Source of the DNA: a virus
Direction: 5' to 3' (one strand)
IMG/VR virus record: IMGVR_UViG_3300042458_000427
Location: 1 to 31,001 of that record
Length of the DNA stretch: 31,001 bases
The notes beneath the pieces were generated by a model. It was given only the letters and a program-made list of their open reading frames with translations, had not been told where the DNA came from and did not search any database. Positions 1 to 31,001 of the stretch are shown here, one piece after another (the first letter of the stretch is position 1; every line of letters begins with the position of its first letter). The translations under genes and the position numbers were made by a program.

Positions 1-29
1 AATAACCACATCAAAAAAGGGCTTGGGCT

Positions 30-665
30 ATGAAGACTGGCTTCCTATTTGCTGAAGATGAGGCAATCAAACTACAGGTATCAGGTCTTACGGTTACTGA
101 CGACCGTGACGCCGAGCGCCCAGTACAAGTGTTCTTCCGATACCCAGAAGGTGAAACTGAGCGCCATTACCCATTTATTACAATTGAACTAATTGATGTG
201 GTGCACGCCAAGAACCGCCAACATTCAGAGTCATACCTAGACACCAATTCCCCTGGACAGCCTAATAATCTTGACTACTGGCCTAGCACTTCTTCTGCCA
301 GTTCTCCAAACATTAACGGCTTTGACTCATACAGGACTACAGAGTTTCTACCTGTAGACCTTTTATACCAAGTTTCTACGTTTACAAGAAGCGCCATACA
401 CGACCGACAACTAGTGAACCAGATGCTCACCCAAGTATTCCCATTTCGTTATGGGTCTTTGGTGGTCTCCGCAGACAATAAGTCCCGAAGGTTAGACCTT
501 CTGGACTGGTCAACGGCTGACCTTCTTGACCCTGAGGCGGGGTATAGGAAGCGTATCTTTAGAAAGATCTACACAATTCAGATGACGTCGGAACTTCCAA
601 CGTCTGCACTAATCGGCCTCAAGAAAGTAACGACTGTTTCAACTACAATTGAACAGACTAATTAA
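30..665 (+). CDS. Putative tail terminator/completion protein
   Basis: This 211-residue protein lies directly upstream of the tail sheath gene, where contractile phages usually encode the protein that caps the tail or joins it to the head. It has no signal peptide or membrane segment. The middle and C-terminal part (a 'PVDLLYQVSTFTR' stretch, then 'KRIFRKIYTIQMTSEL') is of the kind seen in small tail completion proteins, with beta-rich segments ending in a strand around 'SEL'. The ATG follows an A-rich run ending in AGGG, about 8 bases upstream. A TAA at 3-5 could end the gene before it. The functional call rests mainly on position and weak resemblance; a neck or connector protein is the main alternative. 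Confidence 0.5.
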   Translation: MKTGFLFAEDEAIKLQVSGLTVTDDRDAERPVQVFFRYPEGETERHYPFITIELIDVVHAKNRQHSESYLDTNSPGQPNNLDYWPSTSSASSPNINGFDSYRTTEFLPVDLLYQVSTFTRSAIHDRQLVNQMLTQVFPFRYGSLVVSADNKSRRLDLLDWSTADLLDPEAGYRKRIFRKIYTIQMTSELPTSALIGLKKVTTVSTTIEQTN

Positions 666-707
666 TTTGAAAATCCCTGTAAGTAACCCCTGATTTAGGA
701 GTAAACA

Positions 708-2285
708 ATGGCATATGACATTCCTGGAGTCTACGTTCGTGAGACTCCCTTTACTAGCAACGTTAGCGTACGTAACGCTACAACAGCCGCCGCATTCGTA
801 GGCACAACAGAACGTGGACCTTCCACGCCTTTGTTGGTTTCTTCATGGAGCGACTACAAGTCTGCTTTCGGTGAAATCAACAGCACCTACGATCTAGGTT
901 ATGCGGTCTACCATTACTTTGCTAATGGTGGTCGTGATGCCTACGTATCACGTGTAATTGACACCACCGCAGTAGCCGCCGCTGTTACCTTTCAAGGAAC
1001 AGTAACTGGCGCTTCAGCCGCAAGCACTATCTTTACGGTAGGTGCAAACACTGTCGGTGCTTGGGGTAACAACCTCTCAGTAACCTTGTCATTTGATCAG
1101 AACACTTTGACGGACCCATCGGGTACACCAAAGATTAACTCAGCATCATTGTTTTCAATGGCTGTTAACTTGGTGCAAGGTAGTGCCACGGTTGAAGTAG
1201 AGCGTTGGCAAGACCTTTCATTTGATCCAACCTCAAGTCGTTATGTAAAGAGCGTTCTTGATCTTTATTCTTCTTATGTAAAGATTGTAGGAACTCCTGC
1301 AACAATTTCATCCAGCACCACAATTACTGTTTCAGGAATTACTGCTGGAGTTTATTCAAAGACCTTGACATTGGTTACTGGTTCAGATGCAACTGCACCA
1401 AACACAGTAAGCGCCGATATTGAATGGGCAACTGCTGTAACCAACTTGGACAACGTACCTGGTCCGCTATTGGTTAACCTTGTTGGTCAGACAGGTAGCG
1501 TTCGTATCAACCAAGCATTGGCATACGCCGCTACCCGTGGTGACGCCTTCGTAATCATTGACTGCCCAATTGATGCAGTAACCAAGAGCACAGAACAAAC
1601 TGCAATTCTTGGCTACAGCACCACTAATGGTGGTTGGGGTGCAACCTACTTCCCAGCATTGAAGATGTATGACCCAGCAAAGAGCGGCCCAACCGCTATC
1701 CGTGACACCTACCCAGGTGGAGCAGTTGCTGGAGCGTACGTACGTTCGGAGAACCTCCGTGGGGTTGCTAAAGCACCTGCTGGATACTTCTTGGATCTTC
1801 AAAACGTGTTTGGCTTGGTAGCAACTCTTACAGATGCAGATCAAGGTGAATTGTACAACGTTAACAACGTTAACTGTATCCGCACCATTGCTGGTGGTGG
1901 AACCATCATCAACGGAGCACGCACCTTGTCAAAGACTCGTCCAGACAAGTATGTGACTGTCCGTCGCACCTTGAACTTCTTGCGTGTAACACTCAAGAAC
2001 CAATCAGCATTTGCTGTGTTTGAGCCAAACGACGAACGACTCTGGGGTCGCATCAAGGTTGCTCTTTCAAGCACCTTGACTGACTTCTGGGCTAAGGGCA
2101 ACCTCAAGGGTGCAAACCCAGCGAATGCCTTCTACATCGTCTGCGATGCATCAAACAACACCCAACAATCCATTGAAGATGGCAATGTAAACATTGAAAT
2201 TGGTGTTGCATTGCAGTATCCAGCAGAATTCGTCGTAATCAACCTCACACAGTGGGCTGGCGGTTCCTCCGCTACAACCCTTTAA
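708..2285 (+). CDS. Contractile tail sheath protein
   Basis: This 525-residue protein is the sheath subunit that surrounds the tail tube and contracts to drive it through the host envelope. The N-terminus has the family signature 'YDIPGVYVRE', then 'AAFVGTTERGP' and 'GYAVYHYFANGG' (about residues 27-75). The C-terminal 150 residues carry the conserved core: a 'NVNNVNCIRT' segment, 'KYVTVRRTLNFLRVTLK', the 'FEPNDERLWGRIK' helix, and a final strand region 'GVALQYPAEFVVINLTQ'. The middle (about residues 90-260) is Thr/Ser/Val-rich and probably forms the surface domain. A clear AGGAG lies at 697-701, six bases before the ATG. The tube gene follows 19 bases downstream, as expected for co-expressed tail subunits. 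Confidence 0.96.
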   Translation: MAYDIPGVYVRETPFTSNVSVRNATTAAAFVGTTERGPSTPLLVSSWSDYKSAFGEINSTYDLGYAVYHYFANGGRDAYVSRVIDTTAVAAAVTFQGTVTGASAASTIFTVGANTVGAWGNNLSVTLSFDQNTLTDPSGTPKINSASLFSMAVNLVQGSATVEVERWQDLSFDPTSSRYVKSVLDLYSSYVKIVGTPATISSSTTITVSGITAGVYSKTLTLVTGSDATAPNTVSADIEWATAVTNLDNVPGPLLVNLVGQTGSVRINQALAYAATRGDAFVIIDCPIDAVTKSTEQTAILGYSTTNGGWGATYFPALKMYDPAKSGPTAIRDTYPGGAVAGAYVRSENLRGVAKAPAGYFLDLQNVFGLVATLTDADQGELYNVNNVNCIRTIAGGGTIINGARTLSKTRPDKYVTVRRTLNFLRVTLKNQSAFAVFEPNDERLWGRIKVALSSTLTDFWAKGNLKGANPANAFYIVCDASNNTQQSIEDGNVNIEIGVALQYPAEFVVINLTQWAGGSSATTL

Positions 2286-2304
2286 TCCAAGGAGCAAATA
2301 GAAC

Positions 2305-2955
2305 ATGGCAATTGCAGCAACAACTATGCGGACAGACCCGCTAAGAAACTTTAAGTTTCGTGTAAGCATCCATCCAAAAAACCAAAACGCCAGTAACCTC
2401 GCTAACCAGTTAAGTGCTATTGGTGATCTTGGTTTTGCTCAAGTGAGTGGTATCTCCGTTACTAACGAAGTTATCTCTTACCGTGAAGGCGGAATGAACA
2501 CCCACCCACACAAGATGGTTGCTCAGTCAGACTTTGCTCCTGTGTCATTTGCACGAGGAGCATTTGCTGGTCAGGACCAACTATGGGCATGGCAGAAGTT
2601 TATGCACGCATGGCTAGGCGGTGGCGTCGCAGGCGCAACTGGTTTGGCAATGGGTGACGGAGACTACCGTTGTGACATCGTGGTTCGTGTTTATGACCAC
2701 CCACACACCGCTTCAGAACTTAATGGTGGCGGAAGCCTGAACTACCAATACGATGGTGGCGTCCAGAACAAGAGCATTACCCCAGGTAACGTGAAGTTTG
2801 CATTTAAACTTTTCAACGCATGGCCTGGCGCTTACGCTTTGACCGACCTCAACGCTGGTGACAACGGTATCTTGATTCAGTCAATGACCGTACACCACGA
2901 GGGCTTCTTTATTGCTTGGAGTGACGCAGACATCGCCAATATTGAAACGATGTAG
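2305..2955 (+). CDS. Tail tube protein
   Basis: This 216-residue protein is the inner tail tube subunit of the T4 gp19-like family. It polymerises into the rigid tube inside the sheath. The family pattern is visible: 'DPLRNFKFRVSI' at the N-terminus, 'GFAQVSGISVTNEVISYREGG' (residues about 47-67), then the 'LWAWQKFMHAW' helix and a C-terminal segment 'KFAFKLFNAWPGAY' ending with 'MTVHHEGFF'. AAGGAG lies 11 bases before the ATG, a rather long spacer, but the second ATG (2326) has no better site. It directly follows the sheath gene, the standard order in contractile tails. Confidence 0.95.
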   Translation: MAIAATTMRTDPLRNFKFRVSIHPKNQNASNLANQLSAIGDLGFAQVSGISVTNEVISYREGGMNTHPHKMVAQSDFAPVSFARGAFAGQDQLWAWQKFMHAWLGGGVAGATGLAMGDGDYRCDIVVRVYDHPHTASELNGGGSLNYQYDGGVQNKSITPGNVKFAFKLFNAWPGAYALTDLNAGDNGILIQSMTVHHEGFFIAWSDADIANIETM

Positions 2956-2987
2956 TATAAGTTAATTCCACAACATAGGAGCATTAA

Positions 2988-3770
2988 ATGGATCTAAAGC
3001 AACAAGCGGACGCCCTTAATACTGCCCTTGACGGAGACGTCCCTGAAATCAAACCAGCACCCGATACGGTTGTTGAGTTGATTAAGGGCGTCTACAACAA
3101 GGACATGGATTCTTGGGACACCACTGCAATCGTTCGTGAACTAAATGGTTTTGATGAAGAGGCTCTCGCTTCTTTAGATAATAAGAACCTTGTATACGCA
3201 GAGTACATGTCAACCTTGCTCAAGCGTGCCGTTATTAGTATTGGGTCTGTAGATATTGCAAGCACCCCGTCAATAATTGACGAGTTGATTATTGGTGACC
3301 GTGACCTCTTGTTCTTGGGCATTGTTATTGCTACATACGGAAGCAACCGTGAGTACCAAGTGATTTGTAACGGATGCTCGGCGTCCAATGATGTCACCGT
3401 TCCTGTTGACAAGTTTGATAAAAGGAACATGGATGTAGATGTCTACAAACCAATTACGGCTACCTTAAAGAATGGTGAGACGGTGAATTTCCGTCTACCT
3501 ACTGGCGCTGATAGCCAGTACGTTTCTAAAAAAGCCAAGTCCATAGCGGAACAGAACACCATCATGTTGGCTCGTTGTGTGTCCTCAGACGATGTTAAAA
3601 ATGCAGAACACTGGGCTAAAAGCCTCGGTATTCAAGACCGCTCTAATCTTATAAACGCCCTGATGCAGAACCAGCCAGGGCCTGAGATAGGGGAGGTGAA
3701 TGCCCAATGCGCTACGTGCAACGAACCAATCGTTTTCGTGCTTGATTGGGCATCCCTTTTATTCGGTTAA
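2988..3770 (+). CDS. gp26-like baseplate hub protein / tail assembly chaperone
   Basis: This 260-residue protein lies between the tail tube and tape measure genes, the usual place of the tail assembly chaperone. The central part ('IIGDRDLLFLGIVIATYG', then 'VNFRLPTGAD') resembles the T4-type baseplate protein family that includes gp26. Two Cys pairs, C127/C130 and C241/C244, could bind a metal together. The C-terminal pair lies just before the stop. The following reading frame stays open past that stop to 3909 and reaches the tape measure start, so a longer frameshifted form is possible and is described separately. The GGAG Shine-Dalgarno site lies about seven bases before the ATG. Confidence is good for a tail assembly or baseplate role and moderate for the family name. 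Confidence 0.7.
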   Translation: MDLKQQADALNTALDGDVPEIKPAPDTVVELIKGVYNKDMDSWDTTAIVRELNGFDEEALASLDNKNLVYAEYMSTLLKRAVISIGSVDIASTPSIIDELIIGDRDLLFLGIVIATYGSNREYQVICNGCSASNDVTVPVDKFDKRNMDVDVYKPITATLKNGETVNFRLPTGADSQYVSKKAKSIAEQNTIMLARCVSSDDVKNAEHWAKSLGIQDRSNLINALMQNQPGPEIGEVNAQCATCNEPIVFVLDWASLLFG

Positions 3771-3909
3771 ACTAGTTCATATATACTGGGAATACGATTT
3801 GATTGCCACCGTCTACAAGGGCTTTACGCTCGCTGATATACAAAACATGACTGTACGCCAAAGAGAGTACTGGTCGTCTATGGGTAAATGGCGTAAGTCT
3901 GGAGACTAG
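3700..3909 (+). CDS. Small tail-assembly ORF, possibly a frameshift extension of the gp26-like protein
   Basis: This reading frame overlaps the last 71 bases of the gp26-like gene in another frame and stops two bases before the tape measure ATG. If read from its ATG at 3700 it is 69 residues, but GGAGG lies only three bases before that ATG, which is a poor spacing. The part beyond the upstream stop (about 46 residues, including 'WEYDLIATVYKGFTLAD' and 'VRQREYWSSMGKW') looks like a real coding sequence with aromatic and charged helices. Tail chaperone genes before tape measures are often made in two forms by programmed frameshifting. Here the shift needed would be +1 or -2. An independent small gene, possibly starting at TTG 3799, is the alternative. 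Confidence 0.5.
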   Translation: MPNALRATNQSFSCLIGHPFYSVKLVHIYWEYDLIATVYKGFTLADIQNMTVRQREYWSSMGKWRKSGD

Positions 3910-3911
3910 CG

Positions 3912-6689
3912 ATGGCACCACTACCACCACCTGATGGTGAAAAGAGTTTGAATGGACCCTTTGGTGGATCCACCACGTCTGGTGGAGAACTCGCTCAATT
4001 TCGTGCCAAGTTCAATGTTGACCTTAGCCAGATGTCAAAACTCATTACAGGCTTTCAAAGTCTTAAAGACAAGATAAAAGCAGTTGAGACTGCTGCTACA
4101 TCGGCTACCAGCAAGGTTAACAGCCTCTCTAACGCTCTCCAAGGCGTAACAGGTGGTTCTGCGGGGTTAAACGTTTCTGCACCGTCTAACGGCACTACAA
4201 GCACTGGTACCGCCGTCTCACAGGCTATTGCTAGTAGTAAAGCCTCTGTAGTACCTAAGACTGGTTCTAGCCCTGTTGCTCAGGCTGGAATGATGGGTGG
4301 GAGTGGTAGTGGTTTCTTTTCCAACATGCGTGGTGCCGCCTTTCCAAGTGGTACAGGTGGCGGAGCAGGCATGGCGCAAGTTGCGCAATATGGTATGCAA
4401 GCCATTGGTGCAGGTATTAACGCAATTGATAACCGTACTAACCAGATGTATGGTCGTGCCTTACGGACTGACCAATTGGCTGTTCTTTATCAACAAACCG
4501 AAGGAATAAGTCAACAAGGTTATTATGATCAATATAGGAAACCTCTTCAAGGATTCCGACTTGGTGCTGATGGTACAAACCAATTATTAAGTCTGCAAGC
4601 ACAGACAGGTATCAATGCCCAGAAACAAGCAGGAAGTATTCAAGGACTTAGCGCTGCTTTAGGTTACTCCTACAGCACTCAAGACTTTGCTTCAATGCTT
4701 ACAACATTGGCTAACCCAATGGTCAACAACAGAATGACCATGACATTAGGAACTGGTTTGTATGGTCCTGGTGGTAAACAACGCTCCATGACTGAGGTGT
4801 TCCAAGGAGTTGTTCGTGGGTCTGGCTTAACAAATGAACGTTACCTTGCTGGTGCAATGCAACAAGGTTCTTCCGCCCGTGCACGTCTGACTCAGTTGGG
4901 TCTTCCTGAGGATATGCAAAATGCAGTCCTTCAATACGCTAAAGATAATGTCACTTTTCAAAAGAAAACTGGTGGCAATCAAGGGATGTATAACCCCGAA
5001 CTTAAATCCCAGCGTGAAATCATGGGCATTGAAAAGAACTTTGCCACACAGCAACAAGAGACAACTCGTAAACAAGAAGTAAAAGACGAGAAGTTCTACA
5101 ACCGTCAAAAAGACAACCTTGCGTCAATGGAAACCAACACGCAAAAGATGATTGAGTTGACCACCCGTATTCAAGAATTGACTTCTGCAATTACTGGTGC
5201 TCGCATCTCTAGTCGTGGAAATCCAATAACCAGAATTGGTGGAAGTCTTTTAAAGAAAGGTTTAGGCGCTGGCATTATCGCCGCTTCTGGTATTGGTACC
5301 GTATTAAGCGGTGGTACTGCAACCCCATTAACACTTGGAACTGCTGCTTTTGGTGCAAGTTTGTTACTTGGAGATGGTACTGAAACAGCAAGCGGTAAGA
5401 AAAGTGCATCGGCTACTAAAGGTAAAGTTACTTCAGGAAGTTCTTCTGGATTAAACGATAAGTTTAGACAACGTCTTGAACAGATGATTGAAGCCTCTGG
5501 TGGAAAAGTAGGGATTGGCGGAGGATTTCGTTCTAGTGCTCAACAACGTAGTTTGTTCTTGTCTCGGTATAGTCGCACATCTGACAAGACTGGGACATTT
5601 TGGGATGGCGCATACTGGAAGAAGAACTCAGGTGTTGCAGACGCCGCTCCTCCAGGAATGTCAATGCACGAAATTGGACTGGCGGCTGACCTTACTGGTG
5701 ACCTTAACTGGGTGCAAGAAAACGCCGCTAAGTATGGTTTGAAGACTTTTGCCAACGTCAACAACGAACCATGGCACGTACAGCCAGCAGAACTCCCTAA
5801 CAGCCGTCGTCAATATGAAAAGGCTGGGGCACCTTGGGGAACTATTGCTGGTGCGGAACGTATGGATCCAAATGCAACTTTTGAGGGAGCGTCTAGCGAC
5901 GGTGGAGTATCCGATGCTTTGTACAACTCAACTGGTTCTGGGAATGTAAACGCATACTCACAAATGGGTATGAGTGCTCAGATGGAAGCATTCAAAGTTG
6001 GATCTAGGAAACTAGGTGGCGGCGGCGGTGGCGGTCGTATGGCTACAGGACGCCGTACTCGTAACGTTGGATCCGCCAGCACCTCAACACAACAATCTGG
6101 TTCTGTAACAACTGGCAAAGCCATGGACCCCCGTGCAATTGCACAAATGCTATTGAATCGTGGATTTAAAAAAGAAGACATTTGGAAGATGCTTGCTATC
6201 TCCCATAGAGAATCACGTTGGATACCTTCAGTACGTAACGTAGGTCCTGTTGATGACTCATATGGCTTGTTCCAAATAAATATGAAAGGCAACTTAGGGG
6301 AAGCCCGACGTAAGTATTTTGGTATTGCTGACGATAGTGAATTGTTTGATCCAAAAACTAACGTTAAAGCCGCCCGCATTACCTATGGCGGAGGAAACCT
6401 CTCACCTTGGAATGTTAAAGGTGACTGGAAGAACGGTATTGCCCCAGACAAAATGGCGCAGAGTAAACAAATTGCTCAGAGCATGAACTTACCAACCACA
6501 GGTGACCCAACAACACCGTCACGTGGTGGAGGTAATACAACGGTTGTGCAAGGCGGGGGAGTTACTATCGCCCCAAATATCTACATCCAGTCAACGGGAA
6601 GTAACACTGCGGACGCAAAGCGTGCGGCTCAAGAAGTCGCTAACTTAATTACTCAAGATCTTAAACGAACCGCTATGAGGAACCTCTAA
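3912..6689 (+). CDS. Tape measure protein with peptidase M15-like and lytic transglycosylase-like domains
   Basis: This 925-residue protein is the largest in the tail assembly part apart from the gpI fusion and sits where tape measures are found. Residues about 30-80 and 370-440 are helical or coiled-coil-like, and about 448-486 is a hydrophobic Gly/Ala-rich stretch that could enter a membrane. Residues about 516-640 match a D-Ala-D-Ala carboxypeptidase (M15/VanY) domain, with zinc ligands H586 and D593 in 'SMHEIGLAADL' and H622 in 'EPWHVQ'. After a poly-Gly linker, residues about 738-850 match a lysozyme-like transglycosylase, with probable catalytic E767 in 'SHRESRW' followed by 'SYGLFQINM'. 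Family knowledge suggests that these domains cut peptidoglycan during tail entry. The ATG follows the previous stop by two bases. Confidence 0.88.
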   Translation: MAPLPPPDGEKSLNGPFGGSTTSGGELAQFRAKFNVDLSQMSKLITGFQSLKDKIKAVETAATSATSKVNSLSNALQGVTGGSAGLNVSAPSNGTTSTGTAVSQAIASSKASVVPKTGSSPVAQAGMMGGSGSGFFSNMRGAAFPSGTGGGAGMAQVAQYGMQAIGAGINAIDNRTNQMYGRALRTDQLAVLYQQTEGISQQGYYDQYRKPLQGFRLGADGTNQLLSLQAQTGINAQKQAGSIQGLSAALGYSYSTQDFASMLTTLANPMVNNRMTMTLGTGLYGPGGKQRSMTEVFQGVVRGSGLTNERYLAGAMQQGSSARARLTQLGLPEDMQNAVLQYAKDNVTFQKKTGGNQGMYNPELKSQREIMGIEKNFATQQQETTRKQEVKDEKFYNRQKDNLASMETNTQKMIELTTRIQELTSAITGARISSRGNPITRIGGSLLKKGLGAGIIAASGIGTVLSGGTATPLTLGTAAFGASLLLGDGTETASGKKSASATKGKVTSGSSSGLNDKFRQRLEQMIEASGGKVGIGGGFRSSAQQRSLFLSRYSRTSDKTGTFWDGAYWKKNSGVADAAPPGMSMHEIGLAADLTGDLNWVQENAAKYGLKTFANVNNEPWHVQPAELPNSRRQYEKAGAPWGTIAGAERMDPNATFEGASSDGGVSDALYNSTGSGNVNAYSQMGMSAQMEAFKVGSRKLGGGGGGGRMATGRRTRNVGSASTSTQQSGSVTTGKAMDPRAIAQMLLNRGFKKEDIWKMLAISHRESRWIPSVRNVGPVDDSYGLFQINMKGNLGEARRKYFGIADDSELFDPKTNVKAARITYGGGNLSPWNVKGDWKNGIAPDKMAQSKQIAQSMNLPTTGDPTTPSRGGGNTTVVQGGGVTIAPNIYIQSTGSNTADAKRAAQEVANLITQDLKRTAMRNL

Positions 6690-8335
6690 TGGCAAACCCC
6701 CCTAATCGTTATGCTGGAAACCAGTTTTACAACATAGAAGCGGCTGACCCAAACGTAACAAACAGCACTAAAAGCAACCCCGACTTTATCTGGCCTGGGC
6801 CTTCTCAAAAGAATGCTGTATTAGGAAGTCCTGGAAGTACGTACCCTGTAGAGCGTGGTTATATGCGTTTGCTAACAAACGAATATACAACGGTAAATGG
6901 AAGCCTGTCACCAAGTCGTCGCCTGAACTTTCAGTTTAACCCAGATACTTTAACACGTAGTGTTTCTGCACGAAATGATATCCAGTATTGGATGAACCAA
7001 GACCCTTTTCAATTAACACAACCAACACCAGGTGATGCCAACTTTGGTTTTGATTTAATGTTTAACCGTGAAGCAGAGATTGCGTCATCTTCATATAGAA
7101 CACAATCAGGTATTACAAAAGTTAGGTCAGACGCTGACTTACTTAAAGATAGAAGTAATGGGTTGGGTGCACGCCCAGACATTGGTTTAAACCTAGATGC
7201 ATACGACCCATCATGGGTAACTGACATTGGAGTACTTGCTGACCTTATGGTCTTTGACCAACTTATTGGTCAAGGTATTAACAGCGACATTATTGATCAA
7301 ATTGCAAAACAGGCTGTTACAAGTGCAAAAGCGTACAACAACAGTGAAGGCGTAACTAGTGACGCTACCGACAAGTCTTTGGAAACAGATGAAGCGATCT
7401 ACAAAACCTATTTAGAAGCGAACTTAGGAAACTCTGCTTTTCTAATTGCACAACCTATTCGTGTTGTGTTTTCTTCTTTGTTTATGGTTGAAGGGTTTGT
7501 AACAAACACAAGCGTTTTGTTTAATAAGTTTAACCATGCAATGGTTCCTACACAGTGCACGATTAGCGTCAATATGACGGCTATGTACATTGGGTTTGCT
7601 CAACCTAAAACATACCTAACAAAACTATACGAAGACTTTGATAAGCAGGCGAAGGCTGACGCCGATGCGGTTGCTGGAGAACAGGGACAACTTGTATCAG
7701 TAGGTAACTTACTCGTAGAAAAGAATGGGTATAGGTCCTCTACCAATATAACAAAAGTATTATCATCTTTTAACGTAAAAGACTTATTAATTAGTGGGGG
7801 AAACCTTACAGCACTTTCTATGCGCCCTACTCCTACATTAAAAGAATGGGCAAAGGCTGGAACAGGTAAGTTAACTGCTAAAGCAACTATTCAAGTTGTG
7901 TATAGAGGCCAAACAGGAGGCGGTTCTGCTGGAGGGTATGCAGTTGGGTCAACTGTGTACAACGGTACTTCACAACCGATCACTATTGCTAACTCAAGCA
8001 TATCTACTAAACCTTGGGTTGATCTTGCCTTCCAATTTACTACTCAAAAATCAACAATAGCACTAGACCAAAGTGCTTCGGCTTTATTTAACGTTACTTT
8101 TCAAATCCGTTATTACCTTGAAGGTCCTGGCGGTAAGTCTATCCAAACCAGCGAATTTGCATCAGGGGGTGTAGTAGTAGATGCATCAACCCTTGTTTAT
8201 CCTGGAGGTGAGATTAAGATATGTGGAAGAACTGCTAATAACAATAAAATAACTACTAAAAATGGAGTAACTGATACAGTGTCCCGTAAATACGGAGCGG
8301 CAGTTACTAGCAATAAAAATACAGGAATAAAATAA
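6689..8335 (+). CDS. Baseplate/tube initiator protein, CIS-tube-like N-terminus
   Basis: This 548-residue protein lies between the tape measure and the LysM protein. The segment 'RLNFQFNPDTLTRSV' followed about 35 residues later by 'FGFDLMFNREAE' resembles the N-terminal pattern of the contractile-injection-system tube and tail-initiator proteins that sit between the tube and the spike. The C-terminal third is beta-rich and Ser/Thr/Gly-rich. The start overlaps the tape measure stop as TAATG, with GAGGAA six bases upstream, which suggests coupled translation. In P2, Mu and injection-system loci the gene before the LysM and gpD-like genes encodes such an adaptor. The family assignment is from pattern and position only. 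A general baseplate protein is the safe reading. Confidence 0.6.
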   Translation: MANPPNRYAGNQFYNIEAADPNVTNSTKSNPDFIWPGPSQKNAVLGSPGSTYPVERGYMRLLTNEYTTVNGSLSPSRRLNFQFNPDTLTRSVSARNDIQYWMNQDPFQLTQPTPGDANFGFDLMFNREAEIASSSYRTQSGITKVRSDADLLKDRSNGLGARPDIGLNLDAYDPSWVTDIGVLADLMVFDQLIGQGINSDIIDQIAKQAVTSAKAYNNSEGVTSDATDKSLETDEAIYKTYLEANLGNSAFLIAQPIRVVFSSLFMVEGFVTNTSVLFNKFNHAMVPTQCTISVNMTAMYIGFAQPKTYLTKLYEDFDKQAKADADAVAGEQGQLVSVGNLLVEKNGYRSSTNITKVLSSFNVKDLLISGGNLTALSMRPTPTLKEWAKAGTGKLTAKATIQVVYRGQTGGGSAGGYAVGSTVYNGTSQPITIANSSISTKPWVDLAFQFTTQKSTIALDQSASALFNVTFQIRYYLEGPGGKSIQTSEFASGGVVVDASTLVYPGGEIKICGRTANNNKITTKNGVTDTVSRKYGAAVTSNKNTGIK

Positions 8336-8337
8336 CC

Positions 8338-8589
8338 ATGACACTTAACTCTTCTTCCCGATACACAACATCTAAAGATGAAACAACATCAACAATGTTG
8401 GCTGTTCTTAAAGATGTTGCTTCTGAACGGTACACAACTTACGTAAGTCGTTACGGTGACACTTTTGATTTAATTGCTACCCGTATCTACAATGATCCAA
8501 CTCAATATTGGAGAATTGCAAACCTTAATCCGCAAGTTAAATTCCCTAATGAAATCCCTGTAGGAACTCAACTTAGAATTCCGTCATGA
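8338..8589 (+). CDS. LysM-domain tail protein (P2 gpX-like)
   Basis: This small protein of 83 residues consists mostly of one LysM domain (about residues 33-82): 'YVSRYGDTFDLIATRIYND' then 'WRIANLNP' and 'IPVGTQLRIP'. In P2-like and injection-system baseplates a LysM protein of this kind connects the tube to the spike complex and may bind the sheath initiator, rather than peptidoglycan. AGGAA lies 10 bases before the ATG. The last codons overlap the gpD-like start as ATGA, so the two are likely translated together. Confidence 0.88.
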   Translation: MTLNSSSRYTTSKDETTSTMLAVLKDVASERYTTYVSRYGDTFDLIATRIYNDPTQYWRIANLNPQVKFPNEIPVGTQLRIPS

Positions 8590-9755
8590 TCTTTAAAAGT
8601 TCTTTTCCGAACTCCCCCAACGTCACTATTTTGATTAGTGGTGTAGCCGTGGACTATACGTCTATTCAATCAGTGACTTTAGAGATCACTGAAAACCAGC
8701 ATGACATGGCTACCATTATATTTACTGGGCTTATTCCAAAGGCTATTACTGATTACACGGGTGCCCCTGTTTACATTTCTATATCCTTGAGTCCTACCCA
8801 AATCAGTTCTTTTAATGGATACATAACATATATAGAACCTGAGATGCATAGTCGTAAAGGCTTAATCAATAACAGCCCAGTCCAGACTGCCACGGCAGTT
8901 TGTTTTGGCGCTAGTTATGACATGTCTCAAACTACAAATAAAGTTTGGTCAAACATAACATTGCCTCATCTGGTTGAGACACTTGCTACTAAATACAACT
9001 ATTCGTATTCGGTTCCTTCTGATTTCTTTACATGGAAGAGCCTTCTACAAAATGCTAAATCAGATTGGGCTTTTTTGAAGGAAGCATGTAACTCCATTGG
9101 TTATTACATGACTACCAGTGGCACACACATACATGTGTACGACCCTTATAAAATCATTTCCCGTCAAATGCCATATGTAGAACTGATGACAGTGCGTGGT
9201 ACTGGTGGAGATCTTGAGTACACCTCAGGAAAGATCATGGAATTTAAAGGAACCTTTGGTGACCGTACTCCAGAAGGATCATCTAGTAATTACACATATG
9301 TGGGAATGGACTCACGTGGAGTTATCCACTCAGCATCTACGGATGACACAGTCTCTACCAAACTGGGAGAAGTGGTACCAGCACGCTATGTAGAGACAGT
9401 CGCAACAAACGTTCAATCTTTAGAGGCTCTCAATAGGTTTGTTACGGCGGCTATGAAAACAGATTACCCATATAACGCCACTGCTGTAATAACAGGAACC
9501 CCAGACCCTGTCCCAGGTTCAGTTATTAAACTAAATAACTATGACTCAATGTTTGATGGTTACTGGCTTACCAGAAGTGTTAAACACACCGTAAGTCGTT
9601 CTAATTACATAACAGAATTAACGATTGCCACAGACTCTACCAATGGTAAGTACCCAGAGGTGCTTCCATCTACAGCCTTTAAAGCCCCACCGATGCCCGT
9701 CCTTTTAAATAACAAATGGATTTCTAAAAAAGCATTTGGAGAAGTATATGTTTGA
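8586..9755 (+). CDS. Late control gpD-like baseplate hub protein
   Basis: This 389-residue protein is the probable baseplate hub, related to P2 gpD, Mu gp44 and the gp27-like part of VgrG. The N-terminus has beta-strand patterns typical of the hub barrel ('SVTLEITENQHDMATIIFTGL'-type segment). The middle carries 'WKSLLQNAKSDWAFLKEACNSIGYYM', which is the characteristic hub motif in which a domain is followed by an 'aW.fl...c..iGy' pattern. The C-terminal third includes 'GTPDPVPGSVIKL' and 'GYWLTRSVKHTV', also typical of gpD/VgrG hubs. It starts at an ATGA overlap with the LysM gene and overlaps the spike-like gene by eight bases. Confidence 0.85.
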   Translation: MIFKSSFPNSPNVTILISGVAVDYTSIQSVTLEITENQHDMATIIFTGLIPKAITDYTGAPVYISISLSPTQISSFNGYITYIEPEMHSRKGLINNSPVQTATAVCFGASYDMSQTTNKVWSNITLPHLVETLATKYNYSYSVPSDFFTWKSLLQNAKSDWAFLKEACNSIGYYMTTSGTHIHVYDPYKIISRQMPYVELMTVRGTGGDLEYTSGKIMEFKGTFGDRTPEGSSSNYTYVGMDSRGVIHSASTDDTVSTKLGEVVPARYVETVATNVQSLEALNRFVTAAMKTDYPYNATAVITGTPDPVPGSVIKLNNYDSMFDGYWLTRSVKHTVSRSNYITELTIATDSTNGKYPEVLPSTAFKAPPMPVLLNNKWISKKAFGEVYV

Positions 9756-10404
9756 TACCTCTGTATACCGAGCCATTGTTGCCTATAGCAATTCTTCAAC
9801 TGGGGAAATTACCGTCCGTGCTCCTGCCCTAACAGGGCTTAGTAGTGTCCTCCCTATTTCCTTTGTGGGCAGAACAGCGTACAATGGAGTCTGGCCCGTA
9901 CCCGCAATTGGATCACAAATCGTAGTCACCGCTGACGATGCTCACCTTACGAACGTTTTTTGGGTTCAGGTAAACCCTGATGCCCCAACGTCTTTGGCGG
10001 GAGTTAACGCAAGTATCACTGACCTGCAAACAGCAGTAAGTGGACTGCAGACAGCAACAGGAGACAACGAGTCATTTACCAATGCAGTACGGACAATGGT
10101 CGCCGCTAATACGTCGGCTACTGACCGCAACACAACAAGTATCACCACACTAAACTCAAATGTCTCAACAATTAATTCAAGTATCAACACACTAAACTCA
10201 AATGTCTCAACAATTAATTCAAGTATCACCACACTAAACTCAAATGTCTCAACAATTAATTCAACTATAAGCACGGTCTCTACCGATGTCTATAGGACAA
10301 CTAATATGTTGCAGACGATACGGGCGGTCAGTTCTACGTTGGAAGCCCGTACTTCTGAGTTAGAAGATTATGTAGACGCTTTTTACTTAGGAATTTACAG
10401 GTAG
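9748..10404 (+). CDS. OB-fold spike-like baseplate protein with coiled-coil stalk (gpV/gp45-like position)
   Basis: The first 80 residues form a beta-rich segment with 'VPAIGSQIVVTADD', consistent with the OB fold of phage spike proteins (P2 gpV, Mu gp45). The remaining part (residues about 85-218) is a Ser/Asn/Thr-rich heptad region, including three identical or nearly identical 14-residue copies of 'SITTLNSNVSTINS', which should form a trimeric coiled coil. I start it at ATG 9748, which has GGAG six bases upstream and overlaps the previous stop by eight bases; a TTG at 9736 would add four residues. The total is 218 residues. It lacks the C-terminal beta-helix tip usual in spikes, so the tip may be supplied by another protein or be an unusual stalk. 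Confidence 0.7.
   Translation: MFDTSVYRAIVAYSNSSTGEITVRAPALTGLSSVLPISFVGRTAYNGVWPVPAIGSQIVVTADDAHLTNVFWVQVNPDAPTSLAGVNASITDLQTAVSGLQTATGDNESFTNAVRTMVAANTSATDRNTTSITTLNSNVSTINSSINTLNSNVSTINSSITTLNSNVSTINSTISTVSTDVYRTTNMLQTIRAVSSTLEARTSELEDYVDAFYLGIYR
10138..10263 (+). repeat. Three tandem 42-bp repeats in the spike-like gene
   Basis: Three head-to-tail copies of a 42-bp unit occur at 10138-10179, 10180-10221 and 10222-10263. The second differs from the others at one visible base (atcaac instead of atcacc), and a degenerate fourth copy follows. Each unit encodes 14 residues, two heptads. The near identity at the DNA level implies recent duplication or active homogenisation. Confidence 0.95.
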
Positions 10405-10410
10405 GACTTT

Positions 10411-10827
10411 ATGGCATCTATTTCGTTACCTTTTTATATTGACTCTTCAGGGCGAGTGGCTAAAGCGACGTCCCCTGAAAAGATTGTAGAACAACAAATC
10501 ATTGATGTACTCACCACCTCTAGGTTTGAAAGAGTTATGCGCCCACTCTATGGTGCTGGTGCCAATCAACTTTTGTTTGAGCCAGTAGACGATCTTGTAT
10601 ATAGCGAATTCAGAACTGACGCATTAACGGAATTAAATAAACAATTAACATATGCTTCTGTTACCAACCTTCGTGTTGGTCCTGCCCGCTACCCATACAT
10701 TGATGAAGACCCAGCAGTTGTATTGGAAATTACAGTCCAGTACAAAATGTCTATGTCTAACATCAAGAACTTTTCATTTCAAATAGCAATACCCCAAGAC
10801 CTCACTGAGGAGTCCCTAATATTATGA
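10411..10827 (+). CDS. gp25-like baseplate wedge protein
   Basis: This 138-residue protein belongs to the gp25/lysozyme-like baseplate wedge family (P2 gpW, T4 gp25), which initiates sheath assembly on the baseplate. The sequence shows the pattern of the family: a helix 'SPEKIVEQQIIDVLTTSRFERVMRPLYG', then 'LLFEPVDDL' and the strand 'LRVGPARY'. The 'ER.M.P.YG' stretch carries the E-P-R type core seen in members. GTAGGA lies just upstream of the ATG. The start of the next gene overlaps its stop as ATGA. Confidence 0.9.
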   Translation: MASISLPFYIDSSGRVAKATSPEKIVEQQIIDVLTTSRFERVMRPLYGAGANQLLFEPVDDLVYSEFRTDALTELNKQLTYASVTNLRVGPARYPYIDEDPAVVLEITVQYKMSMSNIKNFSFQIAIPQDLTEESLIL

Positions 10828-12395
10828 GTACCTTTGATTACACGAGCCGTGACTACGCTTCAATCCAATCGGATCTTTTAGCACGGGCAACTACACAATT
10901 ACCTGAGTGGACGTCTCGTGAGGCATCTGATTTTGGCATGATGATGGTGGACCTATGGGCGTACATGGGAGACGTGCTTCATTACTATGTTGACCGTGCC
11001 GCCGCAGAAGCATTCTTGGGAACTGCAACACAGCGTGAAAGCGTTTTGGCTATTGCAAACCTTTTGGATTATGTACCTTCTGGTCGTCAAGCCGCTCAAG
11101 CAACTATTCAAATAGATGCATCATTGACAACTGCCACTGATAGTGCCCCAATCTATATACCTCAGTACACCCGCTTTGTGGCTACCCCGTTACTTGATAC
11201 TGCTACCCCAGTTATCTTTACATCAGATACACCAATTGCTTTTGTTGGAACAGCATCGGGGGCAAGCGTGAACCTTGTGTCCGATGGTGTTACATACACC
11301 ACATACCCAAAAACAACTGTTGTTTCATTGGCACTTACTGAGGGTGAGATGTTCACAGAAACATACACCTCAACAGGTTTGGCTAACCAGCGAATCACAC
11401 TTCGCCAAACTGGTGTCGTTACCGAAAGCATGGATGTAGAAGTTGGTGAAGGTTTTAACGGCTCTAACATTCAATACACATACACTCCACGAATCCTTGA
11501 CGGTGGAACTAACTCCTATATCTATGCAGTAGATATAGATGCTGACAACGGAAGCACTGTTGTTTTAGGAAACGGAGTTAACGGACGAATTCCAACCACT
11601 AATGCCACCATAGCCATTAGTTACCGACGTAGTCGTGGTTCAGCAGGAAACGTTTTAGTGGGCGCCATTAATGCACTTGAAAGCACCACTGTTGTCAATA
11701 AACCACCACTAGATGGTATCCAGATAACCCCTAACACTATTAGGGCCGCTGGAGGTGTGGACATTGAATCAATTAGTTCATTGAAGACAAATATTCCTCT
11801 ATCGTTTAGAACTCAAGACCGTGCTGTATCTCTACAGGACTACGAAGATATCTTGTTACGTATTCCAGGAATTACAAAAGCAACAGCATATGTTGACGGA
11901 AGTAACGTGGTTCAAATACGAGCAGTCACTCCTCAATCAAATTATGGGTCTACGAACACATTAGTGCTAGACGCAACTACCATTTCTACAATACAAAGTT
12001 ATTTGTCTACTCGTGAAATCACTTATGTGACATCAAACGTAGGGGCATCAGTAACTGTCACACCAGTAAACATTGTTGGGACAATACGAGTACAAGATGG
12101 TTTTGTACAGCAAACAGTTTCTGCAAACGTCCTTACCTCTATTCAAGACCTCTTCTCATTTGAGAATATGGACTTTGCAGGAAAGGTTTCTTTGGGAGAT
12201 CTTTACCGAGCAATACTTGACGTTAACGGAGTTGACTACGCAGTAATCACACGATTTACAACGACTGTCAACAACGTGATTGACAGCAGTGGTGGGTTCA
12301 CTGGAGTACAAGCATCGTCTACATCTTTATTAGCACTTGCTACATCGTCTACCTACACAATGGTGGCTAGTGGCGGAATTGTGGCTGGAGCCTAA
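10824..12395 (+). CDS. Baseplate wedge protein, gpJ/gp6-like
   Basis: This 523-residue protein is the baseplate J-like wedge component (P2 gpJ, Mu gp47, T4 gp6 core). The N-terminus 'FDYTSRDYASIQSDLLARA' and 'MMVDLWAYMGDVLHYYVDRAA' match the family's helical start. The C-terminal half contains 'LSFRTQDRAVSLQDYEDILLRIPGI', the conserved J signature. Two such subunits per wedge form a dimer that rings the hub in related phages. It starts at an ATGA overlap with the gp25-like gene, suggesting coupled translation, and is followed two bases later by the gpI-like gene, the same order as in P2 and Mu. Confidence 0.92.
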   Translation: MSTFDYTSRDYASIQSDLLARATTQLPEWTSREASDFGMMMVDLWAYMGDVLHYYVDRAAAEAFLGTATQRESVLAIANLLDYVPSGRQAAQATIQIDASLTTATDSAPIYIPQYTRFVATPLLDTATPVIFTSDTPIAFVGTASGASVNLVSDGVTYTTYPKTTVVSLALTEGEMFTETYTSTGLANQRITLRQTGVVTESMDVEVGEGFNGSNIQYTYTPRILDGGTNSYIYAVDIDADNGSTVVLGNGVNGRIPTTNATIAISYRRSRGSAGNVLVGAINALESTTVVNKPPLDGIQITPNTIRAAGGVDIESISSLKTNIPLSFRTQDRAVSLQDYEDILLRIPGITKATAYVDGSNVVQIRAVTPQSNYGSTNTLVLDATTISTIQSYLSTREITYVTSNVGASVTVTPVNIVGTIRVQDGFVQQTVSANVLTSIQDLFSFENMDFAGKVSLGDLYRAILDVNGVDYAVITRFTTTVNNVIDSSGGFTGVQASSTSLLALATSSTYTMVASGGIVAGA

Positions 12396-12397
12396 CA

Positions 12398-15300
12398 ATG
12401 GCAAGAGAATCGTTCAGACTCAGGCGGTATACAGGTGCTGGTGACGTAACTGGTGTCGGTTCATTTATTCGTGGTACTGATGCCCTACAGATAACTGCTG
12501 GTGCAAGCGTAACTGACGTTGACGCCGCTATCCGATCTACTGGAATAGTCACAACACTTCCATCAAGTGTAACTACTACCGCCGTTGATGAAAATGAATA
12601 TGTATTTGAAGCACAAGCAATTGAGTACAACGCTGTTGTTTTAAACTGGTCTTTAACTGATGGCTTTACAGTTGAGAGCAGTGTTGTTGCAGGCGCTACT
12701 GGACTTATTAACGTGGCGCTTGTCTATTCAGATTCGGGATTCCCTCAAACAGTTGTTGACGGTCAGTTGTTGTTCAGTGGTGTAGTTGACACATACTTAC
12801 ACCAAGAGACAATAACAATTACCACTGACGCTGGCCCACTAGCAATACAAAAGCCAGTAAGTGGTAAATGGGCTTATTACACTTTGTTTGCTTACTACTA
12901 CGTTAAAGACAGCAATTCATATTTCTATGAACGACTTGCTTCAATTGAAATACTTGTACCAAAAGATTACGGATCCAAAGATGCTATGTGGAAACGTGTA
13001 CCTAAGTATTATCGTGACGCTGATAGAGGCAACACTCAATTAGAGCGTTTTATTGATACTTTTGGATTTGAACTAGACCGTAGTCGTACTCTTATTGATT
13101 CCATCATGACCCAGCATGACCCTCTACTTGCAGAAGCAGAAGGTATTGAACAACTTGCAAGCATGCTTGGATTGGAACTTAATGTCAATGACATTGGTGT
13201 GTCCCGTACCCGTGCGTTGCTCCATGACATTGGATACCTACGCCGTACTAAAGGAACCCTTGACTCAGTTCGTGACTACATCACCGCAGTTAGCGGTTCT
13301 GACGTAACGATAACTACAGGCGCTTCTGCTCCGTTCTATACCTTCAATGTTCACGCACAACGTGCCAACCTTGTGGCTGACCCACGGTTCCTTACTAATT
13401 CAGGTGTGTCATGGAACGTGGCGCAACAACCTGCGGTTACACGCACCAACCTTGTGACTAACCCATCATTTGAAATTGATACAGCAACTTGGGGTGCGTT
13501 TCGTTCTACTATCAGCCGTGTTGCTGGAACATTCGGCACAGGATCATGGGTTGGGCAGTTTGTTGCAACATCAACATTGACTGGTGGCGCAAACAGAACT
13601 TTCATACCGATACCAAATCAGTCTTACACTGTTACTGGAACGGTGCTCAGGACAGTTGGCTCTAGGACTTATGCGATTGTGATTGACTGGTACAACAGTG
13701 CAGGATATGTGAGTTCATCAAGCGGAACTTCGCAAACTTGTGCGACTGCAACAATATTATCTGCAACTGGTGTTGCGCCAGCAGGTGCAGTGAGCGCAAC
13801 TATCACTTTCAACGCAAGTGCTGGTGCTATCGGTGACACGGCACAACTTGATTCAGTTATGATTGAACAATCTGCATCTGTTCTCCCATACTTTGATGGA
13901 ACATATGTTAATGATTACCAAGGATACGGAATCATAAGTAAGGGGTGGTCTGGAACGGTTAACGCCTCTACTTCTACGGCTTCTTGGTTTACTGGCAATA
14001 CCCGTACAAACCTAATCACTAATCCAAACTTTGAAGTAGATACCACAGGTTGGGCTGGTCTTGGTAGTGCCACATTATCTAGAAGTACAGCAAGTGCTTT
14101 TATTGGAACTGCTTCAATGTTAATTACAGATCCAAGTACTGGGTCTGCTGGCGCATCAACAACGTTTACTCCCGTTAGTGGAACTTCATATACGTTTAGT
14201 TTTTATGTAAAGAACATTGCTGGTGCTACCCGTAATATGTATGCACAAATAGGTTGGGGTGGTGGTACTTTTTCAACCAGTAACATTATTTCAGTTCCTA
14301 TAGGTATGAACAACTGGCTTCGTATATCCGTAACTGGGACAGCGCCTAATGGTTCAACAGCGAATCTTTATATAGTTACTTCTGATAGTGCTAACACAGA
14401 AACAGCAGAAACAGCATTAGTAGATGGAATTCTGTTAGAAACAGGTTCTGTACTACTTCCATACTTTGATGGAGCGTTTACTGCAAAACGTCAGAACTTA
14501 TTACCAAACCCTAGTTTTGAAACAAATACGACAGGTTGGAATGCTAACGGATCAACTAACACTAGAGTTGCTGGAACGTGGGGTTCAGGTTCTTGGGCAT
14601 ACCAAATAGTCGCTACTGGCACAGGGTTATCTGGTACCTTTTCTGATTTTGCCTCATTCCCAGTTACTGAAGGACAAGCATACACAGCGAGTGGTTATGT
14701 TAAGTCAATTTCTGGAACGTTACGTCAAGTACAAATAGGAATTAACTGGTATAACGCAGCAGGAACTGGTATAAGTACTAGTACTACTAACAGCACCCTT
14801 ACGACCAGTTCACAACGTATAAGTGTTACGGGAACTGCACCAGTTGGAGCCGTGCATGCTTTAGTAAGTGTTTATGGTTTAGGTACTGGTACTGTCGGAG
14901 ATACTTGGCAATTGGATGCTGTTCTAGTTGAAGCAGGTTCAGCACTTCGTTCATACTTTGATGGAACATCTACCAACCAAGATTACAATGGATTTACTCT
15001 AAATACCCAAGCATGGAATGGAACCGCTAACGCCAGCACTTCTACAACATCTTGGTACACCACCAATCTTCTTCCAACCATTAGTACGGCACCAGCAGAA
15101 GGTATTCAAATTACGGCTGGTGCTTCGGGCAACAAGATTGCGGTTGTTTCTAACGTAGCCGTACCTGTGTCAGCAAACAATGCATATTATATTTCTGCTG
15201 ACTTCTCTGCCCTCCCACAAGTTGTTTATGGTGGGTCATGGGGAACCAGTTCAACTTGGACAGACTGGACAGACGCCACAGCCGCTGACTCTATCTCTGT

Positions 15301-15673
15301 AGGTGTTGATGGTAGGTACACCTACCAAATGAACGCAACCACTTCGGGAACCAAGTACCCCGCATTCCTATTGAGCCTCAGCGCAGGACAATCAATTACT
15401 TTGTCTAAATGGATGGTTGAGCCTAACGGTGCTGGGCAGTTCTTTGATGGTGACACCGTATTCAGCGGATTCCTTTATCAAGGCTTTACTTCTGACCACA
15501 CATGGTCTGGGACTAAGTACGCCTCGTACTCGCTGTACACAACGAACCGAAAGAAGACTCAAGACGCTTTGTCACGTTTGATGCCAAAGATCTTACCTGT
15601 TACGCTAATGGGTACCTCAGGCGGAAACGCTAAGTACCTTATGCAGTTTGATTGGATTCCAGGAAAGACATGA
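12398..15673 (+). CDS. P2 gpI-like tail protein fused to repeated carbohydrate-binding-like modules
   Basis: This is a 1091-residue protein, far longer than the usual 180-250 residues of P2 gpI-like proteins. Residues about 193-307 match the gpI domain ('VPKYYRDADRGNTQLERFIDT', 'EGIEQLASMLGLELN', 'GTLDSVRDYI'). Residues from about 320 are a tandem array of modules that each open with 'RTNL..NPSFE.....W', run through strand-rich segments and close with 'PYFDGT'. The pattern matches carbohydrate-binding modules of the CBM4/9 type. The C-terminus ends with a distinct 'SRLMPKILPVTLMGTSGG' segment. I infer a baseplate protein that also carries the receptor-binding or glycan-binding part. GGAG lies seven bases before the ATG. 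Confidence 0.85.
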   Translation: MARESFRLRRYTGAGDVTGVGSFIRGTDALQITAGASVTDVDAAIRSTGIVTTLPSSVTTTAVDENEYVFEAQAIEYNAVVLNWSLTDGFTVESSVVAGATGLINVALVYSDSGFPQTVVDGQLLFSGVVDTYLHQETITITTDAGPLAIQKPVSGKWAYYTLFAYYYVKDSNSYFYERLASIEILVPKDYGSKDAMWKRVPKYYRDADRGNTQLERFIDTFGFELDRSRTLIDSIMTQHDPLLAEAEGIEQLASMLGLELNVNDIGVSRTRALLHDIGYLRRTKGTLDSVRDYITAVSGSDVTITTGASAPFYTFNVHAQRANLVADPRFLTNSGVSWNVAQQPAVTRTNLVTNPSFEIDTATWGAFRSTISRVAGTFGTGSWVGQFVATSTLTGGANRTFIPIPNQSYTVTGTVLRTVGSRTYAIVIDWYNSAGYVSSSSGTSQTCATATILSATGVAPAGAVSATITFNASAGAIGDTAQLDSVMIEQSASVLPYFDGTYVNDYQGYGIISKGWSGTVNASTSTASWFTGNTRTNLITNPNFEVDTTGWAGLGSATLSRSTASAFIGTASMLITDPSTGSAGASTTFTPVSGTSYTFSFYVKNIAGATRNMYAQIGWGGGTFSTSNIISVPIGMNNWLRISVTGTAPNGSTANLYIVTSDSANTETAETALVDGILLETGSVLLPYFDGAFTAKRQNLLPNPSFETNTTGWNANGSTNTRVAGTWGSGSWAYQIVATGTGLSGTFSDFASFPVTEGQAYTASGYVKSISGTLRQVQIGINWYNAAGTGISTSTTNSTLTTSSQRISVTGTAPVGAVHALVSVYGLGTGTVGDTWQLDAVLVEAGSALRSYFDGTSTNQDYNGFTLNTQAWNGTANASTSTTSWYTTNLLPTISTAPAEGIQITAGASGNKIAVVSNVAVPVSANNAYYISADFSALPQVVYGGSWGTSSTWTDWTDATAADSISVGVDGRYTYQMNATTSGTKYPAFLLSLSAGQSITLSKWMVEPNGAGQFFDGDTVFSGFLYQGFTSDHTWSGTKYASYSLYTTNRKKTQDALSRLMPKILPVTLMGTSGGNAKYLMQFDWIPGKT
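13442..15540 (+). repeat. Tandem repeated CBM-like modules within the gpI-like gene
   Basis: The modules start at about 13442, 14003 and 14489, each near a CGT/CGC-aac 'R-x-N-L' codon group, with a degenerate fourth at about 15062. A short truncated start ('RANLVADPRF') at 13361 looks like the remnant of another copy. Modules one and three are most alike, including their 'WSGTVNASTSTASW'-like tail, and module two is shorter at its end. The shared DNA stretch 'atactttgatgga' occurs at the end of each of the first three copies. Confidence 0.85.
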
Positions 15674-15927
15674 TGACATATCTCGTGGCAGGTTTAGCCG
15701 TTTACAAATTGGTTCAACTACTCAACATATTAACGCCACGGGAAGCAATGCCTTGGGTGAAGATCCTTGCAGGAATTGTCTTTGGCTATGGTGCATCTTT
15801 TATTTTAAATGTTCAGGACATATGGACATCGGGTCTTGTAGTCGCTACACTGGCAGGCGCCTGCCACGGTGTACTCCGAATGATTACGCTTGTGGGAGAC
15901 ATGGCACAACGCAAATCACTAAAATAG
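15670..15927 (+). CDS. Small membrane protein, candidate holin
   Basis: The 85-residue protein has three predicted hydrophobic segments: residues about 2-20, 27-44 and 51-70, with charged ends ('QRKSLK'). It has no signal peptidase motif. Its size and topology fit class I holins, which make membrane lesions for lysis, but no lysin gene is next to it. I start at ATG 15670, which gives a four-base ATGA overlap with the previous stop; the next ATG at 15673 has a better spaced AGGA upstream and would remove one residue. Other readings, such as a tail membrane-contact protein, are possible. Confidence 0.6.
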   Translation: MMTYLVAGLAVYKLVQLLNILTPREAMPWVKILAGIVFGYGASFILNVQDIWTSGLVVATLAGACHGVLRMITLVGDMAQRKSLK

Positions 15928-15936
15928 GAGAAAACG

Positions 15937-16746
15937 ATGCTAAAAAAGTACGGTGTATTAGGAACAGGTAGAACCAGCAAGAACATCATTGAAGATGCCC
16001 TTAATGAACTAGGTGTAGACAACGATTTTATTGTTACCTGTGGTGCCAAACCATCTGATTCAGAGTCACGAGTAATCAACTGGCTGATTGACATGGAAGT
16101 TAATTTCATGCTTACTCACAATGGAAAGGCTCCTGCGGAGTTTATTGAGAAGGCTTCAGTTGAGCGACTAGATGCAAACCCAGCAAGAGACATGATTCAT
16201 TATCTGTCAAAGACTAAGGGAACTCTTTTGCTTCTTTGGGATGACGCATTGATACCTGAGATGGAAGAGATTTGTTTTGATGCCGCTGATGCTGGCGTCC
16301 CAATCCTTGACTTGACTAATGGCCTTGTACCAATTGTTGTGGACATCACGCACGAAGAAAAGACTGCCCCAATACCAACTGAAGAAGTTGAGATTGAACC
16401 ATTCAGCCGTGCTGAAATGTTGTCAATGTCTATTGGTGTTTTGCGCAAGAACGCAAAGGCTCAAGGTATCCATGTTGGTACCACTATGACAAAAGAACAA
16501 ATCGTTGATGCAATACTCAATGACGTTCCGATGCCAGAACCAGTCATTGAAGAAGAGGAAGAGATTCTTCCACCAATTGACCTAGGTACATTCCACGTTG
16601 TAAGCAGTGCTCAAAACGACCGAGCAATTACTAGTTCTTATAACACATGCATGCTTACGGCAACATTCCCTAGCGGAGTGATTATGAGCCGTCCTGCAAA
16701 TGTGGAAGAAGTCAAACAGTTGTTTGGCTTTGGGTCAACTATTTAA
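15937..16746 (+). CDS. Two-domain protein of unknown function (Rossmann-like N-terminus, SAP/Rho-N-like segment)
   Basis: I do not recognise this protein. The N-terminal half (residues about 1-140) has a 'YGVLGTGRTSKNII' glycine-rich turn and 'GTLLLLWDD' and 'AGVPILDLTNGLVPI' strands, suggesting a Rossmann or SLOG-like nucleotide-binding fold. Residues about 152-192 ('FSRAEMLSMSIGVLRKNAKAQG', then 'MTKEQIVDAIL') resemble a Rho-N/SAP-like helix-extended-loop-helix DNA-binding element. An acidic Glu-rich linker (about 205-213) follows, then a beta-rich C-terminal region. AGGAG lies six bases before the ATG. It is the last + strand gene before the convergent - strand pair, nine bases from the next gene end, so it could be a structural or regulatory protein. 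Confidence 0.75.
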   Translation: MLKKYGVLGTGRTSKNIIEDALNELGVDNDFIVTCGAKPSDSESRVINWLIDMEVNFMLTHNGKAPAEFIEKASVERLDANPARDMIHYLSKTKGTLLLLWDDALIPEMEEICFDAADAGVPILDLTNGLVPIVVDITHEEKTAPIPTEEVEIEPFSRAEMLSMSIGVLRKNAKAQGIHVGTTMTKEQIVDAILNDVPMPEPVIEEEEEILPPIDLGTFHVVSSAQNDRAITSSYNTCMLTATFPSGVIMSRPANVEEVKQLFGFGSTI

Positions 16747-16754
16747 TTGATGCC

Positions 16755-17027
16755 TTAACAATCCCATTTTCGTAATGCTAAAGCCTTACGAGTAGGTTCA
16801 CCGTTTGGCTTCTTCATTGGACCTTCCATGCCACTCATACGAGCGCAAAAAGACTTACGGCGAGCCGCAGACTTTGGAGATTTACTAGCCTGTTCTTTAG
16901 ACACAGGTGGCTTGAGGTCTGAACCAGGGTTTGCCTTCTCATAAGACTTACGACCTTTTTCGTTAAGTCCACCCTTTTCGTTCTTACCTTCTTTGCGTTG
17001 CCATGCTTCTGATTTCTTAGTTGCCAT
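16755..17027 (-). CDS. Small basic protein of the DUF6321 type
   Basis: This 90-residue Lys/Arg-rich protein has a very recognisable sequence pattern: 'SEAWQRKEGKN', 'GGLNEKGRKSYEKANPGSDLK', 'RRKSFCARMSGMEGPMKK' and the end 'RKALALRKWDC'. Small proteins of this type (DUF6321) occur widely in tailed phages, including T4-like cyanophages, and their function is unknown to me. It may bind nucleic acid. It lies on the - strand, and its ATG overlaps the stop of the upstream 54-residue gene as TAATG, so the two form an operon. Only eight bases separate it from the end of the + strand gene. Confidence 0.85.
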   Translation of the reverse strand: MATKKSEAWQRKEGKNEKGGLNEKGRKSYEKANPGSDLKPPVSKEQASKSPKSAARRKSFCARMSGMEGPMKKPNGEPTRKALALRKWDC

Positions 17028-17191
17028 TACTTTTTACCTTTTTTACTGACAGCCATGTTGTCAACAAGGTTTGGGTACGGACGACCAGCGGCTTTTGCAC
17101 GAGCCTTTGCTTCTGACTTTTGGTCAGAGGTCAACTTGCTGGATTTCTTTTTAGGATTGGGTTTATCCCATACTTCTTTTTTAGATGCCAT
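17027..17191 (-). CDS. Small basic protein, first gene of the reverse-strand pair
   Basis: This is a 54-residue reading frame. It begins with 'MASKKEVWDKPNPKKKSSKL', continues with 'TSDQKSEAKARAKAAGRPYPN' and ends with 'AVSKKGKK'. The composition and the 'KARAKAAGRPYPNLVDN' motif are like short phage proteins found beside DUF6321-type genes. No clear Shine-Dalgarno sequence precedes the ATG. It overlaps the DUF6321-type gene by the TAATG junction, so they are probably co-expressed. Basic charge suggests nucleic-acid binding or capsid-associated packing; function is unknown. Confidence 0.7.
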   Translation of the reverse strand: MASKKEVWDKPNPKKKSSKLTSDQKSEAKARAKAAGRPYPNLVDNMAVSKKGKK

Positions 17192-17206
17192 CAAACAAGT
17201 TTAGCG

Positions 17207-17297
17207 GTTGAAGGGAGGGCCGTTAACAAGGGCAAGGGAAGAAAGGAGGGAAATACCCTTGCTCTGTAGTTCCTGAGGAGGTCGCCCTCCCCTCAAC
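17207..17297. repeat. Nested inverted repeat / potential structured RNA
   Basis: The outer arms gttgaagggagggc (17207-17220) and gccctcccctcaac (17284-17297) pair with one mismatch. The inner arms agggcaaggg (17229-17238) and cccttgctct (17256-17265) pair over 10 bases with one G-T, leaving a 17-base purine-rich loop that contains AGGAGG. The right outer arm can instead pair with the adjacent ggagg at 17277-17281, so two exclusive folds are possible. Confidence 0.6.
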
Positions 17298-17306
17298 ACT
17301 ATTGCA

Positions 17307-17340
17307 CACTTTAGCACCCGATCAGGGAAGTGCCAAAGTG
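17307..17340. repeat. Dyad upstream of the initiator gene
   Basis: The arms cactttagcac (17307-17317) and gtgccaaagtg (17330-17340) match at 10 of 11 bases around a 12-base centre. Position 50 bases upstream of the initiator ATG would suit an operator or a transcript hairpin. There is no following T-run, so it is not a typical intrinsic terminator. Confidence 0.6.
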
Positions 17341-17390
17341 ACTAGCGAGAGTGTAGCATGGCGACCCTAGATAACAACCTGAGGAGCAAT

Positions 17391-17876
17391 ATGGCACGAA
17401 ACAACAAGTTGAGTGGACCTTTTTTACCAGTCCCAAGGTGGGTCCTTCCGTACATCTCTACGGACTACATCTCACACGCAGTACTGAACCACATGCTCCA
17501 GTACCTGCACCCAGAAACGCAGGAACTGACAACCTCCTACCAGCACATTGCTGACCAGTTGGGCTGTGACCGCCGAACCGTAATTCGCTCTATGAAGCGC
17601 CTAGAAGAGATCGGTCTGATTGTCAAACAGCACCGTGTGACCCGCAGTAACAAGAACTTGACGAATCGCTATTACGTCAATTTTAACAACCCAGTAGTGT
17701 CACACGAGTCACCCCTAGTAGTGTCCATGGAGACACTAGGTAGTGTCACGGGAGACACCACTAGTAGTGTCACGGGTGACACCCAATCAAGAGTATATAA
17801 CAAGAGTAAAAATAACAAGAAAGGGAAAATTTCAATACAAGTAGATCAGAGGCTTGAAGATGAAGAAACTTTCTGA
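17391..17876 (+). CDS. Winged-helix replication initiator-like protein
   Basis: The protein of 161 residues has an N-terminal winged-helix domain: 'YISHAVLNHMLQYL' and 'TTSYQHIADQLGCDRRTVIRSMKRLEEIGLI', followed by the wing 'KNLTNRYYVNF'. This is like the DNA-binding domains of phage replication initiators (lambda O, DnaD-like). I chose the ATG at 17391 because GAGGAG lies four bases upstream; the earlier ATG at 17358 has no such site and would add 11 residues. The C-terminal part is encoded by DNA with four iterons and then a Lys/Asn-rich run, unlike a folded domain. The next genes include a DnaC-like loader and DnaB-like helicase, so it probably opens the origin and recruits the helicase. 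Confidence 0.8.
   Translation: MARNNKLSGPFLPVPRWVLPYISTDYISHAVLNHMLQYLHPETQELTTSYQHIADQLGCDRRTVIRSMKRLEEIGLIVKQHRVTRSNKNLTNRYYVNFNNPVVSHESPLVVSMETLGSVTGDTTSSVTGDTQSRVYNKSKNNKKGKISIQVDQRLEDEETF
17697..17782. repeat. Four iterons GTGTC-N6-GACAC in the initiator gene
   Basis: Four copies of a 16-base dyad lie at 17697-17712, 17721-17736, 17743-17758 and 17767-17782. Copies two to four are exact GTGTC-N6-GACAC; copy one ends GTCAC. Each is preceded by TA, giving direct repeats TAGTGTC at 24, 22 and 24-base intervals. The 22-base step changes the reading frame between copies two and three, so conservation is at the DNA level, as in lambda ori inside gene O. Confidence 0.85.
17787..17846. other. 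A+T-rich stretch beside iterons, candidate DNA unwinding element
   Basis: Directly after the fourth iteron comes a purine-rich, A+T-rich stretch (containing tatataac, taaaaataac and gaaaatttc) that is clearly poorer in G+C than the surrounding coding DNA. By analogy with lambda, it is the likely site of strand opening. It codes for the Lys/Asn-rich C-terminus of the initiator. Confidence 0.55.
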
Positions 17877-18261
17877 CGACTGGGGCGTCGGCTTAGGTGA
17901 AGACCCTGACAAAAAAGAACCCGCCCCAAAACAGACCCGCCAAGACTCCCGTGGGAACTTGGTGTACTTCTTCCGAGCCAGCCTCCCGACCGAGACCATG
18001 GACAGGATCACCTCCCCAGTGAATGGTCCTGCCCTGATGAAGGGTTTCAAGAAACTTACCGACAAGGGCTTTACAACCGATCAGATTCGTGCCATGATCA
18101 TGGCGTTCGTAAAAGAAATAACACGGAGACCGTTACCAGTGGAGGTGGCACCGTGGAGAGCCTTTCTAGCGAACTTAGATAAATACGCAAAGGAGAATTA
18201 TGTCAAAGAAGACGATCAGCCGACCTCAATCTCAATTGACCCAAGACTTACCGAAGAATAG
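17860..18261 (+). CDS. Protein of unknown function in replication operon
   Basis: This 133-residue protein follows the initiator and overlaps it by 17 bases. I start at ATG 17860, with AGAGG about seven bases upstream; a TTG at 17854 would add two residues. The first 35 residues are charged and probably disordered. The middle ('GPALMKGFKKLTDKGFTTDQIRAMIMAFVKEI') is a helical segment of the type seen in small replication accessory proteins, and 'EVAPWRAFLANLDKYAKE' a second one. I recognise no catalytic motif. Position between initiator and helicase loader suggests a helper in helicase loading; this is inference. Confidence 0.7.
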   Translation: MKKLSDDWGVGLGEDPDKKEPAPKQTRQDSRGNLVYFFRASLPTETMDRITSPVNGPALMKGFKKLTDKGFTTDQIRAMIMAFVKEITRRPLPVEVAPWRAFLANLDKYAKENYVKEDDQPTSISIDPRLTEE

Positions 18262-18376
18262 ATCGTTTATACACTGCATTTGTTGCGATCTTTATTTTTT
18301 AGACCCAGTTACGTTTTTAGACCATAGGTGTGCGGTATCATCGTTACCCCCTCACAAAATGGAAAAGCATGACTGA
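18200..18376 (+). CDS. Small zinc-finger-like protein
   Basis: This short frame of 58 residues is preceded by a good Shine-Dalgarno site, AGGAG at 18191-18195, four bases before the ATG. It overlaps the previous gene's last 62 bases in another frame and the DnaC-like gene's first eight. The core 'CICCDLYFLDPVTFLDHRC' fits a C-x2-C-x12-H-x-C zinc finger with the hydrophobic F and L spacing of classical fingers. The rest is basic. It fills the otherwise empty stretch 18262-18368, which supports a real gene. It may bind DNA or RNA or a replisome partner. Confidence 0.6.
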   Translation: MSKKTISRPQSQLTQDLPKNRSFIHCICCDLYFLDPVTFLDHRCAVSSLPPHKMEKHD

Positions 18377-19001
18377 CTGGAAGAGTTCAAAATACTGGCG
18401 CAACCGCCCCGTTGAAGAACGGGTTCGTAATCTGCGTGTACCACCTCGCTACAAGAACAGCACGTTTGCAAACTATGACGAGAACGAAGGTTCGCCTGCA
18501 TTCAAAGATGCTGTCATCAAGTGGACAAACAATATTGAGAAGCGCATGGAAGACGGTATGGGTTTGTATATCCATGGCAAGACAGGTCTTGGTAAAACAC
18601 ACATGGCTGTAGCCGCTTTGCGTGAAGTTGTTTCAAAGAACGAACTCAGTGGTTTGTTTATCTCTTACGACATCTTTGTTGAAATGGTTCACGACTCTCG
18701 CAACAACGATGGTGAACTTCCTGAAATGTACGGCGATCCAAACTTGCTCAAGTACATGCGCCGTGTTTACGACATTGTTGTTGTTGACAACTTGAATGCA
18801 GATCGCTTGACCGAGTACATGTCAAAGACAGTCTCAAGCATGATTGAATCTCGTTATGACATGCAACTGCCAACAATCTTTACAACAGAAATTAACCCCG
18901 ACAAGTTGCCAACTCTGTACAGTCCACGAGTGCATTCCATTATCAAACAATCATGTTTCATTATGGGAGTAACTGGTTCTGATTACAGGTTGGAGCACTA
19001 A
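18369..19001 (+). CDS. DnaC-like helicase loader ATPase
   Basis: The protein of 210 residues has a AAA+ ATPase core of the DnaC/IstB kind. The Walker A is 'GLYIHGKTGLGKTHMA' (about residues 65-80) and the Walker B 'YDIVVVDNLNA'. The N-terminus has 'PPRYKNSTFANYDE', the usual segment before the ATPase core in DnaC-like loaders. Its job is to place the replicative helicase on the single-stranded origin. I start at ATG 18369, which overlaps the small zinc-finger gene by eight bases; a GTG at 18330 would add 13 residues but lies inside that gene without a well-spaced site. The next gene starts at a TAATG overlap. Confidence 0.88.
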   Translation: MTDWKSSKYWRNRPVEERVRNLRVPPRYKNSTFANYDENEGSPAFKDAVIKWTNNIEKRMEDGMGLYIHGKTGLGKTHMAVAALREVVSKNELSGLFISYDIFVEMVHDSRNNDGELPEMYGDPNLLKYMRRVYDIVVVDNLNADRLTEYMSKTVSSMIESRYDMQLPTIFTTEINPDKLPTLYSPRVHSIIKQSCFIMGVTGSDYRLEH

Positions 19002-19441
19002 TGTTCGGTAATGACATTCAATCATACGAGGACGTTGGATACGGAGTTGTCTTTGAAGAACTACTTGCTTCACCTCCTGGGGGTATCAAAGGTATTGGTA
19101 GTTCGTTGTATAAAGCACGAAACAACTGGGACCGTGTTCTTAACTTGTGGGAATCAAATGACCTTCCGTTGAAGTCTCTTTACGACACAACTCATCGTTT
19201 AGGTATCGGCGCAGAGGTTTACACTTTCTTGTCAATAGATGCAGTTGAAGCAGTAGACAACTGGCTACAACGTAAAGGAATGTCCCTTCCAGTTCTCTAC
19301 TATAAAAATGTGGGAGAACTTGAATACGACTTGCGATTCAAGAGATCTGTCCGTACAATCTTCGTTCCACACCAAGAACAAGCATTTGCGCTCGGACTTC
19401 GTGCGACAGTTTCATCTCCTACAAGCGCTTGGGTTTTCTAA
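19001..19441 (+). CDS. Unknown protein between loader and helicase, HAD-like pattern without catalytic Asp
   Basis: The 146-residue protein overlaps the loader stop and the helicase start as TAATG at both ends, so it is part of the replication operon. Its middle 'NWDRVLNLWESNDLP...' and the run 'IGAEVYTFLSIDAVEAVDNWLQRKGM', 'PVLYYKNV' and 'IFVPHQEQAFALGLRATVSSPTSAW' resemble the C-terminal cap and core pattern of HAD-type phosphatases, but no DxD nucleophile is seen. It could be an inactive HAD-like binding protein. GGAG lies about seven bases before the ATG. Not recognised with certainty; a role in the helicase complex is inferred from context. Confidence 0.7.
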   Translation: MFGNDIQSYEDVGYGVVFEELLASPPGGIKGIGSSLYKARNNWDRVLNLWESNDLPLKSLYDTTHRLGIGAEVYTFLSIDAVEAVDNWLQRKGMSLPVLYYKNVGELEYDLRFKRSVRTIFVPHQEQAFALGLRATVSSPTSAWVF

Positions 19442-20697
19442 TGGCATCAACTGAACATCTCTTAATCAGCAAGGTTATTCAGACTGCTGACCTCAGCGAA
19501 ATCATTGACGGTGGACTTCGTCCCGATCACTTCAGTGGCGAGTGGTCTGACATCTGGCTATGGGTTCTTGATTACTGGCGTGAGTACAGCGTGGTGCCAA
19601 GTGCCCGTGTCTTCAAACAACAGTACGCAGACCTTCGTTTGCTCAATGCAGAGAACGAACCATTCCAAGCGCTCATTGACGAGATCTATGTTGCATACAA
19701 GCACCAGCACTTGGTCAGCGCAATTACATCGGCTCTACCATCGCTTAACAACAACGAGACCGAAGAAGCATTTAACAAACTCTCCGAAGGCTTACAAAAA
19801 GCATCAGTAGAAGTTGCACGCCTCCGAGACATTGACCTCATGGAATCATGGGAAGGACGGTTAGCAAAGTATGAAGAGATGCGCAACACTCCGAACGGTC
19901 TTCGTGGAATTCCGACAGGCTTTCTTGGTCTTGATCGGATCACTGCTGGTCTTCGGCCTCAGCAGTTGGTTACATTCGTTGGTGAAGCGAAAAAGGGTAA
20001 ATCATTAATGACCTTGATCATGGCTGATGCGGCTCACAGCCACGGCATCACGCCAATGTATGTTTCATTTGAAATGAGTATTGAAGAGCAAGCGGCTCGT
20101 TATGACGCCATTATTTCAGGAGTGCCACATACACGCATTATTCGTGGTGACTTAACTGCCCAAGACATGGAACGCATTTCAAAAGCATTGAAACTTCGCA
20201 AGAACATGCACCCGTTCATCATGACTGAAGACACCCACTCGTTAACAACAGTGAGTGCTCTTGCTGGGAAGGTGCAACAACACCGCCCACGCTTGTTAAT
20301 TGTTGATGGTGTGTATCTCATGGACGATGAGCAGGGAGAGCCAAAGGGTTCGCCACAAGCATTGACAAATATCACACGCTCGCTCAAGAGGTTGGCACAG
20401 CGTTTTGATATCCCTATCATCGGGACAACACAAGTATTGTCGTGGAAACTTGGGAACAAGAAGTCACGGCAGATTACGGCGGAAGCAATTGGTTACACAT
20501 CGTCATTCGCACAGGACTCAGACCTTGTGCTCGGTGTGGAATCAGATCCTGACGTAGATAACCAAGCAATCATCAGAGTTATCTTGTCTCGGTCATCACC
20601 TAAGGGTGAAGTAAGAATTAAATGGGATTGGGAAAATATGAACTTTACGGAGGTGGATGAAAATGACAACGGCGACACAGACAACTGGTACTACTGA
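19441..20697 (+). CDS. DnaB-like replicative helicase
   Basis: The 418-residue protein is a RecA-fold replicative helicase. The N-terminal part (residues about 1-130) is a helical DnaB-N-like region. The ATPase domain starts with 'GIPTGFLGLDRITAGLRPQQL'. Walker A is 'GEAKKGKS' (181-188), followed by 'PMYVSFEMSIEEQAARY' (motif 1a), the Walker B 'RLLIVDG' with D289, then 'PIIGTTQ' (motif 3) and an arginine-containing C-terminal 'ILSRSSPKGEVRIKWDW'. It unwinds the fork in the 5' to 3' direction. I start at ATG 19441 with a TAATG overlap; a TTG at 19429 would add four residues. It has no strong Shine-Dalgarno site, so translation is probably coupled. It overlaps the primase gene by 35 bases. Confidence 0.92.
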   Translation: MASTEHLLISKVIQTADLSEIIDGGLRPDHFSGEWSDIWLWVLDYWREYSVVPSARVFKQQYADLRLLNAENEPFQALIDEIYVAYKHQHLVSAITSALPSLNNNETEEAFNKLSEGLQKASVEVARLRDIDLMESWEGRLAKYEEMRNTPNGLRGIPTGFLGLDRITAGLRPQQLVTFVGEAKKGKSLMTLIMADAAHSHGITPMYVSFEMSIEEQAARYDAIISGVPHTRIIRGDLTAQDMERISKALKLRKNMHPFIMTEDTHSLTTVSALAGKVQQHRPRLLIVDGVYLMDDEQGEPKGSPQALTNITRSLKRLAQRFDIPIIGTTQVLSWKLGNKKSRQITAEAIGYTSSFAQDSDLVLGVESDPDVDNQAIIRVILSRSSPKGEVRIKWDWENMNFTEVDENDNGDTDNWYY

Positions 20698-21583
20698 TCT
20701 TTCTAATGTTCTTCTAGAACTCGGCGTAGATGTACGGCGAACAAGTGGTCGTGAGATTTCAGGGTGCTGTCCAGTACACGAGAAGCGCACGGGTCGTGCA
20801 GATGGTTCTCCATCATGGTCCATGAACTCAGAGAGCGGTCTATGGATCTGTCACTCATGTGGCGCCCGTGGAACACTTGCTGGACTTGTCTCAGAGTTGA
20901 CAGGAAACCCCGACAGTGTCTCGGCTGTTAATCAGTTACTCATTGAGACAGGTATCAACCGACTTACTGCTCCAGAGCGTGTTGAGTACCAACCAGAAGT
21001 TGATTGGGTTTCGTACAGTCGCTTTGAACAAGTGCCACACAAAGAGTTGGTAAAACGACACCTTGATGCAGACGTTGCGTTAGTGCACGGCATCAAATGG
21101 AACATGATGAAAAAAGCATGGGTAATTCCTATCGTGTCCCCGTTAGGTGAACTAATGGGATGGCAAGAGAAAGGTCCTGAGTACTTCAACAACAATCCAG
21201 TTGGTGTAAAGAAGAGCAAGACACTTTTTGGTATTGAACGCTTTCAGTCAAGGACTGCTGTGCTCGTTGAATCACCACTAGATGTGGTGAGGTTTGCATC
21301 ATCATTCGGGGGTATGCAAGCACTCGCCACATTTGGTGCTCATGTAAGCCACGAGCAAATGACATTGCTCTCTGAGTCAGCAGAGCGTGTGATCATTGCA
21401 ATGGACAATGACAAAGCAGGTATTGAGTCGGCTAAGACTTTGTTAAAAGCGTTGCCACGTTTTCGTGACGGTATCTTCTTCCTGGACTACAGCAAGACTG
21501 ACGCCAAAGACATTGGTGACATGACAGACGAAGAAGTGGACTACGCAATTAAGCAAGCGTCTGTTATTCCTTGGTGGATGTAA
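20663..21583 (+). CDS. DnaG-like primase (CHC2 zinc finger and TOPRIM)
   Basis: This 306-residue protein is a compact DnaG-type primase. The zinc-binding ligands are C36 and H39 in 'CCPVH' and C63 and C66 in 'CHSC', giving the CHC2 pattern. The TOPRIM part follows: E203 in 'VLVESPLDVV' and D248/D250 in 'IIAMDNDKAG'. These are the metal-binding positions for primer synthesis. At 306 residues it is much shorter than bacterial DnaG and lacks the helicase-interacting C-terminal domain. I start at ATG 20663, nine bases after GGAGG at 20649-20653; ATG 20657 is only three bases from that site. It overlaps the helicase by 35 bases. Confidence 0.92.
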   Translation: MTTATQTTGTTDLSNVLLELGVDVRRTSGREISGCCPVHEKRTGRADGSPSWSMNSESGLWICHSCGARGTLAGLVSELTGNPDSVSAVNQLLIETGINRLTAPERVEYQPEVDWVSYSRFEQVPHKELVKRHLDADVALVHGIKWNMMKKAWVIPIVSPLGELMGWQEKGPEYFNNNPVGVKKSKTLFGIERFQSRTAVLVESPLDVVRFASSFGGMQALATFGAHVSHEQMTLLSESAERVIIAMDNDKAGIESAKTLLKALPRFRDGIFFLDYSKTDAKDIGDMTDEEVDYAIKQASVIPWWM

Positions 21584-21792
21584 TGAAACACATCATTCAC
21601 GTCCACCAGCAAAACATTAAAAAAGGTATTAACGCCATTATTGATAGAACCTACAAAGGGTCTACACATCACCGTTCGTTAGACATTCAATGCCCAAACT
21701 GTGGAACCACATCAGCCACAGTTGTCCAATCCGACACACCTGATCGTTGTGGTGCTCGTGTTTGGATAGAAGCACAAGAGGTTTCTACATGA
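21583..21792 (+). CDS. Small zinc-ribbon-like protein
   Basis: This 69-residue protein starts at a TAATG overlap with the primase stop and ends in an ATGA overlap with the SNF2-like helicase. It has 'CPNCGTTSATVVQSDTPDRCG', a C-x2-C plus a third Cys that looks like a partial zinc ribbon. The N-terminal half has several His ('MKHIIHVHQQ') that could supply the fourth ligand. Function not recognised; conserved placement between primase and helicase suggests a replication accessory protein. Confidence 0.65.
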   Translation: MKHIIHVHQQNIKKGINAIIDRTYKGSTHHRSLDIQCPNCGTTSATVVQSDTPDRCGARVWIEAQEVST

Positions 21793-23336
21793 CCTTTAAT
21801 GGCACCCTTTATCCGTTTCAACAGGAAGCCATGGAGCGCATGGTTGATCGTGGACAGATGATGCTTGCTATGGTCATGGGCGCTGGTAAGACCCCAACAA
21901 CACTTGCCGCCATTGAACGCCTGTTTGATGATGGAGAGATTGATCGTGTAGCGGTAGTGGTTCCCTCATCACTTAAGTTTCAATGGCTTCGTGAAATCAA
22001 AAAGTTCACTAACTCAAAAGCAATTGTGATTGATGGTACTAAGACTGCCCGTGCACCACTATGGCGTAACGCTATGCGTTGTCGTTATGTCATTGTCAAC
22101 CCTGAGATGTTGGTAAAAGATGAGAAAGAGTTTCTTGCACTTAAGTTTGACGCCATGGTTATAGATGAAGCAACCATTATTAAGTCCCCTAGAGCAAAGC
22201 GTTCTAAGTTACTTAAGCGCCTTGGTGCTAAGTGCCATTACCGCTTTGCGCTAACAGGTCAACCTATTGAGAACAAACCAGAAGAATTGTTCTCTATTAT
22301 GGAGTTCGTAGATAAGGGAGTGCTAGGTCGTTTTGACATCTTTGACCGCACATTCATTGTTCGTGACCACTACGGTAAACCAGTCCGTTACCGAAACCTT
22401 AAGCAACTACAAGACAGTCTCACTGAGTCAATGGTCCGTAAGACACGAGCAGACATCGCAGACCAATTGCCAAAAGTTATACATCAGGTAATACCTGTAT
22501 CTTTTGATAACGCTGGCGCAGTTGCCTATGAGTCAATTGCTAAAGATCTTCTTAAAGAAATAGCAAACGCCATTGCAACACATGGACGTGGTTTTGACTT
22601 GTGGTCCCACTACAACGGCGGGGACGGTGGCGGAGAAGCACAAGGACAGATCATGTCTCGTCTAACTATCCTGCGCATGCTGTGTGACAACCCAGCCCTT
22701 GTGTACGACTCTGCTCGTAAGTTCCGAGAGACACAAGGCAAAGACGGAAGCCAGTATGCGGACAAGATACTTAAGGCTGGTTGGCTATCAGAGACTGCCA
22801 AATCGCCAAAGATGGCATCGGTCATTGAGTATGTAACGGACATTCTGTCGGGTGACCCTGACAGTAAAGTTGTTCTTTTTTCATTCTTTAAACAGAATTT
22901 ACGACTGTTGCAAGAGGCTTTCAAACCTCAGACTAATAGTGTTCTTTTTATGGGTGGTATGTCTGCTGAAGAACGAGACGCCGCCAAACAACAGTTTGCT
23001 ACAGACCCACATACCCGTATATTCCTGTCCTCAGACGCTGGTGGATACGGCGTGGACTTGCCAAATGCCAACTATCTGATCTCCTATGACCTGCCATGGA
23101 GCGCTGGGAAACTGGATCAGCGAGAGGCTCGCATTATCAGGTTGTCTTCGTTACACCCCCACGTTACAGTTGCATCCTTCGTTATGAAAGGTTCAATTGA
23201 GGAACGCCAGTATGAAATGCTTCAACAGAAGCGTGGCATCAATGAGGCTTTTATTGACGGAAATTACGACAGTCAGGGTAAGTTTGAATTAACAATCGGT
23301 ACCCTGTCTGACTTCATATCAACATCACAACTGTAA
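21789..23336 (+). CDS. SNF2-type DNA helicase/translocase
   Basis: The 515-residue protein has both helicase domains of the SNF2/Superfamily 2 kind. Motif I is 'GAGKT' (residues 31-35) after a 'TLYPFQQEAMERM' Q-like motif; motif II is D126-E127 in 'VIDEAT', motif III 'FALTGQPIENKPEELFSIM'. Domain 2 includes 'KVVLFSFFKQNLRLL', 'IFLSSDAGGYGVDLPNANYLISYDLPWSAGKLDQREARIIR', the SNF2 motif V/VI pattern with 'QREAR'. It is smaller than chromatin remodelers and similar to those in other phages, where it may help branch migration or fork restart. The start at ATG 21789 overlaps the previous stop as ATGA with AGAGG seven bases upstream; an upstream frame to 21747 has no credible start. Confidence 0.9.
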   Translation: MTFNGTLYPFQQEAMERMVDRGQMMLAMVMGAGKTPTTLAAIERLFDDGEIDRVAVVVPSSLKFQWLREIKKFTNSKAIVIDGTKTARAPLWRNAMRCRYVIVNPEMLVKDEKEFLALKFDAMVIDEATIIKSPRAKRSKLLKRLGAKCHYRFALTGQPIENKPEELFSIMEFVDKGVLGRFDIFDRTFIVRDHYGKPVRYRNLKQLQDSLTESMVRKTRADIADQLPKVIHQVIPVSFDNAGAVAYESIAKDLLKEIANAIATHGRGFDLWSHYNGGDGGGEAQGQIMSRLTILRMLCDNPALVYDSARKFRETQGKDGSQYADKILKAGWLSETAKSPKMASVIEYVTDILSGDPDSKVVLFSFFKQNLRLLQEAFKPQTNSVLFMGGMSAEERDAAKQQFATDPHTRIFLSSDAGGYGVDLPNANYLISYDLPWSAGKLDQREARIIRLSSLHPHVTVASFVMKGSIEERQYEMLQQKRGINEAFIDGNYDSQGKFELTIGTLSDFISTSQL

Positions 23337-23345
23337 GGAAAAACG

Positions 23346-23780
23346 ATGGCATCAGTAAAACGAGAAAAACCAGCAGAAGAATCAATCATCAAAGACTTTG
23401 ATGAAGTCCACTTAGAGCGCCTTGCCGAAGAGTTCAAGAAGTCCAAAGAGACTGTTGACATTCTTGAGAAGCGCTTAGGCGACATGAAGAAACAACTTGC
23501 CGAGGCTGTAACTGTGTTTGGTTACACAGACGACAAGGGACACCAGTGGTTGAAGGTTGGCTCATTTGAATTAAAGCGTGAGCGCCGTATCTCTCGTTCA
23601 TTGGACACCATGGCTGTAGAACAGTGGGCACGCTCTAACGGTCATTGGGACACCATTAAGAAAGTTGTTGAAGTTGTGGACGAGGACAACCTCGTTAAGT
23701 TTGCATGGGAACACAAAGACCATGAAGAAACCATTACTTCGTTCTATGTTGAAAAAGAAACGTGGGCATTTAAAGCGTGA
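23346..23780 (+). CDS. Phage protein of unknown function with N-terminal coiled coil
   Basis: This 144-residue protein starts with AAGGA about six bases before the ATG. Residues about 17-55 form a charged heptad coiled coil ('LERLAEEFKKSKETVDILEKRL', 'KKQLAEAV'). The rest is a small compact domain: 'KGHQWLKVGSFELKRERRI' and the C-terminal 'ETITSFYVEKETWAFKA'. It is not recognised by function. Its position between helicase and SSB-like genes suggests a replication or recombination accessory protein. Its final codons overlap the next gene as GTGA. Confidence 0.75.
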   Translation: MASVKREKPAEESIIKDFDEVHLERLAEEFKKSKETVDILEKRLGDMKKQLAEAVTVFGYTDDKGHQWLKVGSFELKRERRISRSLDTMAVEQWARSNGHWDTIKKVVEVVDEDNLVKFAWEHKDHEETITSFYVEKETWAFKA

Positions 23781-24211
23781 GCGACAAAGCACTTGAAATG
23801 TTTGGCGACCTGCCTGACTTTCCAGGTTCCCGTGCGCCTAAGAATCGCCCATCAACTAAGAAACAAGATTCATATTTAAGTGATCGCTTTAACGGCGCTC
23901 GCTACAAGGTCTATCGGATCAATGGAGAAGACATGCAAATGTTTACCATTGGTCAGTTAGCAATTGCTGTAAACCGAAAGCCCGTAACAATTCGTATGTG
24001 GGAAGCACGAGGGTGGGTACCTAAAGCCACCTACCGTACTCCCGCTCCGAAGACTGCACAGATTCCTAACAAATCTGTAAAAGGACGGAGGCTTTACAGC
24101 AGGACACAGGTAGAGTTTCTACTTGAAGCAATACAAACCTTCAAACTAGATACTGCGCAAGCAGACTGGTCGGGGTTTGCAAATCACACATCAAAAAACT
24201 ATCCAAAGTAA
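23777..24211 (+). CDS. MerR-like helix-turn-helix protein
   Basis: The 144-residue protein has a MerR/excisionase-like winged helix: 'MFTIGQLAIAVNRKPVTIRMWEARGWVPKATYRTP', then 'GRRLYSRTQVEFLLEAIQTF'. It may act as a transcription regulator of this operon, or as a DNA-binding accessory protein. The GTG start forms a GTGA overlap with the previous stop. No strong Shine-Dalgarno site is seen, so coupled translation is likely. An internal ATG is at 23798, which would shorten it by seven residues. Confidence 0.75.
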   Translation: MSDKALEMFGDLPDFPGSRAPKNRPSTKKQDSYLSDRFNGARYKVYRINGEDMQMFTIGQLAIAVNRKPVTIRMWEARGWVPKATYRTPAPKTAQIPNKSVKGRRLYSRTQVEFLLEAIQTFKLDTAQADWSGFANHTSKNYPK

Positions 24212-24229
24212 CTCACAGAAAGAAAAACG

Positions 24230-24952
24230 ATGCCATTTAATGAATTTGAAGATGACGAGCAGGAATTCCAACCTGTCGTTCGTAAGAAGCCAGCCATCTC
24301 AAAAGATGACGATGAAATCACAGCCAAGCCACGACCAGCCCGTGTTGCAGACGAAGACGATGCTCCAAAGGCACGCCGTGTTGTCCGCAGTGGTTGGAGC
24401 GGTGTTGACTCCGTAAAGACAGGCGACAGCAACTACGCCGTCCGTCTTAAGTTGACCGAAGACACTCAGATCATTCGCTTCATTGGTGATGCTCCATACG
24501 CTTCGTATGGTCAGCACTGGCTTGAGCGTTCTGGTCAGAAGTCATTCGTATGCATTGGCGAAGACTGCCCACTCTGCAAAGCAGGTAGCCGTCCGTCCAA
24601 GCGTCACAACTTCAACGTTGCACTTCTCACCGAAGGTGAAGAGCCAGCGCTCCGTTCATTGGAAATTGGTCCACGAGTAATTGACCAGTTGAAGAACTTC
24701 CACAACAGCGACCGTACAGGTCCTCTTGATAAGCACTACTGGGCTATCTCACGCACAGGTAAGGGCGCAACATCGTCCACCTTGCTTCAGATGGTCAAAG
24801 CGGCTGACCTTGAAGAGTGGGGTCTTGCAGCGATTACCAGCGATCAACTCACTGAACTTGAGGAGAACGCATACACAGAAGAAATCATTCAGGTTCCTTC
24901 TAAGCGTGACTTGATGCAAATTGCATCAGAAGAACTCGGCTTTGACAAATAA
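24230..24952 (+). CDS. Putative ssDNA-binding protein with zinc site
   Basis: This 240-residue protein has an acidic N-terminal stretch, a central globular domain and a C-terminal acidic helix. The domain core includes 'IIRFIGDAPYASYGQHWLE' and a zinc site formed by C108, C113, C116 and H126. The combination of a Cys3His site with a folded OB-like region and its position just before the polymerase and after a helicase resembles T4 gp32-type ssDNA-binding proteins. The assignment is structural inference; no diagnostic motif separates it from other zinc-binding phage replication proteins. The start ATG has a weak A-rich upstream site. Confidence 0.6.
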   Translation: MPFNEFEDDEQEFQPVVRKKPAISKDDDEITAKPRPARVADEDDAPKARRVVRSGWSGVDSVKTGDSNYAVRLKLTEDTQIIRFIGDAPYASYGQHWLERSGQKSFVCIGEDCPLCKAGSRPSKRHNFNVALLTEGEEPALRSLEIGPRVIDQLKNFHNSDRTGPLDKHYWAISRTGKGATSSTLLQMVKAADLEEWGLAAITSDQLTELEENAYTEEIIQVPSKRDLMQIASEELGFDK

Positions 24953-24955
24953 GCC

Positions 24956-27037
24956 GTGATCACACTTAAAGACAATGACATGGGGCGCCCAGCGCCCCAT
25001 GTTGTGTCTACCATCGCAGAACTACATGAGATCATCGCAGTTATCCAAAACGTTGGGGCTTTTGCGTTTGACATTGAGTCCCGTGGAATCCTTGATCGCC
25101 ATCCCGACCTTCTTGAACACATTGAGAAGGAATGGAAAGCGCATGTCGCAAAACTCAAGAACCCATCTCCCGACATCACTCGTAAAGCACGGGAGAAAAT
25201 AGAAGACGATTACCGCAAGATGCTTGCGCTTGATCCTTTGCGTAACGAAGTCTTTTGGCTAGGTATTGCTACTAAAGGTCATTCATGGGCAATCCCTATG
25301 GGGCACAGCCGAGGCTCCATCTTGGTTCCCGAAGAGATTGGTGACGGTACTACTGTCCCTCCTGAGGGTTACCGAAAAGTTCTCAAGAGTGGTCAAGAGT
25401 CCACCGCTAAGGCTCGTTACCACATCCCAGCGCAATACTTACCTGTACCTGAGCAACTGTCTCGCTCTGTCGTACTTGAGGAACTGCGTCCATTGTTTTT
25501 TAGTGATTTGATTAAAGTTGGGCACAACGTCAAGTTTGACGCTCGCTCATTAAGCAAGTACTACAACGAAGTCCCATCCAATCCGTTTAGGGACACCATG
25601 CTTCTACAGCACGCCATTAATGAGAACCTGATGTCTTACTCACTTGAGAGTTTGATTCAACACAACTATGACAAGCACAACGCCTACTCCCGTGAAGGTA
25701 AGTTGGGCAAGATCATTGACTTAGTTCCATTTGATTCTGCGGCTCGCTATGTGCACCTTGATGCCCGTTGGACATGGATGCTCTACGAGCGCCTGTCTAG
25801 TTATCTGAAACACCATGATGACCTAACACGAGTGGTTGAACAAGACTCCGCAGTGTTACGTGTCCTCATGCAGATGGAGAACGAAGGCATCCCAGTAGAC
25901 CACCGTCAGTTGAAGATCCTGGGTACAGAACTAGACGGGAAGATGCGAGACACTCTGTTGGAGTTGGCTAAGTACGCACCAGTTGGTTTCAACCCTGACT
26001 CCACAAAGCATAAGCAAGCATTCTTGTTCAACAAGAAGCGTGAAGGTGGATTGGGACTAAAACCATTTAAAGAAACTAAAGGTGGCGCACCATCAGTAGA
26101 CGAAGAGTCATTGAGGCGATTAGAGTCCAAGCACCCAGCGCTTACTTTGCTCCTGCAGTGGTCCGAAACTCAGAAACTTAAATCAACTTATGTTGATGGG
26201 TTACTACCTAAGTTGTCTAAAGGTCGTTTGCACCCGTCATACAACCTGCACCGAACTGCTACAGGTCGCTTGTCTGCATCTAATCCGAACCTACAGAACA
26301 TCCCACGTGAGTCCAGTATCCGTAGCCTTTTCATTGCTCCAAAGGGTTACACCCTGATGGTGGCTGACTACGACCAAATTGAACTACGAGTGATGGCGAT
26401 GTTCTCCAAAGATCCTGAGTTGATCCACATCTTTAACAATGACATTGACATTCACGCAGGTGCTGCCGCCTTGCTCTTTGGTAAAGATGTATCAGAGGTG
26501 ACCAGTGACGAGCGTCAGATTGGTAAAGGCGTGAACTTCCTTACTGCCTACGGCGGTGGTTATATGAAACTGGCTCGCACCACAGGGATCCCTGAAGAGC
26601 GTGCCAAGTACATGATCAACCGCTACTACGAGCAGTTCGCAGGACTGACCCAGTGGAAGCGACATATCGTGTCCCAAGCCCGTGCCAAAGGCTATGTAAC
26701 TACCCTGACTGGTCGCAGGCGCCGTTTGCCCGATATCAAGTCCCCAGACGATGAGAAGCGCTCCAGAGCAGAGAGACAGGCGATTAACGCCGTAGTTCAG
26801 GGCAGTGCGGCTGACATCTGCAAGATTGCCATGATTGACATTGAAAAAGCCCTACAAGGAACTGATACTAGGATGCTGGTGCAGGTTCATGACGAAATCG
26901 TGACCGCAGTACCAGAGAATTCCTGGGAGGAAATCATGCCACGTTTTATTCAAGCCATGGGTGACGGTGTCATCCTGCGTGGCGTCCCTCTCAAGGTGTC
27001 CTGCAATGTTGCACATAACTGGGCAGACGCTAAGTAA
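24956..27037 (+). CDS. Family A DNA polymerase with 3'-5' exonuclease
   Basis: This 693-residue protein is a replicative family A (Pol I-like) DNA polymerase. Exonuclease motif I is D39/E41 in 'FDIES', ExoII is 'GHNVKFDARSL', ExoIII 'YVHLDARW' (Y-x3-D). Polymerase motif A 'VADYDQIELR' has D471; motif B runs R520, K524, F528 and Y532; motif C 'VHDE' has D646. Phe at the O-helix position predicts normal discrimination against dideoxynucleotides. No 5' nuclease domain is present. The start is uncertain: GTG at 24956 (chosen) or ATG at 24980, which lies inside a strong hairpin. It ends as TAATG with the next gene. Confidence 0.95.
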   Translation: MITLKDNDMGRPAPHVVSTIAELHEIIAVIQNVGAFAFDIESRGILDRHPDLLEHIEKEWKAHVAKLKNPSPDITRKAREKIEDDYRKMLALDPLRNEVFWLGIATKGHSWAIPMGHSRGSILVPEEIGDGTTVPPEGYRKVLKSGQESTAKARYHIPAQYLPVPEQLSRSVVLEELRPLFFSDLIKVGHNVKFDARSLSKYYNEVPSNPFRDTMLLQHAINENLMSYSLESLIQHNYDKHNAYSREGKLGKIIDLVPFDSAARYVHLDARWTWMLYERLSSYLKHHDDLTRVVEQDSAVLRVLMQMENEGIPVDHRQLKILGTELDGKMRDTLLELAKYAPVGFNPDSTKHKQAFLFNKKREGGLGLKPFKETKGGAPSVDEESLRRLESKHPALTLLLQWSETQKLKSTYVDGLLPKLSKGRLHPSYNLHRTATGRLSASNPNLQNIPRESSIRSLFIAPKGYTLMVADYDQIELRVMAMFSKDPELIHIFNNDIDIHAGAAALLFGKDVSEVTSDERQIGKGVNFLTAYGGGYMKLARTTGIPEERAKYMINRYYEQFAGLTQWKRHIVSQARAKGYVTTLTGRRRRLPDIKSPDDEKRSRAERQAINAVVQGSAADICKIAMIDIEKALQGTDTRMLVQVHDEIVTAVPENSWEEIMPRFIQAMGDGVILRGVPLKVSCNVAHNWADAK
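24975..25005 (+). promoter_or_regulatory. Strong hairpin at the start of the DNA polymerase gene
   Basis: The arms atggggcgc (24980-24988) and gcgccccat (24992-25000) are perfectly complementary around a three-base loop cca. Flanking bases extend the pairing to as many as 14 pairs with two G-T. It is G+C-rich compared with the surroundings. No T-run follows, so it is not a typical terminator. If translation begins at ATG 24980 the start codon would be inside the stem. A translational operator, as T4 polymerase gp43 uses on its own mRNA, is a possible function. Confidence 0.65.
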
Positions 27038-27390
27038 TGCAAGATATAGAGCAACGTAACTTCTATCTCATGTTGTCGGTCCCTGATGGACAGGATTACG
27101 CCAGCACTATGGGCTTCTCCAGACCATCAGAAGATGTAAGAGAAGTGGAGTACGCAGATGTCCTGTCTCGTTGGGGCGTCTTTATTGCTACTGACATATA
27201 CAACGAGATCATAGAAGGCGGTAATTGGTTTGCTGATTTACTAGAGAAATCGGATAAACTAGTATCCCCTAAAGATGAGATTGTTGCCATATTGACAGTA
27301 TTCGGTATGGCGATGGTTAACAAACTGGCGGACTCAGAGAGAATTTTAATAATGTTAGACAACTTGATGGAGGAAGAAGACGATGAGTGA
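27037..27390 (+). CDS. Protein of unknown function downstream of the polymerase
   Basis: This 117-residue acidic protein starts at a TAATG overlap with the polymerase stop and overlaps the following gene by eight bases. It is mostly helical ('IATDIYNEIIEGGNWFADLLEKSD', 'ILTVFGMAMVNKLADSERILIML') with an acidic C-terminal tail ('EEEDDE'). I do not recognise the family. It has no own Shine-Dalgarno site, so its translation probably depends on the polymerase gene. Confidence 0.7.
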   Translation: MQDIEQRNFYLMLSVPDGQDYASTMGFSRPSEDVREVEYADVLSRWGVFIATDIYNEIIEGGNWFADLLEKSDKLVSPKDEIVAILTVFGMAMVNKLADSERILIMLDNLMEEEDDE

Positions 27391-27772
27391 TTGGTGGAGT
27401 AAAAAGATTGCAGGAGAGAAGCCAACAGCGCCTCGTACTTACGCAACTCCTCCGACTTCTCCTGTTCTAAATTTCCCTGTTGCGCAACCACAACAACAAG
27501 TTCAACAAGGTAACCAAGAAGTATTGGACCCTAATCGTGCACCCACAGACCAGTTAAACATGAGTGACGCTATTCGCTTATGGAAAGGTGGAGAAGCGGC
27601 ACGTAAAGAAGGAAACTCAACTTGTCCTGAATGCGGAAGTATTTATGTATTTAGCCGTGTAGGACGAGGATCAAACAGTATGATCAATGGAGCACAGCCA
27701 GCCCCACGTTGTTATTCGTGTGGTTGGAACGGAAGGTTTTCACAAGGCGACGGATCAAGTTGGGGAGTATAA
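27383..27772 (+). CDS. Zinc-ribbon protein of unknown function
   Basis: The 129-residue protein has a disordered Pro/Gln-rich N-terminal half (residues about 15-60) and a C-terminal zinc ribbon, 'CPECGSIYVFSRVG' then 'APRCYSCGWNG', a C-x2-C...C-x2-C pair spaced about 30 residues. It lies between the polymerase and RecA genes. GGAGG lies nine bases before the ATG. The pattern is that of small nucleic-acid-binding or protein-docking adaptors. No enzyme motif is seen. Confidence 0.75.
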   Translation: MSDWWSKKIAGEKPTAPRTYATPPTSPVLNFPVAQPQQQVQQGNQEVLDPNRAPTDQLNMSDAIRLWKGGEAARKEGNSTCPECGSIYVFSRVGRGSNSMINGAQPAPRCYSCGWNGRFSQGDGSSWGV

Positions 27773-28789
27773 ATGACTGACTACGAATCACTCAATTCAA
27801 TCATCAATGCGATGAACAAGAAGTACGGAGACGGCACGCTCGTTAAAGGCAGTTCAGTTCGTGAGTTGATGCCCCGCATCACCACGGGCATTCTTGCCTA
27901 TGACCTCATGCTTGGTGGCGGTTGGCCCGCTAACCAGTGGAGCGAAATCATTGGTGAAGAGTCATCGGGTAAGACTGCACTTGCGTACAAGACAATTGCG
28001 GCTAACCAAGCACTTGACCCAGACTTTACAGCGCTATGGATTGCGGCTGAAGAGTACGTACCTGATTATGCCAAGAGCATTGGCGTAGACCTTGACCGTT
28101 TGTGGGTCGTTGAGTCCAACATCATGGAACAGGTTTATGACCTTGTCATCAAGGCACTAGACAACCGTGCCGTTGACATGATCGTGATTGACTCACTCCC
28201 TGCCCTCGTACCTAGTGACGAATCAGAAAAGATGATGGAAGAGTTCACCGTAGGTCTTGGTGCTCGCCTCACAGGTAAATTCTTCCGCAAGTCATCCAAG
28301 TCACAGAAGCGCTCACTGATTCATGACGAGCGCCAGTGCACAGGCATCATGATCAACCAGTGGCGTGAAAAGATCGGTGTGATGTGGGGAGACAACCGCA
28401 CTACCCCAGGTGGTAAGGCTAAGAACTTCCACTACTTCTGCCGTGTTGAAGTAAAGCGTGACGAATGGATTAAAGCCAAGGACGAGACTGTTGGTCAAAC
28501 CATCAAGGCTCGTACCATGAAGAACAAGACGTACCGACCACAGCAAGTTGCTGTAGTTGACTACTACTTTGCAGACACCACTGGCTTCACTCGTGGTGAG
28601 TACGACACTGTAAAAGATGTTGTCAACATTGCAATTGCATATGAGTTGGTTACTCGTGCAGGTGCTTACTACTCCTATGGAGATCAGAAGTGGCAGGGCA
28701 AGGACGGAGTGCTCCAAGCAGTTCGTGAAGACATTGACCTGCGTGACAAGATCACTAAAGAAGTGTTTGCAAAGTTTGGTCTTGAATGA
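27773..28789 (+). CDS. recA: RecA-like recombinase
   Basis: The 338-residue protein is a phage RecA/UvsX-type strand-exchange ATPase. It has 'RITTGILAYDLMLGGGWPANQWSEI' leading to Walker A 'GEESSGKT' (61-68), 'LWIAAEEYV' (catalytic Glu region), the Walker B 'DMIVIDSLPALVP', and 'GIMINQWREKIGVMWGDNRTTPGGKA', which is the RecA loop-2 DNA-binding region with 'TTPGG'. It forms filaments on ssDNA for recombination-dependent replication and repair. GGGGAG lies six bases before the ATG. The junction-nuclease-like gene starts at an ATGA overlap with its stop. Confidence 0.93.
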   Translation: MTDYESLNSIINAMNKKYGDGTLVKGSSVRELMPRITTGILAYDLMLGGGWPANQWSEIIGEESSGKTALAYKTIAANQALDPDFTALWIAAEEYVPDYAKSIGVDLDRLWVVESNIMEQVYDLVIKALDNRAVDMIVIDSLPALVPSDESEKMMEEFTVGLGARLTGKFFRKSSKSQKRSLIHDERQCTGIMINQWREKIGVMWGDNRTTPGGKAKNFHYFCRVEVKRDEWIKAKDETVGQTIKARTMKNKTYRPQQVAVVDYYFADTTGFTRGEYDTVKDVVNIAIAYELVTRAGAYYSYGDQKWQGKDGVLQAVREDIDLRDKITKEVFAKFGLE

Positions 28790-29121
28790 TCCTTGGTGGT
28801 GATGACCGCAGAGCCATTAATAAGACATCCAAGAAACAGGAACAGCGAAGTGCTAAGTCCTACAAAGGAAGTCGGAACGCTGGCTCAGGCTCAGGATGGT
28901 TGCGTAAGAATGACGTACGCACTGCCGATATCTTGATTGAAAACAAGTTCACCACCAATACCAAACAAATAACTATTAAACACAAAGACCTGTCAGAGTT
29001 AGTTGAACGTGCCATATTGGAAGATCGTCTTCCTGTACTGCAATTTGACCTTAACAACCGTAGGTATGTAGTGTTAACTGAAGACGACTTTCTAGAGATG
29101 AGCGGAATAAACGATGACTGA
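28786..29121 (+). CDS. Small PD-(D/E)XK-like protein, putative Holliday junction resolvase
   Basis: This 111-residue protein overlaps RecA by ATGA. The basic N-terminus ('KKQEQRSAKSYKGSRN') is followed by 'GSGSGWLRKNDVRTADILIENKFTT', in which D and the E-N-K triad look like the PD-(D/E)XK nuclease core (D...ExK), then a helix 'LSELVERAILEDRLPVLQF' and a final strand 'YVVLTEDDFLEM'. Small phage Holliday-junction resolvases of the archaeal Hjc/RecU size share this layout. Location after RecA and before the RecB-like nuclease agrees with a recombination role. It may also be another small nuclease. Confidence 0.65.
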   Translation: MILGGDDRRAINKTSKKQEQRSAKSYKGSRNAGSGSGWLRKNDVRTADILIENKFTTNTKQITIKHKDLSELVERAILEDRLPVLQFDLNNRRYVVLTEDDFLEMSGINDD

Positions 29122-30142
29122 AACACCATGGCACTTACAGGAATATAAGAAGGCTCTTACCAGCAAAGGTAAGGTCATTCCTATTGTGCAGGCGCAGTTA
29201 ATCAAAGAGCGCTTGTCATCCACACGAGATACCGCACACCTTCACCCAAGCGAGATCGCTAAGAAGGACTGGTGCCCTCGTTCGTCTTGGTACACCATCA
29301 AGGGCTACGAGAAAGAAGACGAGAAGTTTGCGTTTCAACGCTTGAACGTCTTTGCAGAAGGTCACGCTATCCATGCCAAGTGGCAAGGGTGGCTTCGTGA
29401 TGCAGGCGTTCTCCACGGTACGTGGCAGTGTAAGAACGATATTTGTAGTCACAAATGGGTAGATTTGAGTCCACAAAAGTGCCCGTCATGCGGAACCCCT
29501 GGTCCTATCTATCGTGAAGTACCTGTAACCAACGAACAGTTTCATATCCTTGGACATGCTGACGGTATTGTCAATAATGGTAAGGACAAGCCATTCCTTA
29601 TTGAGATCAAGAGTGTTGGCGCTGGCACAATTCGTTTTGAGAGTTACGACATATTTAAAGAGTCTGAAGGTAAACCTGACGAGATGTGGAAGCGCATCCG
29701 CCAGCCATTCCAGTCTCACGTCCGTCAAGCCATGCTGTATATGTACTGCACAGGCATTGACACCATGGTCTTTATCTATGAGTGGAAAGCCACCCAAGAA
29801 GTAAAAGAGTTCGTGGTTCAGTTCCAACAAGAATTAGTTGATCCTATTCTGAGCGCTTGCGAAACGGTAGTTCGGGCGCTAGATTCATCAGTCCCACCCA
29901 TGCGCCCAGCGTGGGTAACGGATTCAGAACATAAGACATGTAAGCAATGCCCATTCAAAAACACATGCTGGAAGGAAAACGATGCGAACAATACTGCGAC
30001 CAGAACCGATGACAATGACAAACTCTTCACAGGACAACTCCTCAGTGAGGGAGAGATTCAATCAGAAGTTCACGATGCCCCCAAGACCAGCGGGAGAGAT
30101 GCCACAGGTACCCCAGTATCTGGACGAGTTATCAGACGCTGA
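29114..30142 (+). CDS. Cas4/RecB-like PD-(D/E)XK exonuclease with Fe-S cluster
   Basis: This 342-residue protein is an iron-sulfur nuclease of the Cas4/AddB-like group. C54 in 'WCPRSSWY' and C276, C279 and C285 in 'CKQCPFKNTC' are the four cluster ligands that enclose the nuclease core. The core has D150 in 'GHADGIV' and E164/K166 in 'FLIEIKS', then the Q-containing 'SHVRQAMLYMYCTG' helix. Within the core lies an extra zinc-ribbon-like insert with C106, C111, C123 and C126. It likely resects or processes DNA ends for recombination. The last 51 residues, after the cluster, overlap the next gene by 161 bases. The start overlaps the previous gene by eight bases. Confidence 0.88.
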   Translation: MTETPWHLQEYKKALTSKGKVIPIVQAQLIKERLSSTRDTAHLHPSEIAKKDWCPRSSWYTIKGYEKEDEKFAFQRLNVFAEGHAIHAKWQGWLRDAGVLHGTWQCKNDICSHKWVDLSPQKCPSCGTPGPIYREVPVTNEQFHILGHADGIVNNGKDKPFLIEIKSVGAGTIRFESYDIFKESEGKPDEMWKRIRQPFQSHVRQAMLYMYCTGIDTMVFIYEWKATQEVKEFVVQFQQELVDPILSACETVVRALDSSVPPMRPAWVTDSEHKTCKQCPFKNTCWKENDANNTATRTDDNDKLFTGQLLSEGEIQSEVHDAPKTSGRDATGTPVSGRVIRR

Positions 30143-30506
30143 ACTGATGTCTCTCTACGGAGAGTTCATGGCATGGGTGTCTTATGCCAAAGCAGAATTA
30201 GTTGAAGCAGAGATCAGCGAAGAACGACAAGCAAACAACTGTCGTATCGTTGAGGCTAAGTGCTTGATCGGTCAATGGAGCGACACCGCTAAAGGTGACA
30301 CCGTTACATTGGCTAAAGCCCGCCGAGATGTTGACCCTGCTGTTATTGAACAACAGGAAGAGCACTTGAATACTCGTGCGTACCGCAAGATGGTGGACTC
30401 AGTGTTTGAGCGCTGTGAACGTGGTGCACAAGTGTTGTCACGAGAACTAAGCCGCCGTATCAGTATTGCTCCGCAGGAGCGTAGACAAGCACGATACAAC
30501 CCATGA
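29982..30506 (+). CDS. Helical phage protein of unknown function overlapping the nuclease
   Basis: This 174-residue protein starts inside the nuclease gene in another frame. AAGGA lies about five bases before the ATG, which supports this start; later ATGs at 30009 and 30015 would lack it. From about residue 45 it is helical and charged ('DAELMSLYGEFMAWVSYAKAELVEAEISEE', 'HLNTRAYRKMVDSVFERCERGAQVLSRELSRRI') and probably forms a coiled-coil dimer. The first 40 residues are low complexity and share the dual-coded stretch. Its stop overlaps the next gene as ATGA. Function is not recognised. Confidence 0.75.
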   Translation: MRTILRPEPMTMTNSSQDNSSVRERFNQKFTMPPRPAGEMPQVPQYLDELSDAELMSLYGEFMAWVSYAKAELVEAEISEERQANNCRIVEAKCLIGQWSDTAKGDTVTLAKARRDVDPAVIEQQEEHLNTRAYRKMVDSVFERCERGAQVLSRELSRRISIAPQERRQARYNP

Positions 30507-31001
30507 CCATTGTTCTGTTTAAAGATGTGCCCATTGGTCCAATACCAATCACACCAATCACACCAAACATTTCTGAGGATGCTTGTCCTATTGCTCGTGA
30601 CACCTTGTTTCATTACGCAAAGAACCTTGGCGTACCAGTAGGTTACAAACAAGAACAAAACGGCAGACTGATTCAAAACGTTGTGCCCAACCCAAAGACT
30701 GAGTACGCACAAATATCATCGTCATCTAAAGCGGACTTAGCGCTACATACTGAGACAGCCTTTCACCCCTATAAGCCTGACTACATCATGCTGTTGTGCT
30801 TGCGTGGTGATCCTAAAGCCTTTACAACGTATGCGCAGTTACAGGACATACTGCCTGAGTTAGATGACATATGCATTGCTTTGTTATCTCAACCTTTATT
30901 TGAAACAACTGTTGACGACAGTTTTAGAACCAAGGGTGAACCTGACACGGTTGTAACAACAACTGTCTTGGGCATTAAAGATGGACGACCAACCATGTGT
31001 T
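30503..31001 (+). CDS. Fe(II)/2-oxoglutarate oxygenase, AsnO/VioC/clavaminate synthase-like (cut by window end)
   Basis: The gene runs off the window, and 166 residues are visible. The ATG overlaps the upstream stop as ATGA. After a Pro/Ile-rich N-terminus, the conserved core shows 'QISSSSKADLALHTETAFHPYKPDYIMLLCLRGDP' in two adjacent pieces, with the iron ligands H82 and E84 in an H-x-E motif. Members of the clavaminate synthase, VioC and AsnO group use H-x-E rather than H-x-D and hydroxylate free or peptide-linked amino acids. The second His and the 2-oxoglutarate Arg should lie beyond 31001, so activity cannot be judged here. TauD-type enzymes are known in some phages, but the substrate in this phage is unknown. 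Confidence 0.85.
   Translation, partial: MTIVLFKDVPIGPIPITPITPNISEDACPIARDTLFHYAKNLGVPVGYKQEQNGRLIQNVVPNPKTEYAQISSSSKADLALHTETAFHPYKPDYIMLLCLRGDPKAFTTYAQLQDILPELDDICIALLSQPLFETTVDDSFRTKGEPDTVVTTTVLGIKDGRPTMC

Follow-up and report, generated by a model that had tools for sequence, protein, structure and literature searches.

A probable programmed +1 frameshift at an invariant CUU codon, with a candidate upstream RNA hairpin, in a putative tail assembly chaperone gene of freshwater phages

The window analysed here, i.e., the whole stretch of 31,001 nucleotides of the virus record IMGVR_UViG_3300042458_000427, was found to contain a contractile-tail module with genes for a sheath, a tube, a gp26-like protein, a tape measure, a LysM protein, a hub-like protein and baseplate J (Table 1). 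The gp26-like gene is located between the tail tube and tape measure genes, which is the gene order of frameshifted chaperones. Its frame-0 ORF ends at TAA 3768–3770, and a second ORF in the +1 frame overlaps its 3′ end; the start of the tape measure gene lies 3 nt past the stop codon of this second ORF. Both ORFs were present as described in an earlier reading made from the letters alone (the sequence-only reading), except that the +1 frame is not open from before position 3700: a TGA at 3697–3699 closes it, and it opens exactly at ATG 3700 (relative positions −68 to 139).

Table 1. Features of the tail module and of the proposed frameshift site in the window.
Feature	Position	Strand	Remarks
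Sheath gene	708–2285		Contractile-tail module of the window
Tail tube protein gene (gp19-like)	2305–2955	+	PF06841, E 4.7e-22; phrog_4542
gp26-like gene, putative tail assembly chaperone, short form (TAC-N), 260 aa	2988–3770	+	PF12322, phrog_150, predicted structure
AGGGGAGGTGA, Shine-Dalgarno-like stretch	3689–3699	+	Predicted to pair with 3753–3758 (TCCCTT, slip codon included)
ATG opening the +1-frame ORF	3700–3702	+	Not conserved as start; open +1-frame ATG in 2/53
+1-frame ORF, 69 aa	3700–3909	+	
5′ arm, core helix of predicted upstream hairpin	3701–3708	+	Predicted to pair with 3745–3752
3′ arm, core helix of predicted upstream hairpin	3745–3752	+	Stops one codon short of the slip codon, beside the predicted E-site codon
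Proposed P-site slip codon CTT (Leu257)	3756–3758	+	CTT in 53/53 distinct sequences
Base skipped in the proposed +1 shift, first base of the A-site codon TTA (3759–3761)	3759	+	T 43, C 10 of 53
+1-frame extension, C-terminal part of the proposed long form	3760–3909	+	49 codons (3760–3906), stop 3907–3909
Tape measure gene, 925-aa ORF	3912–6689	+	Position after tube and chaperone

The gp26-like protein matched PF12322 (T4_baseplate/gp26 family; E 1.2e-09, 38.7 bits, above the curated cut-off of 24.5). Its predicted model (pLDDT 91.4) aligned best with 2ob9, the HK97 tail assembly chaperone (Z 7.1), and with 3fgx (6.9) and 3klu/YqbN (6.1), which we take to be tail assembly chaperones as well, the next row having 3.6; according to the warning of the tool, a Z under 8 can reflect a common arrangement. 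A Foldseek search with the model gave no PDB matches at E ≤ 0.001, and no solved structure related by sequence to the first domain was found. The structural alignment agrees with the tail chaperone-like role suggested earlier, and the gene is regarded as a putative tail assembly chaperone gene. T4 gp26 is presumably also a chaperone, and the result supports the view of ‘baseplate’ gp26-like proteins as tail assembly chaperones.

A viral contig search gave 54 loci, 50 of which were examined (L036, L037, L039 and L053 were omitted, since the match was cut by the contig end). The +1 frame was open for at least 44 codons beyond the gp26 stop in all 48 loci that reached this stop (L015 and L035 did not reach it). 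The same was found in 50/50 further loci, consisting of 45 viral loci from the best 80 of 341 relatives in a profile search and five on bacterial contigs (34 of the 80, and L125, were contigs already counted and were not recounted), and in 4/4 Streptomyces phages. The earlier impression that the extension is real was thus borne out. The extension peptides could be aligned over their full length, with the motif YxGWxLxDIKxLTxRERxxW over 21 aligned relatives and two Arg residues invariant in all of them, and variable sites after the gp26 stop tracked the codons of the +1 frame (14, 10, and 22 at positions 1, 2, and 3 in 23 sequences). The −1 frame meets a stop at 3773 in the window, as had been pointed out, and was found to close within 5–35 nt in 53/53 freshwater sequences and within 5–80 nt in 20/20 distant loci; the window does not have the arrangement of a −1 shift on a slippery heptamer. 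Both parts in a single frame were found neither in any locus among those examined nor in the phage records searched. No family was found for the window's own extension sequence, and five of the 21 extension relatives gave weak matches to phrog_10636 (best 0.00095).

The shift site was compared in 53 distinct freshwater-phage sequences, i.e., 23 close ones (the window clade) and 30 intermediate ones (about 48–55% identity). The invariant CTT was followed by YTA in all 53 (TTA in 43, CTA in 10). Seven other columns with Leu in at least 52 of the 53 sequences each used six codons, and synonymous change at CTT was zero in 1378 sequence pairs, compared to 0.543 in the gene body. Codon 256, just 5′ of CTT (TCC 32, TCA 18, GCA 3), and the frame-0 stop (TAA, TAG, or TGA) vary among the relatives, so neither appears to be required for the shift. 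In YTA, the A doubles as the middle base of TAT, the +1 codon that comes next, and YTA may therefore persist through dual coding rather than slow decoding; neither UUA nor CUA is rare in the window phage (12.0 and 9.8 per 1000). In more distant relatives, including Streptomyces phages, the site near the stop was shown to read TTT and then C in 20/20, never TTC (this set excludes L047, L049, and L054, whose 3′ ends are the same as others, and Alone3). The presence of CUU_Y in the freshwater clades and UUU_C in the distant loci suggests a common form YUU_Y, in which the P-site tRNA would re-pair on UUY. Within the window clade, the 18 nt preceding the shift had a synonymous diversity of 0.033, and the stretch 10–31 nt past the stop one of 0.015, with TATACTGGGAATACGA (3782–3797) nearly without synonymous change; in the intermediate set, the corresponding values were 0.474 and 0.304. 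The strong conservation of both stretches is thus clade-specific, and only CTT and the GAG GTG codons (3693–3698; 53/53) were taken as general. The invariant CTT lies inside the stretch where the sequence-only reading had placed a +1 or −2 shift, and no conserved start was found; a programmed frameshift at 3753–3762 is very probably real.

In the proposed mechanism, most ribosomes would halt at TAA 3768 and release the 260-residue short form. In a minority, peptidyl-tRNA-Leu on CUU, with UUA (or CUA in relatives) waiting in the A site, would slip +1 onto UUU and skip U3759; reading would resume at UAU 3760 and end at the stop codon 3907, so that the long form would have 306 residues, with the predicted junction ...DWASL-YSVKLVHIYWEYDLIATVYKGF.... 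The two forms may cover the tape measure protein and bring in the tube protein as in lambda, where both gpG and gpGT bind the tape measure and the tube protein is recruited by gpGT (accessible text of PMC5009743). The explanation as a whole, i.e., a chaperone gene, a +1 shift at CUU, a long form and possibly stimulation by the hairpin described below, is considered highly probable. Its basis in the sequence is the gene order, the dual-frame conservation, the invariant slip codon, the absence of a conserved start and the folding potential; the direction and efficiency of the shift, the role of the hairpin and the chaperone function are inferred.

That the extension is instead a separate small protein, made from ATG 3700 or by coupled re-initiation, is hardly credible. 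In the window, GGGGAGGTGA adjoins this ATG upstream, a TTG in the +1 frame is present at −26 in 23/23 window-clade sequences, and the annotations of BRock, LuckySocke, and GiJojo give the extension a small hypothetical gene of its own; however, only two of the 53 sequences, the window and L028, have an open +1-frame ATG 5′ of the shift site, so ATG 3700 is not a conserved gene start. Besides, in 26/30 intermediate and 13/20 distant sequences the open +1 frame contained none of ATG, GTG, or TTG 5′ of the slip codon, and a separate start would leave the CTT in 53/53 unexplained. The TTG at −26 showed no Shine-Dalgarno-like match in the preceding 14 nt in the window clade, which makes this start route unlikely there. 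The Shine-Dalgarno site noted earlier near ATG 3700 does exist as a similar stretch, but the ATG as a start is not conserved, and the doubt already voiced about it can be settled: GGGGAGGTG is kept where the ATG leads nowhere, and is predicted to pair with the slip-site region. The same reading frame as with +1 would also be reached by a −2 shift, in which tRNA-Leu on UUA (3759–3761) would move back two bases onto UUU and give a product one residue longer. The sequence-only reading had left the two directions open; CUU_Y with +1 fits the sequences better, and −2 is judged improbable. A precedent is the Mu tail protein gpGT, called the only known natural −2 case in the accessible text of PMC3498833, but 10/53 sequences have CUA, which should need re-pairing on UUC with two weak positions, and in the distant clade a −2 shift would find no re-pairing from UUU, whereas a +1 shift from UUU to UUC would be ideal. 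These pairing arguments point to +1 rather than −2. Hardly any weight is given to a +1 shift at the UCC_C or UUA_U codon instead of CUU, or to a transcriptional slip. The longest run in the stretch is four T, which is short for transcriptional slippage. UCC_U is a +1 site in antizyme (PMC3498833, accessible text), but here the codon 5′ of CTT varies and CTT does not.

Since the Shine-Dalgarno-like stretch lies some 60 nt upstream of the shift site, it was considered too far away for a prfB-like stimulated shift, which was rejected, and was re-read as a hairpin arm. In a predicted hairpin whose 3′ end falls on the slip codon, the GGGGAGGTGA stretch makes up the 5′ side, GGGGAGGTGAATGCCCAAT is able to pair with ATTGGGCATCCCTT, and TCCCTT would pair via 3689–3694 in the window's own fold and via 3694–3699 in the clade consensus. 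Because one codon separates the predicted core helix from CTT, the helix would adjoin the E-site codon when CTT occupies the P site, as at +1 sites stimulated by a hairpin. Forty-four distinct stretches of 72 nt with CTT at their 3′ end folded better than synonymous-codon shuffles, with a mean z of −2.65, the lowest of 31 positions along the gene (other 30: +0.06 to −2.05). A second well-folding stretch was located at about codons 16–39 of the gene (mean z −2.05). With dinucleotide shuffles, the mean z was −2.11 upstream (18/44 below −2) and −0.06 downstream (1/44 below −2). For 15 of the 20 distant UUU_C loci, the stretch ending at TTT was the lowest of 21 (mean −1.47), with single z values from −4.75 to +0.7.

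A 14-pair structure had 89.3% of its cells paired, compared to 31.5–55.8% when the register was slid; as the structure was derived from the same sequences, this control is biased in its favour. Cells changed on both sides numbered 26, against 7.0 in shuffles; seven of the pairs never vary, and three are broken in 20/44, 27/44, and 14/44 sequences. There was no excess of pair types over shuffles (345 of 500), by parsimony only two branches of the tree exchange both sides of a pair directly within the helix, and the core register showed seven swap steps, the most of 40 registers, two others having six. With two swap branches, near-tied registers and no pair-type excess, the covariation support for the hairpin is thus modest. 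RNAalifold on the 44 sequences recovered the same register in part only (−4.0 kcal/mol), and weak hairpins were found in some sequences (z −0.33 in L115, −0.54 in L119, and −0.95 in L110).

The hairpin (about 3689–3758) would re-form behind the ribosome and favour forward slippage. An engineered hairpin placed 5′ of a +1 site and beside the E site was described to stimulate the +1 shift (PMC3639245, PMC6321510, accessible text); since engineered hairpins so placed act on bacterial ribosomes, that of the window may be a natural case. The engineered refolding hairpins (Cho 2013; Huang 2018) were designed, whereas the predicted stem of the window is natural, contains the slip codon as well and surrounds about 36 nt. 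In the 70S system, the hairpin on CUUUGA stimulated +1 with the A site empty (no RF2) or with a starved codon (PMC6321510, accessible text), and this speaks against the proposed mechanism, because the published effect needed a stalled A site, yet UUA and CUA are not rare here. Tentatively, the natural upstream hairpin could be the counterpart of the classical downstream pseudoknot and set the chaperone ratio across a contractile-tail phage lineage, a proposal that we place somewhat below an even chance. Just short of an even chance is given to the hairpin being present but serving a purpose other than frameshifting, or being a by-product of coding constraint: the modest covariation, the weak folds in some sequences and the other stretch of the gene at z −2.05 are consistent with this, whereas at both kinds of slip site the hairpin terminates on the slip codon, and in both sets no other stretch folds better.

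Candidate structures downstream of the site were rejected. The region 3720–3859 of the window folded no better than shuffles (z +1.28), and RNAalifold on 19 sequences gave 26 pairs with two-sided changes in none. A helix 3760–3767/3784–3793 was kept in the window clade but broken in part of the intermediate set (pair (−6,24), 21/30; pair (−1,17), 13/30). The absence of downstream structure in the window fits the reduction of +1 shifting by a downstream pseudoknot in the 70S system (PMC6321510, accessible text).

Frameshifting in tail chaperones is already known, for the most part as a −1 shift. Few +1 cases exist; such a shift has been put forward for HSTV-2 and for the HF1 group. The locus resembles lambda gpG/gpGT in having overlapping ORFs between the tube and tape measure genes, but in the window the shift would be +1 (or −2) and not −1, there is no lambda-like slippery heptamer, and the first domain is of the gp26/T4_baseplate type. 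T4-like phage chaperones share the gp26-type domain (PF12322) and would differ in the proposed mechanism: Vladimirov, Gautam, and Davidson are said, from the title of their 2022 work, to propose one other than frameshifting. For HF1-group haloviruses, a +1 frameshift of the tail chaperone was described at TTT-CGC near the stop (PMC7230728, accessible text), the HSTV-2 site being TCC TTT CGC. These are likewise contractile-tail viruses using the +1 frame, and the motif UUU_C, named for the HF1 group and for influenza PA-X (accessible text of PMC7230728 and PMC3498833), recurs in the 20/20 distant relatives of the window. In contrast, the window clade has CUU_YUA and not UUU_C (CTT followed by T or C in 53/53), the HSTV-2 protein showed no detectable sequence relation (hhalign probability 0.1), so that homology to this chaperone was rejected, and the accessible text of PMC7230728 mentions no hairpin. 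CUU is the +1 slip codon in prfB (RF2; CUU_UGA) and Ty1 (CUU_AGG_C; PMC6321510, accessible text), where it occupies the P site and slips to +1 as proposed here; unlike in these two, the A-site codon here, UUA/CUA, is neither a stop nor rare in the phage. In prfB, a duplex of an upstream Shine-Dalgarno sequence with rRNA stimulates the +1 shift (PMC6321510, accessible text), whereas the similar element of the window lies far upstream and is predicted to pair in cis with the slip region. In the open-licence literature searched, we found neither a chaperone with a CUU_YUA site nor a +1 site with a natural hairpin 5′ of it.

According to the accessible text of PMC10885494, no general motif for forward shifts is known; with its dozens of natural variants, its single invariant codon and a possible stimulator upstream, this locus could be used to study what drives a bacterial ribosome forward. 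The results also suggest a correction of annotation: in the Streptomyces phages BRock, LuckySocke, GiJojo, and pSt2308 (L056–L059), the +1 frame was found to be open from the TTT-C site in all four, while the extension stands as a separate hypothetical gene in the first three, and pSt2308 lists nothing there. A TTT-C site with a +1 extension was also found in L143 and L144, on contigs of 759 kb and 736 kb from Actinomadura atramentaria and Nonomuraea typhae, respectively, where the loci may belong to either a prophage or a phage-tail-like machine. The tape measure protein of the window was shown to contain VanY peptidase and SLT_3 lysozyme-like domains, and the BRock gene at the tape measure position is annotated as an endolysin.
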